The position numbers were made by a program, and so were the translations under genes. A stretch of 64,000 nucleotides of DNA from Halorussus pelagicus (lineage in GTDB: Archaea > Halobacteriota > Halobacteria > Halobacteriales > Haladaptataceae). The stretch is from assembly GCF_004087835.1 (NCBI RefSeq), contig NZ_CP035119.1, positions 310,001 to 374,000 of the forward strand, read 5' to 3'. How positions within the stretch are numbered: position 1 is the stretch's first letter; each line of letters starts with the position of its first letter. This document shows positions 1 to 64,000 of this stretch, piece by piece. The notes under the pieces were generated by a model, which saw only the letters and a program-made list of their open reading frames with translations, made no database searches and was not told where the DNA came from.

Positions 1-386
1 CGTGCGTTCTCGACCGCTTCCGCGCGCGTGTCGTACGTCCGCGCCGGGACGAGTTCGACCTCGGGTTCGAGGAAGAACTCGACGCGCCAGACGTTCGTCC
101 GCCCGTATTCGGCCTCCGCGGCCGGTCGGTTGGCCTGTCCCGCCGCGACGTACAGCGTCGGCATGCAGGCCGCGGGGAACTGGTCGGCGTCGAACACGTC
201 CGGGCGATACGCGTAGATTGCCCGCCCGTCGGGTTCGTCGTTCCAGACCGTCCAGCCTTCCGGCAGGTCCGCGTCGGTCGGTCCGTCGCGCGCCGACGAG
301 TCGGGGTCGGAGTCGCGCCGGGATGAGGTGTCGGGGTCGCTCTCCGGTGACATGTCGGCGTCGTTCGTATCGTCGCCGTCGCTCAT
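1..386 (-). CDS. small haloarchaeal protein, DUF5820-like (3' end cut by window)
   Basis: The minus strand is open from an ATG at 386 to the window edge, giving about 128 residues. The N-terminal third is a disordered Asp/Ser/Thr-rich leader. It is followed by a compact region containing LPEGWTVWNDEPDGRAIYAYRPD, split here as LPEGWTVWNDEP then DGRAIYAYRPD, and FLEPEVELVP. This pattern is what I recall of the haloarchaeal DUF5820 family, whose function is unknown. The stop codon lies outside the window, so the true length is not known. A TATA-like ctttaaatat at 461-470 (read on the minus strand) could serve it with a leader of about 50 nt. The family call is from memory of the motif and is only moderately certain. 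Confidence 0.6.
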   Translation of the reverse strand, partial: MSDGDDTNDADMSPESDPDTSSRRDSDPDSSARDGPTDADLPEGWTVWNDEPDGRAIYAYRPDVFDADQFPAACMPTLYVAAGQANRPAAEAEYGRTNVWRVEFFLEPEVELVPARTYDTRAEAVENA

Positions 387-956
387 ATACGTCGGTTCGC
401 CCCTGTCGCGGAAGACCTTACTGGTCGCCAGCGGGCGACAGCGACTCCCTGCGTACGGGTATATTTAAAGACGTTATATGGTACTAACTCTCAAACGAGG
501 GACGACGCCACTCGCCCGCCTCAGTCGTCGGATTCGAGAGAGTTAATTCAGTGAGAGCCGAAATTGAATCGGAATAACATTTATATGGCTTCATCCCATC
601 TATTAAATAGTATCGGTGGTAACGCGCCACGCGGTATGCGGTAACACCTACCAAAACACATTCACGTCCGCCCGAACCCTGTCGCCCTCCGATGTCGTGT
701 CGCAGTGAATGTGGTGTGGGGATGGCACGCACATGATCGGCCAGCACGTAAGCGTCCCGCGCGCGAGCGGGACCGAAGGGGTTGAAAGGGGCATCTGGCA
801 CCGACAGCACCGAGCTTGCGGTAAGTTGTCAATTAACAGACTGGCCGACACCTCTTTGTGCGTGTGTAACTACCACATATTTCGACCGCGAACGGCCAGA
901 ACCATCGGTCAGCGGTTCGCGCGCTCTCGGACTCTCCCAACGAAATACGTGATACG
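387..956. other. intergenic region before the prkA operon, no convincing gene
   Basis: About 570 bp lies between two genes that diverge from it. Several A/T-rich promoter-like boxes are present, at 461-470, 577-585 and 600-612. A weak box cacatattt at 874-882 could drive prkA with a leader of about 50 nt. Open frames on both strands between 484 and 960 are Pro/Arg/Cys-rich and lack haloarchaeal codon and amino-acid bias, so I do not call them. The GC-rich block at 700-820 looks like decayed coding sequence or a relict element, but I could not assign it. Confidence 0.5.
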
Positions 957-3020
957 ATGACAGAATCACTGGAAGAACTCAGCCAGCGGTACCAAGAATC
1001 GATGCCCGAAGACCTCCGCGAGACCAAGTCCTTCGACTGGTATCTCGACGAGGTGTACGAGGACCCAAAAATCGCCAGAAACGCCCACCAGCGGGTCGCG
1101 GACATGTTCGACTACTACGGCACCGAGTACGACGAGGACGCCGGAGTCGTCGAATACCTGCTCGCCTCGGAGGACCCGCTTCACGACGGCGAGAACACCT
1201 TCTACGGCCACGAGATTCACCGCGCAATCCACGAGTTCGTGAACAAAGTGAAGTCCGGCGCGCGCGGTCTCGGCCCGGAGAAGCGTATCAAACTCCTGCT
1301 AGGTCCGGTCGGCTCGGGCAAGTCTGACTTCGACCGGCAGGTCCGGACCTACTTCGAGGACTACACTCTCAGCGACGAGGGCCGGATGTACACCTACCGG
1401 TGGACGAACCTCTGTGAGGTGATTCACGACCAAGACCCGGCCGACGACACGGTCCGGTCGCCGATGAACCAAGACCCCCTCGTCTTACTCCCGGTGGACC
1501 AGCGCCAGCGCGTCATCGACGACCTCAACGAGAATCTGGACGCGCCCTACACAATCCAGAACGAGCAGAGCCTCGACCCCGCCTCGGCGTTCTACATGGA
1601 CGAACTGCTGGCCCACTACGACGACGACATCAAGCAGGTGCTGGAGAATCACGTCGAGGTCGTCCGTCTCACGGCCGACGAGAACAAGCGACAAGCCGTC
1701 GAGACCTTCGAACCGAAGGACAAGAAGAATCAGGACGAGACCGAGCTGACCGGCGACGTGAACTACAGCAAAATCGCCATCTACGGCGAGTCCGACCCCC
1801 GCGCGTTCGACTACTCGGGGGCGTTCTGTAACGCGAATCGGGGCATCTTCTCGGGCGAGGAACTCCTAAAGCTTCAGCGCGAATTCCTCTACGACTTCCT
1901 CCACGCCACGCAAGAACAGACCATCAAGCCGAAGAACAACCCCCGAATCGACATCGACCAGGTCATCGTCGGCCGGACGAACATGCCCGAGTACCGGGAC
2001 AAGAAGGGCGACGAGAAGATGGAGGCGTTCAACGACCGGACCAAGCGCATCGACTTCCCGTACGTCCTCGAATACGACGAGGAGTCCCAAATCTACCGGA
2101 AGATGCTGTTCAACGCCGACGTGCCCGACGTTCACATCGAGCCACACACGCTCGAAATGGCGGGACTGTTCGGCGTCCTGACCCGCATCGAGGAACCCGA
2201 CAGCGAGATGGTAGACCTGATGCAGAAGGTCAAGGCCTACAACGGCGAAATCAAGGACGGCGAGGACGTGGACGTGAAGAAACTCCGCGAGGAGGGCGAG
2301 GAGTCCGCCGACATCGGTGAGGGGATGGAAGGGGTTTCGGCCCGGTTCATCGGCGACGAAATCGCGGAGGCCATCATGAACTCGACCCACCGCGATAGGG
2401 GGTTCCTCTCGCCTCTGTCGGTGTTCAACCACTTCGAGGAGAACCTCGAAAATCACGGCTCCATCCCCGAAGAGAACTTCGAGACCTACTACCGCTACCT
2501 CGAAATGGTCCGCGAGGAGTACAAGGACCGCGCCATCGAGGACGTGCGCCACGCGCTGGCCTACGACATCGAGGAGATTCAGCGCCAAGGCGAGAAGTAC
2601 ATGGACCACGTCATGGCGTACATCGACGACGACACCGTCGAGGACGAACTCACCGGCCGCGAGCAGGAACCCGACGAGAGTTTCCTCCGGGCCGTCGAGG
2701 AGAAACTCGATATCCCGCGCGACCGCAAGAACGACTTCCGCCAAGAGGTGAGCAACTGGGTCTCGCGGCGCGCCCGCGAGGGGTCGCCGTTCGACCCGCA
2801 GGACAACGACCGCCTGCGCCGCGCGCTGGAGCGCAAGCTCTGGGAGGACAAGAAGCATAACATCAACTTCTCGGCGCTGGTTTCCAGCAACGAGATGGAC
2901 GACGACGAACAGAACGCGTGGATAGACGCACTCGTCGATCAGGGCTACTCCCGCGAGGGCGCGAAGGAGGTGCTGGAGTTCGCCGGTGCAGAGGTCGCCC
3001 GCGCGGAGATGGAGGACTAA
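957..3020 (+). CDS. prkA: PrkA-family serine protein kinase / AAA+ protein, first copy
   Basis: This 687-residue protein belongs to the PrkA (YeaG) family, AAA+-like proteins with serine kinase or ATP-dependent activity in bacteria. The N-terminal EELSQRYQ and SFDWYLDEVYEDP segments precede a Walker A motif, GPVGSGKS, at residues 116-123, as in other PrkA proteins. The length is typical of the family. The ATG start follows a stop in the same frame closely and no better start is visible. The gene opens a four-gene operon, prkA-prkA-yeaH-spoVR, with 2 nt to the next gene. In E. coli the yeaG-yeaH pair and ycgB respond to nitrogen starvation and stationary phase. A similar stress role here is inferred from family membership and gene order, not from the sequence. 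Confidence 0.93.
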   Translation: MTESLEELSQRYQESMPEDLRETKSFDWYLDEVYEDPKIARNAHQRVADMFDYYGTEYDEDAGVVEYLLASEDPLHDGENTFYGHEIHRAIHEFVNKVKSGARGLGPEKRIKLLLGPVGSGKSDFDRQVRTYFEDYTLSDEGRMYTYRWTNLCEVIHDQDPADDTVRSPMNQDPLVLLPVDQRQRVIDDLNENLDAPYTIQNEQSLDPASAFYMDELLAHYDDDIKQVLENHVEVVRLTADENKRQAVETFEPKDKKNQDETELTGDVNYSKIAIYGESDPRAFDYSGAFCNANRGIFSGEELLKLQREFLYDFLHATQEQTIKPKNNPRIDIDQVIVGRTNMPEYRDKKGDEKMEAFNDRTKRIDFPYVLEYDEESQIYRKMLFNADVPDVHIEPHTLEMAGLFGVLTRIEEPDSEMVDLMQKVKAYNGEIKDGEDVDVKKLREEGEESADIGEGMEGVSARFIGDEIAEAIMNSTHRDRGFLSPLSVFNHFEENLENHGSIPEENFETYYRYLEMVREEYKDRAIEDVRHALAYDIEEIQRQGEKYMDHVMAYIDDDTVEDELTGREQEPDESFLRAVEEKLDIPRDRKNDFRQEVSNWVSRRAREGSPFDPQDNDRLRRALERKLWEDKKHNINFSALVSSNEMDDDEQNAWIDALVDQGYSREGAKEVLEFAGAEVARAEMED

Positions 3021-3022
3021 CC

Positions 3023-5392
3023 GTGGCGACCGGCCACGACGACCGGACCGGCCGCGACGCCACCGGCCGCGAGGAGTCGTCCTCCCGCCCCGAGGACGCG
3101 CCCGACGGCGGCGAGTTCATCGAGGCGGCCGACCGCGAACTCCGGGAGACCTACGAGGAGCCAAAGAGCCTCGCCGACTTCGTGGACGAGGCCTTCGAGA
3201 ACCCGACCGTCGCGGCCCACGCCAGCAAGTACCTACTGGAAGCCATCGAGTCGATGGGCACTCGGACCGTCGTCGAGGAGGGCGACGAGACGGAGCGATA
3301 CGTCTTCTTCGACGACCCGCACAACGACGGCGAACACGCCATCTTGGGCAACACGGAGGTCCTGAACGCCTTCGTGGACGACCTGCGCTCCATCGCGGCC
3401 GAGCGCGGCAAGGCCGAGAAGATAATCTGGTTCGACGGGCCGACCGCGACCGGCAAGTCCGAACTGAAGCGGTGTCTCGTCAACGGCCTCCGGGAGTTCT
3501 CGAAGACCGAGGAGGGACGGCGCTACACCGTCGAGTGGAACATCGCCAGCGCGAGCGAGGCCAGGAGCCTGAGCTACGGCGACGAGCGCGCGGTCGCCGA
3601 CGAGGAGAACTGGTTCCCGAGTCCGGTCCAGACCAACCCCCTGACCGTGTTCCCCGAGGAGGTCCGCGAGGACATCCTTGAGCGAATCAACGAGGGAGTC
3701 GCGGACCACATCGACCTCAAAGTCGATAGCGCGCTCGACCCCTTCAGCCGCGAGGCGTACGACTACCTCGAAGAGCAGTACCGCCGGACCGGCGAGGAGA
3801 ATCTGTTCTCGGCCATCACCGACCCGAACCATCTCCGAGTGAAAAACTACGTCGTGGACATCGGAACGGGCATCGGCGTCCTCCACTCTGAGGACTCCGG
3901 ACCGCCCAAGGAGCGACTCGTCGGGTCGTGGATGCGCGGCATGCTACAGGAGTTGGACTCCCGCGGTCGCAAGAACCCCCAAGCGTTCAGCTACGACGGG
4001 GTTCTCTCGCAGGGCAACGGCCTGCTGACCATCGTGGAGGACGCCGCCCAGCACGCCGACTTGCTCCAGAAGTTGCTCAACGTCCCCGACGAGAAGACCG
4101 TCAAGCTGGACAAGGGCATCCAGATGGACATCGACACGCAACTCCTCATCATTTCAAACCCCGACTTGGAAGCCCAACTCAATCAGCACGCCGAGGCGGG
4201 AGGTGCAGACCCCCTGAAGGCGCTCAAGCGCAGACTCGACCGGCGGCGCTTCAAGTATCTCACGAACCTGAGTCTGGAGGCCGAACTCATCCGCCGGGAA
4301 CTCACGAACGAAACCGACGTGTGGAAGGCCGAGAGCTACGACGAACTCGAAACCCTGATTCGGGAACCGCTCGCGGTGCAGGTGCGAAACGACGACCACG
4401 GGGCGGGCGTCGGCGAGCGCGAACTCGCGCCCCACGCCGTCGAGGCCGCCGCGCTCTACAGCGTCGTCACCAGACTCGACGGCGAGGACGTGCCCGCGGG
4501 TCTCGATTTGGTGGATAAGGCGAAACTGTTTGACAGGGGCTACCTGCTCGACGGCGACGACCGACTCGACGTGGACGACTTCGAGTTCAGCGACGACCCG
4601 AGCGACGGCGAGCAGGGCATTCCCGTCACCTACACCCGCGACGTTATCGCGGACCTGCTCAACGACGAGAGCGAGCGCGCTCACGCCGAGTACCCCGTCG
4701 AGGCGGTCATCATGCCCCGCGACATCCTGAACGCGATGGCCGAGGGACTGACGGGCGCGCCCGTCTTCTCGACGGCCGAGCGCACCGAGTACGAGAACCG
4801 ACTCGTCCCGGTGAAAAACCACATCTTCCAGAAGCAGGAGGACGACGTGTTAGACGCCATCATGGCCGACAAGCGCGTGGACGAGGAGACAGTCGAAGAG
4901 TACATCGAACATGTCTACGCGTGGGCGACCGACGAGCGCGTCGAGAACGACCGCGGCGAGCGCGTGGAACCCGACCCGCTGAAGATGAAGGTGTTCGAGA
5001 CCGACCACCTCGGTCGGTTCTCGCCCGAGAGCTACGGCGGCGACCACGCGCCCTCTCCGGCAGTCGAGGAGTTCCGGCGCAACAAGGTCATCACGGCGCT
5101 GAACCGCCACGCGTGGGAGAACCGCGACGAGGGGTTCGAGGTGGGCGACATCGACCCCAAAGAGATTCCCATCATCAAGACGGTGCTGGCGAACTACGAC
5201 TGGGACGACGTGCGCCGGGTGTACGAGGACTTCGACCCGAACCAGTGGGCCGACCCGCCCGGAAACACAGAGACGGCCGCGGTGAAAGCAGAGACCATCG
5301 ACAATCTCGTCGAGATGTTCGGCTACAGCGAGGCGTCGGCCGAACTGACCAGCCAACACGTCATGAGTCAGGTGAGCTACAAATGGGACTGA
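3023..5392 (+). CDS. prkA2: PrkA-family serine protein kinase / AAA+ protein, second copy
   Basis: A second, divergent PrkA homologue of 789 residues if it starts at the GTG at 3023, only 2 nt after the first copy's stop. A longer frame starting upstream would read through the end of the first gene with non-haloarchaeal composition, so I prefer GTG 3023. Residues 1-30 are a disordered polar leader, then [17 protein letters not shown] aligns with the same region of the first copy, and Walker A GPTATGKS is at 139-146. The protein is about 100 residues longer than its neighbour. The last 10 nt overlap the next gene, so translation is probably coupled. The two copies may form a hetero-oligomer, but this is inference. 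Confidence 0.9.
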
Positions 5393-6693
5393 GAGAGGAC
5401 TTAGAACGGTACCGAGAGGTCGGCGAGGCCAAGCGAGAGGACCTCGCAGACTTCATCCAGTACGGCGACCTTGGACAGAGCCTGCCCGACGAGATAAACA
5501 TCCCCATCAAAATCGTGGACCTGCCGGAGTTCGCCTACGACCAGCGCGACGAGGGCGGTCTCGGGCAGGGCGACCCCGACGTGGGCGACCCGGTGGGCGA
5601 GCCACAGCCCCAACCCGGAGACGGCGACGAGGAAGGCGACCCCGGCGACGAGAGCGGCGACCACGACTACTACGAGATGGACCCCGAGGAGTTCGCCGAG
5701 GAGTTGGACGACGAGTTGGGTCTCGATTTGGAACCGAAAGGCAAGGAAGTCATCGAGGAGAAGGAGGGCGACTTCACCGACATGACTCGGACCGGTCCCG
5801 ACTCCACCTTGGACTTCGAGCGGATGTTCAAGGAGGGCCTGAAGCGCAAGCTGGCGATGGACTTCGACCCGGACTTCCTCGAAGAAGTGCTGAAAATCGA
5901 CGGTTGGGGACCGGACAAGACGTTCTCGTGGGCGCGCGAGAACGCCATCAACGTCTCGAAACACTGGCTCGAAGAGACCTACCGCAAGATTCCCGACGAC
6001 GAGAAGACCACCTACGACTCTATCGAGGAGGTCGAAGAGACGGTTACGCGCCGGAGTACCGCCCAGAAAATAAAGGAGGAAGGCGTCCGTCACGTCCCCT
6101 TCCGGAAGGAAGACGAGCGCTACCGCTACCCCGAAATCATCGAGGAGCGCGAGAAGAACGTCGTCGTCGTCAACATCCGGGACGTGTCCGGGTCGATGCG
6201 CGAAAAGAAGCGCGAGTTGGTCGAGCGCACGTTCACGCCGCTGGACTGGTACCTGACCGGCAAGTACGACAACGCCGAGTTCGTCTACATCGCCCACGAC
6301 GCCGAGGCGTGGGAGGTCGAGCGCGACGAGTTCTTCGGCATCCGGTCGGGCGGCGGCACGAAGATTTCCTCGGCGTACGAACTCGCGGCGGCGATTCTCG
6401 ACGAGCGCTACCCGTGGACCGACTGGAACCGCTACGTGTTCGCGGCCGGGGATAGCGAGAACTCCCGGAACGACACCAGCGAGAACGTCGTGCCGCTGAT
6501 GGAGGAGATTCCCGCGAACCTCCACGCCTACGTCGAGACCCAACCCGACGGAAAGGCCATCAACGCGACTCACGCCGAGGAAGTCGCGGACCACTTCGGC
6601 GACTCCTCGGAAGTCGCGGTCAGTTTCGTCAACAGCCCCGAGGACGTGACCGACGCCATCTACGAAATCCTCAGCACGGAGGCCGAATCATGA
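5383..6693 (+). CDS. yeaH: YeaH/YhbH (UPF0229, DUF444) VWA-like protein
   Basis: The ATG at 5383 lies inside the 3' end of prkA2 and gives 436 residues. An acidic Gly/Asp-rich linker spans roughly residues 55-110. The C-terminal half has a von Willebrand A-like fold with the MIDAS motif DVSGSM at 267-272 and the later [13 protein letters not shown], both hallmarks of DUF444 proteins. The family accompanies PrkA and SpoVR in bacteria and archaea and is thought to work with the kinase, although the biochemical role is not established. It overlaps spoVR by 4 nt (ATGA). Open frame continues far upstream in this phase but is antisense-like in composition, so the internal ATG is chosen. Confidence 0.92.
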
Positions 6694-8672
6694 AAAAGCG
6701 ACCCCGAACCAAGAAGGCGGCCGAACCGCTACAGGAACCGGCCAAGGAGGCCAGAAATCTGGCTCACAAGCTCGGACTCGACCCCTACGACGTGAACTAC
6801 TGGGTGGTCGATTACGACGAGATGAACGAACTCATCGCGTACAACGGGTTCCAAGAGCGCTACCCCCACTGGCGCTGGGGCATGCAGTACGACCGCCAGC
6901 AAAAGCAGGGCCAGTACACGGGCGGGAAGGCCTTCGAAATCGTCATCAACGACGACCCCTCCCACGCCTTCCTACAGGAATCGAACGCCGTCGCCGACCA
7001 GAAGGCAGTCATCACCCACGTCGAGGCCCACGCCGACTTCTTCGCCAAGAACCGCTGGTACCGGATGTTCGCAGACGAGTTGGACGCCGCGGCGATGCTC
7101 GAACGCCACGCCCGGCGCATCGAGGAGTACATGTCCGACCCGGAAATCGAGCGTGAGGCCGTCGAGCGATGGATAGACAGCGTGCTGTGTCTCGAAGACA
7201 ACATCGACCAACACGAACCGTTCAAGCGACAGTTCGAGCGCGCGGACGACGAGGACGACGTTCCTGACGACGAGTTGGCCGAGAAGTTGGACGAGATGGA
7301 CCTCTCCGACGAGGTGAAACGCCAAGTCTTCGACGAGGAGTGGATAGACGAGCAGGCCGACGCGGCCGACTTAGACGACCCCGAGATGGACGTGTTGGCG
7401 TTCCTCCGGGACCACGGCAAGGCCTACGACGCCGAATCCGGGAAGGCCGAGGAGATGGCCGAGTGGCAGAAAGAAATTCTGGAGATGCTTCGGGCCGAAT
7501 CGTACTACTTCGCGGCCCAGAAGCTCACGAAGGTGATGAACGAGGGGTGGGCCGCCTACTGGGAGTCGGTGATGATGGGCGAGGAGGCGTTCGCGGGCGA
7601 CGACGAGTTCCTGCTGTACGCCGACCATCAAGCGCGCGTCCTCAATTCGCCGGGGCTGAACCCCTACCAACTCGGCAAGGAACTCTGGGAGTACATCGAG
7701 AACACCGAGAACCGCCGGGCGGTCTGTCGAAAGCTTCTCCGGACCGAGGGCGTGACGTGGCGCAACTTCCACGATACCGTGGACTTCGAGCAAGTGCAGG
7801 ACCTGCTCGCGCCCGACCCGCGAATTGACGGCATCGACCCCGAGAATCTGGACGAGCTGGACGCCCTCGCGCCCGAGAAAGTGGACGAGGAGGCGCTGGA
7901 ACGCACGAAAAAAGGGGAGATAGATGTCGAGCGATACCCGTGGAAGCTGTTGACCTACGAGGGACTGGCCGAGCGCCACTTCTCGCTGTGCAAGCGACAG
8001 AACCGCGGGTTCGTCCGGTCGGTCTCCCAGCAGGACTTGGAGCAGTTCGCGCGCTACATCGTGGACGACGCGCGCTACGACTCCGTCGAGGACGCCCTCG
8101 CGGATGTTGAGTACACCACCGGGTGGGACAAGATGCGCGAGGTCCGCGCGAGCAACAACGACGTGACGTTCCTCGACAGCTTCCTGACACAGGAGTTTGT
8201 CACAGACAACCAGTATTTCACCTACGAGTTCAGTCAGACCACCGGCGACTACCGGGTCGCCAGCACGGACTACGAGGACGTGAAAAAGAAGTTGATGCTC
8301 CAGTTCACCAACTTCAACAAGCCGACTATCGGGGTGTACGACGGCAACTACGACAACCGCAACGAGTTGCTACTGGGCCACCACTACAACGGCGTGATGC
8401 TCGACATCGAGCAGGCCAAGCGGACCCTCGAACGCGCGTTCGACCTCTGGGGTCGCCCAGTGAACCTCAAGACCATCGTCAAGGAGGTGGACGACCGCGA
8501 CGCCGAAATCGCACGGCGACGCGACAGAGAGCCGGAACCGGAGGAGGTCGGCAAACTCCTGCGCTACGACGGCGACCAGTTCACGATGGAGGACCTGCCG
8601 TGGAGCGAAGTCGAGGACATCGCGGCGACGGAAGTGGACTACGACACCAAACCCGAGGAATGGTTGGCGTAG
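6690..8672 (+). CDS. spoVR: SpoVR family protein
   Basis: A 660-residue SpoVR/YcgB family protein. Diagnostic segments are [20 protein letters not shown] near residues 28-47, then [13 protein letters not shown], and [18 protein letters not shown] at about 107-124. The last of these supplies conserved His and Glu residues. A very acidic central stretch (about 180-235) is a halophilic elaboration. It is the last gene of the prkA-prkA-yeaH-spoVR operon and starts on an ATGA overlap with yeaH. SpoVR was named for a spore cortex defect in Bacillus, but the family is widespread in non-sporulating organisms, where it goes with the PrkA stress module. Its molecular function is unknown. Confidence 0.93.
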
Positions 8673-8723
8673 CGAGGACGGCCCATCGTCGCCTCAAACG
8701 CCGGGCGTCCGCGGGGACCGCGC

Positions 8724-9707
8724 TCAGAGCGGGACGTAGGGTCGTCCGCTGGACGTACTCGGCGGGTCGAGCGGAATCGTGATTTTCGTCGCTCGCGTCA
8801 GTATCGTGACCGATGCGTCCTCGCTGAGGGGAAGGCCGTGTCGAGACCCTTCGATTGCGTCCACATCGACAGTGAGTTTGGCCTGCTCGGTGCCCTGAAG
8901 CACGTCGTCGCCGTTTCCACGGACCGTCTCGACGGCGAACGCGCTCTCGTTGGCCGTCCCGTCACCGGCGTAGGACAGATACGCTACCCGTTCGTCGCTC
9001 CGATAGACGAGCGTCGCGTCCGTCAGGTCTATCGCGCCCGACCCCGAACTCGGCGCGACCGTCAGGTTCGCCGTCCAGAGTTTCGACGCGCCCAAGAAGT
9101 CCGCGGTGCCGGTTTCCCCGCCGAACGAGGATGCACCGAAGAAGACTTGATCGTCGGGGGAGACGATTTCGTCCGACGGGTAACTCAGTTCCACGTCTTC
9201 GTCTGCGGTCGTCTCGATAGTCACGGGCGGTGTGACCGTCGCAACCACTTCGTCGTTGGTCAGGTCCTCGAACCGAATCTGGTCTCCGTTCACTCTCGAA
9301 ATTCGGTACGTCGCGGAAGCGGGAGCGGTGTACAGCGGCGAGTTGTTTCCGCCGATGACCAGCTTTTGGTCAGGCCCCGTAACCTCAAGTCGGACCTTCT
9401 CTCCCTCGGGAATCCGGAGCCGAGAGTCGTAGTCTTTGACGGGTCGGTCCTCGTACCCCTCGTCGATGACGATGTAGTTTCGATTCCCCATGCCCGGAAC
9501 CCGACCCACCTTCGACGTGACTTGGAGTCGGTTCACGACGCTATCGACCGACTCCTGTCCGGTCTGTTCGGATTTCGTCTGTAAGAATCCCGCCGTGTTC
9601 ACGAGGACGCCGCTGGCCATCGCCGCGACCAGTACCATCGCTATGAAGACGATGAGTGTCCCGATACCGACCTGTCCTCTGTGCCACCGACGACGCTTCC
9701 CAACCAT
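8724..9707 (-). CDS. archaellin-like secreted protein with class III signal peptide
   Basis: A 327-residue protein whose N-terminus is nearly a textbook haloarchaeal archaellin. It has basic residues, then [19 protein letters not shown], then [19 protein letters not shown]. Prepilin peptidase should cleave after Gly11. The hydrophobic helix (about 13-35) would form the filament core. The remaining 280 residues are beta-rich, acidic and longer than usual for archaellin, and the C-terminus lacks the typical archaellin ending I would expect. No other arl/fla genes are nearby. It could be a minor archaellin, a specialised filament subunit or an archaellin-like adhesin. It lies beside a chemoreceptor operon, which is suggestive but not proof of a motility role. 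Confidence 0.75.
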
Positions 9708-9734
9708 GCTACTCCGAGCGTATACAACCCAGAT

Positions 9735-9744
9735 AGTTTATACT
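9735..9744 (-). promoter_or_regulatory. TATA-like box for the archaellin-like gene
   Basis: Read on the minus strand this is agtataaact, about 33 bp before the ATG at 9707. It would give a very short leader, as is usual for haloarchaea. Confidence 0.45.
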
Positions 9745-9811
9745 ACCGGTCATCGGATATGATGACCGAGACTCGACGCTCGGCGACGAACTCCCGAGCG
9801 CCCCCGACGCC

Positions 9812-10993
9812 TCACGAGAGCGTCGAGGGGACCTCGATTTCGTTCTTGATGACGGCGCGCCGCGAGGCGTCCAGTTGCGCGGTCACGTCGTCGGGAATCG
9901 CCGGGCCGATGTCGGTCCCGTAGGTCGCTCGGACCCCGCCTTCCAGTAGGCCGAGCGCGTTGACCGTCCCGACGCGGAACCGGAACTTCCGGTCCACGAG
10001 GCTGGCTATCGACCGGAAGACGGCCTTATCGACGTGCTTGACCATACTGGCCAAAATTACGTCGCTGTACTCGGGGACGCTGAGCGACTGGTCGTTGTCC
10101 ACCCCGATGGCGAACCGCCCGGCGTCTTGGGCCGCGCGGAACACCCCGATTCCGGTCCCGCCCGCGGCGTGGTAGACGATATCGACGCCGTCGGCATACA
10201 TCTCGCCAGCCAGTCGCTCGCCCGCGTCAGGGTCCGCGAACGAGTCGGCGTAGGCCGACCTGACCTCGATGGCCTCGCTGGCGCGGGCCACGCCCGCCCG
10301 GAATCCGGCCTCGAACTTCCGGATGAGGGGCACGTCTACGCCGCCGACGAACCCGACCGCGAGGTCGTCGGTCGTCGCTCCGGTCCCGGCGCTGAACTCC
10401 CGCTGGGTCACGAGTCCCGCGAGGTGGCCGACCTGAAACGACCCCTGATGCTCCTCGAAGACGTAACTGGCCACGTTCGGCAGGAGCGCCCCGCTCTCGT
10501 CCGTGGCGGTTCCGTCCACGAGCAGGAACTGCTGGTCGGGGAACGCCATCGCATTCGAGGCGATGCCGCTCGCCTGCGCGAACCCGATGCCACAGACGAG
10601 GTCGGTCTCCGGGGACTGCGCCGCCGCGAACTCCCGCTGGAGCGTCGGAATCTCCTCGGCGGAGGATGGTTCGGCGTTCTCGAAGTTGATTCCGAACCGG
10701 TCGCGGGCCTTCTTCGCTCCCGCGTGAGCCATGTCGTTGAACGAGTTGTCGCCGAGACCGCCGAGCGCGTAGACCATCCCGACGCGGGCGTCGGTGTTCT
10801 GCGGGCGCTCGGTCGTCGTTCGCCGGGTCGTCTCGGTCGCTGTGCCGGTCGTCGGGTCGGCGTCGCCCGCCGCGGAGTCCGAGTCGTCGCCGCCGAAACA
10901 GCCAGCGAGCGTCGCCGTTCCGAGCGCGCTGGCCGCGCCGCCGAGGAGTCGCCGCCGCGAGACCGACGACGGTCGGGTCCCGTCACCGCTCAT
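9812..10993 (-). CDS. BMP-family substrate-binding lipoprotein
   Basis: A 393-residue lipoprotein of the BMP (Bmp/Med/PnrA) family, periplasmic-type binding proteins often specific for purine nucleosides. It has a Tat motif SRRRLLGG (12-19) and lipobox LAGC with Cys32, followed by a Thr/Asp-rich tether. The binding domain begins with [17 protein letters not shown], the family signature. Other family segments include [16 protein letters not shown] and AIGVDNDQS. No ABC permease or ATPase genes are adjacent. Instead the ATG overlaps the stop of a transducer gene (ATGA). The pairing resembles the lipoprotein-transducer pairs BasB/BasT and CosB/CosT of Halobacterium. The likely job is to present a ligand, perhaps a nucleoside, to the receptor. 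The ligand is inferred from family only. Confidence 0.88.
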
Positions 10994-13380
10994 TCCGGAC
11001 TCACCCGCCCGTCGGTCGTCTCGGTGTCGCCCGCGAACTCGAAGTCGTTTCGCTCGTCGTCGCCGAACTCGAACTGTTCGAGCAGGTCGCTCAGACTCTC
11101 GGCGCGGTCCGCGAGGTCCTCGACGCTCCCCGAAACCTCGTTCAGCGAGGCGGTCTGTTGCTGGGCCGCCGCCGAGACGGTCTCGGCCTGCGCCGTCGTC
11201 TCCTCGCTCACGCTCGACACGTCTTCGACGGTCGTGACGACCTCTTGGACCGACTCGGCCTGACGCTCGGTCGCTCGGCTAATCTCGTGGATGCTCTCGT
11301 TGGTCTCGGACACGTCCTCGACGAGACCTTCGAGCGCGTCGAGGGCCGCCTCGACGGTCTCGGTCCCGTGGGAGACGCTGGTCCGGGTCTCGTCCATCTC
11401 CTCGACGGTGGTCTCGGTCCGGTCGCGGACCCGGTCGATGGAGTTCCGAATCTCGTCGGTCGCCTCTTGGGTCTGCTCGGCGAGGTTCTTGACCTCCTCG
11501 GCGACGACCGCGAATCCCTGCCCGGCCTCGCCCGCGCGGGCCGCCTCGATGGAGGCGTTGAGCGCGAGGACGTGGGTCTGCTCGGCGATGTCGGTCACGA
11601 AGCCGACGACTTCCTCGATGTCCGTCACCTCCTCGTGGAGGCGCTCAACCGATTCGGCCGTCCGCTCGGTCCGGGACTCGATGTCGGCGAGTTCGTCTAT
11701 CGCATCCTCGGCGGCCTGCTGGCCCTCTTGGCCCTCCTCGGTGGCTTTCTCGACGCGCTGGGCGACCGTTTCCGTCGAGGAAGCGACCTCCTCGACGGTT
11801 GCCGAGAGGTCGCTCATCTCCTCGCTGGCCCGCTGGAGGTCGCGGTTCTGCTCGACCGCGCCGTCAGAAATCTCTTGGACGGACTCGCTGACTTCCTGAC
11901 TGGCGCGCTCGACTTCTGTGAGGCTGTCGGTCGCCTGTCCGCTCTCGCCCGCGACCGCCCGACTGAACGACCGGACCTCCAGCATCGTATCGGTCAGGTC
12001 GTCCATCATGCGGTTGTACGCCGCGGCGATGCGCGCCATCGCCTCGCTCTCGGCGTCGGTGTCCATCCGCCGCGAGAGATCGCCGTCGGCGGCGTCCTGC
12101 ATGACTTCGCCGTAGCTGTCGGCCCGCCGTTCGAGGTGAGAGTTGATCGTTTCGGCGCGTTCCTTGGCCTCTTGGGCCTCCGTCCGCTCGCGTTCGGCGA
12201 CCGACTGGGCCTCTCGGGCCTCTTCGCGCGCGGACTCGGCCGCCCGAATCTTCTCGGCCAGCGAGTCGCGCATGCTGGCGAACGCCTCGTAGAGTTGGCC
12301 GAGTTCGTCGATGCGGCCGCTCCGGAGTTCGGTGTCAAGGTCGCCGCCCTCTATCTCCTCGGCCTTCGAGGTGAGTTCCTTGAGCGTCGCGGTGGTCCGG
12401 CGCTCGAAGACGACCGAGACCAACCCGAGCGCGAGGAGCGCGGCCAGAATCGTCGTCAACAGACTCGTTCCGACTCGGTCGCGCATCGCAAACGCGCTCG
12501 ATTTCGGCGCGTAGGAGACGACGACCCAGTTCGCACCCGAGACCGACTTGTGGTTCGCCACGAACTCCGGAGTGGTCACGAGTCCGTCCTCGGCGCTCTC
12601 GGACCCGACGACGGCGTCACCGGAGAGCGCGCCCGTCAACTGGGCGTCGCTCGTGCCGAACACCTCCTCGCCGTCGAGGTTGTAGACGACCGTCTCGCCG
12701 TCCTTGACCGGCTGGTGAAGCCCGTTGACCTGCGCGGAGATATTCGCTGTCAGGACGACCGCGCGCTCGGCCTTGTCCGGGACGGGACTGACGAACGCGA
12801 CCACGCGGCCCTCGTTTCCCGCCGCGTCGTAGGGCCGGTTCGAGACGAACACGTCGCTCGGTCGCCGGAGGTCCGCCGAGCGGTCCTCGTTCGCCCACGG
12901 CACGCCGCTCTCCCGGAGGTTCGTGCCCGCGGCGTCCTCGTTCGAACTGACCTCGACGCTCCACGAAGTGGTGTTGACGAAGTGGACTGCTCGAACGTCG
13001 TCAGGGAGCGTTGACTCTTGGGCGTCGAGGTAGTAGCCCACCCCGCGCTGGTTGTAGGTACGGAACGCTTGGGCCTGCGAAAGCGTCCGGGTGAGCGTCC
13101 GCTTGCTCCGGACCCACTCGCCGAGACCGTTCGCTTGCAGGTCGGCCGTCGAACTGACGCGGTTTTTCACGTCGTTCTCCAGCGCATCCTGCGTGGAGAC
13201 GTAGCTGTACGCGCCGACGCTACTCGTCACGAGCATCACGATGAGAACGACGCCGAAGAACTTCGCGGCGAACGTCCGCCTGAGGACGTTCGGTATCGCG
13301 CCCGTCGGGAGACGATTCCCCAACCGCGAGAGGAGTCCCCTCGGCGGGTCCGCTGACGAGCCAGACGATTCTCTAGACAT
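10990..13380 (-). CDS. methyl-accepting chemotaxis transducer (Htr) with extracytoplasmic sensor
   Basis: A 796-residue transducer if started at ATG 13380, a choice supported by a TATA-like box 29 bp upstream. An additional 16 codons are open upstream but would overlap that box. The layout is: cytoplasmic lead, TM1 ([20 protein letters not shown], about 40-60), a roughly 240-residue extracytoplasmic sensor of dCACHE type, TM2 (about 300-325), HAMP, then a long coiled-coil signalling domain. The hairpin tip [20 protein letters not shown], the CheA/CheW contact site, is intact. Flanking Glu/Gln-rich helices offer methylation sites. The tail is acidic. It overlaps the BMP lipoprotein gene, so the two are made together. 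Confidence 0.94.
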
Positions 13381-13403
13381 ATTCCTCAGAGAACCCGTGC
13401 CTA

Positions 13404-13415
13404 CCTTAATAACTC
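13404..13415 (-). promoter_or_regulatory. TATA-like box for the transducer operon
   Basis: Read on the minus strand as gagttattaagg, centred about 29 bp upstream of ATG 13380. It argues for a leaderless start at that codon. Confidence 0.5.
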
Positions 13416-13550
13416 CGCCCAAAATCATATTTGATACTCGAATATATATCTCTCAATCCCAATAGGGTAAAAATATAAATTCGGGAGAGTTTCGATTACG
13501 CTTTTCTCAGAGAAACGGGCGGTCGGACCGACTCTGTCCGACGGTTCCGC

Positions 13551-14132
13551 TCACGACCGCGTTTCAGGTCGGGACGTAAAATTCCCGAGCAGGCGGTCGC
13601 CGAACGCCATTACGAGGAGCGCGCCGACCACGTTGAAGACGAGGTCAAGCACCGTTTCCGCGGTGCTGTAGTGGACGAGAATCGGTTCGACGCCGAGGCG
13701 ACGACTGACCATGTGGATGGCGTACTCCAGCAGTTCCCAGACGAGACCGGCGAGGACGATGGCCGCGAGGACGCGCGGTTCGGGGTCGCGGTCGCGGCGG
13801 CGCGCGGCGGCGTGGACGACGCCGCCCAGAAGCGTCGCCGAGAGCGTGTGCGTGAGATGGTCCCACCACCACGTCTCGTCGTACGGCCCGAGCATCCCGA
13901 CGGCGTGGGCAAGCATGGCGACCCCGGCGTAAACGCGTTGCCACGGGCGAAAATCCACGTCCCATCCGCGCTCGATGGCGTTCGGGAGGTACGTCGCCGC
14001 GAACGCGAAGACCGCGTTGACGACCGCTCCCGGATTCCGCTGGCGGACCCCCTCGCCGAAGACGGCGACGATGCCGTACCTGATGGCGCGCTCGACCACC
14101 CGACAGACCGCGGTCCGCGTTCTGTGACGCAT
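13551..14132 (-). CDS. multi-spanning membrane protein, DUF2238/YjdF-like
   Basis: A 193-residue hydrophobic protein with about five membrane segments. The motif WWWDHLTHTLSATLLGG, followed by WELLEYAIH and a final segment LVFNVVGALLVMAFGDRLLG, matches the Asp-His-Gly pattern I associate with DUF2238 (YjdF) membrane proteins. Start choice: ATG 14132 gives a short Arg-rich N-terminus before the first helix. A start 24 codons further upstream would add an unlikely leader. It lies downstream of the amidohydrolase on the same strand with a gap of 87 bp. Function is unknown. Confidence 0.75.
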   Translation of the reverse strand: MRHRTRTAVCRVVERAIRYGIVAVFGEGVRQRNPGAVVNAVFAFAATYLPNAIERGWDVDFRPWQRVYAGVAMLAHAVGMLGPYDETWWWDHLTHTLSATLLGGVVHAAARRRDRDPEPRVLAAIVLAGLVWELLEYAIHMVSRRLGVEPILVHYSTAETVLDLVFNVVGALLVMAFGDRLLGNFTSRPETRS

Positions 14133-14219
14133 GCGTGTTCCCGCACGTACGGACCGAAGGCACGAAATACTGTTCGTCGGCGCGGTCGCACCCAACGTCC
14201 GCAAAATGCGCGCTCTACC

Positions 14220-15422
14220 TCACCACGCGTACTCCTCGCGCGGGTCCACGTCGTCGCGTTCGCTGTCGTAGATGCGCTCGCCCTCCACGAACACCTGTCG
14301 GGCGTCCGAATCGAGGTCGAACATCGGGCCGTCCCAGACCACGAGGTCGGCGTCGGTGCCCGCTCGGAGCGTTCCCACGCGGTCCTCGATGCCCAGAATC
14401 TCCGCCGGATTCCGCGTGACGGTCCGGAGCGCAACGTCTTCGGGCAGGCCCTCGCGCACCGCGAGACCGACGCACACGTCCAGATGCTCCTGCGGGAGAA
14501 TCGGCGCGTCGGTCTGGATGGCGACTTTCACGCCCGCCTCGTGGAGGATGCCCGGCGTCTCGAAGGTGATGTTCCGGAGTTCGTACTTGCTGGCCGACGA
14601 GATGGTCGGTCCGACCACCGCCGGAACGTCGCGCTCGACGAACTCCTCGGCGAGGACGTGGCCCTCCGTCGCGTGCTCGATGGACAGTTTCTCGATGCCG
14701 AACTCGTCGGCGATTCGGAACACCGTGGCGATGTCGTCGGCGCGGTGGGCGTGGACGCGCAGGGGGAGTTCGCCCTCCACGACGCGGCCCAGATTCTCCA
14801 TCCCGAGGTCGCGCTCGAACTGCTGGTCGTTCTCGCGGGCGAGTTCGCGGTTCTCCAGATAGTCTTCGGCCTCCATCAGCGCCTGTCGGAGCGTCGCCGC
14901 GACGCCGGGCCGCGTGGAGGGCTGGCGGTCCTTCTCGTCGCCGTGGAACCGCTTGGGGTTCTCGCCGAAAGCGGCCTTCATTCCGTCCTCGCGGATGAAC
15001 ATCCGGTCGGCCACGTCGCCGTAGGTCTTCATCGAGCAGATGATGCCGCCGACGACGTTCGCGCTCCCCATCCGGGCCGAGACTGTGGTCACGCCGCCCT
15101 GAAAGGCGTGTTTCAGTTCGTCGTCGCGCGGGTGGAAGCCGTCGAGCGCGTTGACGTGGGGCGTCACGGGGTCCGAAACCTCGTTGAAGTCGCCGTCCTC
15201 AGGTTCGCCCCACTCGGCCATCCCGGCGTGGCTGTGGGCGTCCACCAGCCCCGGCGTGACGTGTTGGCCCGCCGCGTCGAACACCTCGGCGTCGTCCGGG
15301 AGTTCGACCTCCTCGTCCGGGCCGACCGCCGCGATTTCGCCGTCTTCGAGGAGTACCGTGCCGCCGTCGATAGTGCCGCGCTCGGACACCGTGTGAATCG
15401 TACCATTGACGATTGCTCGCAT
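14220..15422 (-). CDS. amidohydrolase family protein
   Basis: A 400-residue cytosolic metal-dependent hydrolase of the amidohydrolase superfamily, close in layout to imidazolonepropionase and related enzymes. Metal-binding HSH is at 63-65 in PGLVDAHSHAGMAEW. Later family elements include RVHAHRADD, SIEHATEGH and IQTDAPILPQE, the last providing the conserved Asp. The N-terminal beta-sandwich carries the usual VLLEDGEIAAVGP. The C-terminus EILGIEDRVGTLRAGTDADLVVWDG, here read in parts, is also typical. Haloarchaeal relatives are annotated only as amidohydrolase, and no neighbouring pathway gene reveals the substrate. Confidence 0.9.
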   Translation of the reverse strand: MRAIVNGTIHTVSERGTIDGGTVLLEDGEIAAVGPDEEVELPDDAEVFDAAGQHVTPGLVDAHSHAGMAEWGEPEDGDFNEVSDPVTPHVNALDGFHPRDDELKHAFQGGVTTVSARMGSANVVGGIICSMKTYGDVADRMFIREDGMKAAFGENPKRFHGDEKDRQPSTRPGVAATLRQALMEAEDYLENRELARENDQQFERDLGMENLGRVVEGELPLRVHAHRADDIATVFRIADEFGIEKLSIEHATEGHVLAEEFVERDVPAVVGPTISSASKYELRNITFETPGILHEAGVKVAIQTDAPILPQEHLDVCVGLAVREGLPEDVALRTVTRNPAEILGIEDRVGTLRAGTDADLVVWDGPMFDLDSDARQVFVEGERIYDSERDDVDPREEYAW

Positions 15423-15756
15423 ATCACGAAAGTTCGAAAGCGGGCGTATGAGTATTTCGGTTCGAAAGGCTTTGAGTTCGGTCCCGACCGGCCGGACGAC
15501 GACGAGGGTGGCGTTCCGCGCCGGTCGGATTCGACCGTCACCGCCGACCTCTGGGCTTACTATACTAACTCACGCTCGGACATGACGACTATCCGGATTG
15601 AGTTCAAAGCGCGATATTCGGCCTCGATTCGGCCGATTCGGGGTTTCGGGCCGCGGGAAGAGTTGTAGTTATTCCAACATGCCGCGATAATCCACGCCCT
15701 GCCGTCACGGAATCGGAAGGTCAACCATTTAATACCCAGCGGGAAACCGTAACCGT
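15423..15756. other. divergent intergenic region with leaderless promoter
   Basis: The 334 bp separates the minus-strand amidohydrolase from the plus-strand reductase. A TATA-like tttaata at 15728-15734 lies 26 bp before ATG 15757. A second A/T-rich box around 15558-15570 has no obvious target. I see no gene or repeat here. Confidence 0.55.
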
Positions 15757-17127
15757 ATGAAGCGAGTGGACGTTGCTATCGTCGGCGGCGGTCCCGCCGG
15801 GACCTCCGCCGCGCGTGCGGCCGCCGAGCAGGGTGCCGACGCGCTCCTCGTCGAGAAGGGCGTACCGCGCGCCGACCGCGAGGAGTTGGGACCGGACTCG
15901 ACCGACGCCGCCGGAATGCTCGACTACTGGGTGGACATTCTGGATATTCCGTTCGAGGAGATACCCGACCACGTCATCCTCCGTGAGTTGGACCGGACCG
16001 AGTTCTTCGGGCCGAACGAGGCCTGCGTCATGGAGAGCACGGGCATCGAGTCGTCGTACGACGGGTTCGGGTTCACCTTCAACCGCGCGCGGATGGACGA
16101 CTGGTTCCGCGAGCGGGCCGAACGAGCGGGCGCACAGTTCCGCGTCGGCGTCGGCGTGACCGACGTGACGACCGACCTAACCGGCGACCCGACTCACACC
16201 GTGCAACTCTCGGACGGCGAGGAAATCGAGACCGACTATCTCGTGCTGGCCGACGGTCCCCAGCGACAGGTCACGATGCGGGCGCTCGACCGGTTCTCGC
16301 CCGCTGACCGACCCATCTCGGACGTGCTGGCTCCCAACGAGGCCAACCACATCGCGTATCAGGAGTATCGTGAGTTCCCCGAGGAACTGTTCGAACCGAG
16401 TTCGCTCAAGTTCTGGTGGGGCATCATGCCCGGCGAGACCGCCTATCCGTGGATTTTCCCGAACGACGGCACGGTCGCGCGCGTCGGCCTGACGATGCCC
16501 ATCGGGATGAACCTCGACGACGTGGACAACCCCGAGCAGTATGACCTGCTCCGCGAGGACGACGAGACCATCCCGCGGCCCGCCGAGTACATCGAGCGCC
16601 TGCTGGAGCGCCAGTTCGGCGACGAGTACGACCTCGCGGACTTCCCGCTGGTGACCGACCGCGGCAAGAGCAAGGGGACCGAGACCTACCCCATCTCCTC
16701 GACGCGACCCATCGAGTCGCCGACCGCGGCGAACATTGCCGTCGCGGGCGGCGCGATGGGCACCACCTCGGCGTTCCACGAGGGCGGCTATCACGTCGCG
16801 GCCCGAACCGGGCAAATCGCCGGAGAACTCGCCGGAAAAGGCCGACTGGGGAGCTACAACGACCGCTGGAAGGACGCCATTGGCGAGGAGATAACCCGGA
16901 ACGTCACCTTCGCGGACATCGTGGCCGACTACGGTCCCGACGACTGGAACAGCGTGCTCTCGGCGGCGAGTGACGTTCTGGCCGACGAAGGCGAGGGCGG
17001 CCTGTTGAAGTACAAACTCTCGACGGGATTCACGGGCGCGAAAATCGTCACGAAGTACAAGACGACCAAGCGCAAGTTCCGAAACGGCAAGTACGTCCAG
17101 TTCCGCGAGGACGAGTACACCGTCTAA
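15757..17127 (+). CDS. FAD-dependent oxidoreductase, geranylgeranyl reductase family
   Basis: A 456-residue flavoprotein. The N-terminal dinucleotide-binding motif VAIVGGGPAGTSAA (GGGPAG at residues 10-15) opens a glutathione-reductase-type fold. The LADGPQRQV and VAGGAMGTTSAFHEGGYHVA segments correspond to the second FAD contact of the geranylgeranyl reductase family. In archaea, members saturate isoprenoid chains of membrane lipids or quinones. This one is longer than the canonical archaeal digeranylgeranylglycerophospholipid reductase and lacks clear signature cysteines, so I keep the call at family level. It stands alone with its own leaderless promoter. The C-terminus is basic (KYKTTKRKFRNGKYVQFRE), unusual for a haloarchaeal cytosolic protein, and may touch the membrane. 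Confidence 0.85.
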   Translation: MKRVDVAIVGGGPAGTSAARAAAEQGADALLVEKGVPRADREELGPDSTDAAGMLDYWVDILDIPFEEIPDHVILRELDRTEFFGPNEACVMESTGIESSYDGFGFTFNRARMDDWFRERAERAGAQFRVGVGVTDVTTDLTGDPTHTVQLSDGEEIETDYLVLADGPQRQVTMRALDRFSPADRPISDVLAPNEANHIAYQEYREFPEELFEPSSLKFWWGIMPGETAYPWIFPNDGTVARVGLTMPIGMNLDDVDNPEQYDLLREDDETIPRPAEYIERLLERQFGDEYDLADFPLVTDRGKSKGTETYPISSTRPIESPTAANIAVAGGAMGTTSAFHEGGYHVAARTGQIAGELAGKGRLGSYNDRWKDAIGEEITRNVTFADIVADYGPDDWNSVLSAASDVLADEGEGGLLKYKLSTGFTGAKIVTKYKTTKRKFRNGKYVQFREDEYTV

Positions 17128-17136
17128 GACGGCGTC

Positions 17137-17823
17137 TCAGCTGCTTTCGCTCCCGTCGGTACGGAACACCAGACAGTAGCTGTGGTCGTAGCCGTAGCCG
17201 TAGGTTCCGCCGTCTCGCTCGTCCAGTTCGTCTCCGTTCCATCCGACGACGACCTCCCCCTCGAAGCAAAACGACTCCGAGACGGCGTCGGCCACATCCC
17301 ACGCCAGCGTCGTCACCGCGCCCTCGTACTTCATGTTCGACACGTCCACGAGGACGTGCGCGTTCGGGGCCGCAAGGCCGCGCAGTCGAGCGAACAGGTC
17401 GGTCACGTCTGCGAGATACGTCTGGTAGTCACTCTTGCTGTCCTCGGCGTAGTTGCGGAAGGGGTTGACACCCATCGTCCGCTCCATGTACGGCGGAGAA
17501 GTGAGACAGCAGTCGAACGCCGGGAAGTCGTCGGGGTCGAGTTCGAGCGCGTTTCCCCGGACGACGTTCTCGCCGCGGTCAAGTCGCTCGCGGACGAATT
17601 CGGCTCGGTCGGCCTCGTACTCGACGCCGTAGGGCACCCGACCCAACTCCTCGGCGATGGTGAGGGTCGTGCCGAACCCGGCGAACGGGTCGAAGACAAC
17701 GTCGCCCGCCTCGGAGAACTCGCGTAGGAAGTGTCGGACGTACGTCTCGGGCGTTCGCACGTCGTCGTACTCGGGCGGAATCTCGGTCTCCTGCTCGTAC
17801 GGGAGGGTCACGAACGTCTGCAT
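17137..17823 (-). CDS. short site-specific DNA (or RNA) methyltransferase, orphan
   Basis: A 228-residue SAM-dependent amino-methyltransferase. Motif I is FDPFAGFGTT at 44-53 and the catalytic motif IV is TSPPY at 108-112, an N6-adenine/N4-cytosine type. Motif I comes before motif IV, and there is little room for a target-recognition domain. The start at ATG 17823 keeps the conserved domain; an in-frame ATG at 17886 would add 21 residues. No endonuclease gene is adjacent, so it is an orphan. It could be a housekeeping DNA methyltransferase or act on RNA. A TATA-like box shared with the divergent gtrA gene lies near 17957-17965. It converges closely with the reductase gene (9 bp). Confidence 0.85.
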   Translation of the reverse strand: MQTFVTLPYEQETEIPPEYDDVRTPETYVRHFLREFSEAGDVVFDPFAGFGTTLTIAEELGRVPYGVEYEADRAEFVRERLDRGENVVRGNALELDPDDFPAFDCCLTSPPYMERTMGVNPFRNYAEDSKSDYQTYLADVTDLFARLRGLAAPNAHVLVDVSNMKYEGAVTTLAWDVADAVSESFCFEGEVVVGWNGDELDERDGGTYGYGYDHSYCLVFRTDGSESS

Positions 17824-17970
17824 GGACCGAGGTACTGTCGGCCGCCAGATAGCTTCTCGGGTCCGAGACCCCGCGACCCGCGCCATCGGAACCCCGTTGC
17901 GTCCGTACCGAACGCCCTCGGCCAACGCAATGCAAAACCTACTACTCGCTCGGGGACCCTTTATACTGTC

Positions 17971-18399
17971 GTGGGCGACTCTGGATACCGTAGCGTAACG
18001 AACCACCCGACCGTCGTCCGACTCTATCGGTTCGTCGTCGTCGGGGCGAGCGCGGCCCTCGTGCAGAGCGCGGTGCTGTGGCTACTCGTGGAGTTGGGCG
18101 GACTGAACTATCTGGTCGCGGCCACTATCGCCATCGAACTGACCATCATCCTCCAGTTCGTGGCGAACAACGCGTGGACGTTCCAGCACGCGAGTTACAG
18201 CGACCGGTCGGACTATCTGGTCGGGTTGCTCCGGACGAACGTCGTCCGCGGGAGCGCGATTCCGATTCAGCTCGCGCTCCTCTGGGCGTTCGTCAACTGG
18301 GCTGGACTGGTCTACCTGCTCGCTAACGGGTTCGCCATCTTCATCAGCGGTCTCTATCGGTACTATCTGGACTCGCGCTGGACGTGGCAAATCGCGTGA
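17971..18399 (+). CDS. GtrA family membrane protein
   Basis: A 142-residue protein with four membrane helices. Family landmarks are RLYRFVVVGASAALVQSAVL at the start, FVANNAWTFQHA in the middle loop, and YLLANGFAIFISGLYRYYLDSRWTW at the end (read in parts), the GtrA/DPMS-type flippase accessory signature. Members help move lipid-linked sugars across the membrane. The first plausible start is GTG 17971; ATG codons further upstream would run through the divergent methyltransferase gene. No glycosyltransferase is adjacent, so its sugar donor cannot be guessed. Confidence 0.85.
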   Translation: MGDSGYRSVTNHPTVVRLYRFVVVGASAALVQSAVLWLLVELGGLNYLVAATIAIELTIILQFVANNAWTFQHASYSDRSDYLVGLLRTNVVRGSAIPIQLALLWAFVNWAGLVYLLANGFAIFISGLYRYYLDSRWTWQIA

Positions 18400-18456
18400 A
18401 AAGCGTCGCCGAACGCCGCGAGCGGGGGTGCTCGGACCGTCGGCGGTCCCGCGAGG

Positions 18457-19995
18457 TCAGTCGTCGTCCTCGTACTCTTCCTCGTCGTCCTCGTACTCTT
18501 CCTCGTCGTCCTCGTCGTCCTCGTACTCTATGTCCTCCTCGACCGCTTCTTCGAGGTCAAGGTGTCCCTCGCCGCTGTACGTCGGTTGCTCCACATCCTC
18601 CGCGGTCGCTTCGAGGTGGCGGCGGATTTGACCCGGCGTCGCATCGGGATTAACGCTCTTGACGAGCGCGGCGGCCGCGCTGACCTGCGGGGCCGCCATG
18701 CTCGTGCCCGCCTTCCAACCGTAGTCGGCGATCATGTTGTCGTCGTCGTCCCACGTAACGGTGGTACTTAGAACCATGTCGTACTGCCAGTTGGCGTCCG
18801 ACGGCGGGTTCTGGACGGAGTTTCCGCCGGGCGCGCTGATGTCGATGGCCTCGCGCCCGTAGTTCGTGTACGACGCGGGCGTCGTTGTTGGTTTCCGCAA
18901 CTCGTCGAGTGGCTCTTCCACCTCGTCGTCGTCGTGTTCGTGTTCGTCGTCGTGTTCGTGTTCGTCGTCGTGTTCGTCGTCGTCGTGTTCGTGTTCGTCG
19001 TCCTCGCTCGACGCAGCGTCGTCCCACCGGAACCCGATAGGTCCGGTCCCGCTCACGCTCATCACGTTGTCGGCCTCGTTGGGGAGACTGAGCACGTCGC
19101 CGTCCTCGTCGAGGTTCGTCCCGTCGTTGCCCGCGGCCGACACCATCAGCGTGCCTTTCGAGGCGGCGTGGTCCGTCGCGCGCTCGATGGAGTCTCGCAG
19201 CGTTTGGTTCTCCTCGTTGTCGGGCAGCGGGTACGCGCCGAGACTCATGTTGGCCACATCGGCCTCGATATCGCCCGCGTAGGTCATCGCCGCGATGATG
19301 TCGCCGAAGAACGAGAACGGTCCCGTGAACACCCGGAGCGCGACGAGTTCGGTCCCCGGTGCGGTGCCGACGACGCCGTCGGTGTTCGAACCGTCGGCGG
19401 CGATGATACCCGCGACGTGGGTGCCGTGGTCGTTGTACCACGGCGTGAAGTCGCCCCCGTCGCCCGTGAAGTTCTTCGAGAGGTCCGTGTTGAGCGGGCC
19501 GCTCAGGTCCGGGTGGTTCGGAATCGCCCCCGAGTCGAGGACCGCCACGCGGGTTCCCCGTCCCGTGGTCTCTTCGAAGACCTCGCCAATCTCTTGGGAG
19601 TGTTTGTCCCACTGGAGTTCGTACCGAGACGGGGTTCCGGAGGCGTCTTCATCATCGTCCTCATCTTCCTCGTCCCCATCATCGTCGTACGCGTCGTACT
19701 CCTCGTCCTCGTCTTCGTCGTACTCTTTGTCCACTTCGAACCGCATCTCCACGTCCTTGGAGTGGCGCATCCCGCTGAGGGCCTTCTTATCGCCCTCAAC
19801 GACGGCGATGTCGATCTGGCTCAGGTCGTGGACCACCGTGAGTCCCTCTAAGTCACTCTCGTTGGCGTCGCGCAGGTCCACGATGTACCGCTCTTCGGCT
19901 GATTTCGCCGAGACCGTCGTGGTGGTGAACGCGAGTCCGCCGAGCGCCGCGCCTGCTCCTTTCAGAAACGAACGTCGATTGGTTTTATTTCCCAT
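18457..19995 (-). CDS. Tat-exported subtilisin-like protease with His/Asp-rich loop and acidic tail
   Basis: A 512-residue S8 protease of the halolysin type. It has a Tat signal with NRRSFLKG (6-13), an inhibitor-like propeptide to about 90, and a catalytic domain. The triad is Asp154 (VAVLDSG), His190 (DHGTHVAG) and Ser432 (GTSMAAP); oxyanion Asn290 is in AAGND. Compared with the adjacent paralogue it carries three extra tracts. These are an Asp/Glu/Tyr linker at about 91-118, a His/Asp/Glu loop at about 331-359 with seven His, and a 30-residue Asp/Glu/Tyr tail. The His-rich loop could bind divalent metal, which is inference. Tandem duplication with the next gene is evident. A TATA-like box lies upstream at about 20018-20027. 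Confidence 0.93.
   Translation of the reverse strand: MGNKTNRRSFLKGAGAALGGLAFTTTTVSAKSAEERYIVDLRDANESDLEGLTVVHDLSQIDIAVVEGDKKALSGMRHSKDVEMRFEVDKEYDEDEDEEYDAYDDDGDEEDEDDDEDASGTPSRYELQWDKHSQEIGEVFEETTGRGTRVAVLDSGAIPNHPDLSGPLNTDLSKNFTGDGGDFTPWYNDHGTHVAGIIAADGSNTDGVVGTAPGTELVALRVFTGPFSFFGDIIAAMTYAGDIEADVANMSLGAYPLPDNEENQTLRDSIERATDHAASKGTLMVSAAGNDGTNLDEDGDVLSLPNEADNVMSVSGTGPIGFRWDDAASSEDDEHEHDDDEHDDEHEHDDEHEHDDDEVEEPLDELRKPTTTPASYTNYGREAIDISAPGGNSVQNPPSDANWQYDMVLSTTVTWDDDDNMIADYGWKAGTSMAAPQVSAAAALVKSVNPDATPGQIRRHLEATAEDVEQPTYSGEGHLDLEEAVEEDIEYEDDEDDEEEYEDDEEEYEDDD
18460..18540. repeat. low-complexity repeat encoding the acidic C-terminal tail
   Basis: Imperfect tandem units of the kind tcctcgtactcttcctcgtcg encode Glu-Tyr-Glu-Asp-Asp runs at the end of the first subtilase. 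Such repeats are prone to length change by slippage. Confidence 0.7.
18922..19006. repeat. low-complexity repeat encoding the His/Asp loop
   Basis: Tandem units built from tgttcgtgttcgtcgtcg encode Asp-Glu-His-Glu-His runs inside the catalytic domain of the first subtilase. The paralogue has no counterpart. Confidence 0.75.
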
Positions 19996-20017
19996 AATTT
20001 AAACACCTATTTCTTTG

Positions 20018-20027
20018 ACTTAAAAAT
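20018..20027 (-). promoter_or_regulatory. TATA-like box for the first subtilase
   Basis: An A/T-rich element, tttttaagtc on the minus strand, lies about 27 bp before ATG 19995 and fits a leaderless start. Confidence 0.45.
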
Positions 20028-20203
20028 TATGATTTAAAATACTAAAACGCACCTTTTTATGAACTCAGTTTTAGTTTCTCTGAGAGATAGAAACGAAAGC
20101 TTGAACCTCGGCGATTCTCGAACCGGTCAGCGAACAGCTCCGGAAGCGCGCGCCGCGTCGGAGAACCAAAATAGAGTGACTGGGCTGCGGTTGCCCGAGC
20201 GGT

Positions 20204-21544
20204 CTAAATCGACTCGTTCAGCGCGGCCTCGATGTCGAGGTAGCCCGAGCCGTGGTACTTGGCCGGACCCACGTCGCGCGCGGTCGCTTCGAGATGCTCG
20301 CGGATTTCGCTCGGCGTCGCGTCGGGGTTGGCGCTCTTGACGAGCGCAGCGGCCGCCGAGACCTGCGGGGCCGCCATGCTCGTGCCCGCCTTCCAGCCGT
20401 ATTCGGGCACCATCTCGTCGTTGTCGCCCCACTCGAAGACCGTACTCAGCACCATGTCGTACTGCCAGTTGGCGTCCGACGGCGGGTTCTGGACGGAGTT
20501 TCCACCCTGCGCGCTGATGTCGATAGACTCACTCCCGTAGTTTGTGTACGGGGCGGGGTCGGTCGGCTCTTCGTCGAGTTTGTTGAACGCCGCGTGGTAG
20601 TTCCGAATGAACTTGCCGTTGCCCTTGTCGTCCCACCGGTAGCCGACGGGACCCGTCGCGCTGACGCTCATCACGTTGTCCGCCGCGCTCGGCAGATTGA
20701 GAACGTCGCCGTCCTCGTCGAGGTTCTTCCCGTCGTTGCCCGCGGCCGACACCATCAGCGTGCCCTGCGAGGCGGCGTAGTCGGTCGCGCGCTCGATGGA
20801 CTCCTTCAGAAGCCGGTTCTCCTTGTTGTCGGGTAGCGGGTACGCGCCGAGACTCATGTTGGCCACGTCGGCCTCGATATCGCCCGCGTAGGTCATCGCC
20901 GCGATGATGTCGCCGAAGAACGAGAACGGTCCCGTGAACACCCGGAGCGCGACGAGTTCGGTCCCCGGTGCGGTGCCGACGACGCCCTCGTCGTTCTGGT
21001 CGTCGCCCGCGATGATGCCCGCGACGTGGGTGCCGTGGTCGTTGTACCACGGCGTGAAGTCGCCCCCGTCGCCCGTGAAGTTCTTCGAGAGGTCCGTGTT
21101 GAGCGGACCGCTCAGGTCCGGGTGGTTCGGAATCGCCCCCGAGTCGAGGACCGCCACGCGAGTCCCCTCGCCGCGGGTCCTCCCGTGGAGACCCGAGACG
21201 CCTTGGTCCTGTTTGTCCCACTGGAGCTGCGAGAGCTTGTGCGGGCCGGGTTCGTCGCCGTTCCCGTTGTCCTCGGTCTCCGCGAAGTCGAACTCCATCT
21301 CTACGTCCTTCGAGAACGATTCGCCTTCGACCTGTCCCTTCTCGGCCTCAACCACTGCGAGGTCGATCTGGCTCAGGTCGTGGACGACATCCACGTCGTC
21401 GAGAACGCCGTCGGACGCCGATTTGAGGTCCACGAGGTATCGCTTGTCCGCGGACTCCGCCGAGACCGCCGTCGGCAGTGCGAGTCCGCCGAGCGCCGCG
21501 CCCGCTCCTTTCAGAAACGTACGTCGATTGGTTTCGTTCCGCAT
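20204..21544 (-). CDS. Tat-exported subtilisin-like protease, second copy
   Basis: A 446-residue paralogue of the downstream protease. It has a Tat motif NRRTFLKG, a propeptide to about 90 and a catalytic triad Asp134, His170, Ser389, with oxyanion Asn270. Long blocks around the Asp, His and Asn motifs are identical or almost identical to the other copy at DNA level, while the propeptide, the loop near 305-330 (KGNGKFIRNYHAAF in place of the His/Asp tract) and the C-terminus differ. It ends shortly after the conserved domain with no acidic tail. It has its own TATA box, so the two genes are probably transcribed separately. Confidence 0.93.
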   Translation of the reverse strand: MRNETNRRTFLKGAGAALGGLALPTAVSAESADKRYLVDLKSASDGVLDDVDVVHDLSQIDLAVVEAEKGQVEGESFSKDVEMEFDFAETEDNGNGDEPGPHKLSQLQWDKQDQGVSGLHGRTRGEGTRVAVLDSGAIPNHPDLSGPLNTDLSKNFTGDGGDFTPWYNDHGTHVAGIIAGDDQNDEGVVGTAPGTELVALRVFTGPFSFFGDIIAAMTYAGDIEADVANMSLGAYPLPDNKENRLLKESIERATDYAASQGTLMVSAAGNDGKNLDEDGDVLNLPSAADNVMSVSATGPVGYRWDDKGNGKFIRNYHAAFNKLDEEPTDPAPYTNYGSESIDISAQGGNSVQNPPSDANWQYDMVLSTVFEWGDNDEMVPEYGWKAGTSMAAPQVSAAAALVKSANPDATPSEIREHLEATARDVGPAKYHGSGYLDIEAALNESI

Positions 21545-21565
21545 GTCTATGAACCAGAGATATTC

Positions 21566-21577
21566 TTTATTAAATAG
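21566..21577 (-). promoter_or_regulatory. TATA box for the second subtilase
   Basis: Read on the minus strand as ctatttaataaa, centred 27 bp before ATG 21544. It is a strong match to a haloarchaeal TATA box for a leaderless transcript. Confidence 0.6.
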
Positions 21578-21832
21578 TTCGGTTTTATCTATGATAAAAG
21601 CAAAAAGATGGTTGGAGATATTATATTTTAAGTGAGATAGCCTCGATAGCGTAGCGTTCGAAAATATCTGCTCGATACGGTCCGTTGACCGTACGTTCAG
21701 GAACCGAGCGATATGAAGAGTGGAACTCGGTTACAACGACTTGTGACCGGTCCGGACGCCGCTCGCTTGGGATGTGACACCGCGAACCGGGAAAGTTGCC
21801 GCAGGCGAAAATCCGGCTCTATCTCCGGTCGC

Positions 21833-22984
21833 TCAGTAGCCCTTGCCGAGCAGTTCGCGGGCGATGATGTTTTTCTGAATCTCCGTGGTCCCCTCGTAGA
21901 TTTGGGTGATTTTCGCGTCGCGGTAGAACCGCTCGACCGGGAAGTCGTTGACGAAGCCAGCGCCGCCGTGAATCTGGACGGCCTCGTTGGCCACGTCAAC
22001 GGCCACGCGGGAGGCGAACTCCTTGGCCATGCTGGCGAGTTTCGTGATGTCCTCGCCCTGATCAACGCTCCACGCGGCCTTGTAGGTCAGGTTGCGCGCG
22101 GCCTCGGTCTCGGTATGCATCTCCGAGAGTTTGTGCTGAATCGCTTGGAACTCGCCGATTTCGCGGCCGAACTGCTCGCGCTCTTCGGCGTAGTTGAGCG
22201 CGGCCTCGGAAGCACCCTTGGCGATACCGACGCCTTGGGCGGCGACGGCGGTCCGGGTCTCGTCAAAGAACTGCATCTGCTGGAGGAAGCCCATCCCGCG
22301 GGTGCCGACGAGGTTCTCCTCGGGCACGCGCACGTCGTTCAGGATGAGTTCCGCGGTGTCGGACGAGCGGATACCCAGTTTGCCCGTAATCTTCTCGGAC
22401 TCGAAACCGTCGCGGTCGGCCTCGACGACGATCTGGGAAAAGCCGTTGTATCGGCCGTCGGCGTCGGGGTCGGTCTGACAGAGGACGACGTAGTAGTCGC
22501 CGACCGACCCGTTGGTGATCCACATCTTGTTCCCGTTGAGTATCCACTCGTCGCCGTCCTTCTCGGCGCTGGTGGAGACGCTGGACACGTCCGACCCCGT
22601 GTCGGGTTCCGAGATGGCCGCGCCCATGATGGCGTCACCCTCCGCGATGGGCGACAGGAAGCGCTCCTTCTGGTCTTCGGTGCCGTACTCCATGACGGCG
22701 TGGGCACCGAACGACGCCGAGGTGATGCAGAGACCGATGCCGGGGTCCACGGCGAACAGTTCCTCGGTGATGATTGCCGATTCGAGGTTGTTGTAGCCCG
22801 CGCCGCCGTACTCCATCGGGATAATGGAGCCAAGCATCCCCATCTCGGCGGCCTTGTCCATGACCTCGTGGGGGTACTTCTCCTCTACGTCGTACTCCTT
22901 GGCGACCGGAGCGACTTCGTTCTCGGCGAAGCGCCGAACTTCTTCACGAATCTGTTTCTGCTCGTCGGAGAGTGCGAAGTCCAT
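21833..22984 (-). CDS. acyl-CoA dehydrogenase
   Basis: A 383-residue FAD enzyme that introduces the first double bond of beta-oxidation. Family landmarks are [15 protein letters not shown] (FAD and acyl-CoA binding), [24 protein letters not shown] and [20 protein letters not shown]. The catalytic Glu sits in IYEGTTEIQ near the C-terminus. Length is normal for short/medium-chain enzymes; chain-length specificity cannot be read. It is divergent from the hydroxyacyl-CoA dehydrogenase/hydratase gene, with 115 bp between starts. That arrangement suggests co-regulation of fatty acid degradation. Confidence 0.95.
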
Positions 22985-23007
22985 GCTTCCAGATTACACA
23001 CCCTCCC

Positions 23008-23017
23008 GTAAATTACT
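23008..23017 (-). promoter_or_regulatory. TATA-like box for acyl-CoA dehydrogenase
   Basis: agtaatttac on the minus strand, about 27 bp before ATG 22984, consistent with a leaderless start. Confidence 0.5.
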
Positions 23018-23099
23018 TCGTAACCGACAGTAAACTCGTCGAGAGTTTCTAACCCACAAGAGGGAAACGTTCAAACGCCCGGCAACCGACTATACGAAC

Positions 23100-25079
23100 A
23101 TGGAAGTAGACGATATCAACACCATCACGGTTCTCGGAGCAGGCAACATGGGCCACGGCATCGCCGAAGTCGCCGCCCTCGCAGGGTTCGAGGTCAACCT
23201 GCGCGACATCAAAGAGGAGTTCGTCCAGAACGGCTACGACCAAATCGAGTGGAGCCTCGACAAACTGGCCGAGAAAGACCGACTCACCGACGAGGAGGCC
23301 GAGGCCGCCCTCGACCGCGTGACGCCGGTCGTTGACTTCGAGGCGGCCGTCGAGGACGCCGACTTCGTCGTCGAGGCGGTCCCCGAGAAGATGGAAATCA
23401 AGAAAGACGTGTACGGCGAGCTGGAAGAGTACGCGTCCGACGACGCCGTCTTCGCCACGAACACCTCCAGCCTCTCGATTACGGAACTCTCGGAGGTCAC
23501 CGAGCGCCCCGAGCGGTTCTGCGGGATGCACTTTTTCAACCCGCCGGTCCGGATGCAGTTGGTCGAAGTCATCTCGGGCGAACACACCGACGACGAGGTG
23601 CTGGACCTGACCGAAGACCTCGCCGAGGAGATGGGCAAGACGCCCGTCCGCGTCCGCAAGGACAGCCCCGGTTTCATCGTCAATCGCGTCCTCGTCCCGC
23701 TAATGAACGAGGCGGCGTGGATGGTCGAGTCCGGCGACTACACCGTCGCCGAGGTCGATAGCTCGACCAAGTTCGACATGGGTCTCCCGATGGGGAGCTT
23801 CGAACTCGCCGATCAAGTCGGCATCGACGTGGGCTACCACGTCCTCGAATACATGAACGAGGTGCTGGGCGAGACCTACGAAGCGTGCCCGCTCCTCGTG
23901 GAGAAAGTCGAGGCCGAGAAGCTCGGCAAGAAGACCGGCGAGGGCTTCTACGACTACGAGAACGGCGGCGCGGACATCCCGACCGACGCCGGAAGCGAGA
24001 CGGCCGTCCACCGCCTGCAAGCCGTAATGGCCAACGAAGTCGCCAAGCTGGTCGGCAACGACGTGGCCGACCCCGACGCCATCGACGACGCCGTGATGCT
24101 CGGCGCTGGCTTCCCCGAGGGTCCCGCGAAGATGGCCGACGACGCTGGACTCGACATCCTGCTGGACACCCTCGACGACCTCCACGACGAGACCGGCGAG
24201 GCGCGCTACGAACCCGCTGACTACCTCCGCGAGGCCGCCGAGAGCGGCGGCTTCTACGGCGGCGAGGAAGACGACAGCGACGAAGGCGAATACGACTACG
24301 ACACCATCCGCGTCGAGAAGCCCGGCGACATGGTTGGCAAGATCGTCCTCGACCGCCCCCACCGCATGAACACGGTCAGCGAGGAACTACTGGACGACCT
24401 CGGCGACGCGGTCGAAGCGCTGGAAACGGACGACGACGTGCGCGCACTCTTGCTCGTTGGCGAGGGCGACAAGGCCTTCTCGGCGGGCGCGGACGTACAG
24501 AGCATGGCCGCGGGCGGCGGCGACCCGATTCAGGCGGTCGAACTCTCGAAGAAGGGCCAACAGACCTTCGGGAAACTCGAAGCCTGCCCGATGCCCGTGC
24601 TGGCGGCCATCGACGGCTACTGTCTCGGCGGCGGGATGGAGATGGCCACCTGCGCCGATATGCGCATCGCCACCGACCGTTCCGAGATGGGCCAGCCCGA
24701 ACACGACCTCGGTCTCCTCCCCGGCTGGGGCGGCACCCAGCGACTCAAGCACATCGTCGGCGAGGGCCGCGCCAAGGAAATCATCTTCACCGCCGACCGC
24801 TTCGAAACCGAGACGATGGCCGACTACGGCTTCGTCAACGAAGTTGTCGAAGTGGCCGAGTTCGAGGACCGCGCCCACGAACTCGCCGCCGACCTCGCGG
24901 CCGGACCGCCAATCGCCCAAAAGTACACCAAGCGCGCGATGCTCGCGGGCCGCGATGATACGGATGCGGGTCTGGAAGTCGAATCGCAGGCGTTCGGCCA
25001 CCTCATGAACACCGACGACCTAATGGAAGGCATCACGGCGTTCATGGGCGACGGGGAGCCGAACTTCAAAGGCGAGTGA
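23100..25079 (+). CDS. fused 3-hydroxyacyl-CoA dehydrogenase / enoyl-CoA hydratase
   Basis: A 659-residue bifunctional beta-oxidation enzyme. The N-terminal half is the NAD-dependent dehydrogenase: VLGAGNMGHGIAEVAALAG at 11-29, NTSSLSIT, and HFFNPPVRMQLVEV with the catalytic His. An acidic linker near 380-400 leads to the hydratase half, with RPHRMNTVSEEL, SAGADVQSM, and both catalytic Glu in GGGMEMATCADMRIA and GQPEHDLGLLPGWGG. The domain order, dehydrogenase first, is opposite to bacterial FadB/FadJ and usual for archaeal fusions. It faces the acyl-CoA dehydrogenase gene. A thiolase is not in the window. Confidence 0.95.
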   Translation: MEVDDINTITVLGAGNMGHGIAEVAALAGFEVNLRDIKEEFVQNGYDQIEWSLDKLAEKDRLTDEEAEAALDRVTPVVDFEAAVEDADFVVEAVPEKMEIKKDVYGELEEYASDDAVFATNTSSLSITELSEVTERPERFCGMHFFNPPVRMQLVEVISGEHTDDEVLDLTEDLAEEMGKTPVRVRKDSPGFIVNRVLVPLMNEAAWMVESGDYTVAEVDSSTKFDMGLPMGSFELADQVGIDVGYHVLEYMNEVLGETYEACPLLVEKVEAEKLGKKTGEGFYDYENGGADIPTDAGSETAVHRLQAVMANEVAKLVGNDVADPDAIDDAVMLGAGFPEGPAKMADDAGLDILLDTLDDLHDETGEARYEPADYLREAAESGGFYGGEEDDSDEGEYDYDTIRVEKPGDMVGKIVLDRPHRMNTVSEELLDDLGDAVEALETDDDVRALLLVGEGDKAFSAGADVQSMAAGGGDPIQAVELSKKGQQTFGKLEACPMPVLAAIDGYCLGGGMEMATCADMRIATDRSEMGQPEHDLGLLPGWGGTQRLKHIVGEGRAKEIIFTADRFETETMADYGFVNEVVEVAEFEDRAHELAADLAAGPPIAQKYTKRAMLAGRDDTDAGLEVESQAFGHLMNTDDLMEGITAFMGDGEPNFKGE

Positions 25080-25105
25080 ACGAGCCGTCGAAGTGAGGCG
25101 ACCGT

Positions 25106-25126
25106 CGTCAGAGCTTGCCTCTGACG
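25106..25126. terminator. stem-loop after the hydroxyacyl-CoA dehydrogenase gene
   Basis: A perfect 8-bp inverted repeat, cgtcagag and ctctgacg around a 5-nt loop, begins 27 bp past the stop codon. There is no T run, so a terminator or mRNA-end role is only likely. Confidence 0.4.
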
Positions 25127-25287
25127 GAAGTGAGCCAGAGTTCGAAGGAAAGTAAGCGGAGCGAACTGACCGGCGACGAACCGGAGTTTCGACCAACCCC
25201 GTTTATTTGCAACTCACTTTTCGAGAGCCATCGGCGTCGTTCGGACAGTACGCTCTCCTCGGTATCGTTTCGTCACCGAATCGAGGA

Positions 25288-25297
25288 AGTTTATAGT
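25288..25297 (+). promoter_or_regulatory. TATA-like box for the HNH endonuclease gene
   Basis: agtttatagt lies about 30 bp before ATG 25322 and predicts a leaderless transcript. Confidence 0.55.
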
Positions 25298-25321
25298 CTC
25301 GATAGTCTAGAAAGACGATAG

Positions 25322-26008
25322 ATGAAGCTCTATCAAAAAGAACACTGGCTCGAAGCGAAATACTGGGACGAGGGACTTACGCAGAAAGAAATCGCGGACA
25401 AGTGCGGCGTCTCGCCCTCGACGATTCGCAAGTACATGAAAAAGTTCGACATTCCGACCCGAGAGATGCGCGGCGAGAACCACCCGATGTACGGCCGAGA
25501 ACGGACCAAAGAAGAAAAGCGAAAAATTTCCGAATCGCTAGAAGGTCGGTCGTTCTCCGAGGAGACCCGGCAACGGATGTCGGAGGCACGCGAAGGGAAC
25601 GAGATACCCGACGACGTTCGTGAACAAATCGCCGACTCGCTCGAAGGAATTACTCGGTCGAAAGAGACTCGACAGAAGATGAGTAAATCGACGGCCGGAG
25701 AGGACAATCCGAACTGGCGGGGTGGCTACAGCAGGCGATACGGGTCGGGATGGTCCGTTGCACGAGAGACCATCCGCGAGCGCGACGAAGTCTGCCAACA
25801 CTGTGGCCACGATGGGTCCGAGAGGCGGTTAGAGGTCCATCACGTCGTTCCCGTGAGAATATTCCGGAACGCGGAACATCTCGAAATCGAGGACGCTCAC
25901 GACGAAGAGAACTTAGTCCTTCTTTGCAACCGCTGTCACGGCAAGGCGGACCACCGAAAAATCGAGTTCGACGCGCCGATAGAACTACTTTTCGACGCCA
26001 AAGTGTAA
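25322..26008 (+). CDS. HTH-NUMOD-HNH endonuclease, homing-type
   Basis: A 228-residue nuclease. Residues 1-45 hold a helix-turn-helix (GLTQKEIADKCGVSPSTIRKY, in parts). Residues about 58-130 hold three NUMOD3-like repeats of the form SEETRQRMSEAREG, the modular DNA-binding unit of HNH/GIY-YIG homing enzymes. The C-terminus has a zinc HNH domain: CQHCG, LEVHHVVPVR, and NLVLLCNRCHGKADH. Composition is richer in Lys and the DNA is less GC-rich than neighbours, which suggests acquisition. It is not inside an intron or intein; it stands between the fatty-acid gene and tRNA-Glu. It may be a free-standing mobile nuclease or a phage-derived gene. Confidence 0.9.
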   Translation: MKLYQKEHWLEAKYWDEGLTQKEIADKCGVSPSTIRKYMKKFDIPTREMRGENHPMYGRERTKEEKRKISESLEGRSFSEETRQRMSEAREGNEIPDDVREQIADSLEGITRSKETRQKMSKSTAGEDNPNWRGGYSRRYGSGWSVARETIRERDEVCQHCGHDGSERRLEVHHVVPVRIFRNAEHLEIEDAHDEENLVLLCNRCHGKADHRKIEFDAPIELLFDAKV

Positions 26009-26062
26009 TTCACCTATTTAATCCGTGGCAAATCACGCCACGGCGAGATGGATTTAGTGAGG

Positions 26063-26071
26063 TTTATAAAT
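26063..26071 (+). promoter_or_regulatory. TATA box upstream of tRNA-Glu
   Basis: tttataaat lies about 58 bp before the mature tRNA, leaving about 30 nt of 5' leader for RNase P. Confidence 0.5.
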
Positions 26072-26124
26072 ATCCGGGCCATTCGTCAAAATGCGTCCGG
26101 GAGCGGACCCGGAAGAAGATAAAC

Positions 26125-26199
26125 GCTCCGTTGGTGTAGCCCGGCCAATCATTCGGGCCTTTCGAGCCTGTGACCTGGGTTCAAATCCCAGACGGAGCA
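26125..26199 (+). tRNA. tRNA-Glu (anticodon UUC)
   Basis: The acceptor gctccgt pairs perfectly with acggagc. The anticodon stem cgggc/gcctg encloses the loop ctttcga, giving anticodon TTC. The T-arm is ctggg-ttcaaat-cccag. The discriminator is A and CCA is not encoded. I see no intron and no nearby copy of its 3' end. Confidence 0.95.
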
Positions 26200-26289
26200 T
26201 AATTTTGACGTGAAATAAACCATTACGGCTACGATTCCTCAATTCGGTGTCGATATTCGACTCCGCAGATTCAACCTTCTTACCTCGAC

Positions 26290-27141
26290 TCACTCGAACC
26301 ACACGTCGCCGAACGACTCGAAGAAGGGTCTGCCTGTATCTACGAACTCATAGCGCGCCGCGAGGTCGCGGGCGACGCCTTCGACGCCCTCTCGGTGGTC
26401 GTCGAATCGGTCCCGATACGACGCTGCTAGCCGATTGCTCACGTAGGCTCGGAGCGACTGGTCGGACTCCAAGGCCTCGAAGATGGTGTCGCCGCCGGTC
26501 GGGAGCGTTTGTTCTTCCGGCGCGGCGACGTGAGCGAGGAGGAGTTGGTTCGAGGCCAGTGCCTCCAGTCCGGCGTCGATGGCGTCCAGTTCGGCGAGAA
26601 AGTCGCTACAGACGACGACCAGTGCCTTCGAGTCGATAGTCGCGGCGTAGTCGGCGAGCGCCGCCTCGAAGTCTGCCTCGCCGTTCGGTTCGACCGCGTT
26701 GCACTCCTCGACCAGTTCGAGAACTTCCCCGCGGTTCGACCGGCCGCGGTCGAGTCTGCGGGCGGTCTCGTCGAAGACCGCGAACCGGAACTCGTTGTGT
26801 TCGCGGGCGGTGAGGTAGGCGAACCCCAACCCGATTTTCGCGGCGGTCTCGAACTTGTCGGGGTCGCCGAAGTCCATCGACGCGCTCGAATCCACGAGGA
26901 CGTGGACCGTGAAGTTACGCTCGGCCTCAAACTGCTTGACGTAGAGTTCGTCGGTCCGGGCGTAGAGGTTCCAGTCGATGAATCGAGGTTCGTCGCCCGG
27001 TGAGTACCGGCGGTAGTCCGCGAAGGTCAGGCCCTCGCCGACCGCCTCCGCGGTGCGGTCGCCTTGCTGTTGGGAGCGGGCGTCTCGGTCGTCGGCGGCG
27101 TCGAAGCGGTCGAGTTCGTCCAGAAAGTCGGTCGTGATCAT
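26290..27141 (-). CDS. DUF58 domain protein (VWA-like) of a MoxR operon
   Basis: A 283-residue DUF58 protein. The diagnostic segment GEGLTFADYRRYSPGDEPRFIDWNLYART, read in parts, appears at about 35-65, followed by a VWA-like half with VDSSASMDFGDPDKF, a complete DxSxS metal site. It ends with FFESFGDVWFE. DUF58 proteins are encoded beside MoxR ATPases and are thought to be chaperone or assembly partners. It is the last gene of the six-gene operon, 4 bp after moxR. No membrane segment is apparent, so it is cytosolic. Confidence 0.92.
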   Translation of the reverse strand: MITTDFLDELDRFDAADDRDARSQQQGDRTAEAVGEGLTFADYRRYSPGDEPRFIDWNLYARTDELYVKQFEAERNFTVHVLVDSSASMDFGDPDKFETAAKIGLGFAYLTAREHNEFRFAVFDETARRLDRGRSNRGEVLELVEECNAVEPNGEADFEAALADYAATIDSKALVVVCSDFLAELDAIDAGLEALASNQLLLAHVAAPEEQTLPTGGDTIFEALESDQSLRAYVSNRLAASYRDRFDDHREGVEGVARDLAARYEFVDTGRPFFESFGDVWFE

Positions 27142-27145
27142 CGTC

Positions 27146-28099
27146 TCAGCGGTCCTCGACTAGCGCGCGTATCGCGTCGTCGGGCGTCAGTCCCTCGCGC
27201 TCGGCCCGAAAGTCCACGACGACGCGGTGGCGAAGGACCGGCACGGCCATCGCCGTGATGTCCTCACGCCCGACGTGGGTGCGCCCCTCCACGAGCGCGC
27301 GGGCCTTCGCCGCGCGGACCAGCGACATGCTGGCGCGGGGACTCGCCCCGTACTCCAAGTCCTCGGCAGTCCGGGTGTCGCGCACGAGGTCCACCGCGAG
27401 GTCACGGAGGTCGTCGGCGATGGGGACCTGATGGGTGAGTTGTTGCATCTTCCGGAGTTCGCGGGTCGAGACCTTCGACTCGACGGAGACCGACGCGTCC
27501 ACGTCGCCCGTGTAGCGGTCCACGATTTCGCGCTCGGCCGCCGCGGAGGGGTAGTCCACGAGAATCTTCATGAGGAAGCGGTCGGACTGGGCCTCGGGCA
27601 GAGGGTAGGTCCCCTCTTGGTCGATGGGGTTCTGCGTGGCGAGGACGAAGAACGGTTCCGGCAGGTCGTAGGTCTCGTTGCCCGCCGTCACCTGTCCCTC
27701 CTCCATCGCTTCGAGCAGGGCCGATTGGGTCTTCGGCGTCGCCCGGTTTATCTCATCGGAGAGGACGAGGTTGGCGAACACCGGTCCCTTCTCGAAGGTG
27801 AAGGTGCGGCCGGTCTCGGTCTCCCGAACCATCTCGGTCCCGATAACGTCCGAAGGCATCAGGTCGGGAGTGTTCTGGATGCGCGAAAAGGAGAGACCCG
27901 TGACCTCCGCGAGCGTCCTGACGAGCAGCGTCTTGCCGAGACCGGGTGTACTCTCCAACAGCGCGTTGCCGTCACAGAGCAGGCAGGCCAGCACTTGGTC
28001 TACGACCTGCTCTTGGCCGACGATGCGCCGCTGGACCTCCGAGCGTATCGCCTGAATGCGGTTCGTCACGTCGTCGATGGCTTGGTTTCGGTCAGTCAT
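27146..28099 (-). CDS. moxR: MoxR-family AAA+ ATPase
   Basis: A 317-residue MoxR ATPase: Walker A STPGLGKT, Walker B LVLSDEINRA, sensor I FFVLATQNPIDQEGTYPLPE and sensor II ASPRASMSLVRAAKA. ATG 28099 is the chosen start. A longer open frame upstream is an out-of-phase reading of the preceding gene. It overlaps the preceding membrane-protein gene by 8 nt and is followed by the DUF58 gene. MoxR proteins act as chaperone-like remodelers of VWA-domain partners, and this operon supplies two such partners. Confidence 0.95.
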   Translation of the reverse strand: MTDRNQAIDDVTNRIQAIRSEVQRRIVGQEQVVDQVLACLLCDGNALLESTPGLGKTLLVRTLAEVTGLSFSRIQNTPDLMPSDVIGTEMVRETETGRTFTFEKGPVFANLVLSDEINRATPKTQSALLEAMEEGQVTAGNETYDLPEPFFVLATQNPIDQEGTYPLPEAQSDRFLMKILVDYPSAAAEREIVDRYTGDVDASVSVESKVSTRELRKMQQLTHQVPIADDLRDLAVDLVRDTRTAEDLEYGASPRASMSLVRAAKARALVEGRTHVGREDITAMAVPVLRHRVVVDFRAEREGLTPDDAIRALVEDR

Positions 28100-29036
28100 C
28101 CGTAGTGTTTCCTTCGAGTTCGTGTGCGTATCGTTGGACGAGCGCCGCGTCCTCAACGCGCTCGGGCGAGGTGAACCCGGCGCGCTGGGGGTCCACGGCG
28201 GAGTCGTCGCCGCTGTCGCTCGAATCGCCCTCGTAGTTCCAGTCGCGGTCGCCCTCGCCGCCGGGACTCGCGTCCACCGCGGCCGAGAGGTTCTCCGAGC
28301 CAGCGGACACGTCGGTCGGGTCGCCCAGCACCTCCTCGCCGTCCTGCAGGGCCGCCGACTCCGTGGAGAGCGCGTCGCCGTCCGAGTCGCCGGGCGCGGA
28401 GTCGCCCGGTCCGGAGGGTCCGGCAACGCCGATTTCGACCCCGATAACGGCGGTCTGGACCGTCGCCAGACTCACCGCGAGTGCGAGGACGAACGTGGCC
28501 GCGAGGCGGGTCGCGTTCAGGAGGTTGACGCTGGAGGTGTCCCGGAGTCGGTCGAGTACGTCGCCGTAGAGCGACTGGACCATCGGGTTCGAGCGGTCGT
28601 CGCGCGCGGCGTCGCGCGCGGTCCGGAGCGCCTCGCTGACCTCGGGGTTGGCCGCCTCGAACTGCTCGGCGGCGGGCCGTCGCGTCCGAAGGCGAAACTC
28701 CGCGGCGAACGCGACGACTCCGACGAGGAGGGCGATTACGCTACCGACGCTCGGCGCTGGCGCGCCGAGCGAGTCGAACGCCGAGGTCCCGACCTCGATT
28801 TCGAGCGCGGGAATACCGACGAGGGTCGCCGCGAACCGGACCACCAGCAGGACGCAGACCGCGTCGAGACTGGCGTAGACGAACGCCACCTTCCGGCATT
28901 CCCGGCGAATCTCGGCGAGCGCCGCCTCGATGTCGTCGCGGTCGCTCGCGTCGGAAGAGTCCTCCGCGGCGTCGTTCGCGGGAGTTGCGTTGTCCGCCGC
29001 GGCGTCGGCCGTCGGCGCCTCGGACTCGTCGCTCAT
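28092..29036 (-). CDS. membrane protein of the MoxR operon
   Basis: A 314-residue haloarchaeal protein. It has an acidic Ala/Asp-rich N-terminus to about 40, then membrane segments near VFYASLDAVCVLLVVRFAATLVG-like sequence (about 50-70), SVIALLVGVVAFAAEF (about 100) and ATRLAATFVLALAVSLATVQ (about 180). The last 110 residues are hydrophilic, Gly/Asp/Ser-rich and probably disordered and extracytoplasmic. I do not recognise a functional domain. Neighbours on both sides overlap it (4 nt and 8 nt), which ties it to the MoxR system. Confidence 0.8.
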   Translation of the reverse strand: MSDESEAPTADAAADNATPANDAAEDSSDASDRDDIEAALAEIRRECRKVAFVYASLDAVCVLLVVRFAATLVGIPALEIEVGTSAFDSLGAPAPSVGSVIALLVGVVAFAAEFRLRTRRPAAEQFEAANPEVSEALRTARDAARDDRSNPMVQSLYGDVLDRLRDTSSVNLLNATRLAATFVLALAVSLATVQTAVIGVEIGVAGPSGPGDSAPGDSDGDALSTESAALQDGEEVLGDPTDVSAGSENLSAAVDASPGGEGDRDWNYEGDSSDSGDDSAVDPQRAGFTSPERVEDAALVQRYAHELEGNTTDD

Positions 29037-29758
29037 CCTCGCACCTCCGGAGCGCGTCCGTCAGAACCTCGTGGGGTCGCGGACGCCGCGGCGCCCGCGA
29101 CCCCGCCGCCCGACCGACTCCGCCAGAGTCGGTCGGGCCGCCGGTAGTCGTTCGACTGGGACTCCAACTCATCGATGCGCTCTTGTAAGCGGGCTATCTC
29201 CTCGCGGAGGTCTTGAATCGTCTCGTTTTTCCGGTCGAGGAGGCGCTGTTGGCGTCTGACGGTGTCGTTGACGCGTTCGAGCGTCTCGTTGCGGGCGTCG
29301 GCGGTTGACTGGAGGTTTTCGACCGTCTCGTTGAGTCGGTCGGTCCGCTCCTCGGCGGTCTCGAACTGGCGTCGCAGTCTGTCGCGCTCGTCTTTCACGT
29401 CGGACAGGCGGGTTCGAGTGCGTTCGAGGTTGTTCTCCGTCGAGTTCAGTTCCCGCTGGGTGTCGTTGAGTCGCTCCTCGGTCGCGCGCAACTGCTTGGA
29501 CACGTCCTCGATGTCCGAGAGTCGGGTTTCGAGCGACTCGTTGAGGCTCTGGAGCGACTTATTCAACTCGTTGACGCGCGCCTGCTTGCGCTCGACCTGC
29601 GCGGACAACTCGTCGTTTCGGTCGGTCAGCTTCTGGTTCTCGGTCCGGAGATCGCCGACCGACTCTTGATGGACGACGGTCGTTGCGGCGAGTCCGAACG
29701 CCGAGAGACAGACGAGCAGCGCGAGCGCGACGTTGATGGTATCGCCGATGTAGCTCAT
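29033..29758 (-). CDS. membrane-anchored coiled-coil protein of the MoxR operon
   Basis: A 241-residue protein with one N-terminal membrane helix (INVALALLVCLSAFGLAATT, about 8-27) followed by about 180 residues of continuous heptad-like coiled coil, rich in Leu, Asn, Arg, Glu and Asp. The tail is Gly/Arg-rich. It resembles a spacer or scaffold extending from the membrane. It overlaps both neighbours by 4 nt. No enzymatic motif is present. Its place between the VWA protein and the multi-spanning protein suggests a structural subunit of one complex, which is inference. Confidence 0.8.
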   Translation of the reverse strand: MSYIGDTINVALALLVCLSAFGLAATTVVHQESVGDLRTENQKLTDRNDELSAQVERKQARVNELNKSLQSLNESLETRLSDIEDVSKQLRATEERLNDTQRELNSTENNLERTRTRLSDVKDERDRLRRQFETAEERTDRLNETVENLQSTADARNETLERVNDTVRRQQRLLDRKNETIQDLREEIARLQERIDELESQSNDYRRPDRLWRSRSGGGVAGAAASATPRGSDGRAPEVRG

Positions 29759-32172
29759 GGAATCACTCCGTTACCGCGGCGTCGGCGGAGTCGCCGAGCG
29801 CAGATTTCGCCGACCAGAACCAGTAGGCCCGCGAGCAGGACCACCCAGTCCCACGACCGCCGGACCTCTCGCTCGCGGGTCGCCTGTCGCTCGATGGCGT
29901 CGGCGATTGCCGAGGGGTTGTTCGCGTCGAACGCCCGGCCGTCGGTTCGTTCGACCGCCCGTTTTAGCTCCGAGGAGACGCCGAGCGCGGCGTACTCCGC
30001 CGGGTAGTTGACCGCGTAGGCGCTCCCGAGCGCCGACTCGTAGCCGAGGTCGGTCGGGGTCGAAGTTGCCTCATACCGGCCGGGCGCGACCTCCGAGAAC
30101 GACAGGGCGGCGCTCTCGGAGGGGTTCGGCGGCCCCTCGCCAGCGTAGACGACCGTCGTGGACTCACCGACGCGGGTGTCGGGCGCGGCGACGACGCCGG
30201 TGGCCTTCCGCTGGGGGTCGCCGATGGCCCAGTTGACGGTCCGCGAGAGCAACAGCGAGTCGGGTTCCGTCCGGAGACCACCGAGACCGCCGTCCGGGCC
30301 GTAGGCCGTGACCGCACCGACCCGGCCGAGACCGAACCGCCACGTCGAGAGCGCGGGCGCGCCCTCGCCGGTCGCCACCAGCAGGTCGCCGCCGGGCTTG
30401 ACGCTCACCTCGTTGACGCCGGGCAGACTCGCGGTCGGGTTCACCCCGCGGGTGACGAAGTGGCCGTCGTCCACGACGACCGCGTGGTCGCCGCTGTAGC
30501 GTCGGTTCGCGCCGCCGAACTCGACGCGGAGCCGATTGGTCTCGTTCGCCAGCAGGAACGACCCGCCGGTGCGCTCGGCGATGCCGCCGAGAACGCGCTC
30601 GTTAACGGTGCCGACGCCGACGCTGACGACGCGGACGTTCCGGTTGGCGAGTCGCTCGGCCGCCGCGAACGAGGGATTCGCGTCGTCGCGGCCGTCGCTC
30701 AGGAGGATGACCGTGCCGCCCTCGTCGCCGAGGAGTTTCGATGCGCCGAGCAGTCCCGACGCGATGTCGGTCGTCCCGCCGCTCCGGAGGCTTCGAATCT
30801 TGCGCTGCAGGCTCTCGCGGTCGCTGTCGAGCGACGAGAGGTCGGCGACCCGGTAGGGACTCCCGTCGAACGCGACGACGCCGACCTCGTTGCGGTCGCC
30901 GAGTTGCGAGAGAACGTCGAGCGCGAGCGCCTTCTGAATCTTCATCCCCTCGGAGGCGCTTCCCGACACGTCCACCGCGAGCGCGACGCGGGATGTCCGG
31001 CCGGTCGAACCGCCGACCTCGACCGGCAGGAGCGACGAGAGGCGCGAATCGCCGTACTCGCCTTTCTCGTAGGCGTTGTCGCCACCGACCGCGAGGAGAC
31101 CGCCGCCGTCGATGACGTGGCTCTGGAGCGCGCTCACGTTCCCGAGGTCCGGCGCGGCCACGTCGTGGACGACGACCGCGTAGTAGTCACGCAGGTCGTC
31201 GGGGACCGACTCCGCGCGGGTCACGTCGTACAGTTCCCGGAGGTACCCCTCGAAGGCGTAGTCGCCGCGACTCACGTAGAGGACGCGAGGTTGCTCGACG
31301 ACCTGCACGGTCTTGCGGTAGGTGTCGTCGCTCGCGTAGGCGTCCTCGCCGCCGAGTCGCGCCGTGACGCGGTGCGGGCCGGTCTCCGAGAAGTTGCGTT
31401 CGACGGTGAACGCCCCGTCGTCGGGGACCTCGCGGGAGACGACCTCCTCGCCGTCGATGGCGACCGAAATCGGACGCCCAGTTGGCACGCCCTCGACGCC
31501 CGCGACCCGGACGCCGAAGCGATTCTCGACGCCGACGCTGGCCTTCCGCGGGCCGGTGACGACGACGCGCGAATCCGAGCGGTCGGTCGTCAGGCGGACT
31601 CGGTTTATCGTCGCGTTCACCGAGCGCGCGAGGTCGGTGGCTCCGGCCAGCGACGCGCCCCGCGTGACCTGCCCGTCCGAGACCACCAGCAGACTCGCGT
31701 TCGGCCGGAGGTTGGCGGTGAGGCCGTCGCCGACGCGCGAGCGGTTGTCCGACGCGACCGTGACGCGCTCGACGGCGACGCCCTCCGCTTCGATTCCGGT
31801 TTCGAGGTCGTCGGCGACCGGTTCGTGGAGTCGCATGCTGGCCGAGTCGTCCACCAGCATCGTGACGGTCGGGTCGCCCGCCGTCGTCGCCGTCGTGACC
31901 GTCGTCGGTCCCGCGGCCGCGACGACGAGACAGGTCACGACGAGCAGTCGGGTGGCGTACAGCGCGAGTCGAGCGCGCCGACTCGCGCTCCGGTCGGACG
32001 AGCGCGCGGCGTCGTCGCCACTTCCCCGCCGGACGAGAACCCAGAGAGCGATTGCGGCGAGGGGCACGGCCGCGAAGACGAGCGGCCGGGCGAACTCGAC
32101 CGCGACGCCGACGCCGGGAATAGTGGTCGATAGCAGGCGCGTGACCACCAACAGAGGCGAAATCGGACTCAT
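29755..32172 (-). CDS. large VWA-domain membrane protein with glutamine amidotransferase-like region
   Basis: An 805-residue protein. It has N-terminal membrane segments (about 20-45 and 70-90), a first VWA-like segment with VDDSASM, and an Ig-like stretch. Next is a class-I amidotransferase-like region (VLYVSRGDYAFEGYL and IDGGGLLAVGGDNAYEKGEY), then a second, complete VWA domain: DVSGSAS, RSGGTTDIASGL and ILLSDGRDD. Near the C-terminus is a final helix, SWDWVVLLAGLLVLVGEI. The layout resembles BatB-type proteins. Its ATG overlaps the upstream stop by one base (TGATG). The extracytoplasmic part is probably large. Confidence 0.9.
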   Translation of the reverse strand: MSPISPLLVVTRLLSTTIPGVGVAVEFARPLVFAAVPLAAIALWVLVRRGSGDDAARSSDRSASRRARLALYATRLLVVTCLVVAAAGPTTVTTATTAGDPTVTMLVDDSASMRLHEPVADDLETGIEAEGVAVERVTVASDNRSRVGDGLTANLRPNASLLVVSDGQVTRGASLAGATDLARSVNATINRVRLTTDRSDSRVVVTGPRKASVGVENRFGVRVAGVEGVPTGRPISVAIDGEEVVSREVPDDGAFTVERNFSETGPHRVTARLGGEDAYASDDTYRKTVQVVEQPRVLYVSRGDYAFEGYLRELYDVTRAESVPDDLRDYYAVVVHDVAAPDLGNVSALQSHVIDGGGLLAVGGDNAYEKGEYGDSRLSSLLPVEVGGSTGRTSRVALAVDVSGSASEGMKIQKALALDVLSQLGDRNEVGVVAFDGSPYRVADLSSLDSDRESLQRKIRSLRSGGTTDIASGLLGASKLLGDEGGTVILLSDGRDDANPSFAAAERLANRNVRVVSVGVGTVNERVLGGIAERTGGSFLLANETNRLRVEFGGANRRYSGDHAVVVDDGHFVTRGVNPTASLPGVNEVSVKPGGDLLVATGEGAPALSTWRFGLGRVGAVTAYGPDGGLGGLRTEPDSLLLSRTVNWAIGDPQRKATGVVAAPDTRVGESTTVVYAGEGPPNPSESAALSFSEVAPGRYEATSTPTDLGYESALGSAYAVNYPAEYAALGVSSELKRAVERTDGRAFDANNPSAIADAIERQATREREVRRSWDWVVLLAGLLVLVGEICARRLRRRRGNGVIP

Positions 32173-34019
32173 CAGAGGTCACCTCGATAGCGCAGGAGGG
32201 CCAGTTCCAGCACGACGAGCAGGGCCGCGACGCCCGCGACGACCGGCGTGAGTTTCAGGGGAACGGTCGTCGTCTCGGTGTCGGTGTCACCGGCGCTCGC
32301 GCCCGCGTCGCCGACGCTCGGCGCGGAGACGTTCGACTCGCTCGCGCTGGCCAGCGACGCGCCGTAGCGGTCGCCCCCGACCTCGTAGAACCCGGTCTCG
32401 CGGAACGCGAGCGCGCTCGTCTGGCGCGTTCCGCCGGGCGTCTCGACGGTCGCGTTGCCGCCGAGCGACAGCGTGGTGCCGGTCTCCGGGTTCATCGCCG
32501 ACAGCGAGCGGCGGCCCGTCAGGTCGTAGACGACGCGCTTCCAGAACACCGGATACCGGTAGTTGTGCGCGAACGAGGCGTCACCGGCGGGGTAGCCGTA
32601 GTAGAACACGTTTCCGGCGTCGAAGCGGGCCGAGGCCAGCAGTGGCGTCCCGTTCTCCGTGGCGAGCAGCGACTCACCGGCCCGGAGGTCGGCCCGTACC
32701 GCGGTCTCCGGGGTCGGGAAGGTCACGTCGGCCGTGAGGTCGGTCTCGTTGGGTTGACGGACCGCCGGGTCGGTGAGGGTGCCGTTCGGCGCGACCGGCA
32801 AGAGGTCGCCGTAGCCGACCCCCGAGAGGTTCGACTGGGCCTGAATCACGACGCCGCCGCCACCGGCCAGCGTCTCGCGGGCGACCTGCGTCGTCCCGTC
32901 GAGCAGTCGGCCGGGGTCAACCGCGCTGAAGACCACGAGATCGTAGGACTCCGAAATCGACGCGGGCGGATTCTTGACGGTCACGTCGGTCCCGCGGACG
33001 ACCTCCAGCGCGGTAATCAGCGGTCGGTTCGGGTCGTTGGTCACGACCAGCACGTCCATCGTCGGGTCGGACGGGGCCGCGACGACGAGACCGTCGTCGG
33101 TCGCAAACGAGTCGCCCGGCGAGAGTTCGAGTCGGCCGCCGCCCGCCGGGACCGGGAGGTCGGCGGTGGCGACTTCGCCGGGAGCGAGCGTCAGCGACTC
33201 GCTGGCCTCGCCGAGCGTGACTTTCCGGGTCGCCTCGCCCTCGCCGAAGTTCTTCACGCGGACCGACGTGGTGCCGTCGGCGAAGGCGTACTCGACGACG
33301 CCGACGTTGGCCGACCCGCCGCCAGCAAACTGCCGGAGCGACACGTCGTAGCCTCTGGCGCGGGCCGAATCGACCGCGCTCCGCCAGTTGCCCGACGCGA
33401 AGTCGCTGGCGACCACGATGCGGGCGTCCTCGCCCGCCACCGCCGCGGCGCGGTCGATGGCCGCCCGGAGGTCGCCCGGCGCGTCCGAAACTGCGAGTCC
33501 GTCGAGTGCGGTACGGGCCTCCGCGGGGGGCGCGCGCCGGGCGACGACGGCAGTCTCAGCGCCCGCGACGACCACGGAGGTCTCTTCGGTCGCCGCCCCC
33601 TTCGCGACGGAAATCGCGCGGTCGAAGCGCGCGGTGCCGCCCGACTGGGTCGCCATGCTCGCGCTCGCATCCGCGACGACGACGGTCTCGGAGACGGTTC
33701 GGGTCTCCGAGACCGGGACGTAGGGCGCGGCCAGCGAGACCGCGAGGGCGAAGATTGCGAGCAACTGGACCGCGAGGACGGCGTTGCGCCGGAGGCGGCG
33801 GAGCGCGGGGTGGCGGCGACTCGTCTCCCGGTCGCCGACGAGGAACTCGACGGCGGGAAAGGAGCGTCGCTCGGGGTCGGGTTTCAGGAGGTACAGCGCG
33901 AGGACGGGCACCGCGGCCGCCAGCGCCGCGAGACCGAGCGGTCGGAGGAACACCGACGAGAGCGTTTCGACTCCGGGAAGCGCCAGCGGGAGCGTCGAGA
34001 GCGGGCAGAGGGGACTCAC
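32172..34019 (-). CDS. BatA-like VWA membrane protein, first gene of the MoxR operon
   Basis: About 615 residues from GTG 34019. The N-terminus FLRPLGLAALAAAVPVLALYLLKP is the standard BatA-type opening, with two membrane helices by residue 105. A VWA-like region follows with VVVADASASMATQSGG and IVVASDFASGN, then an amidotransferase-like region with DLVVFSAVDPGRLLDG, and a C-terminal helix LTPVVAGVAALLVVLELALL. The frame is open another 74 codons upstream, but that stretch is Pro/Arg-rich and not haloarchaeal-like, so I use the GTG. A further in-frame GTG about 20 codons downstream is also possible. Confidence 0.82.
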   Translation of the reverse strand: MSPLCPLSTLPLALPGVETLSSVFLRPLGLAALAAAVPVLALYLLKPDPERRSFPAVEFLVGDRETSRRHPALRRLRRNAVLAVQLLAIFALAVSLAAPYVPVSETRTVSETVVVADASASMATQSGGTARFDRAISVAKGAATEETSVVVAGAETAVVARRAPPAEARTALDGLAVSDAPGDLRAAIDRAAAVAGEDARIVVASDFASGNWRSAVDSARARGYDVSLRQFAGGGSANVGVVEYAFADGTTSVRVKNFGEGEATRKVTLGEASESLTLAPGEVATADLPVPAGGGRLELSPGDSFATDDGLVVAAPSDPTMDVLVVTNDPNRPLITALEVVRGTDVTVKNPPASISESYDLVVFSAVDPGRLLDGTTQVARETLAGGGGVVIQAQSNLSGVGYGDLLPVAPNGTLTDPAVRQPNETDLTADVTFPTPETAVRADLRAGESLLATENGTPLLASARFDAGNVFYYGYPAGDASFAHNYRYPVFWKRVVYDLTGRRSLSAMNPETGTTLSLGGNATVETPGGTRQTSALAFRETGFYEVGGDRYGASLASASESNVSAPSVGDAGASAGDTDTETTTVPLKLTPVVAGVAALLVVLELALLRYRGDL

Positions 34020-34244
34020 GGCTTGTCGGACACCTCCGGCGAGCGTTCGGGCGGGAGTCGCCAGCGAGGCGGGGAGGGTGGTGGGCGGGCGACGGTCGTC
34101 GTACCAGTCCGGGCCATCGTTCGGGGTCGCCCGTCGGCGAAACTGTCGGAGGGGCAACGGGCGGTTGGGTGGTTCTGTTCGCGGGTCGTGTAAATAGCTT
34201 TTCATCCACGGTATCGGACGATTCTCCCTCCGACCCCGCACTCG

Positions 34245-34535
34245 CTACGTTCGGGCGTACAGCGCGTAGGTCAACACGCCGAACCCGAGCGCGGTGAAGA
34301 CGCTCTCGATGACGATGCCGCCCTCGATGCTGAGGCTCGTGAGCTGGTGGACGACGCCGCCGAGGACGGTCCCCGCCGTCACGAGACCGAACCCGACCGC
34401 GAACGCCCGGAGCGCGGGGGCGTTCGTCCGCCGGTACGCCTTGAACGCGAAGTAGGTTATCGTGCCGCCGAGCGCCAGCGTGAGGGCCTTGAGCGCGACC
34501 ACGGCCGACCCGGCGAACGCTTGTGAACTACTCAT
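34245..34535 (-). CDS. small membrane protein, DUF7521-like
   Basis: A 96-residue protein with three membrane helices: ALKALTLALGGTITYFAFKAY, ALRAFAVGFGLVTAGTVLGG and VIESVFTALGFGVLTYALY. The pattern RRTNAPALRAFAVGFG is typical of a haloarchaeal family I recall as DUF7521, often found beside transcription regulators. It lies upstream of the MoxR operon on the same strand, about 225 bp away, and is probably separate. Function unknown. Confidence 0.75.
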   Translation of the reverse strand: MSSSQAFAGSAVVALKALTLALGGTITYFAFKAYRRTNAPALRAFAVGFGLVTAGTVLGGVVHQLTSLSIEGGIVIESVFTALGFGVLTYALYART

Positions 34536-34691
34536 GAGCGAGGGTACGCTCTCGCAGGCTTAGTTCCGGGGCGTCGTTTTCGAGATGTGGGAACGTGGCG
34601 GCGTCGTTCAAAAAAGATGTGAAGCGAGTCGTTCCATTGAATCGCCGCTTCAGGTGCGGTTTTACTCTTCGGCGACGAAACGACGCCACGA

Positions 34692-35651
34692 ATGACCCAA
34701 GATGCACCTGACGTGGTCGTCCTGCGCAAAAGCACCCACGGAACGCCCGTCTCGCAGTACGTCGCCGACCTGCGCGAGCGCCTGCCCGACCGTGAAATCG
34801 TCCACGCGCGCACGCCCCACGAGGAGCGCGAGTTACTCGCCGACGCGCCGGTCGTCGCGGGAATGGAACTGGACGAGGACCTGCTGGAGCGCGCCGAGGC
34901 GATGGAACTGTTCGCCTGCGCCTACGCCGGGACCGGCCACCTGCCTCTCGACGCGCTCGAAGACCGCGGCGTGGCGGTGACGAACGCCTCGGGCGTCCAC
35001 GGGCCGAACATCGGCGAACACGTCGTCGGGAACCTGCTCGTCTTCGCGCGGCGACTCCACGAGGGGTGGCGACGACAGCGCAACCGCGAGTGGCGGAGTT
35101 TCCAGTCCCGCGAGTTGCAAGACAGCACCGTCACGGTCGTCGGACTGGGAGCCATCGGCCAGTCCGTGGTCGAACGACTGGAAGGCTTCGGCGTCGAGAC
35201 GGTCGGCGTGCGCTACACCCCCGAGAAGGGCGGCCCGACAGACGACGTGGTCGGGTTCGGAGACGAGGAGTTTCACGACGCCCTCGCGCGCACGGACTAC
35301 TTCGTCCTCGCCTGCCCGCTGACCGAGACGACGCGCGGACTCGTCGGCGAGGAGGAGCTAAAGACCATGCCGCCGGACGCCGTCCTCGTCAACGTCGCCC
35401 GCGGGCCGGTCGTGGACACCGACGCGCTGGTGTGGGCGCTCCGGGGTAACCACCTGCGCGGCGCGGCGCTCGACGTGACCGACCCGGAACCGCTCCCCGA
35501 GAACCACCCGCTCTGGAACTTCGAGAACTGCTTGATTACGCCCCACTGCTCGGGCCACACGCCCGATTACTACGCGCGGTTGGCCGACATCGTCGCCGAG
35601 AACGTCCGGCGGTTGGACGACGGCGAGGAGTTGGAGAATCGGGTCGTCTGA
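34692..35651 (+). CDS. D-2-hydroxyacid dehydrogenase
   Basis: A 319-residue NAD(P)-dependent oxidoreductase of the D-isomer-specific family. The dinucleotide motif GLGAIG is at 151-156. Catalytic Arg is in VNVARGPVVDTDAL, with Glu in the following DPEPLPENHPLW, and His in LITPHCSGHTPDY. Haloarchaeal homologues reduce short 2-oxoacids. Substrate cannot be told from the sequence. A TATA-like gttttactc lies about 30 bp upstream. No operon partner is apparent. Confidence 0.93.
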   Translation: MTQDAPDVVVLRKSTHGTPVSQYVADLRERLPDREIVHARTPHEERELLADAPVVAGMELDEDLLERAEAMELFACAYAGTGHLPLDALEDRGVAVTNASGVHGPNIGEHVVGNLLVFARRLHEGWRRQRNREWRSFQSRELQDSTVTVVGLGAIGQSVVERLEGFGVETVGVRYTPEKGGPTDDVVGFGDEEFHDALARTDYFVLACPLTETTRGLVGEEELKTMPPDAVLVNVARGPVVDTDALVWALRGNHLRGAALDVTDPEPLPENHPLWNFENCLITPHCSGHTPDYYARLADIVAENVRRLDDGEELENRVV

Positions 35652-35749
35652 GCGGGCGCGTCGCGGCGTCGTCGCTCGCTCTCGCTCGCGTCCGCTACCC
35701 GAGCGGCGACGCCTGCGGAAGGAGAGCCGAGCGCGGTCGAAGTCAGGAG

Positions 35750-36523
35750 CTACAGCCCTATCAATCCGGTCAGAATGGCGTACGCGCTCGTCCAACTGAG
35801 CGCGTGGACCGTCGCGGGGACGAACAGGTTATCCGACCGCTCGTAGAGGACACAGAAGACCAGTCCCTGCGCGAAGAAGTGGACCGCGCCCGTCGCCATC
35901 ATCTCCGGGCCGCCACCGACGATGTAGAGTTGATGAGAGAGCGAAAAGAACCCGGCCGCGAACACGATTTCCGAGACTGTCGAGAACGTCCCCCGGAGTC
36001 GAGTCTGAATCAGCCCGCGATAGAACTGCTCTTCGACCATTGCGGGGAGTAGATACAAGCCCGCGAACACCAGCGGCCACGCGAGTGGCCACGTCGAGAG
36101 CGGGACCGACTGAAGCGGTGCGCCGCTAATCGTCTCCAGCGAGAGACCGAGACGCGGCACGACGACTTTCTCGACTTCGGTCATCGCGTTTAACCCGAAC
36201 AGGCCGACCAGTACCCACGCGCCGTCGGCGAGTCGCGGCCGCCGGAACCGGACGTACCGCTCCCACTCGCGCGTGACGAGCAGATACGCGAGGACGAAGC
36301 CGGTGAACCCCCACTGGACGCCCCGCATCCGAAACTTGTACACCAATCCGGGGAGCGGGTCTCCGAACGCTTCCGACAGGACGCCTCTGAGAACGAGGAA
36401 CGTCACGAAACTCGCTATCGACCCGAGCGCCGTCAGACCGAGAGCGACGGTGAACGCACGCAACCGAGTCTCTTTCCCAACGAACGACTTCGTTTTTGCA
36501 AACAGCGTTCCGTGCATCGACAT
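35750..36523 (-). CDS. CPBP family intramembrane glutamic protease
   Basis: A 257-residue protein with about seven membrane helices. The Abi/CPBP (Rce1-like) signatures are complete: MVEEQFYRGLIQTRL (the EExxxR motif), FFSLSHQLYI and a final FVPATVHALSW with His. Archaeal members are related to Rce1, which cleaves prenylated peptides, and to bacteriocin immunity proteins. The substrate is unknown. The gene stands alone, about 100 bp past a converging dehydrogenase gene. Confidence 0.9.
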   Translation of the reverse strand: MSMHGTLFAKTKSFVGKETRLRAFTVALGLTALGSIASFVTFLVLRGVLSEAFGDPLPGLVYKFRMRGVQWGFTGFVLAYLLVTREWERYVRFRRPRLADGAWVLVGLFGLNAMTEVEKVVVPRLGLSLETISGAPLQSVPLSTWPLAWPLVFAGLYLLPAMVEEQFYRGLIQTRLRGTFSTVSEIVFAAGFFSLSHQLYIVGGGPEMMATGAVHFFAQGLVFCVLYERSDNLFVPATVHALSWTSAYAILTGLIGL

Positions 36524-36588
36524 CTGTGATGACGGCTACCGACGACGACCCCAAAAGAGGGCGAGACCGTTAACGCGATTTTTCCGGC

Positions 36589-36604
36589 GTGTACGGGCGT
36601 ACAC
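36589..36604. promoter_or_regulatory. inverted repeat, putative operator 1
   Basis: gtgtacgggcgtacac is a perfect 7-bp inverted repeat with a 2-nt spacer. It lies about 100 bp before ATG 36693 and about 70 bp before the start of the divergent protease gene. Confidence 0.45.
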
Positions 36605-36621
36605 GGTGAAACATCTGCCTC

Positions 36622-36638
36622 GGTGTACGGAGTACACC
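36622..36638. promoter_or_regulatory. inverted repeat, putative operator 2
   Basis: ggtgtacggagtacacc is a perfect 7-bp inverted repeat with a 3-nt spacer. It shares the tgtac/gtaca core with the neighbouring site 33 bp away and ends 22 bp before a TATA-like box. Confidence 0.45.
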
Positions 36639-36659
36639 CCCGCTTCTCGACAGTTCGGT

Positions 36660-36668
36660 AGAATAAAC
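36660..36668 (+). promoter_or_regulatory. TATA-like box for the membrane protein gene at 36693
   Basis: agaataaac, centred about 29 bp before ATG 36693, predicts a leaderless transcript. Confidence 0.45.
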
Positions 36669-36692
36669 TGACACACCACAGAGCACTCCACC

Positions 36693-37370
36693 ATGGCCGA
36701 CGAACCTGCGTCGCTCCTCACCGAGACGCAACGACGGCGCGTCCACGACGACTTCGCCGAGAGCGCGCCCGCGAAGCGGCGGCGCGACCAGCGGAAGATT
36801 CGCTCGCGGGTCGCGGCCGGGATGGACGACTTCCGACTTCTCGCCAACTATCCCGACCGGCAGTTCGAACTCGCGTTCGAGGAGGTTTCCGACGAGGAAC
36901 TCGCGCGGACGCTCGCGGATGCCCGTCTCACGGTCGAGCGTGTCCGAGAACTCCATCACATCGACCCGGATGAGGTGGCTGAACTCGCCGCGGACCGACG
37001 ACGCGAACTCGTCGGCGAGGAAACCCGGAGCCTCGATGCGCTGGAGTTCCGGACGACCGAACAGCAACGGCGCGAGACCGAGGCGGCGGTCGCCGACGGT
37101 ATGGAACCCACTCGCTGGAAACGACTCGCCGACGGACTTCTCAAACTCGGACTCCTCTTTCTCGTTCCGGCGAGTCTGTTGGCAGTCGTCGCGCCAGAAC
37201 TCGCCAACGGACCGGCGGGCGGCGTTCCCGGCGTCGTCGGCGGTGTCGCGCTTGTCACCGGTCTCGCTATCGTCGGTTTCCGGGCGGTGAAACACGACGT
37301 GATGCCCGCGGTTAGACGCCTTCGGTCAGACCCGCGAGGACTGGTCTCGGACCTATGGAACCAGATCTGA
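36693..37370 (+). CDS. hypothetical protein with two membrane helices
   Basis: A 225-residue protein. Residues 1-150 are helical, charged and rich in Arg and Glu (AERRRELVGEETRSL-like stretches), likely cytoplasmic. They are followed by two helices, LGLLFLVPASLLAVVAPEL (about 155-175) and VPGVVGGVALVTGLAIVGF (about 180-200), and a short basic tail. I do not recognise a family. The pair of palindromes upstream suggests regulated expression, perhaps shared with the divergent protease. It converges with the next gene, leaving 23 bp. Confidence 0.75.
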   Translation: MADEPASLLTETQRRRVHDDFAESAPAKRRRDQRKIRSRVAAGMDDFRLLANYPDRQFELAFEEVSDEELARTLADARLTVERVRELHHIDPDEVAELAADRRRELVGEETRSLDALEFRTTEQQRRETEAAVADGMEPTRWKRLADGLLKLGLLFLVPASLLAVVAPELANGPAGGVPGVVGGVALVTGLAIVGFRAVKHDVMPAVRRLRSDPRGLVSDLWNQI

Positions 37371-37393
37371 GGACTTCCGAGTCGTCCAAGCGG

Positions 37394-38254
37394 TCAGCCG
37401 CCCCGAACCGCGAGTCCGACAAAGATGGCACCGAAGAGACCGATGACGAGCGCGGCGTACCACAGTACGGCGTCGCCCCGCAGGGTCGCCCCGGTCGGGT
37501 CAACGGTCAGCAGGAGTCCGGCGAAGCCGAAGAAAAACAGGCCGATGGCGGCGGCGACGACTCGGACCCCCGTTCGCTTTGGACCGGGGTCGCCCGACTC
37601 GGCCGCGACGCCGGTATCGAGCGCGTCGCGGAGTCGGGAATCGACCCGTCGGGGGACCACGAGCGTCCGCGGCGTGGCGAACGTCGCGACCCCCTCGGCG
37701 TACGAGAGTCGGTAGGCGACGTAGCCGCCGACCGACCAGCGCCGGACTCCGGCGAGCGTCGAGAGGTCGATGTCGGTTCCCGAGTAGGTGAGTCGCCCGT
37801 TTTCGGCGTCGAGGTCGCCCTCGGAGGCGAGCAGGCTGGCGAGTGCCAGCGGGACGAGGAGCGTCGCGCCGACGAGCGCCGAGAAGAGTTCTCTCGGGAG
37901 GACGTATCCGGCGAGCGCGAGCGTGGCGAGACCGCCGACAGCGGACGCCGCGAGCGTCCGGTGGCCGAGACCGCGAAATGGGGGCGCGCTCTCGCCGGTG
38001 GCGAAGAGGTGGGGCGCGGTTCGCGCTAGACCGAAGACGAACGCGAGGAGGGTGGCGACCGCGACCAGATAGCGCCCTTCGACCGCCAGCAGGACCGCGA
38101 GACCAACCACGCCGAGAGCGATGCCGAGCGCAAACCCGGCGACGACACCGACCGAGAGCGCGACGAGGCCGGAGAGCAGTCGGGACTCGGCTGGGGTATG
38201 TGACCACGCGAAGGTCGAGGAGTCCGCGGGCGCGGGGTCGGAATCGGTCGTCAC
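37394..38254 (-). CDS. hypothetical multi-spanning membrane protein
   Basis: A 286-residue protein with an N-terminal Ser/Asp-rich tail and about seven membrane segments, in two clusters separated by a soluble region (about 165-225) containing LTYSGTDIDLSTLAGVRRW and RTLVVPRRVDSRLRDAL. I chose GTG 38254: a TATA-like ttttctt element lies about 25-30 bp upstream. The longer reading begins with TTG at 38305, upstream of that box. Haloarchaeal homologues are hypothetical. Function unknown. Confidence 0.7.
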   Translation of the reverse strand: MTTDSDPAPADSSTFAWSHTPAESRLLSGLVALSVGVVAGFALGIALGVVGLAVLLAVEGRYLVAVATLLAFVFGLARTAPHLFATGESAPPFRGLGHRTLAASAVGGLATLALAGYVLPRELFSALVGATLLVPLALASLLASEGDLDAENGRLTYSGTDIDLSTLAGVRRWSVGGYVAYRLSYAEGVATFATPRTLVVPRRVDSRLRDALDTGVAAESGDPGPKRTGVRVVAAAIGLFFFGFAGLLLTVDPTGATLRGDAVLWYAALVIGLFGAIFVGLAVRGG

Positions 38255-38342
38255 ACGCCATCCGAGTGACCGAGGGAAGAAAATTCCTGTCGTCTCGTTC
38301 AACAATCACCGCGAGCGAGGGTCGGAAGCGACTCGACTATCG

Positions 38343-39377
38343 TTAAATCCAGCCTTCGCTCTGGAGCAATTCGGCGTTCAGCACTGCCGCGCCCGCCGCG
38401 CCGCGAATCGTATTGTGCGCCAGCGTGTTGTACTGGACGCCCGCGGGCGTCGTCTGGACGCCGCCCGCCGCGATGGCCATGCCGCCGCCCAGCGTCCGGT
38501 CGAGTCGCGGTTGCGGGCGACTCGGGTCCTCGAAGACCTCGATGAGTTGGTCGGGCGAACTCGGCAGGTCGAGGCTCTCGATGGCGCAGAAGGCGTCCTC
38601 GACTTCCTCTTCGGTCACGTCCTGCTCGGTCTCGGCCCAGACGTTTTCGAGGTGGCCGTCGATGGTCGGCACGCGGTTGCACGACGCCGACACGTCGGCG
38701 TCGTGTTTCGAGAGTTGTGCGCCGTCGAAGCTTCCCAGAAGCTTTCGGGACTCGGTCTCCATCTTGTCCTCCTCGCCGCCGATATGGGGGATGACGTTGT
38801 CGAGTATCTCCATCGAGGAGACGCCCGAGTAGCCCGCGCCTGAGACGGCCTGTAGCGTCGAAACGTGGACGCGCTCCAGTCCGAACTGGTCGAGCGCCGC
38901 GAGCGTGGGGACCATCGTGATGGTCGAACAGTTGGGGTTCTTGACGACGGCACCGTCCCAGTCGCGCTCGTCGCGCTGGACCTCCAGCAGGTCGAGGTGG
39001 CCCGGATTGATTTCGGGGATGACGAGGGGCACGTCGTCGGCCAGTCGGTCGTTCGAGGAGTTCGAGGAGAGGACGTAGCCCGCCTCGGCGAAGTCGGGTT
39101 CGACTTCGGCGGCGACGCCGGAGGGGAGCGACGAGAACAGCAGGTCCACGTCGTCGGGGACGGCGTCAGGGTCGGTCTCGCTGACGGTCAGGTCAGCGAC
39201 CGCGGACGGAATCGGGGAGTCTACCCGCCATTTCGCGGCGTCGCCGTAGGAGCGACCCGCGCTGTCTTCGCTCGCCGTTACTGCCGCCAGTTCGAACTCC
39301 GGGTGGCCGTCCAGCAGTTGGATACATCGCTGGCCAACCGCTCCGGTCGCACCGAGAACGCCGACTCGTACAGTCAT
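38343..39377 (-). CDS. asd: aspartate-semialdehyde dehydrogenase
   Basis: A 344-residue NADPH enzyme that reduces aspartyl phosphate to the semialdehyde, a branch point for lysine, threonine and methionine. It has VGVLGATGAVGQRCIQLL for cofactor binding at the N-terminus, SSLPSGVAAE, the active-site Cys in VKNPNCSTITMVPTL, and RVPTIDGHLENVW. The length and layout match the archaeal type. A TATA box, cgttttatcg read on the minus strand, lies about 28 bp upstream. It lies downstream of, and in the same direction as, the ribosomal protein gene, but not tightly linked (128 bp). Confidence 0.96.
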   Translation of the reverse strand: MTVRVGVLGATGAVGQRCIQLLDGHPEFELAAVTASEDSAGRSYGDAAKWRVDSPIPSAVADLTVSETDPDAVPDDVDLLFSSLPSGVAAEVEPDFAEAGYVLSSNSSNDRLADDVPLVIPEINPGHLDLLEVQRDERDWDGAVVKNPNCSTITMVPTLAALDQFGLERVHVSTLQAVSGAGYSGVSSMEILDNVIPHIGGEEDKMETESRKLLGSFDGAQLSKHDADVSASCNRVPTIDGHLENVWAETEQDVTEEEVEDAFCAIESLDLPSSPDQLIEVFEDPSRPQPRLDRTLGGGMAIAAGGVQTTPAGVQYNTLAHNTIRGAAGAAVLNAELLQSEGWI

Positions 39378-39400
39378 CGTATCGTGGTTCGGTGGTACGT

Positions 39401-39410
39401 CGATAAAACG
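39401..39410 (-). promoter_or_regulatory. TATA-like box for asd
   Basis: cgttttatcg on the minus strand, about 28 bp before ATG 39377, fits a leaderless start. Confidence 0.5.
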
Positions 39411-39505
39411 ATTTGGGAAGGCCAGCTTTTTGCCCGACAGCGAACCCGACCGAGGGCGTCGCTACTGGGCGGTAAGTCGCGGAAGTACGCAGGAACTCGA
39501 CGGCG

Positions 39506-39679
39506 CTACTTTTTGCGGGTGACGTAGCCAGCGATGCGGTTGCGGACGCCCTTCGACTCGATGTTGGTGAGTTTCTGGACGCTGTCTTTGTTCTGGTCGA
39601 AATCGGTCGTGAAGGCGTCGGGGTATCGCTCCAGCAGGACGCGCCCCGTCTTCTTGACGTAGTCGGGTTTGATTGCCAT
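39506..39679 (-). CDS. rps17e: 30S ribosomal protein eS17 (S17e)
   Basis: A 57-residue archaeal/eukaryotic-type small-subunit protein, short as usual in archaea. It begins MAIKPDYVKKTGRVLLERYP and ends with IAGYVTRKK. The longer frame upstream of ATG 39679 is not haloarchaeal in composition. It is divergent from the coiled-coil gene at 39786 and lies upstream of asd on the same strand. Confidence 0.95.
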   Translation of the reverse strand: MAIKPDYVKKTGRVLLERYPDAFTTDFDQNKDSVQKLTNIESKGVRNRIAGYVTRKK

Positions 39680-39785
39680 GGTTGGGTTTCCACGTCCGGA
39701 AAGTAAGTGCGTTGCGGTCTTCGGTCGTCGGACGGCCGGTCCGCGACCCGACAACCCAAGGCCCTTCGGCGTCGTAGTCGAAGCC

Positions 39786-40328
39786 ATGCCGACCTTCGTC
39801 GAAGCGGTCCAGACCGTCGAGGACGCCGCGGAGTTGCGCCGCCGACTCGCCGAGCGAATCGACGCCATCGGGGAGGCGCTGGACCTGCTGGAGTCGTGGA
39901 CCGAGGAGAGCCGCGAGACCCAGACCGAACTGGCGTCGAAGTACGACACCGCCAAGCAACTGGCCCGCGACGAGATTCAGGCCGCGAGCGACGGCGACGA
40001 GGACGCCGAGGACCTCGCGGCGGTGGACCTGCTCGACCACCCCGCGGTGGACGACGGGACGAAAGAGCGCCTCCAAGAGTACAGCACGAAGCTCTCGGTC
40101 TACCTGAACCGCGAGGAGTCGTACGGGGCCGCGCGGTCGGCGCTGCTGGGCGCGCTCGACGACGAACTCGACCTCTACGCGCGACTCCTGCCCGAACTGG
40201 AGACCGGCCGGACGAGCGTCGCGTCGGGCCGCGAGCAAATCGCCCGGTTCGCGCGCGACGACACGCTCGGGCCGCCGAACCGGACCGCCGCCGACGTAGT
40301 TCTGGAAGCCGACGTGGACGAGACTTGA
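39786..40328 (+). CDS. conserved haloarchaeal helical protein, function unknown
   Basis: A 180-residue acidic, almost entirely helical protein without membrane segments or catalytic motifs. The first 75 residues look coiled-coil (ERIDAIGEALDLLESWTEES). A middle Asp/Glu linker near 70-85 is followed by a second helical half. The ATG at 39786 is preferred; open sequence before it overlaps the promoter region of rps17e. Codon use and composition are strongly haloarchaeal, so it is a real gene. I recall similar haloarchaeal DUF proteins beside rps17e but cannot name one with certainty. Confidence 0.75.
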   Translation: MPTFVEAVQTVEDAAELRRRLAERIDAIGEALDLLESWTEESRETQTELASKYDTAKQLARDEIQAASDGDEDAEDLAAVDLLDHPAVDDGTKERLQEYSTKLSVYLNREESYGAARSALLGALDDELDLYARLLPELETGRTSVASGREQIARFARDDTLGPPNRTAADVVLEADVDET

Positions 40329-40363
40329 CGCTCCGTCAGAGATTGTGCTGAATTTTTGTGTAG

Positions 40364-40633
40364 GTGTCGACGAAATATCGTCAGATATTCGCAAATATAA
40401 TTATCCCTGAACTTCTAGATTCGATTAGCACAGTGAGGAGAGCAGACGGAGATACGGACGGCGAACTGGTCGAAGTGAGCACTGACGGTCCGAGATTCGA
40501 AAGCGAACTGGAAGCACTCGTCCTCGGCGCGTTCGGCGACGGCGAGGACGTGGAAGGCGTCTGGGACCTCGAATACGAACCCGACGAGATACCCGACTGG
40601 ACGGTCACCATCGACCGAAAGGACGGTCGCTGA
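40364..40633 (+). CDS. small hypothetical protein
   Basis: An 89-residue acidic protein starting at GTG 40364; a second GTG near 40436 would trim it to about 65 residues. The C-terminal half, GVWDLEYEPDEIPDWTVTI, is compact and rich in Trp, Asp and Glu. The promoter-side DNA is A/T-rich (40375-40415), and that region reads as an atypical Ile-rich N-terminus, so the shorter form is possible. No family recognised. It converges with the DUF447 gene 2 bp away. Confidence 0.55.
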   Translation: MSTKYRQIFANIIIPELLDSISTVRRADGDTDGELVEVSTDGPRFESELEALVLGAFGDGEDVEGVWDLEYEPDEIPDWTVTIDRKDGR

Positions 40634-40635
40634 AG

Positions 40636-41289
40636 CTACTCGTCGAGGTGGTCGCGGAGTCGGTCGAACGCCGCACGCACGCGGTCGTCCCCGCAGTTTC
40701 GCCCGACCGACTCGAAGTACGACAACCGATTTCTGAGTTCCGACTCGTCGTAGGCGTCCACGTCGAGTCGTGAGGCCGCGACGGTCGCCTCCACAACCGC
40801 GCCGAACCCGCGAGTTATCGTTGGCACCGTCTCGCGCTCGACGCCAGAATCCACGGGCGAGAGGGTCCACTCCTCCCACTCGGTGTCGCCGTCCTCGCCG
40901 GAATCGACGCGCTCGGCTTCGATCTCGACCCACGCGTCGGCGGCGTCGAGGACCGGCCGCTCGACCTCGAAGATCGAAAGCGTGGCGTCCACGAAATCGA
41001 CGGGGTCGCGCGCGAACTGGACGTAGCCACCACCCTGCCGGTGGAAGTTCCGGCGAGTACGGGTGTTGCCCCACGTCCGGGCGGTCACGGGCGCGTCGGC
41101 GGAGGGTCCGTTGTCCGGCGGATGCAGGCCCAGCGCCGCGACGTTCCACAGGTCGTTCGGGCCGAGCGTCGTCACCAGCGACTCGGTGACGCCTCGGAAC
41201 TCGACCGGCCAGTCCGCGGGCGACCGAGAGTCGCCCGCGGACTGGCGGTCTTCCGACGTATCCGACACACCGGACGCGTCGTCGCTCAC
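40636..41289 (-). CDS. DUF447 family protein
   Basis: A 217-residue protein starting at GTG 41289, which overlaps the upstream stop (GTGA). Residues from about 30 match DUF447: WPVEFRGVTESLVTTLGPN, LWNVAALGLHPP, TARTWGNTRTRRNFHRQG and GFGAVVEATVAASRLDVDAY. The family adopts an FMN-binding-like fold and is shared by methanogens, haloarchaea and some methylotrophic bacteria. In the last group, as I recall, it belongs to the tetrahydromethanopterin gene set. It is the last gene of the cofD operon. The role is unknown; an involvement in cofactor modification is inferred from company. Confidence 0.9.
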   Translation of the reverse strand: MSDDASGVSDTSEDRQSAGDSRSPADWPVEFRGVTESLVTTLGPNDLWNVAALGLHPPDNGPSADAPVTARTWGNTRTRRNFHRQGGGYVQFARDPVDFVDATLSIFEVERPVLDAADAWVEIEAERVDSGEDGDTEWEEWTLSPVDSGVERETVPTITRGFGAVVEATVAASRLDVDAYDESELRNRLSYFESVGRNCGDDRVRAAFDRLRDHLDE

Positions 41290-42128
41290 ACCGACACCTC
41301 CCCGCGGGCCAGCGCGACGAACAGGCCCGCGGCGGTCAGGTCGGCAGTCGTCCCCGGATTGATGCCGTCGGCGACCAGCGAGTCGGCGAAGGCCTCGACG
41401 ACCTCCGGCCCGCCTTCCAGCGCCTCTTGGGCGCGGACCCGGACGCTCTCTGCGGTCTTCGCGCCGTGCTGTTTCGCCACGAGGGTGTCGGGTTGGCGCG
41501 CGAGCAGTTCGAGATAGACCCGCGCGCCGAGTGCCGACGCCGGGACCGACCCCGCCAGTTCCGCGAGACGGTCGGCCGCCCAGAAGGTGCGCTCGAACTG
41601 ATTGGTCCACTCGGCGGCCACGTCGTCGGATTGGTCGCCGAGCGCCAGCACATCGTAGAGGGTGACGCCGCGCTCCTCGACCGCCGGAACCGCGTCGCTC
41701 CCCCGGCGAACGTCGAGGTCCCCGGCGTCTTCGGGCGGGTCGTCCACGTACACCTCGGCGTGGTCGAACGCCCGGAAGAAGTTCGCCGCGTCCTCGACGG
41801 TCGTCTTTTCGACCACGCGCTCGACGCCTTCCGGCGAGAGGTCGCCGTCCGCGGCGGCCCGGACGAGGGGCACCAGCAGGAGGAGCGCGCCGAACTGGGT
41901 GTTGCCGCCCTCCTGCTGGCTCATTCCCTCGACGGCGCGCTCGAACGCCTCGCCGACCGGAGCGCCGCGCTCGGCCGCGCGCAGGCCCGGTCCCGCGCCG
42001 ACCGTGCCCGCGAGGAAGTGTTCGAATCGCAGGTCCGAGAGGTCCCGCGCCCTATCGACGTTGCCGGGCTTGGGCGTGCCCGCGACTTCCAGCAGGAGCG
42101 CGAGTTGGGCGTTCTCGGCCGGAGTCAT
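41286..42128 (-). CDS. CitG-like triphosphoribosyl-dephospho-CoA synthase family protein
   Basis: A 280-residue protein of the CitG/MdcB family. The start contains the signature LLLEVAGTPKPGNVDRARD, and the body has MSQQEGGNTQFGALLLLVPL, WTNQFERTFWAADRL and ADGINPGTTADLTAAGLF, all family landmarks. CitG makes the prosthetic-group precursor for citrate lyase in bacteria, but no citrate or malonate lyase genes are here. The archaeal proteins therefore probably attach a triphosphoribosyl-like group to another substrate. ATG 42128 overlaps the upstream Dus-like stop (ATGA), and its own stop overlaps the DUF447 start. Confidence 0.9.
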   Translation of the reverse strand: MTPAENAQLALLLEVAGTPKPGNVDRARDLSDLRFEHFLAGTVGAGPGLRAAERGAPVGEAFERAVEGMSQQEGGNTQFGALLLLVPLVRAAADGDLSPEGVERVVEKTTVEDAANFFRAFDHAEVYVDDPPEDAGDLDVRRGSDAVPAVEERGVTLYDVLALGDQSDDVAAEWTNQFERTFWAADRLAELAGSVPASALGARVYLELLARQPDTLVAKQHGAKTAESVRVRAQEALEGGPEVVEAFADSLVADGINPGTTADLTAAGLFVALARGEVSV

Positions 42129-42886
42129 GCGCGCACCTCCGGTTTTTGGGCGACCCACTCGTCCAGTGCGCTCGCCACGCGCCCGAGGACCGCGGGGTCA
42201 TCGCTCGGTCGGCCGACGCTCACCGCGTCCGCGCCGCAGGCCAGATACTCCCTGACGGTCGCCTCGCCGCGGACGCCGTTGTTCGCTATCACGAAGAGGT
42301 CGGTCTCCGCGGCGACGGCGGCCACGTCGGCGACGACACCTTCGGAGTCCATCGCATCGACGTGCATCGCGTCACCGCCCGCGTCGGCGACGGCGCGGGC
42401 GGTCTCGGCGAGGTCCACGCTCGGCACCTCGGCGCGGACTTTGACGCTCACGTCGGGACCTTCGCCCGCCGCGGCGGCGACCTGCTCGCGGAGTCGGTCG
42501 GTGTTTCGGAGGAGGGTCTCGCCCGCGCCCGCCGCGCACATCTCGTCCTGTCGGCAGTGGGCGTTGAGTTCGAGAATCGCGCCGCGGTCCGCACAGATTT
42601 CGGCGACCGCCCGGAGCGGTTCGAGCGAGGTCGTCCGAACGTTGAACCCCGGCCGGAGGTCGGCGTCTTCGAGCGCGGCGAGTTGGTCGTCCACGAAACC
42701 GGCGGGGTCGTCCGGAAGGAACTCGTCGCGGTCGCGTTCGACCAGTTCGCGGGCGGCCTCGCGGGTTGGAGCGTCGAGCGCGATACCGCCGAGGAACGCC
42801 GCGCCAGCGAGCTCATCGGCCGCTCTCGCCCACTCGGCGTCGGACTGGCCGCTGAGACTGGCGAGCGCGAGTCGAGGTTCGAACAT
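42125..42886 (-). CDS. tRNA-dihydrouridine synthase-like FMN TIM-barrel protein
   Basis: A 253-residue protein of the Dus-like fold, shorter than housekeeping Dus enzymes because the C-terminal helical RNA-binding domain is lacking. FMN-barrel elements are recognisable: LELNAHCRQDEM where Dus has an NxGCP motif, VSVKVRAEVP, MHVDAMD, and FVIANNGVRG with GADAVSVGR. ATG 42886 gives a TGATG overlap with cofD; a TTG one codon earlier is less likely. The neighbours (cofD, CitG-like, DUF447) point to coenzyme chemistry rather than tRNA modification. Confidence 0.82.
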   Translation of the reverse strand: MFEPRLALASLSGQSDAEWARAADELAGAAFLGGIALDAPTREAARELVERDRDEFLPDDPAGFVDDQLAALEDADLRPGFNVRTTSLEPLRAVAEICADRGAILELNAHCRQDEMCAAGAGETLLRNTDRLREQVAAAAGEGPDVSVKVRAEVPSVDLAETARAVADAGGDAMHVDAMDSEGVVADVAAVAAETDLFVIANNGVRGEATVREYLACGADAVSVGRPSDDPAVLGRVASALDEWVAQKPEVRA

Positions 42887-43896
42887 CAAATCACCTCCAG
42901 CGCGTCGGCGACGGCGCGGGCCACGCGCTCGGCGTCGTCTTCGTCGGACATCTCGGTATCGGTCTTGACGACCGGGCGGTCGAGGTCGGTGTCGTCGTGG
43001 TCGTCCAGCACGAAGGCGTCGGCGAAGGGGTAGGCCGCCGCGACGCCAGCGGTCGAGGGTTCGAAGCCGACGCCCGCCATCAGGTCGGCCGCCGGGCCGG
43101 AGAACACCTCGTCCTCCACGAAGGGTGAGACCGCGACCACGGTGGCGTCGTCGAGCGCGTCGTGTAGCTCCTCGATGGCGAGCATCGGCCCGATGCTGGT
43201 GACGGGGTTCGAGGGACCGACGACAACGGGACCCTCTTCTATCGCCCCGAGGGCGGCCGGAGCGGGGTCGGCGTCCTCGCCGCCGCGGAACTCGACATGG
43301 TCCACTTCGGGGTCGCCGCGGTGAGCAACCCAGAACTCCTGAAAGTGCATCTCGTCGGCGTACTCGTCGCTCTCTTCGGGGGTGTGGACGATAGAAGCCA
43401 CGGGGTCATCGCTCATCGGGACCACGTCCACGGGCGCGTCGAAAGCATCGGCGAGCAGGCGCGTGACCTCGGTGAGGCTGTGGCCCTCGTCCAACAGACT
43501 GGTCCGGGTCAGGTGGACCGCGCGGTCGCGGTCGCCGATCTCCATGAACTCCGCGACGCCGGAGAAGCGCCGCCAGTTTGCGAGGTGGCGACCGTCGGTC
43601 TGGGCCTCGTCGGGCAGGTAGCGCGGTCCCTTGGCGAGGTCGGCAGTCTCGGCAAGGTTGTGTAACTCCTCGTGGGTTTCGGTGGTGTCGTCGGCGATTC
43701 CCCACCACGTCTCCAAGTCCAGCAGGTCCCCCTGCTCGAAGAGGACGGTATCTACGTCGGGACAGACGAGCAGGCCGCCCAAATCCACGTCGTCGCCGGT
43801 GTTGGCGACGACGGTGGTCTCTGCCGGGTCGAAAACCGACTCGGCTCCGGCGAGTAGCTTCGGGGTTCCGGTCCCCCCGGAGAGAAACGTCGTCAT
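42886..43896 (-). CDS. cofD: 2-phospho-L-lactate transferase (coenzyme F420 synthesis)
   Basis: A 336-residue CofD. It joins the lactyl (or related) phosphoguanylyl precursor to Fo to give F420-0, the deazaflavin hydride carrier. Landmarks include [17 protein letters not shown] at the N-terminus, [32 protein letters not shown] and [13 protein letters not shown]. It is the first gene of a four-gene operon in which all junctions overlap by 1-4 nt. A TATA-like tttaccac lies about 27 bp upstream on the minus strand. The genes for Fo synthesis and cofE are not in the window. Confidence 0.96.
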
Positions 43897-43972
43897 GTTC
43901 CGAGGTGCGTGTTCCGAGTGGTAAACGCTTGTGCTGTCTCGTGGCGCAGCGAACGACCGACATCGCCGGTCG

Positions 43973-44368
43973 CTACTCGAAATCGCCAGCGAGGTCCCGG
44001 CCGGGGAACTTCCGGTATCGCTGAACCAGATACGCCGCGGCGACGTAGTGGACGAGCGGGTTCAGGAAGAGCGCCAGCGACGCGGCCGAGACGAGGGCAC
44101 CGCCGCCGACCCAGAGACGCCGGTCGGGAACCCACCGCGAATCACTCTCGCGGATGTCGCCAGCGTCCCGGTACAGCGCGTGGTAGAAGACCGGGGTGAG
44201 AACCAGCACCGACACGCCGAGCGCCAGCCCCCACGCCGACAGGTCGAACGGGTACGACGACCCGGACGACTGGACCGCGGAGAACGACCACACCACGTTG
44301 AGTGCCGCGGCGGTCAACAGACGGAAACGCCACGGAGTTCGCTCGCTATCGCTCGTAAATTCAGCCAT
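43973..44368 (-). CDS. hypothetical membrane protein
   Basis: A 131-residue protein with three to four membrane helices ([68 protein letters not shown]). It ends in a charged tail, [13 protein letters not shown]. No family is recognised. It lies 76 bp upstream of cofD on the same strand but a promoter-like box separates them, so an operon is uncertain. Confidence 0.7.
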
Positions 44369-44495
44369 GATTACTCTGTATTCGATTCTCGGACACCAGT
44401 TGAAGTATCTGTCACTTCGGCGATGCAGTGGCGTTTCGGCGAGCGCGGCAGTATCGAAAAAGCGAGTGGCGACCCACCCTCGCCACTCCCGGCGG

Positions 44496-44504
44496 TTTTT
44501 ATAC
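44496..44504 (+). promoter_or_regulatory. TATA box for the HD phosphohydrolase gene
   Basis: tttttatac, centred 26 bp before ATG 44526, predicts a leaderless transcript. Confidence 0.6.
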
Positions 44505-44525
44505 GAAGGCGGACAATTCTGTCAC

Positions 44526-45767
44526 ATGAAGACCATCAAGGACTCCGTCCACGACCACATCGAGGTCGAGGGCGTCGCGCGGGCGCTGTTCGACACGCCC
44601 GCGGTCCAGCGACTCAGGCGCATCAAGCAGTTGGGTCCCGCACATCTCGTCTACCCCTCCGCGAACCACACTCGCTTCGAACACAGCCTCGGCGTCTACC
44701 ACCTCGCTTGCGAGGGACTCGACCACCTCGGGATTCAGGGCAAGCAGGCCGAGCGCGTCCGAGCGGCCGCCATCCTCCACGACATCGGGCACGCACCCTA
44801 CAGTCACACCATCGAGGAAGTTATCCACCGCCACACCGGCAAGTACCACGACGACGTTCACGACCTGCTGGCGGACAACGAGGTCGGCGACGTGCTTCGA
44901 GACCACGGTCACAACCCCGACGAAATCGCCGACCTCATCGCTGGCGGCGGGAAACTCGGCCAGTTGGTCTCGGGGGAACTCGACGTGGACCGGATGGACT
45001 ACCTCGTGCGCGACGCCCACCACACCGGCGTCCCCTACGGCACCATTGACCACTCCCGACTGGTCCGGGAACTCACGCTCATCGACGGCGAACTCGTGCT
45101 GGCGGAGGGCAACGTCCCGACCGCCGAGAGCCTGCTTCTGGCGCGCGCGCTGATGAACCCGACCGTCTACAACCACCACGTCACGCGCATCTGTCGGGGG
45201 ATGCTCCAGCGCGCGAGCGAGCGCCTGCTAGACGAGACCGCGATTTCCGCGGACGAACTCCGCCGGATGGACGACCACGACCTCTTCGCGGCGCTTCGAA
45301 GGAGCGCCCCGACCGAGGAGTTCGCTCGGCGACTCGGCGCGCGGGACCTCTACAAGCGGGCGGTCTGGGTCGAGATGGCCGACGTGCCCGACGAGGTTAT
45401 CGACGCCGACCACGACCGGATTCGGCAGTTCGAGGCGGACATCGCGGCCGACGCGGGGGTCGGTCCCGAGTCGGTCATCATCGACGTGTTGGGGCGACCG
45501 AGCATGACCGAGTCCTCGACGCGGGTCATCGTCAACGGCGAGATTCGACGCCTCGGCCAGCAGTCCACGCTGGTCTCGGCGCTCCGGCAGGTCCAGCGCG
45601 AGCAGTGGCGACTCGGGGTGTACGCGCCCGGCGACCACACGGACTCGGTCGGGCACGCCGCCGAGCGAGTGCTGGGACTGGAGACCGACGGCGCGCTCGT
45701 CAGCGAGGTCCGGTCGCCCGGCCAGCGCACGACGCTGGACGAGTTCGGGGCGCAAGGCGAGGAGTGA
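44526..45767 (+). CDS. HD-superfamily phosphohydrolase
   Basis: A 413-residue metal-dependent phosphohydrolase of the dGTPase/SAMHD1-like branch. It has RLRRIKQLGPAHLVYPSANH and TRFEHSLGVYHLA (first His), the HD pair in AAILHDIGHAPYSHT, and the distal Asp in GELDVDRMDYLVRDAHHTG. These are the metal and nucleotide contacts of the family. Archaeal relatives may hydrolyse nucleotides such as dNTPs; substrate is unproven. The C-terminal 120 residues form a variable helical domain. The gene is monocistronic, with a TATA box directly upstream. Confidence 0.93.
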   Translation: MKTIKDSVHDHIEVEGVARALFDTPAVQRLRRIKQLGPAHLVYPSANHTRFEHSLGVYHLACEGLDHLGIQGKQAERVRAAAILHDIGHAPYSHTIEEVIHRHTGKYHDDVHDLLADNEVGDVLRDHGHNPDEIADLIAGGGKLGQLVSGELDVDRMDYLVRDAHHTGVPYGTIDHSRLVRELTLIDGELVLAEGNVPTAESLLLARALMNPTVYNHHVTRICRGMLQRASERLLDETAISADELRRMDDHDLFAALRRSAPTEEFARRLGARDLYKRAVWVEMADVPDEVIDADHDRIRQFEADIAADAGVGPESVIIDVLGRPSMTESSTRVIVNGEIRRLGQQSTLVSALRQVQREQWRLGVYAPGDHTDSVGHAAERVLGLETDGALVSEVRSPGQRTTLDEFGAQGEE

Positions 45768-45855
45768 GTCGTCCGGAGCGTTGCTTGCGAACCACGTATT
45801 CCATTTCTTATTTATTTTAGAAAGATATTAAGTTAATTGCAATTTTTCTTTTGCC

Positions 45856-47403
45856 ATGGAAAGCGAACGCCAGTCACCGACCGACGCCGAGACGGACGCG
45901 GGTGAGGAGACGACTCCGGACCTCAAGGACCTCGGGTTCGCCCCGTCAAACGGGTGGAACGCCGTCTACGTGGACGGCGAGTGGCGCGCGCAGGGCGACC
46001 GCGCGGGACTCGACGTGGTGGACCCGACGACAAGAGTGGCGGTCGGGACGATCCCGGCTGGGACCGACGAGGACGTGGATGCCGCGTACGCGGCCGCCGA
46101 GTCGGCACAGCGCGAGTGGGCCGACCGGACGCCCGAGGAGCGAGCGTCGGTAGTCGCCGCGGCCCGCGAACTCGTCGGAAAGTACCACGAGGAGTTCGCC
46201 CACCTGTTTGCGGTCGAGTGTGGCGGCGCTCGACTCAAAGCCGACATCGAACTCGACCTGACCACGGGGACGATGGCGGTTGCCGAGGAGTTGGCGGACG
46301 CCGCCGACCCGACCGACACCGAGGAGCGCGAGTCCGCGGTGGAGGGCAAGCGCAACCTCGTCTTCCGGGAACCCGCGGGCGTCGTCGGCATCATCTCGCC
46401 GTGGAACTTCCCGCTGTATCTCTCGATGCGGGCGGTCGCGCCCGCCATCGCACTCGGGAACGCGGTCGTTCTCAAGCCCTCGACACACACCGCAATCGTC
46501 GGCGGACTGGCGCTGGCGAGTCTCTTCGAGGAGGCCGGACTCCCCGACGGCGTCCTAAACGTCGTCACGGGCGAGGGGTCGGCCATCGGCGAGACTATCG
46601 CTGGCCACCCCGCGGCCTCGGTCGTCTCGTTCACCGGTTCGACCGAGGTCGGCCGGAAGGTCGGCGGGGCGGCGGCCGAGCAGTTATCGACGCCCGCGCT
46701 CGAACTCGGCGGGAACAACGCCCACATCGTCACCGCGGAGGCGGACTTGGACCGGGCGGTGGACGGCGGGGTCTTCGGCTCGTTTACCCACCAAGGGCAG
46801 GAGTGCATCTCCATCAACCGCCATCTGGTCCACGAATCGGTGTACGACGAGTACGTTGAGCGACTGGCCGAGCGCGCCAGCGAACTGCCGGTCGGCGACC
46901 CCCGCGACGAGGCGGTGCTGGTCGGGCCGGTCCAGAACGCCTCGCAGTTCGAGACCATCAGGGACCTCGTGGAGCAGTCGGTCGAGCAGGGTGCAAACAT
47001 CGAATCGGGCGGCGAGTTTGACGACTGGTTCGTGGAACCGACCGTTCTCTCGGGCGTCGAGAACGACATGCCGGTCGCCGCCGAGGAACACTTCGGGCCG
47101 GTCGCGCCGGTCATTTCTTTCTCGGACATCGACGAGGCGGTCGCGCTGGCCAACGACACGGAGTACGGTCTCTCGGGGTCGGTCCACTGCGAGGACGCCG
47201 AGCGCGCGATTGACATCGCCCGGCGACTGGATACGGGGATGGTCCACGTCAACGACCAACCGCTGAACGACGACCCGAACGTCGCGTTCGGTGGCGTGAA
47301 CGCCTCGGGAATCGGCCGGTACAACGCCGAGTGGATAGTCGAAGAGTTGACCGAGACGCGGTGGATTTCAGTGCAGGAAGAGGCGCGGGAGTACCCCTTC
47401 TGA
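45856..47403 (+). CDS. aldehyde dehydrogenase (NAD(P)+)
   Basis: A 515-residue ALDH. After a polar leader of about 30 residues come GIISPWNFPLYLSMRAVAPA and VVLKPS (cofactor binding), VSFTGSTEVGRKVG, the general-base Glu in ALELGGNN, and the nucleophile Cys in THQGQECISINRH. The C-terminal FGGVNASGIGRYNAEW is also typical. The C-terminus is close to benzaldehyde/vanillin-type dehydrogenases, but substrate specificity is not certain. An A/T-rich promoter region at 45800-45850 with tattaagtta about 25 bp before the ATG drives it. No operon partner. Confidence 0.95.
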   Translation: MESERQSPTDAETDAGEETTPDLKDLGFAPSNGWNAVYVDGEWRAQGDRAGLDVVDPTTRVAVGTIPAGTDEDVDAAYAAAESAQREWADRTPEERASVVAAARELVGKYHEEFAHLFAVECGGARLKADIELDLTTGTMAVAEELADAADPTDTEERESAVEGKRNLVFREPAGVVGIISPWNFPLYLSMRAVAPAIALGNAVVLKPSTHTAIVGGLALASLFEEAGLPDGVLNVVTGEGSAIGETIAGHPAASVVSFTGSTEVGRKVGGAAAEQLSTPALELGGNNAHIVTAEADLDRAVDGGVFGSFTHQGQECISINRHLVHESVYDEYVERLAERASELPVGDPRDEAVLVGPVQNASQFETIRDLVEQSVEQGANIESGGEFDDWFVEPTVLSGVENDMPVAAEEHFGPVAPVISFSDIDEAVALANDTEYGLSGSVHCEDAERAIDIARRLDTGMVHVNDQPLNDDPNVAFGGVNASGIGRYNAEWIVEELTETRWISVQEEAREYPF

Positions 47404-47465
47404 GACGCTTGGGCGGGGATTTCGGCCTGCGTCTCGACTATTGGACATTCCACTTGGCGCGTGCT

Positions 47466-47490
47466 GGCGCGGCGCGCGAGGGGCCGCGCC
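47466..47490. terminator. GC-rich stem-loop after the aldehyde dehydrogenase gene
   Basis: A perfect 8-bp inverted repeat, ggcgcggc/gccgcgcc with a 9-nt loop, lies between two converging genes. It may help end transcription, but no T run follows. The rest of 47404-47660 is GC-rich and shows no gene. Confidence 0.35.
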
Positions 47491-47660
47491 AACCGCGCGA
47501 GGGACGAGCAACGCAGGCCGAAGGCCGAGTAGCGCAGGCGGTTGGGGAGGCGTGAGGCTGACGCGGTGCTGTGCGGTCGTTGGGACTCCATCGCTCAAAC
47601 CCGAAGCTAGCTCTCTCGACGGTGATTCCCGAGGGGGAAGAGCCTGCTTCACCCCGAAAA

Positions 47661-48350
47661 CTACCTCTCCCCCGACGCTATCTCTTCGACCATGTTTCGA
47701 ACGTATGCCACTTCCTCGCGGTTGATGCCGTGGCCCATCCCCTCGTAGATGCGCTCTTCCACGTCGCCGCCCAGTCCGTCCAGCACGTCGCGGGTTTCGT
47801 GGACGCGCTCGACCGGGATGTGCGGGTCGCGGTCGCTACACCCCAAAAATACCGGCGTCCCGTCGAGGTCGCCGTCGTAGTCTCGCGGGGTGCCCTCTGG
47901 GCCGATGAGTCCCCCGCTCAGGGCCGCCAGCCCGCCGTAGCGCTCGGCGTTCCGGGCGACGAACTCGCTGGCGAGACAGGCACCCTGCGAGAAGCCGACG
48001 AAGCAGGTCCGCTCGGGCGCGATTCCGGCGTCGGCGACGCGCTCGCGCACGTCGCCGAGGAACGCTAGCGCCGACGAGAGACTCGGTTCGTTGTCCGCGA
48101 TAGCTTCGAGGAAGGAGTTGGGGTACCACGTCCGGCCGCGGGCCTGCGGCGCGAGGTAGGCCACGCCCTCGGCGTCGAACTCGCCCGCCATCTCCAGCAT
48201 GCCCTCGGCGGTCGCGCCGCGACCGTGGATGAAGATAACCGCGGCGTCGGCGTCGTCGGCGGGCGCCCCGTCCGAGACCGCGCCCGCAGCGGCGACCGGT
48301 TGCCCGGCGTGGGGGTCCGCCCCGCCATCGTGGGGATTGGGAGTTGCCAT
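47661..48350 (-). CDS. carboxylesterase / dienelactone hydrolase-type alpha/beta hydrolase
   Basis: A 229-residue serine hydrolase of the phospholipase/carboxylesterase (YpfH-like) family. The oxyanion-loop segment is VIFIHGRGATAEGM, the nucleophile elbow is GFSQGACLA, the acid is in GCSDRDPHIPVERV, and the His is in YEGMGHGINREE. The first 30 residues are a polar, disordered extension. A 43-codon open frame immediately upstream ends on the base that begins its ATG (TGATG). Substrate unknown. Confidence 0.9.
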   Translation of the reverse strand: MATPNPHDGGADPHAGQPVAAAGAVSDGAPADDADAAVIFIHGRGATAEGMLEMAGEFDAEGVAYLAPQARGRTWYPNSFLEAIADNEPSLSSALAFLGDVRERVADAGIAPERTCFVGFSQGACLASEFVARNAERYGGLAALSGGLIGPEGTPRDYDGDLDGTPVFLGCSDRDPHIPVERVHETRDVLDGLGGDVEERIYEGMGHGINREEVAYVRNMVEEIASGER

Positions 48351-48481
48351 CAGTGTTCCTCCGGCGTCGCCGAGAGGCGCGAACGAGGCGCGCGTTCGTC
48401 GCTTTTTCGCGTGCGGTCCGCACTAGAGCGGAGAGTCGAAGCGCGGTCGATGGTCGGCGGCGGCGTCTCCGAATCGGTCAT
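48350..48481 (-). CDS. candidate small protein coupled to the esterase gene
   Basis: A 43-codon frame from ATG 48481, rich in Ser, Thr, Arg and Asp (begins MTDSETPPPTIDRAST, ends ATPEEH). Its TGA shares one base with the esterase ATG, the TGATG junction typical of coupled genes in this genome. No domain is apparent. It may be a real short leader protein or a chance frame. Confidence 0.35.
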   Translation of the reverse strand: MTDSETPPPTIDRASTLRSSADRTRKSDERAPRSRLSATPEEH

Positions 48482-48559
48482 ACGCTCGCTAGCCGAGATG
48501 CGGCCTTGAGCCTTCTCGGACGACGCAGTAAGCAGGTGACGTTCGCGTCACTGACTGGT

Positions 48560-48678
48560 TCACAACTTGACAGTCGGAAAATTATCGGCGATGGGGACTC
48601 CTCCGAAGGAAGTCGAAGTTAGAGTTCGACGGTCCGGAGGTCGTCCAAAATGCAGAGAATTTGCGGATGTGTCTCGTT
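48560..48678 (-). repeat. two degenerate extra copies of the metallohydrolase gene end
   Basis: Directly downstream of the RNase Z-like gene's stop (48679), the minus strand twice more reads the last codons of that gene followed by a stop. One copy is LDDLRTVEL-stop, ending at 48619, and the other is IADNFPTVKL-stop, ending at 48560. The genuine end is FADDLRTVEL-stop. The copies are about 60 bp apart. The protein sequence is better conserved than the DNA, and each has a different stop codon (tag, taa, tga). They look like remnants of decayed tandem duplicates rather than a simple DNA repeat. Confidence 0.6.
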
Positions 48679-49422
48679 CTACAACTCGACAGTCCGCAAA
48701 TCATCTGCAAACCGCACGTCGCCGTCGTACTGCGCCTCGATGGACTGTAACATCTCCTCGTGACGACCCTCGGTGTGAGGGTAGAGATGCGTCAGGAACA
48801 CTTTCCCGATGTCCGCGCCCGACCCCGCGAGCGCCTCGCCGAGTTGGGTCGGCGTCGGGTGGTTGTCCACGTCAACGTCGTCGGGGAACGAGCAGTCGTG
48901 AACCAGCACGTCACAGCCGTCGGCGAAGTTCGCCAGCGCCTCGAACGCCTCGCTGTCGCCGCTGAAGGTGAACTTGTCACCGAATCGGTAGGACAGACAC
49001 GGCAGGGAGTGTCGGGCCTCGTACCCCTCGACTTCGAATCCGGCGACCTCGAACTCGTGGGCACCGACCTCTCGAATCTGGAGGTCTACTCGTCCTCGCA
49101 GATAGTCGTGTACGTCGAGCAGGTCGTCAACCAGCGACTTCGTACCGGTCGGGCCGACGACTTCGAGGTGTTCCTCGCCCGCCAGCCACCGGGCCTTCAA
49201 CAGCGGCAGGAGGTCGGCGACGTGGTCGAGGTGGTGGTGAGTCAGCAAGACAGTCGAAATCTCCTCGTAGCCGACGCCCGACTGCTGGAGGCGGTGGAGG
49301 ACGCCGCTTCCGCAGTCCACGAGCAGGTGGCGCTCGGTCTCCTCGTCGGTCACGACGATGCCGGTCTGGTAGCGCTCGCCGGTCGGCATCGCACTGCCGG
49401 TTCCGAGAAAGGTGACTCGCAT
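48679..49422 (-). CDS. metallo-beta-lactamase fold hydrolase, RNase Z-like
   Basis: A 247-residue MBL-fold metallohydrolase of the RNase Z/ElaC-like group. It opens with MRVTFLGTGSAMPTGERYQ, has the zinc motif VLLTHHHLDHVADLLPLL, then FTFSGDSEA and VLVHDCSFPDD with zinc-binding residues, and VFLTHLYPH near the end. It lacks the long exosite arm of true tRNase Z, so tRNA 3' processing is not assured. It could act on cyclic nucleotides or other phosphodiesters. Its last codons are repeated downstream in degenerate form. Confidence 0.9.
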   Translation of the reverse strand: MRVTFLGTGSAMPTGERYQTGIVVTDEETERHLLVDCGSGVLHRLQQSGVGYEEISTVLLTHHHLDHVADLLPLLKARWLAGEEHLEVVGPTGTKSLVDDLLDVHDYLRGRVDLQIREVGAHEFEVAGFEVEGYEARHSLPCLSYRFGDKFTFSGDSEAFEALANFADGCDVLVHDCSFPDDVDVDNHPTPTQLGEALAGSGADIGKVFLTHLYPHTEGRHEEMLQSIEAQYDGDVRFADDLRTVEL

Positions 49423-49800
49423 ACTCGGTTCGCCGGTCCGAATCCTGTTAATGGCTTTGGACCGGCGAGTCGAGCGTCGCCGGTTTCCCGCAGGACTCGA
49501 CGCCTCTGATTTATCTGGATTGGACTTCCACCGAGTCCGAGAGAAGCGAGGAAAGACGCTCTGAAAAAGCGTGTTTCACTTCCTATAGGTGCCAAAGATT
49601 TAAATAAGAATCTGCGTTCGTGATTTTGATTGCGTCGTCCGCGAACGCCATCGGTTAGAAAATTCACGCTTGCTGTTCCGGAACACTTTCGCCCGTGCCC
49701 TCTTTCCGCTCGGACCCGCCGTATCGACTGACAACGACGAGTTTCACTTTCACTCCGGTGGCCAAACCGTCTTAACCGTCCGCTCCCAACGGACCGTTAA
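49423..49800. other. intergenic region upstream of the Lhr-type helicase
   Basis: 378 bp between divergent genes, with no gene recognised. A TATA-like atttaaataa lies at about 49596-49605. The segment next to the helicase start holds nested inverted repeats, described separately. Confidence 0.5.
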
Positions 49801-49809
49801 ATGGGAGCG
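49772..49809. promoter_or_regulatory. overlapping inverted repeats across the helicase start codon
   Basis: One pair, ttaaccgtccg (49772-49782) and cggaccgttaa (49790-49800), matches in 10 of 11 positions. A second pair, cgctccca (49781-49788) and tgggagcg (49802-49809), is perfect. The pairs overlap and cannot form together, and the second buries the start codon at 49801. This could be an operator near the TATA position or a translational switch. Confidence 0.4.
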
Positions 49810-52581
49810 CGCGAGTTGCTGGCGCGCGGGGATTTCGACTTCGACGCCGACTCGGTCGAACTCGACGACGCCGCCGTCCTCGAATCGCTGGAACCGGCCG
49901 TCAGAGAGTGGTGGGTCGAGGAGTTCGGCGAGTACGCCCCCGAGAACGGCGGCTTCTTCACACCGCCCCAGAAGGAAACCATCCCGCTCGTCCGCGACGG
50001 GACCAACGCGCTCGTCGCCTCGCCCACGGGGTCGGGCAAGACGCTGGCGTCGTTCACCGCGATTCTCAACGAACTGTTCCGCCGCGAGCGCGAGCAGGAA
50101 GCGGGGTTGGACAACTCCGTCTACTGCCTCTACGTCTCGCCGCTCAAGTCGCTGGCCAACGACATCCACCGAAATCTGGAGGTTCCCCTACAGGGTATCG
50201 CCGAGAAGATGGACGGCGAACCGTCGGTCCGCCACGCCATCCGGCACGGCGACACCGACGATTCGGCGCGCCGGAAGATGCTGGAGGAGACGCCACACAT
50301 CCTGAACACGACGCCCGAGACGCTGGCCATCCTGCTCAACTCCCCGAAGTTCAAAGAGAAGTTGGAGACCGTTGAGTACGTCGTCGTGGACGAGATTCAC
50401 AGTCTCGCGGACGGCAAGCGCGGCACCCACCTCGCGGTGAGTTTGGAGCGACTGGAGCGGATGGCCGAGACGTCGCCGACCAGAATCGGCTGTTCGGCGA
50501 CCGTCGAACCCTTGGCGGACATCGCGGAGTTTCTAGTCGGGTGCGAAACGGAGGCTCCGGACGGTGACGCCACCGCTCCGACGCCCCGCGACTGCGAAAT
50601 CGTGGACAGTCGGTTCGTCCGGGAGTTCGACATCGAGTTGCAGTGTCCGACCGACGACCTCATCGACACACCCCGCGAGGTGGTCAACGAGCGATTCTAC
50701 GACCAGTTACACGACCTCATCGGCGACCACACCAACACCCTCGTCTTCACGAACACGCGCTCGGGGGCCGAGCGCGTCCTCCAGAACCTCCGGGAGCGCT
50801 ACGACGCCTACGACGAGGACAACTCTGGCTGTCACCACGGAAGCCTCTCGAAGGAGGCCCGCCAGTCCATCGAGCAGGACTTGAAAGACGGCACGCTCGA
50901 CGTGGTGACGACCTCCACGAGTCTGGAACTGGGCATCGACATGCCCCACATCGACCTCGTGGTGCAGGTCGGGTCGCCCAAATCGGTCGCCTCCCTGCTC
51001 CAGCGCGTCGGCCGGGCGGGCCACCAACTCGGCCAGACCGTCACGGGGCGAGTCGTCGCGCTCGACCGCGACGAACTCGTGGAGTGTGCGGTGATGCTCA
51101 AGAAGGCCGAGGAGGGGTTCGTGGACCGCGTGTTCGTCCCCGAGGAGGCCTACGACGTGGCGGCACAGCACGTCTACGGGATGGCCATCAACGAGGTGCG
51201 CCCGGAGCGGGAAGTCCGCGAGATTCTGCGGGGCGCGTACCCCTACCGAAACTTCGTGGACGAGCAGTTCGAGACGCTGTTTCGCTACCTGACCGCCGAC
51301 TACGAGGGACTGGAAGAGAAGAAGGTCTACGCGAAAATCTGGCGCGACGAGAACGACCCACCCGACGGCGAGTACCACTATCCGGAGTTCGACGTGGGCG
51401 AACCCCTCGTCGGGAAACGCGGCAAACTCGCGCGGGTCATCTACATGACCAACATCGGGACGATTCCCGATTCGTTCACCTGCGACGTGTTCACGCGGGG
51501 CGACAGCGAGTGGGTCGGCGACTTGGACGAGCAGTATCTCGATACCCTCGAAAAGGGCGACGTGTTCGTCCTCGGCGGCCAGAACTTCGAGTACCAGTAT
51601 CGCCGCGGGTCGAAGGTGTACGTTGACCGGACCAGCGCGAGACCGACCGTCCCCTCGTGGTTCTCCGAGCGGTTGCCGCTGTCCTACGACCTCGGGCGGA
51701 GTATCCTCGACTTTCAGGGCGAACTCTTGGAGAAGTTCCGCAAGCGGGGCAAGCCCGCGGTCCGGGTCTGGCTTCGGGAGTTCCCGCTCGACGAGAACAG
51801 CGTCCGCGCCGTCGCCCGGATGTTCGACGAGCAGATTCGCTACGCCGGACCCGAGAGCGTCAGCACGACGACGCGACTCGCGGTGGAGGTCGAACTCGAC
51901 CGCGAGTCGTACGAGCGCCACTACTACGTCCACTCGAACTACGGCCGAAAATTCAACGACGGTCTCTCGCGGGTCGTCGCCTACCGCTGTGCGAACGCGG
52001 CCAACACAAACGTCTCGGTCGCGGTCGCCGACCACGGATTTACGGTCTCGATGCCGCTCAACCGCAAGGTGGACGTTGCCGAGATTCTGCGGGACATCGA
52101 CTCCGAGGAGGTGCGCGACGACCTCCGGGCGAGTCTCGACGGCACCGACCTCCTCCAGCGGTACTTCCGCATCAACGCCACGCGCGCGCTGATGATTCTG
52201 AAACGCTACAAGGGCTACGAGAAGTCCGCCAGCGAACAGCAGGTCTCCAGCGAGATGCTGTTGGGGTTCGCCGAAGAGTTAGAGGACTTCGCAGTCATCG
52301 AGGAGACCTACCGGGAGATAATCGAGGACAAACTCGCTATCTCGGCCATCGAGGACCTGATGGCCGCCGTCCAGTCCGGCGAGATGGAGGTCGTCGGGAA
52401 TCGCGTGGACACGCCGACGCCGCGGGCGTTCGGTCTCGCCACGCTGATGGCCAGCGACGTGGTGCTGGCCGACGACGAGAGTGCAGTTTTGCAGGAGTTT
52501 CACGAGCGCGTGCTGGACGAAATCGGCGACGAGTACGGCGACGAAAGCGACGAGACCGGTGGAGCCTCCGCCGCGAAGTAG
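49801..52581 (+). CDS. lhr: Lhr-type ATP-dependent DNA helicase
   Basis: A 926-residue superfamily-2 helicase of the archaeal Lhr-core type. It has a Q-motif-like TPPQKETIPLV, Walker A ASPTGSGKT at 73-81, the Walker B box VVDEIHSL, motif III GCSATVEP, motif IV LVFTNTRSGAERVL and motif VI LLQRVGRAGHQLG. The remainder forms the winged-helix and Lhr-specific C-terminal domains. Lhr proteins unwind DNA 3' to 5' and take part in replication-coupled repair. Length is as expected for the archaeal core form without the bacterial extension. It is monocistronic, with hairpins across the start. Confidence 0.94.
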   Translation: MGARELLARGDFDFDADSVELDDAAVLESLEPAVREWWVEEFGEYAPENGGFFTPPQKETIPLVRDGTNALVASPTGSGKTLASFTAILNELFRREREQEAGLDNSVYCLYVSPLKSLANDIHRNLEVPLQGIAEKMDGEPSVRHAIRHGDTDDSARRKMLEETPHILNTTPETLAILLNSPKFKEKLETVEYVVVDEIHSLADGKRGTHLAVSLERLERMAETSPTRIGCSATVEPLADIAEFLVGCETEAPDGDATAPTPRDCEIVDSRFVREFDIELQCPTDDLIDTPREVVNERFYDQLHDLIGDHTNTLVFTNTRSGAERVLQNLRERYDAYDEDNSGCHHGSLSKEARQSIEQDLKDGTLDVVTTSTSLELGIDMPHIDLVVQVGSPKSVASLLQRVGRAGHQLGQTVTGRVVALDRDELVECAVMLKKAEEGFVDRVFVPEEAYDVAAQHVYGMAINEVRPEREVREILRGAYPYRNFVDEQFETLFRYLTADYEGLEEKKVYAKIWRDENDPPDGEYHYPEFDVGEPLVGKRGKLARVIYMTNIGTIPDSFTCDVFTRGDSEWVGDLDEQYLDTLEKGDVFVLGGQNFEYQYRRGSKVYVDRTSARPTVPSWFSERLPLSYDLGRSILDFQGELLEKFRKRGKPAVRVWLREFPLDENSVRAVARMFDEQIRYAGPESVSTTTRLAVEVELDRESYERHYYVHSNYGRKFNDGLSRVVAYRCANAANTNVSVAVADHGFTVSMPLNRKVDVAEILRDIDSEEVRDDLRASLDGTDLLQRYFRINATRALMILKRYKGYEKSASEQQVSSEMLLGFAEELEDFAVIEETYREIIEDKLAISAIEDLMAAVQSGEMEVVGNRVDTPTPRAFGLATLMASDVVLADDESAVLQEFHERVLDEIGDEYGDESDETGGASAAK

Positions 52582-52598
52582 CCGCGCATTCGTCGGTG

Positions 52599-53888
52599 CT
52601 ACGCGACGGTCAGCAACGTATCGAGCGCGTCCGGGACGACTAGCACGTCGCTTCCGGGTTCCACGGCGTCGGCGACGGACTCGCGGGCGCACATCAGGCA
52701 GTCCTCGACGACCTCGGGATGGTCGCTGTTCGTGACGTAGAGGTCGTACTCCCGGAGGACGCGGGCCACGACGAACGCGCGCTGTGCGCCGGGGTCGTAG
52801 CCCCGCCGCATCTCGTCGTAGAGGGCGTCGGCGCTCTCGGCGCGACTGAGCCAGTCGTAGAAGCGTTTCTCGCCCGTGCCCTCGCCCGCGCCCTCCTGCA
52901 AGGGCGCGGGGACGACGATGCGGCCGCTCGCGCCCGAACCGCCTTCCCGCTGGCTTGCGTCTCCGGCGCGCCGCGCCGGAGACGCGAGCGGGTCGTAGTC
53001 GCCCAGAGCGAGATACGTCGCGGCCCGCGTGGTCTGGTAGAGGTTCGCATCTTTCGGCGCGCCGACGCCCGCGACGACAGCATCATACGTATCGGTTAGA
53101 GAAACAGAAATATTGTTTTTGCACGACTCTGCAAGGTCTTCGACCACTTTTCGATGGTCGCCCGCGCTCGCGTCCGAGATTCCGGCGGGACCGTGCGTGA
53201 CGTTGAGACAGAAATCGACTCCTATCAGATCGCCCGCTCGGTCGAGCATTGCGCGGAAGGGGTTGCCCTCGACGCGGCCCAAGCGGACGCCCTCGCGGGC
53301 CAGCATCGCCGGGCCGTGGGTGTACCGGATGAGCGACTCGCCGCCAGCGCCGATAGCAACGGTCTTCGCGCCGCCGGAGAATCCCGCGTACTGGTGGGGT
53401 TCGACCATCCCGGTCGAGACCACGGCGTCGGCCGCCGCGACGGTCGGGTTCATCTCGACGGGCACGGACTCGCCGTCGGGTCCTCGGAGTTCGCCGACGA
53501 CCTCGGCGGCCTCGGCGTCGTGGTTCTGTGCGAGGTCGGCGTACTCGCCGAGTGCGTTCCGTAACTCCTCGTCAGTCATCGGCCGGTGGAGACCGAGACC
53601 GACCACGATGGAAATTTGGTCGCGGGATATTCCAGCCGCGTCGAGTTCCGAGACGAGCAAATCGACCAACACGTCGTCGGGCGTCGCGCGGGTCACGTCG
53701 GTCACGACGATGGCCACCTCGTCGTCCGCGCTCACGCGCTCGGAGAGGAGCGCCCCGTGCGGGTCGGCCATCGCTTCCGCGGCGGCCTCGCGGGGGTCCA
53801 CCGGGTCGCCACCGGGCGGGTCGGCGACCGTCACGTCGCAGTCGGGCAGGGCGACCTCGATGGTGGTATCGCCGTAGGGGAGTTCCAT
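52599..53888 (-). CDS. larA: LarA-family (nickel-pincer) racemase/epimerase
   Basis: A 429-residue LarA/DUF2088 protein. Catalytic elements of lactate racemase are kept: GLGLHRPMTDEE, EPHQYAGFSGGAKTV (His and the Lys that holds the nickel-pincer cofactor) and RYTHGPAM (second His). The family also includes other 2-hydroxyacid racemases and epimerases, so the substrate is not certain. ATG 53888 was chosen; sequence before it is not protein-like. Between about 306 and 328 it carries a low-complexity insert (ASPARRAGDASQREGG) encoded by a palindrome. The cofactor genes larB, larC and larE are not in the window. Confidence 0.88.
   Translation of the reverse strand: MELPYGDTTIEVALPDCDVTVADPPGGDPVDPREAAAEAMADPHGALLSERVSADDEVAIVVTDVTRATPDDVLVDLLVSELDAAGISRDQISIVVGLGLHRPMTDEELRNALGEYADLAQNHDAEAAEVVGELRGPDGESVPVEMNPTVAAADAVVSTGMVEPHQYAGFSGGAKTVAIGAGGESLIRYTHGPAMLAREGVRLGRVEGNPFRAMLDRAGDLIGVDFCLNVTHGPAGISDASAGDHRKVVEDLAESCKNNISVSLTDTYDAVVAGVGAPKDANLYQTTRAATYLALGDYDPLASPARRAGDASQREGGSGASGRIVVPAPLQEGAGEGTGEKRFYDWLSRAESADALYDEMRRGYDPGAQRAFVVARVLREYDLYVTNSDHPEVVEDCLMCARESVADAVEPGSDVLVVPDALDTLLTVA
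52957..52985. repeat. 14-bp perfect palindrome inside larA
   Basis: gcgtctccggcgcg and cgcgccggagacgc flank a single base. The palindrome encodes part of a low-complexity Ala/Arg/Gly/Ser stretch that interrupts the LarA fold at a loop position. Confidence 0.6.
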
Positions 53889-54191
53889 GCCCGAGGAGTT
53901 CGCGGTCGTCGCGCCTGAAAGCGTCGATACGTGAGTCGAGTCTGAGTGGTTCGGTCGTCGGTGTGGTGTCCGACAGCGCCACAAAGCACTGCGACCGCGA
54001 CAGCAACGCGACCGCACGCAATCTATCGCCGATGTCTATCGTCCCGCGACCGCACAGCACCGCGGCCGCCACCGCACCGCGCCCCCGTTCCTCCCCGCCT
54101 GCGTCTGCGCTCGCGCAGGACCGCGAGCGCGAGCGCAGACGCGGCGCATCCTGTAGTTTGTCGCCGACGATTCGCGGAACTCGTCTCCGGT
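53889..54191. other. intergenic region with a strong stem-loop
   Basis: 303 bp between two minus-strand genes. No gene is recognised. At 54101-54142 a perfect 15-bp inverted repeat (gcgtctgcgctcgcg and its complement, 12-nt loop) lies just after the M42 peptidase stop, a plausible 3'-end or termination structure. Confidence 0.5.
54101..54142. terminator. 15-bp inverted repeat after the M42 peptidase gene
   Basis: Perfect GC-rich arms of 15 bp around a 12-nt loop, about 50 bp past the stop at 54192. No T run follows, so this may protect the mRNA end rather than terminate. Confidence 0.4.
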
Positions 54192-55256
54192 TCAGATGTC
54201 CACGGCAAACCCGTCACGTCCGGCGGAGTCTGCGGCGAACGCGGCCAGCACGTCGGCCGCGGCGTCAAGGTCGTCGGTGTCGATGACCTCGACCGGCGTG
54301 TGCATGTAGCGGTTCGGCAGTCCGAGGTTCAGCGACGGGATGCCGCCCTGCGAGGTGTAGAAGGCGTCGGCGTCGGTGCCCGTCGAGCGCCCCGAGGCCT
54401 GCAACTGCACCGGCAGGTCGCGCTCGCTGGCGGCATCGCGGACCGTCCGGACGACCTCGGGGTGGTTCGAAGAACCGCGGGCGACGACCGGGCCAGCACC
54501 CAACTCGACCTCGCCGTGCTGGTCTTTCTCCTTGCCGAGGTCGGGCGAATCGACCGCGTGGGTCACGTCCACCGCGAGGGCGGCGTCCACCGGCAGGTCG
54601 AACCCGACCATCTTCGCGCCCTGCTTGCCCAGTTCCTCTTGAACGGTGCTGACGGCGTAGACAGTCGCGTCCACGTCCGATTCGGCCGCGCGCCGGGCGG
54701 CCTCCGCGGCCACCCAGATGCCCACGCGGTTGTCCATCCCGCGGGCCGCCATCCGGGTGCCTTCCAACTCCCGAATCGGCGTGTCGAAGGTGATGGGGTC
54801 GCCCACGTCCACGAGTTCGCGGGCCTCGGTCTCGCTCTCGACGCCGATATCGACGTGCTGTTCGGCGATGTCCTCTAACTCCTCGTCTTCGGGGTCCCGG
54901 AGGTGGATGGCGGTCTGGCCGACGACGCCCCGGACGATGCCGTCGTCGGTGTGAATCTCGACGTGCTGGCCCTTCGAGACCGTGCGGTCGGTGCCGCCGA
55001 CCCGCGAGAGGCGGACGAAGCCCTCGTCGTCCACGCTGTTTACCATCAGGCCGATTTCGTCGGCGTGACCCGTGAACGCGACTGCGGGGTCGTCGCCCTC
55101 CACGACTGCGACTGCGTTGCCGTACTCGTCGGTTCGCACCTCGTCGGCGAACTCCGAGACGTAATCGACCCAGATTCGTTGCACGTCGGCTTCGAAGCCG
55201 GACGGACTCGGCGTCGTGAGCAAATCGTCGAGGAACTCGCGGGTTGACTCGTCCAT
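54192..55256 (-). CDS. M42 family metallopeptidase (TET-like aminopeptidase)
   Basis: A 354-residue di-metal aminopeptidase of the M42 family, which usually forms dodecameric shells. Metal and catalytic residues are visible: FTGHADEIGLMV (His), RGMDNRVGIW (Asp), STVQEELGKQGAK (catalytic Glu pair), VDVTHAVDSPD (Asp) and MHTPVEVI (His). ATG 55256 (MDESTREFL) is preferred over one four codons upstream. It likely trims peptides in the cytosol. It is divergent from a small gene across a palindrome. Confidence 0.94.
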   Translation of the reverse strand: MDESTREFLDDLLTTPSPSGFEADVQRIWVDYVSEFADEVRTDEYGNAVAVVEGDDPAVAFTGHADEIGLMVNSVDDEGFVRLSRVGGTDRTVSKGQHVEIHTDDGIVRGVVGQTAIHLRDPEDEELEDIAEQHVDIGVESETEARELVDVGDPITFDTPIRELEGTRMAARGMDNRVGIWVAAEAARRAAESDVDATVYAVSTVQEELGKQGAKMVGFDLPVDAALAVDVTHAVDSPDLGKEKDQHGEVELGAGPVVARGSSNHPEVVRTVRDAASERDLPVQLQASGRSTGTDADAFYTSQGGIPSLNLGLPNRYMHTPVEVIDTDDLDAAADVLAAFAADSAGRDGFAVDI

Positions 55257-55351
55257 ACGTCCGACCAATCAGCGCGTGGTAATGAACGTCACGAATGCGC
55301 TCCGTCCGGCGGTCTGGAGCGCGGCCGAGCAACCGGTCGCCCCCAACCGCT

Positions 55352-55372
55352 AAGTTCACGCTCGGTGAACTT
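55352..55372. promoter_or_regulatory. perfect inverted repeat just before a start codon, putative operator
   Basis: aagttcac and gtgaactt, 8 bp each with a 5-nt spacer, end 5 bp before ATG 55378. In a leaderless gene this is where the polymerase and TBP/TFB would sit, so a bound repressor would block transcription. Confidence 0.5.
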
Positions 55373-55377
55373 TCGAT

Positions 55378-55683
55378 ATGGGTATTCTCGAAATCCACTT
55401 CCACGACTCGGAGTTCCACTGGTCGATGAACCCCGGTAGCGGCGAGAAGCGGTCGCTTCGCTCGGGCGAGTCGGGCGAATCGGGCGAGTTGACGGCGGCC
55501 GACGGCGGCGAGGAACCCGAGCGCCCGGCGATTAAGCCGAAACTTCGGTCGCTGGCCATCATGGCGCTCGTGATCGGCGCGGGCGTGGCGTACAACCGAC
55601 TCCAGCGGCGACGCGCCAGACGGGCGGCCGAAGCCGAGGAGGAAGCCGCTAGCGGTCGGTTCTCGCGCCTCCGGTCGCGGTAA
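55378..55683 (+). CDS. small single-span membrane protein
   Basis: A 101-residue protein. The N-terminus (MGILEIHFHDSEFHWSMNPG) is compact, a Ser/Gly/Glu linker spans about 20-50, a hydrophobic segment LRSLAIMALVIGAGVAYN is at 57-73 and the tail is basic (RLQRRRARRAA). It therefore sits with an N-out or N-in single helix and a basic cytoplasmic stop. No family recognised. A perfect palindrome overlaps its promoter. Confidence 0.7.
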   Translation: MGILEIHFHDSEFHWSMNPGSGEKRSLRSGESGESGELTAADGGEEPERPAIKPKLRSLAIMALVIGAGVAYNRLQRRRARRAAEAEEEAASGRFSRLRSR

Positions 55684-55750
55684 GCGAATCACTCGCACGA
55701 GTGGTATTTACCCATATACTTTTCGAGCAGTGCGTCGAACTCCATCTGCG

Positions 55751-56035
55751 ATGCCCGAGAGCACGTACTCGGTGTACCTCGTGCGGCGAAACGGCGAACA
55801 GGGGGGCAAACGAGAGGTCACGTCTCCGGTTCCGGGCCACGAACTGGAGTTCTACGACACCGGCGTCTGGGTGGACCGCGAGACGGGGCGGAACTTCTTC
55901 CCGTACGAGCAGGTTCGGACCATTCGGGAGCATCCCGAGGGGCGAGACACAGCACACGCGAGCGCGGCGGGGACCGAGACGACCGAAGGTAGCGGCGGCG
56001 AGTCGGAACCAAAAGAGGAGATGTCGGAAGACTGA
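55751..56035 (+). CDS. small conserved haloarchaeal protein
   Basis: A 94-residue acidic protein. Residues 5-62 form a conserved-looking core, YSVYLVRRNGEQGGKREVTS with YDTGVWVDRETGRNFFPYEQV, followed by a disordered Glu/Ser/Gly tail. ATG 55751 was chosen because upstream codons look non-coding. I do not recognise a named family; a small beta-domain is likely. It follows the palindrome-regulated gene with a 67-bp gap. Confidence 0.65.
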   Translation: MPESTYSVYLVRRNGEQGGKREVTSPVPGHELEFYDTGVWVDRETGRNFFPYEQVRTIREHPEGRDTAHASAAGTETTEGSGGESEPKEEMSED

Positions 56036-56057
56036 GCGGCGACTCGAAAACTGTTTT

Positions 56058-57836
56058 TCAGGGCGTTAACCCGACGACTTCCCGATTCAGAATGTCGGCG
56101 TACCCCGAGAATGTGAACTTGAGTTTCGGGACGCCGGGGAACGTCATCGTCTGGACCGCCAGCATGGGACGGTCCACGTCCGCGCCGAGTCGTCGGAGCG
56201 CCGACTCCACGGCGTCGTAGAGCTTTGCGGTCTCCTCGACTTCGAGGTCCGAGCAGACGCCCGCGACGCGGGTCGGGAGTTCCGCGACGACCTCGCCCTC
56301 GTCCACGACGGCCCATCCGCCACCCATCTCCGCGACGCGTTCGACCGCGGTTAGCATGGCCTCGTCGTCCGCGCCGACCGCGAGGACGCCTGTGGTCTCC
56401 CACGTCAGCGTGGTTGCGACCGCGCCGGAGTCGAGACCGAGACCGGTCACGAACCCGGTGAAACCAGTGCCATCGCCCTTCGGATGGCGGTCGAGCAGGG
56501 TCGCCTTGAGGATGTCGTCGTCGGGGTCCGCGAGCAGTTCGTCGCCCTCGACCGGCGGGGAGACGGTCGTCTCGCCCGAGAGGAGTCCCTGCTGGTACTC
56601 GACCGCGCGGACCTCGCCCGTGCGGGATTCGCCGTCGGCCTTCTCGACTCCGCTCTCGCCGCCGACGCCCGCGGCGTCGGCGGGCACTCGGAACTGCTCG
56701 GGGTCGGTCGAGACGTTCACGGAGTCGTAGAAGCGGTCGGGGTACTCGTGGCTCCGGGGCGCGACCTTCGACTCGCCCTTGTTGTAGACGACTTCGCCGC
56801 CGCTGACGACCGTCGTGACGTTCACCTCGTCGAGGTCGTCGATGAGAACCACGTCGGCGACGCTCCCCGGCGACAGCGACCCGACGCCCTCCTCGGCGAG
56901 TCCGAAGTGGCGCGCGGGGTTGAGCGTCGCCATGCGAATCGCGTCGGCGGGTTCGACGCCCTCCTCGATGGCGCGGCGGACCACCGCGTCCATGTACCCC
57001 TCGGAGATGAGTTCGCGGGGCCACATCCCATCAGTCGAGAGCGAGAGTTCCGCGGTGGGAACCTCGGGGTAGGCGTCGCCGACAGCCTCCATGTCGTCCC
57101 GAATCGAGCCGTAGCGCCCGATGGCGTGAATGCCGTTCTCGACGCGCTCGACGATATCCTCGCCCGAGATGGCCTCGTGGTCGTCGTCGATTATCGTGGC
57201 GAACGCGGCAAACTTCTCGCCCGAGCAACCGGCGGCGTGGCCTGAGACGGTCTTGTCCTCGGCGTCGGCGCGCTCGTAGAGCAGTTCGGCGGGCGTGTCC
57301 CGACCTACGGCGTGAATCCAGTCGGTCTCGCCGACGCCGACGACGCGGTCGTCGGCCAGCAGGTCCACGAGCGCTTGGGCTTCCTCGTCGTCGGCCCGGC
57401 GAGGTTCGAAGGTATCGAGCAGGGGTTGGGGCGGAACGACCGCCCGGACGCGAACCGGAAGGTAGGAGGTGGCCGCGAGGAACTGCTCGACGCCCTCCGC
57501 GCCGAACGCCGGGCCGTAGCCCGTGACCTCCGAGACGACCGTGGTGGTGCCGCCCTCTATCGCGTAGTGGTAGGCGTTCTCGAACGTCTGGTGGAGGTCG
57601 AGGTGAGTGTGGGCGTCCACGAATCCGGGCGCGACGACGCGGTTCGTCGCGGTGATGACTCGCGTCTCGTCGCCGATTACCGGGGTGGCGTCCTCGGGAA
57701 GCGCGGCGATACGGTCGTCGGAGACGACCACGTCGCGCGACTGGAACTCGCCCTTCTCGGGGAGACAGACTCGGCCGCCGGTGATGACCAAATCGGCGTC
57801 CTCGTCTCCGAGCGCGACCGACTGGAGGTCGTTCAC
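56058..57836 (-). CDS. ade: adenine deaminase
   Basis: A 592-residue amidohydrolase that deaminates adenine to hypoxanthine in purine salvage. It has VDAHTHLDLHQTFENAYHYAIEGGTTT, read in parts, with the metal HxH, GVGETDWIHAVG, SGHAAGCSGEK, LSLSTDGMWPREL and ATLNPARHFGL, all family landmarks. The C-terminal domain has the usual VEEMGGGWAVVDEGE-like segment (VAEMGGGWAVVDEGEVVAEL). It starts at GTG 57836, overlapping the upstream metallohydrolase stop (GTGA), so the two genes form an operon. Confidence 0.93.
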   Translation of the reverse strand: MNDLQSVALGDEDADLVITGGRVCLPEKGEFQSRDVVVSDDRIAALPEDATPVIGDETRVITATNRVVAPGFVDAHTHLDLHQTFENAYHYAIEGGTTTVVSEVTGYGPAFGAEGVEQFLAATSYLPVRVRAVVPPQPLLDTFEPRRADDEEAQALVDLLADDRVVGVGETDWIHAVGRDTPAELLYERADAEDKTVSGHAAGCSGEKFAAFATIIDDDHEAISGEDIVERVENGIHAIGRYGSIRDDMEAVGDAYPEVPTAELSLSTDGMWPRELISEGYMDAVVRRAIEEGVEPADAIRMATLNPARHFGLAEEGVGSLSPGSVADVVLIDDLDEVNVTTVVSGGEVVYNKGESKVAPRSHEYPDRFYDSVNVSTDPEQFRVPADAAGVGGESGVEKADGESRTGEVRAVEYQQGLLSGETTVSPPVEGDELLADPDDDILKATLLDRHPKGDGTGFTGFVTGLGLDSGAVATTLTWETTGVLAVGADDEAMLTAVERVAEMGGGWAVVDEGEVVAELPTRVAGVCSDLEVEETAKLYDAVESALRRLGADVDRPMLAVQTMTFPGVPKLKFTFSGYADILNREVVGLTP

Positions 57837-58786
57837 TCTGCCACCTCCCAGACGACGACGCCGCCCTGCTCGCTGGACTCGACTTCGCCGCGCTCGTCCA
57901 GCACGTCGAGGTGACCGACCGCCTCGCTCATCCCCGAGAAATACTCGGTCGCTGGCAGGTCGTCGAACAGCTCCTCCATCACTTCGACCGCGGTCGTCGG
58001 GCCGTCCTCGACAATTTCGCGGACGTTCTCCGTGCGCTCGTCGTGAGACGCCAGAATCTCGCCGATTCGCTCGCTCGGGTTCGCAATCTCCTCGCGGTGG
58101 CCCGGCAACACGCGGTCGAACTCGCGGTCGCGGAGATTCGCTAGCGAGCGGTTGAACGCCGGGAGGACCCGCGGGCGCTCGCCGTCGTCCGTCGCGGGCG
58201 GTTGGAGCAAGGGGTTGGGCGTGATGTCGGGGAGGACGTGGTCGCCGACGATGGCGCGCTCCTCGCCGTCGGTCTCGTAGGTGAAGACGGTCTCGCCCGC
58301 CGCGTGGCCCTGTACGGCCTCGGCGGTGAGGTCGGTTCCGGCGACTTCGACGGTCTCGCCGTCACCGAGTTCGGCGTCGGTCTCGACGCCGGGCGCGACG
58401 TTGAGGAACACCTCCGGCAGGTCGGTGATGGTCTCGGCCGTCTCGCGTGCCATCCCGTGGGTCTCGAAAAAGTCCACGAAATAGGACTGCTCGTAGTCGA
58501 GGCGGGTCTCGAAGTCGGCGATAATCTCGGCGGTCGTCGGACTGGCGACGATGCGCGCGCCCGCCTCCCGGAGTCGCTTGGCGAGTCCGAAGTGGTCGGG
58601 GTGCGGGTGGGTCACCAGCACCTGCTCGATGTCCGTGGGTCCCATATCGCGGGATTCGAGTTCGTCGAGCAGGGCCGCCCACGCCTCTTCGCTTCCCGGT
58701 CCGGGGTCTACCAGCGTCCGCCCAGCGAGATAGGCGTTGACCGGACCGACCTGAAACGGCGTCGGTATCGAGAGCCGCGTGAACAT
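57833..58786 (-). CDS. metallo-beta-lactamase fold hydrolase
   Basis: A 317-residue MBL-fold protein. Zinc motif VLVTHPHPDHFGLAKRL is followed by AEAVQGHAAGETVF (third His), RAIVGDHVLPDITPNPLL (Asp) and DRVLPGHREEI (last His). The C-terminal 100 residues form a winged-helix-like extension (RTENVREIVEDGPTTAVEVM), as in LACTB2-like and related hydrolases. Start is ATG 58786. It overlaps adenine deaminase by 4 nt, and together they may be co-expressed; substrate unknown. Confidence 0.9.
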   Translation of the reverse strand: MFTRLSIPTPFQVGPVNAYLAGRTLVDPGPGSEEAWAALLDELESRDMGPTDIEQVLVTHPHPDHFGLAKRLREAGARIVASPTTAEIIADFETRLDYEQSYFVDFFETHGMARETAETITDLPEVFLNVAPGVETDAELGDGETVEVAGTDLTAEAVQGHAAGETVFTYETDGEERAIVGDHVLPDITPNPLLQPPATDDGERPRVLPAFNRSLANLRDREFDRVLPGHREEIANPSERIGEILASHDERTENVREIVEDGPTTAVEVMEELFDDLPATEYFSGMSEAVGHLDVLDERGEVESSEQGGVVVWEVAE

Positions 58787-59141
58787 ATCGTCACTGTAAC
58801 CGCCTGCCGATAAACAGTTTTTGACACGCGACAGTCGGACCGAAACGGAATCGCGCGCAGTTTCCCGTTCTCTCGGACGCGCTGCGGTCGCGCTCGGCCG
58901 CGTCTGCGGTGCGGTCGCGGTGCAGTCGCCGGTACGGTATGAGTTGCTCAACCGTGACTCAACCGGACGATACCCTCACGTTCGTCGCCTCGCAGAGTCA
59001 CAACGTCGTCACGGCCGTCGTATCGCAAAGTCACAACGTGGAAGTCGTCGCGCAGTCAGCGCGCCGACAAGTTTCGATTAGGCGTCGCAGGGGCAAACGC
59101 TATATTTGACCTTCGCGTGAAAACACAATGGTGCGTGAGAA
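58787..59141. other. intergenic region with a repeat-bearing small frame
   Basis: 355 bp between divergent genes. It includes a weak frame at 58939-59109, listed separately, and a TATA-like tatattt at 59101-59107 that suits the gene at 59142. The first 120 bp is GC-rich and shows nothing clear. Confidence 0.5.
58939..59109 (+). CDS. candidate small basic protein with SQSHNV repeats
   Basis: A 56-residue frame from ATG 58939. It contains ASQSHNVVTAV and VSQSHNVEVVAQS, a direct repeat at protein and DNA level, and a strongly basic tail (RRQVSIRRRRGKRYI). A basic product is unusual for this organism, so it may be non-coding, a decayed gene or a nucleic-acid-binding peptide. Evidence is weak. 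Confidence 0.3.
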   Translation: MSCSTVTQPDDTLTFVASQSHNVVTAVVSQSHNVEVVAQSARRQVSIRRRRGKRYI

Positions 59142-59375
59142 ATGAACAACCACTTCGAAGACGCGTGGTACTACGCCAAGCGCGCGAGCAACCACCTCGC
59201 CCGCGGCATCCGCGAGGAACTGACCCCCGTCGAGCGACGACTCCGGAAGGCGACCGGCCGCGAGCAGACGCCGACGACCCGCGTCGAGCGATGGCGCGCG
59301 GAACTGAAAGCGACCGAGGACGAAGCCGCCGACCGCGCCCGACGCGCGGTGCGAAAGGCCCGCGAGCGAGTCTGA
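59142..59375 (+). CDS. small conserved haloarchaeal helical protein
   Basis: A 77-residue, highly charged helical protein: MNNHFEDAWYYAKRASNHLARG, then repeated Arg/Glu helices such as ATEDEAADRARRAVRKARERV. This type is common in haloarchaea; I recall a DUF7553 label but am not certain. A TATA-like tatattt at 59101-59107 lies about 37 bp upstream. No membrane segment or catalytic motif. Confidence 0.75.
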   Translation: MNNHFEDAWYYAKRASNHLARGIREELTPVERRLRKATGREQTPTTRVERWRAELKATEDEAADRARRAVRKARERV

Positions 59376-59429
59376 CGCCGGGGTCTCGGGGAGACTCCCG
59401 GACGGCAGTCGCTTTTCCGACCGTAAAGT

Positions 59430-59439
59430 AAGTCTTAAG
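59430..59439 (+). promoter_or_regulatory. TATA-like box for tRNA-Val
   Basis: aagtcttaag, about 33 bp before the mature tRNA, could be the promoter. The match is moderate. Confidence 0.4.
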
Positions 59440-59467
59440 TCCGGGAAGGGGGAAGAATGGAGTGCGC

Positions 59468-59542
59468 GGGTCGGTAGTCTAGTCCGGTTATGACAGCTCC
59501 TTCACACGGAGCAGGTCGGCGGTTCGAATCCGCCCCGACCCA
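59468..59542 (+). tRNA. tRNA-Val (anticodon CAC)
   Basis: The acceptor gggtcgg pairs with ccgaccc. The anticodon stem gctcc/ggagc encloses ttcacac, giving anticodon CAC for the GUG codon. The T-arm is ggcgg-ttcgaat-ccgcc. The discriminator is A; CCA is not encoded. A 23-bp copy of its 3' end lies 144 bp downstream, as found at tRNA integration sites. Confidence 0.95.
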
Positions 59543-59544
59543 TT
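59522..59544 (+). repeat. tRNA-Val 3' end, attachment-site-like repeat, copy 1
   Basis: gttcgaatccgccccgaccc followed by att is repeated exactly at 59666-59688. This copy completes the tRNA gene. Confidence 0.6.
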
Positions 59545-59665
59545 TCTGACGGCGCAACACGACGAGCGAAGCAAGGAGCCTGCGCCGTCGAAATGGTTTC
59601 CGAAGGATTCGAACTCAGCAAGTCACACGCCCGCGCAGCGAAGCGAGCAGGAATGTCTTGCTCAA

Positions 59666-59688
59666 GTTCGAATCCGCCCCGACCCATT
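59666..59688 (+). repeat. attachment-site-like repeat, copy 2
   Basis: An exact 23-bp copy of the tRNA-Val 3' end and two following bases, 144 bp downstream. It is the usual signature left by integration of a plasmid, virus or genomic island into a tRNA gene. Confidence 0.6.
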
Positions 59689-59831
59689 ATCCTGCCGCGA
59701 ACAATACGGGAAGCGTTCCGTGTGCTCGCCACTTCGTGAGCGGCGAATCGTATCGTCGGTTCCTGAGCGACGTGACTACGCAGGATTCGACGGATACAAC
59801 GTTGCAGCCGACCTGCGTAGAACTACACTGA

Positions 59832-59844
59832 TTTAATATATAAG
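59832..59844 (+). promoter_or_regulatory. TATA box for the orphan gene at 59880
   Basis: tttaatatataag is a strong TATA box. A ggga/gggag element at 59864-59868 lies 11 bp before the TTG start, a possible ribosome-binding site. Confidence 0.55.
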
Positions 59845-59879
59845 TGTGTATTTGGTAAATATAGGGAGCGTATCGTCTC

Positions 59880-60662
59880 TTGGTTCTGAAACGAGATACA
59901 ATCCAGTACAAACCCACTCACACTCTCGTCGTGAGCTATCCGATAGAGGGTACACCACGTCACGACGAAATACTGTTTGAGGTCATCCAAGCGGCGTCAT
60001 CGTCCGCGGACCGATTCGCCCTCTCGATTGAGACGGAAACAGTCGCCGACGACTATCCGTCGATTATCCGATATTTGGACGACCGCTTTTCACGAATCGG
60101 TGACAACGACACTGTGAGGTACGAAGCTGACGTGTCTGAGAGGTCACTAGAAGTAATCGAGTTACTTCTGGAGATGACTGGGAGTGCCCGCATCTTTGGC
60201 GTACGGAAGATCGAACTCGCACGCGATTCCGAAACGTGTCTTCGCTACGTTCCCGAACACGAAGATTTCACGATTACTGGCGATTCGTCCGGCGAAGTCA
60301 TTGCTGCGGTCCAAAACGCCATTGATGTCGAACCGGCAGTGATTCTCCCGAATCGCGTACTGGTAGAATGGAAAGTCACCGGTACGGAATGTAGCATTTC
60401 TCCACCATCCCTCTGCGTAGGGAACGTCTGTCACGACCTCTCTCGACTCGCATCGGTCGAATCACACCCGGAGCAGTTGGAAATCGAATTACGATGGTAC
60501 GAGTCAGAGCAAGGTCACGTCGGGCAGATAATCAGTTGGGCTGCTTCACAGGTCGGTCTGTCACGACCAGACACGCTGCGCTTTGAATCGACAGCAGAAC
60601 TCTCCGAAGCGGTCGAGGTACTGCAAACAGTGACAGCCGGGACCGGGAAAGAAGTGCTCTAA
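59880..60662 (+). CDS. orphan protein of unknown function, likely acquired
   Basis: A 260-residue soluble protein beginning at TTG 59880. It alternates strands and helices without membrane segments. Segments such as LLLEMTGSARIFGVRKIEL and SPPSLCVGNVCHDLSRLASV suggest two related halves, but I recognise no family. The DNA is visibly less GC-rich and the protein less acidic than neighbours. Together with its position just past a tRNA end repeat, this points to horizontal transfer. An alternative start is the GTG near 59928. Function unknown. Confidence 0.7.
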   Translation: MVLKRDTIQYKPTHTLVVSYPIEGTPRHDEILFEVIQAASSSADRFALSIETETVADDYPSIIRYLDDRFSRIGDNDTVRYEADVSERSLEVIELLLEMTGSARIFGVRKIELARDSETCLRYVPEHEDFTITGDSSGEVIAAVQNAIDVEPAVILPNRVLVEWKVTGTECSISPPSLCVGNVCHDLSRLASVESHPEQLEIELRWYESEQGHVGQIISWAASQVGLSRPDTLRFESTAELSEAVEVLQTVTAGTGKEVL

Positions 60663-60758
60663 CTGGGTTTTCTTTTCAGTATTTGGTTGCCGTGATGAGG
60701 AGCGAACTGGATGCCGAGTACAAGAAGTGTATGAGAAGTGTAAAGTCGAAGCGACGCC

Positions 60759-61418
60759 TTAGCTCCGGCGCAGGCCGACGAGCGCGGCCGCGACCAGCGC
60801 GACGACGCCGGTAATCGGCGTGAATCCGGGGACGCTCCCGCTGGAGTCGTCAGTCGTCGTCTCTTCGGTGGTGTCGGCCGCCGTCGTGGACTCCTCGCTC
60901 ATCTCCTCGGTGGTCGTGACCGAGGTGTCCCGAGCGGTCGTCTCCTCGGCACCGTCGTCGGTCGTCGCCTCACCGCGCTCTTGGAAGTAGACGTAGCTCG
61001 TGTCCGACACGTCCGAACCGGTCTCGGTCTGGTAGACCATCGTGTCAGCGGAGGCGTTGTAGCTCTCGCTACCGTTGTTCCGGACGGGCGAGACGACCAG
61101 CACCTGTGCCGTCTCGACGGTCGTGTTCAGCGAGACCGAGAGGTTCTCGTGGTCGCCCGCGTCGAGATAGCCGGTGTGGCCGATGGGCGCGCCGCTCTGG
61201 TTGTAGACTACCACGAATCCGCCGTCGGGGAGAGAGGCGTCGTCGATGGTCACGGCGTCGCCGTCCAACTTCTGGTCGGGCATCGAGACGGAGGCGGTTT
61301 CGTTGGCCTGTTCGTCAGTCGTCGTGGTCGTGCTTGCGGGGCTTGCAAGGGCCGCTCCGGTGAGAACCGCGAGGGCGACGAGTCCCGCAACGAGGACCGT
61401 TCGCGTCGTATCTGTCAT
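60759..61418 (-). CDS. PGF-CTERM surface protein with DUF7282-like domain
   Basis: A 219-residue exported protein. The signal helix TVLVAGLVALAVLTGAALA is at about 7-25. A beta-domain follows (VTIDDASLPDGGFVVVYNQS, then SVSLNTTVETAQVLVVSPVR), like the haloarchaeal DUF7282. A Thr/Glu/Ser-rich stalk runs from about 145 to 190 and is a likely O-glycosylation region. The C-terminus is PGFTPITGVVALVAAALVG plus RRS, the PGF-CTERM sorting signal processed by archaeosortase A. ATG 61418 is preferred; the upstream open frame is not protein-like. It is probably lipid-anchored on the cell surface. Confidence 0.85.
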   Translation of the reverse strand: MTDTTRTVLVAGLVALAVLTGAALASPASTTTTTDEQANETASVSMPDQKLDGDAVTIDDASLPDGGFVVVYNQSGAPIGHTGYLDAGDHENLSVSLNTTVETAQVLVVSPVRNNGSESYNASADTMVYQTETGSDVSDTSYVYFQERGEATTDDGAEETTARDTSVTTTEEMSEESTTAADTTEETTTDDSSGSVPGFTPITGVVALVAAALVGLRRS

Positions 61419-61723
61419 CGTATGCTCGGTTCCGAGAGATGTGTCTCGGGAGACTATCGGACGAGCGAACTTCGCTCGCAGTCGAGACGCCTCCGGAACT
61501 CGATACGGGGTTGACACGCCACTGAAAATTACCTTACGGAAGCCAACGTGATGCGACGACACACCACAAGAGACGCGAAAGCGACCCCGGAATCGAGGTC
61601 CGAGGACCCCGAGCCGATCGCCGTGCGGCTATTGACCCATCAGATTCGACCAAACGCATATATATTGTTCATAGAAAATATTTAACCGAATCAGGTCGCA
61701 TCGACGAACGCGGCCGGAATACC
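61419..61723. other. divergent intergenic region
   Basis: 305 bp between the surface-protein gene and a small plus-strand gene. A/T-rich boxes catatatatt (61658-61667) and tatttaacc (61679-61687) suit the gene at 61724. No gene is seen. Confidence 0.5.
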
Positions 61724-61960
61724 ATGAGTACGGACCCCGACACCTTTGACACACGGACCGCCCCGGACCACTGCGCGGACTTCGAGACCGAGACCCGCGA
61801 CCACCGCCCAGACATCGCGTTGCGCTCCGTCGTCGTCGAGTACGAAGACCGGCCGGACCGACGGACGGTGTACCCCGCTGGCGTCTCCGAGATGGAGCGC
61901 ATGTCGTCGTGGCTCACCGCCGACGACGACGCTTTCGTGGACCTCGAAGCGACTCGCTGA
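61724..61960 (+). CDS. small haloarchaeal protein, DUF7511-like
   Basis: A 78-residue acidic protein with the conserved run HRPDIALRSVVVEYEDRPDR, then TVYPAGVSEMERMSSWLTAD and AFVDLEATR. The pattern is widespread in haloarchaea and I recall it as DUF7511; function unknown. It is preceded by a TATA-like box about 40 bp upstream. Confidence 0.8.
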   Translation: MSTDPDTFDTRTAPDHCADFETETRDHRPDIALRSVVVEYEDRPDRRTVYPAGVSEMERMSSWLTADDDAFVDLEATR

Positions 61961-62006
61961 GGTACAGATTCGGTACCGAGACACAGAACTTCAAATAATC
62001 GGTAGA

Positions 62007-62015
62007 ATTAATAAG
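62007..62015 (+). promoter_or_regulatory. TATA box for the zinc-ribbon protein gene
   Basis: attaataag, centred 26 bp before ATG 62037, predicts a leaderless transcript. Confidence 0.55.
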
Positions 62016-62036
62016 TATCGTCGGTCGCAGTCGAAT

Positions 62037-62369
62037 ATGGACCTCGCCCTCCGACTTTTGATGGCCTGCTTCGTGATAGCCGCGCCGACGCTCCTATACT
62101 TGGGCCTGCTGCGCGGACTCGAAAAGATACGCGATGCCACGCTCCTACTGGCGCTCGCGGAGCGCGACGACGTACCGCGAGAGGTGTCGGACAGGGCCAC
62201 CCGAGCGCTCGATAGGGGTACGGTTCGCGCCGACGGCCGCGGGTCAGGCGACGCGGACGCGCCCGACGCCGTACCTGCACCTGCCTCGTTCGCCTGCTCG
62301 ACCTGCGGCGCGTCGAACATGACCGGCGCGAGATACTGTCGGAACTGTCTCGGCGAGCTGAATCGGTAG
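62037..62369 (+). CDS. membrane-anchored zinc-ribbon protein
   Basis: A 110-residue protein. The N-terminal helix LRLLMACFVIAAPTLLYLGLL spans about 5-25, a charged helical linker follows (about 28-80), then a C-terminal zinc ribbon CSTCGASNMTGARYCRNC with four Cys. This is the DUF7577-like architecture of small haloarchaeal regulators or adaptors; no partner is evident. ATG 62037 is supported by the TATA box. Confidence 0.8.
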   Translation: MDLALRLLMACFVIAAPTLLYLGLLRGLEKIRDATLLLALAERDDVPREVSDRATRALDRGTVRADGRGSGDADAPDAVPAPASFACSTCGASNMTGARYCRNCLGELNR

Positions 62370-62374
62370 CGACG

Positions 62375-62623
62375 TTAGCGGTCGGATTCCGCGATAACGA
62401 GCATCCCGTTTTTTATCGTCACGTCTGTCGCCTCGGCGGGCATCTCGAACTCGAACTGCCGGGCGCCAGCGACGACGATGGCGAGGTCGCCGAGACAGTC
62501 CAGCGACACCTCGACGCCGGGACCGAAATCGACGGTGACGACGTTCTCGTCGTCGTACTCCCGGCGAGCGATGGTCACGTCCTCCTCGTTCGCGGCGGAC
62601 TGAAGGGGTTGGGGAGTCTTCAC
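62375..62623 (-). CDS. small Hsp20-like haloarchaeal protein (DUF7127-like)
   Basis: An 82-residue acidic protein from GTG 62623. The sequence VTIARREYDDENVVTVDFGP, and later FEFEMPAEATDVTIKNGMLV, resembles an alpha-crystallin/GvpH-type beta-sandwich edge. I recall haloarchaeal relatives as DUF7127. It may be a minor chaperone, but that is uncertain. It converges with the zinc-ribbon gene 5 bp away. Confidence 0.7.
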   Translation of the reverse strand: MKTPQPLQSAANEEDVTIARREYDDENVVTVDFGPGVEVSLDCLGDLAIVVAGARQFEFEMPAEATDVTIKNGMLVIAESDR

Positions 62624-62713
62624 ACACTGACTTAGAGCGTCTGACGGGTAAGTCCTCCGCCCGCGGCGGATTTGGGGAGAAGATAGAACCGACGAAAAGG
62701 GAGAGCGACCGCG

Positions 62714-63583
62714 CTACAGGAAGTCTTCGATGTGGTCCGCGACCTCGTTGGGCGTGTCGCCGACCGGGACACCAGCGTCGTTCAGCGCGTTGATTTTGCT
62801 CTCTGCGGTGCCGGTGCCGCTACCGGAGACGATTGCGCCCGCGTGGCCCATGCGCTTGCCCGGCGGCGCGGTCCGGCCCGCGATGAAGCCAGCGACCGGC
62901 GTGTCCATGTTCTCGGCGATGTACTGGGCGGCCTCTTCCTCGTCCTCGCCGCCGATTTCGCCGCACATGACGACCGCCTTCGTGTCGGGGTCGTTCTCGA
63001 ACAGTTCGAGCGCGTCGATGAAGTCCGTCCCGATGATGGGGTCGCCGCCGATGCCGATGGCGGTAGTCTGACCGATTCCTCGGCTAGTGAGGTTATCCAC
63101 GACCTGATAGGTGAGGGTGCCAGACCGGGAGACGAGACCGACCTCGCCCGACTCGAAGATGTTGCCCGGCAGGATGCCGAGTTTGGACTCGCCAGGGGTG
63201 ATGATGCCCGGACAGTTCGGCCCGATGAGGCGGGTATCGACCTCGCTCAGTCGCTTGTTGACCTTCGCCATGTCTTGGGTCGGGATGCCTTCCGTGATGG
63301 CGACCACGAGGTCGAGCGGCGCGTCGAGCGCCTCGAAGACGGCGTCGCCCGCGAACGCGGGCGGGACGAAGACGACCGAGGCGTCGGCGTCTTCCTCGCG
63401 GGCCGCTTCGTGGACCGTGTCGTAGACCGGGACGCCAGCGACCTCTTGGCCGCCCTTGCCCGGCACCGCACCGGCGACGATGTTGGTCCCGTACTCCATC
63501 ATCTGTTCGGCGTGGAACTTGCCTTCCCCGCCAGTGATGCCCTGTACGACGACTCTGGTGTCGGAATCGACTAGAACGCTCAT
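62714..63583 (-). CDS. sucD: succinyl-CoA ligase, alpha subunit
   Basis: A 289-residue subunit of the TCA-cycle enzyme that makes ATP or GTP from succinyl-CoA. Landmarks: [62 protein letters not shown], and the phosphohistidine in [11 protein letters not shown]. The gene follows sucC with an ATGA overlap, the normal order. Length matches the family. Confidence 0.97.
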
Positions 63584-64000
63584 TGTGCTTCCTCCTCGGA
63601 ATGTTCGACCGTGCGTTGAACCGCGTCTTCGAGGGTCTCCTCGACCGTGACGAGTTCGTCGTTCAGAATCTCGCGGCCCTCCTCGGCGCGGGTGCCAGCG
63701 AGGCGGACGACCACGGGCTTGGGAATCTCGTCGAACTGCTCAAGTGCGGAGTTGATACCTTTGGCCACCTCGTCGCCGCGGGTGATGCCGCCGAAGATGT
63801 TGAAGACCACTGCATCGACGTTCTCGTCGGAGAACACCATGTCCAGCGCGTTGGCCACGCGTTCGGCCTTCGCGCCGCCGCCGATGTCGAGGAAGTTGGC
63901 GGGTTCGCCGCCGTAGTAGTCCACGAGGTCCAGCGTCGTCATCACGAGGCCCGCGCCGTTGCCGATGATGCCGACGTTACCCGAGAGTCGGACGTAGTCG
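63580..64000 (-). CDS. sucC: succinyl-CoA ligase, beta subunit (5' end outside window)
   Basis: The C-terminal part of SucC, about 140 residues, running off the window. It has [38 protein letters not shown] and [18 protein letters not shown], all conserved in beta subunits. An internal ATG at 63945 is not the true start; the frame continues upstream. It overlaps sucD by 4 nt. Confidence 0.96.

What the first reader, a model, noticed from the sequence alone, without database searches (positions are those of the whole stretch)
40636..43896. Four overlapping genes: cofD, Dus-like barrel, CitG-like, DUF447
Every junction overlaps by 1-4 nt, so the four proteins are made together. CofD makes coenzyme F420. 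The Dus-like barrel lacks the RNA-binding domain and CitG-like proteins normally add triphosphoribosyl groups to dephospho-CoA, yet no lyase is present. As I recall, DUF447 and CitG-like genes also belong to the tetrahydromethanopterin set of methylotrophs. The block may describe an unrecognised step in a cofactor pathway, such as a modified F420, pterin or ribosyl cofactor.
Basis: partly seen in the sequence, partly recalled or inferred. Interest (0 to 1): 0.65.

Follow-up and report, generated by a model that had tools for sequence, protein, structure and literature searches.

The report
F420 and methanopterin genes share operon
In salt-loving archaea, two unstudied enzymes encoded right after an F420-cofactor gene are inherited and lost together with genes of the methanopterin (one-carbon carrier) pathway, so they are strong candidates for missing steps in making that cofactor and suggest that haloarchaea still make a form of it.

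Summary
The four overlapping genes are real (cofD, Dus-like FMN barrel, CitG-like, DUF447; minus strand, overlaps of 1-4 nt). They split into two units. CitG-DUF447 is one unit: adjacent in 97 of 110 genomes of the phylum, and missing together from the same haloarchaea. Those genomes also lack beta-RFAP synthase (MptG, first committed step of tetrahydromethanopterin synthesis) and Mer (F420-dependent methylene-H4MPT reductase), but keep cofD and Dus. One haloarchaeal genus has mer-citG-DUF447-mptG as one operon. Four other lineages have DmrX, the last H4MPT enzyme, just after DUF447. Sulfolobus acidocaldarius has CitG, DUF447 and MptG but no cofD, so the pair is not for F420. DUF447 is an FMN protein by structure. 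Proposed chemistry (inferred): DUF447 reductively opens the aryl-riboside ring to the ribitol; CitG-like adds the second, alpha-linked ribose. The Dus-like protein follows cofD, lacks the tRNA-binding domain, and may be the missing archaeal dehydro-F420-0 reductase (weak). Main counter-evidence: haloarchaea are reported to use folate, mch is not co-lost, and haloarchaeal MptG scores below NCBI's equivalog cut-off.

The parts
42886..43896 (-). cofD, 2-phospho-L-lactate transferase of coenzyme F420 synthesis (336 aa)
   Evidence: TIGR01819 equivalog 390.6 bits, cut-off 257.45; only copy in the genome
42125..42886 (-). Dus-like FMN TIM barrel of the MJ0144 type without the C-terminal tRNA-binding helical domain; invariant AHCRQ motif with the presumed catalytic Cys
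   Evidence: TIGR00736 127.5 bits, below cut-off 218.7; model pLDDT 96; matches tRNA-Dus, dihydropyrimidine dehydrogenase and dihydroorotate dehydrogenase, Z 20-24; invariant columns
41286..42128 (-). CitG-like protein (280 aa), candidate alpha-ribosyltransferase of the H4MPT-type side chain
   Evidence: PF01874 222.7 bits; far below the CitG/MdcB equivalog cut-offs (24 and 22 bits against 272 and 282); relative of solved 3h9p
40636..41289 (-). DUF447 FMN-binding split-barrel protein (217 aa), candidate FMN reductase acting on the MptG product
   Evidence: PF04289 and PF20766; model matches FMN-bound 2iml and 2nr4 and Rhodopirellula 3b5m, Z 23-20

Best explanation
The block is a two-cofactor operon. 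cofD (with the Dus-like protein immediately behind it) belongs to F420; the CitG-like and DUF447 proteins are a pair of H4MPT-type side-chain enzymes that work downstream of MptG (beta-RFAP synthase), wherever in the genome mptG lies. Proposed mechanism. MptG joins pABA and PRPP to the C-riboside RFAP. DUF447, an FMN protein, reduces C1' of the ribofuranosyl ring; the para-amino group expels the ring oxygen as an aza-quinone-methide, which takes a hydride from FMNH2, giving the open 1-deoxyribitol. The CitG-like enzyme then does CitG chemistry on this arylribitol instead of on dephospho-CoA: the 5'-OH displaces adenine from ATP (or PPi from PRPP), giving the alpha-linked 5-(tri)phosphoribosyl group found in methanopterin; that explains why no citrate or malonate lyase is near. 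In haloarchaea the product would be a methanopterin-like one-carbon carrier, used with F420H2 by Mer, which would explain why F420 and pterin genes are made together. SHOWN here: gene order, co-occurrence, co-loss, the FMN-protein fold of DUF447, and retention of key MptG residues. INFERRED: the order and chemistry of the two steps, and that haloarchaea make the product. The pathway assignment is about 0.8 likely, the exact step assignment about 0.3, an H4MPT-like carrier in haloarchaea about 0.4.
For: (1) CitG-DUF447 adjacency in 97/110 genomes. (2) DmrX (TIGR02700, dihydromethanopterin reductase) directly after DUF447 in four lineages, and dus-marker9-citG-DUF447-DmrX in named Methanosarcina and Methanolobus. 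(3) Co-loss: in 26 genomes of one haloarchaeal family CitG is absent from G008, G060, G119, G261, MptG from the same four, Mer from the same four plus two fragmented drafts; DUF447 is absent from the first three. Two independent losses (genera g2 and g4). (4) Operon mer-citG-DUF447-mptG in genus g101: G230 twice, G257, G258 (the DUF447 position was read only in G230); DUF447-mptG in f34, with mer in G128. (5) The control S. acidocaldarius has CitG, DUF447 and MptG but no cofD, Dus or mch. (6) DUF447 structures bind FMN. (7) Haloarchaeal MptG keeps R26, the HVGLGSGTQ loop and GRGG.SG.GVA in most members; D19 is N, and D19N keeps activity in the Methanothermobacter enzyme (PMC6787355). (8) About seven H4MPT enzymes were unidentified (PMC3087415).
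Against: A haloarchaeal annotation review states that haloarchaea use folate, that methanopterin-specific enzymes are absent, and that HVO_2628 (the MptG homologue) probably is not RFAP synthase (PMC8305020). Haloarchaeal MptG is below NCBI's RFAP-synthase equivalog cut-off (165 against 328 bits). mch is kept in the genomes that lost the set, and absent from f31 genomes that have DUF447 and MptG. CitG and DUF447 are apart in family f10 and in G025 and G118. Only two independent losses were found. No bacterial H4MPT cluster could be read here apart from the Rhodopirellula DUF447 structure. Which step each enzyme does is not tested.
Confidence: 0.62

Rival explanations
1. Same families, other product in haloarchaea: MptG, CitG-like and DUF447 still act together, but make an RFAP-derived ribosyl compound (a folate variant or another small cofactor) that is not the one-carbon carrier of Mch.
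For: mch does not follow the set; folate is the reported carrier (PMC8305020); haloarchaeal MptG is divergent.
Against: Mer is co-lost with the set and lies in the same operon in genus g101 and in G128, which ties the product to a one-carbon reductase.
Confidence: 0.25
2. Modified F420: all four proteins make a ribosylated or otherwise altered deazaflavin.
For: Overlapping genes with cofD in haloarchaea, and the same order in lineages f6 and f20.
Against: CitG and DUF447 occur without cofD in S. acidocaldarius and next to DmrX or mptG rather than cofD in many lineages; four haloarchaea lost the pair, and the three complete ones keep cofD and Dus.
Confidence: 0.06
3. Dus-like = archaeal dehydro-F420-0 reductase (the postulated CofX): CofD makes dehydro-F420-0 from the PEP-derived donor, and the Dus-like FMN enzyme, with its cysteine as acid, reduces the enolpyruvyl C=C. 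(This concerns the Dus-like gene only and is compatible with the best explanation.)
For: Directly behind cofD in all 18 haloarchaea of the sample with a Dus match and in seven genomes of other lineages, and still there when the pterin genes are lost; fold of FMN enzymes that reduce conjugated C=C; invariant Cys. Bashiri et al. postulate an unknown archaeal reductase away from cofE (PMC6450877).
Against: 46 of 120 genomes gave no TIGR00736 match although nearly all have cofD; in methanogens it is fused to methanogenesis marker 9 and sits with CitG, not cofD; archaeal CofC/CofD pairs assayed preferred 2-phospholactate (PMC8764529).
Confidence: 0.18
4. The Dus-like protein is a tRNA dihydrouridine synthase that merely travels with the operon.
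For: Closest fold matches include tRNA-Dus (Z 22-24); the active-site cysteine is kept.
Against: No C-terminal tRNA-binding domain (254 aa; alignment ends at about residue 244 of 308 in 3b0p); NMGCP-type motif replaced by AHCRQ; below the MJ0144-family cut-off.
Confidence: 0.08

Closest known systems
Tetrahydromethanopterin biosynthesis (MptG, DmrX) of methanogens and methylotrophs
   Same: CitG-DUF447 lie next to DmrX in methanogen lineages and next to mptG and mer in some haloarchaea; co-lost with mptG.
   Different: The window organism is a haloarchaeon, a group described as folate users; its mptG lies about 375 kb away in the genome and is divergent.
CitG / MdcB triphosphoribosyl-dephospho-CoA synthase
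   Same: PF01874 domain; the subfamily here has conserved PKPGNVDR, GGNTHFG and NPGTTAD motifs.
   Different: Far below the CitG and MdcB equivalog cut-offs; partner is DUF447, with no citrate or malonate lyase genes seen in the neighbourhoods read.
tRNA dihydrouridine synthases and dihydropyrimidine/dihydroorotate dehydrogenases
   Same: FMN TIM-barrel fold, Z 20-24; active-site Cys.
   Different: No tRNA-binding domain, AHCRQ motif, partner is cofD; in methanogens fused to methanogenesis marker 9.
DUF447 structures 2iml, 2nr4, 2ptf, 3b5m
   Same: Same fold, Z 20-23 over nearly the whole length for three of them; FMN bound in 2iml, 2nr4 and 2ptf by their titles.
   Different: No function is assigned in their titles; only 23-26% identical to the window protein.
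F420 synthesis: CofD, FbiB C-terminal reductase, postulated CofX
   Same: CofD is a clear member.
   Different: The FbiB reductase has a nitroreductase fold (PMC6450877); the Dus-like candidate is a TIM barrel.

Membership tests
CofD (2-phospho-L-lactate transferase) | NCBI equivalog model TIGR01819 over its cut-off | tested here: met
   390.6 bits against 257.45
CitG/MdcB triphosphoribosyl-dephospho-CoA synthase | CitG domain PF01874 | tested here: met
   222.7 bits, whole model
CitG/MdcB triphosphoribosyl-dephospho-CoA synthase | equivalog models TIGR03125 / TIGR03132 | tested here: not met
   24.1 and 22.1 bits against 272.3 and 282.35
CitG/MdcB triphosphoribosyl-dephospho-CoA synthase | genes for citrate or malonate lyase nearby | tested here: not met
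   none in the annotated Natrinema region nor among the neighbours that were named; the rest of the genome was not searched for lyases
tRNA dihydrouridine synthase | FMN TIM barrel with catalytic Cys | tested here: met
   fold Z 23.6 to 3b0p; Cys invariant in 21 sequences, in AHCRQ rather than NMGCP
tRNA dihydrouridine synthase | C-terminal helical tRNA-binding domain | tested here: not met
   254 aa; only residues 2-244 of 308 of 3b0p are matched and nothing is left over in the model
MJ0144 family (TIGR00736) | curated cut-off 218.7 bits | tested here: not met
   127.5 bits
DUF447 | PF04289 + PF20766 over cut-off and the FMN split-barrel fold | tested here: met
   69 and 47.6 bits; Z 22.9 to 2iml
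H4MPT biosynthesis (pathway membership of CitG+DUF447) | inherited and lost with MptG | tested here: met
   absent together from G008, G060, G119, and CitG/MptG also from G261; naive P about 7e-5 in 26 genomes, but only two independent losses
H4MPT biosynthesis (pathway membership of CitG+DUF447) | gene neighbourhood with mptG, DmrX or mer | tested here: met
H4MPT biosynthesis (pathway membership of CitG+DUF447) | co-loss with the C1 enzyme Mch | tested here: not met
   mch kept in G008, G060, G119
H4MPT biosynthesis (pathway membership of CitG+DUF447) | enzymatic step or mutant phenotype | not testable with these tools
   needs enzymes, substrates or deletion strains
RFAP synthase (own genome, G000:C1:726910-727851) | subfamily TIGR00144 and active-site residues | tested here: met
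   158.8 against 113.5 bits; R26 and the phosphate loop kept, D19 to N
RFAP synthase (own genome, G000:C1:726910-727851) | equivalog NF040726 | tested here: not met
   165.1 against 328 bits

The most novel reading that the evidence does not exclude
Haloarchaea, described as folate users, still make a methanopterin-type arylribitol C1 carrier; the CitG-like and DUF447 proteins are the missing alpha-ribosyltransferase and FMN ring-opening reductase of that pathway in all H4MPT organisms, the triphosphate left by CitG chemistry perhaps driving the later phosphodiester bond to hydroxyglutarate, and the Dus-like protein is the missing archaeal dehydro-F420-0 reductase.
Probability: 0.12. Interest if true: 0.85.

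Novelty: new variant of a known kind. Interest (0 to 1): 0.62.

Why it matters
Several enzymes of tetrahydromethanopterin synthesis were listed as unidentified (PMC3087415), although the cofactor is central to methanogenesis and methylotrophy. Two concrete, soluble candidates with defined expected chemistries make this testable at once, also in a genetically easy host (Haloferax volcanii). If haloarchaea make a methanopterin-like carrier, the published view of their one-carbon metabolism (PMC8305020) changes.

Tried and rejected
The search for related loci with the DUF447 alignment A1 failed (no stretch conserved enough); with CitG (A5) it returned only 80 euryarchaeal loci, so methylotrophic bacteria and Thermoproteota were not reached beyond the S. 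acidocaldarius control. DUF447 has no tblastn match in plasmids, so no bacterial cluster could be read. PMC1151760 (Kalyuzhnaya 2005, methylotroph gene islands) is not held; the recollection that CitG-like and DUF447 genes lie in methylotroph H4MPT clusters therefore stays untested, apart from the Rhodopirellula DUF447 structure. Searches for DUF447 with methanopterin and for triphosphoribosyl-dephospho-CoA with tetrahydromethanopterin found no paper. Alignment A4 holds a stray 3-base row by my mistake and was used only for reading motifs. The promoter/terminator scan (bacterial consensus) is uninformative for an archaeon. 'All four in one pathway' was rejected because of the independent losses. 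The hypergeometric P values ignore phylogeny: there are two independent losses, not four.
Full report
WHAT IS THERE. The window is part of a haloarchaeal genome: its cofD is 66% identical to that of Natrinema thermotolerans, which has the same genes. Four genes on the minus strand overlap head to tail: cofD 43896-42886, Dus-like 42886-42125, CitG-like 42128-41286, DUF447 41289-40636. Family assignments: TIGR01819 CofD over cut-off; TIGR00736 (MJ0144-type Dus-like) below cut-off; PF01874 CitG over cut-off but far below the CitG/MdcB equivalogs; PF04289/PF20766 DUF447.

TWO UNITS, NOT ONE. I searched 120 genomes of the phylum for each family. CitG and DUF447 are adjacent on one strand in 97 of the 110 genomes that have both. 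cofD and Dus are adjacent in all 25 pairs checked: 18 haloarchaea and seven genomes of lineages f6 and f20 (cofD positions far from any Dus gene were not entered in that script; in methanogens such as f7 the two are apart). The four-gene order cofD-Dus-CitG-DUF447 recurs in f6 and f20 as well as in haloarchaea, so it is old or selected. But the units separate: three complete haloarchaeal genomes (G008, G060, G119) lack both CitG and DUF447 and keep an intact cofD-Dus pair; G018 lacks a detectable Dus and keeps cofD-CitG-DUF447; in Natrinema three unrelated genes lie between the two pairs. Sulfolobus acidocaldarius, a control genome, has CitG and DUF447 but no cofD.

THE CitG-DUF447 UNIT GOES WITH METHANOPTERIN GENES. 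In 155 haloarchaeal genomes, MptG (beta-RFAP synthase family, TIGR00144) is missing from the same three complete genomes as DUF447, plus drafts. In the 26 genomes of their family, CitG and MptG are missing from exactly the same four (G008, G060, G119, G261), and Mer, the F420-dependent methylene-H4MPT reductase, from these four and two highly fragmented drafts. Two losses are independent, since genomes of the same genus as G119 keep the genes. In genus g101 the genes form one operon, mer-citG-DUF447-mptG (G230 twice; G257 and G258 show mer, citG and mptG in the same order and spacing); in f34, DUF447-mptG, with mer in G128. In lineages f6, f20, f7 and f19 the gene after DUF447 is DmrX, dihydromethanopterin reductase, the last step of H4MPT synthesis (TIGR02700; three of four over cut-off, the fourth at 244 against 251 bits), and named Methanosarcina and Methanolobus contigs show dus-marker9-citG-DUF447-DmrX. 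Loci L035 and L094 link cofD to DmrX in one string.

STRUCTURE AND RESIDUES. The DUF447 model (pLDDT 95) matches FMN-bound structures from Archaeoglobus and Methanosarcina and one from the planctomycete Rhodopirellula over its length (Z 20-23). The Dus-like model (pLDDT 96) matches tRNA-Dus, dihydropyrimidine dehydrogenase and dihydroorotate dehydrogenase (Z 20-24), ends where the Dus barrel ends, and has an invariant AHCRQ motif. In methanogens this protein carries the methanogenesis marker 9 domain at its C-terminus; the haloarchaeal and f20 proteins do not. Haloarchaeal MptG keeps R26 and the phosphate-binding loop and has N at D19; D19N of the Methanothermobacter enzyme stays active (PMC6787355).

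MECHANISM. Established: MptG makes a C-riboside of aminobenzene; H4MPT has an open ribitol and a second, alpha-linked ribose phosphate (general knowledge of the cofactor); about seven enzymes were unassigned (PMC3087415). Inferred: DUF447, an FMN protein, is suited to reduce the C-riboside, whose para-amino group can open the ring; CitG chemistry (attack of a hydroxyl on C1' of ATP with loss of adenine and inversion to alpha) is suited to add the second ribose, and would leave a triphosphate. This removes the puzzle of a CitG without a lyase. The F420 link in haloarchaea is explained by Mer, which needs F420H2 and the pterin. I put the pathway assignment at about 0.8, the exact chemistry at about 0.3, and a methanopterin-like carrier in haloarchaea at about 0.4.

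AGAINST. The haloarchaeal annotation review holds that these organisms use folate and doubts that HVO_2628 is RFAP synthase (PMC8305020). The haloarchaeal MptG fails NCBI's equivalog cut-off. mch stays in the genomes that lost the set and is missing in others that have it, so the product need not be the substrate of Mch there. Co-loss rests on two independent events. CitG and DUF447 are apart in f10 and in two other genomes.

THE Dus-LIKE PROTEIN. It travels with cofD in haloarchaea and with CitG in methanogens, and is not detected in many genomes that have cofD. One idea worth a test is that it is the dehydro-F420-0 reductase postulated for archaea (PMC6450877); assays of archaeal CofC/CofD pairs that prefer 2-phospholactate speak against a need for it (PMC8764529). 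I give this 0.18.

VERDICT. The families are known; the tie to MptG, Mer and DmrX by co-loss and operon structure in haloarchaea was not found in the papers available here, but the library is partial and the methylotroph literature could not be read.

Noticed in passing
44196-45767 (+); also L034:5113-6291, L036:13802-14944, L041:1699-2913, L042:1473-2660, L068:6459-7688: An HD-domain phosphohydrolase (HD + HD_assoc_2) lies next to the cofD block in the window; proteins with the same KDPIH...QRLRRIKQLG start lie near it in several distant lineages. It might act on a triphosphate intermediate.
   Followed up: no
L034:9742-10431, L035:10897-11562, L037:7408-8079, L041:12075-12737: A PHP-domain phosphoesterase gene lies near DmrX or DUF447 in several lineages, a possible phosphatase of the pathway.
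   Followed up: partly
L073:8911-9852 and L073:12415-13335 (G000:C1): In the window's own genus mptG and mch often lie within a few kb of each other; in G231 they are 0.6 kb apart on the same strand.
   Followed up: no
L037:10445-11548, L035:7610-8671: The methanogenesis marker 9 domain is fused to the Dus-like barrel in the methanogen and f6 loci read here that carry the Dus-like gene next to CitG; the haloarchaeal and f20 proteins lack it.
   Followed up: partly
G003:C1:1917303-1919495, and G033, G080, G096, G106 (family f8); G091 and G101 (f24): A second, divergent CofD paralogue lies beside or near cofD in these genomes.
   Followed up: no
L049:10043-10396: A second DUF447 copy, apparently truncated (125 aa frame), lies 1.3 kb after the full one.
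   Followed up: no
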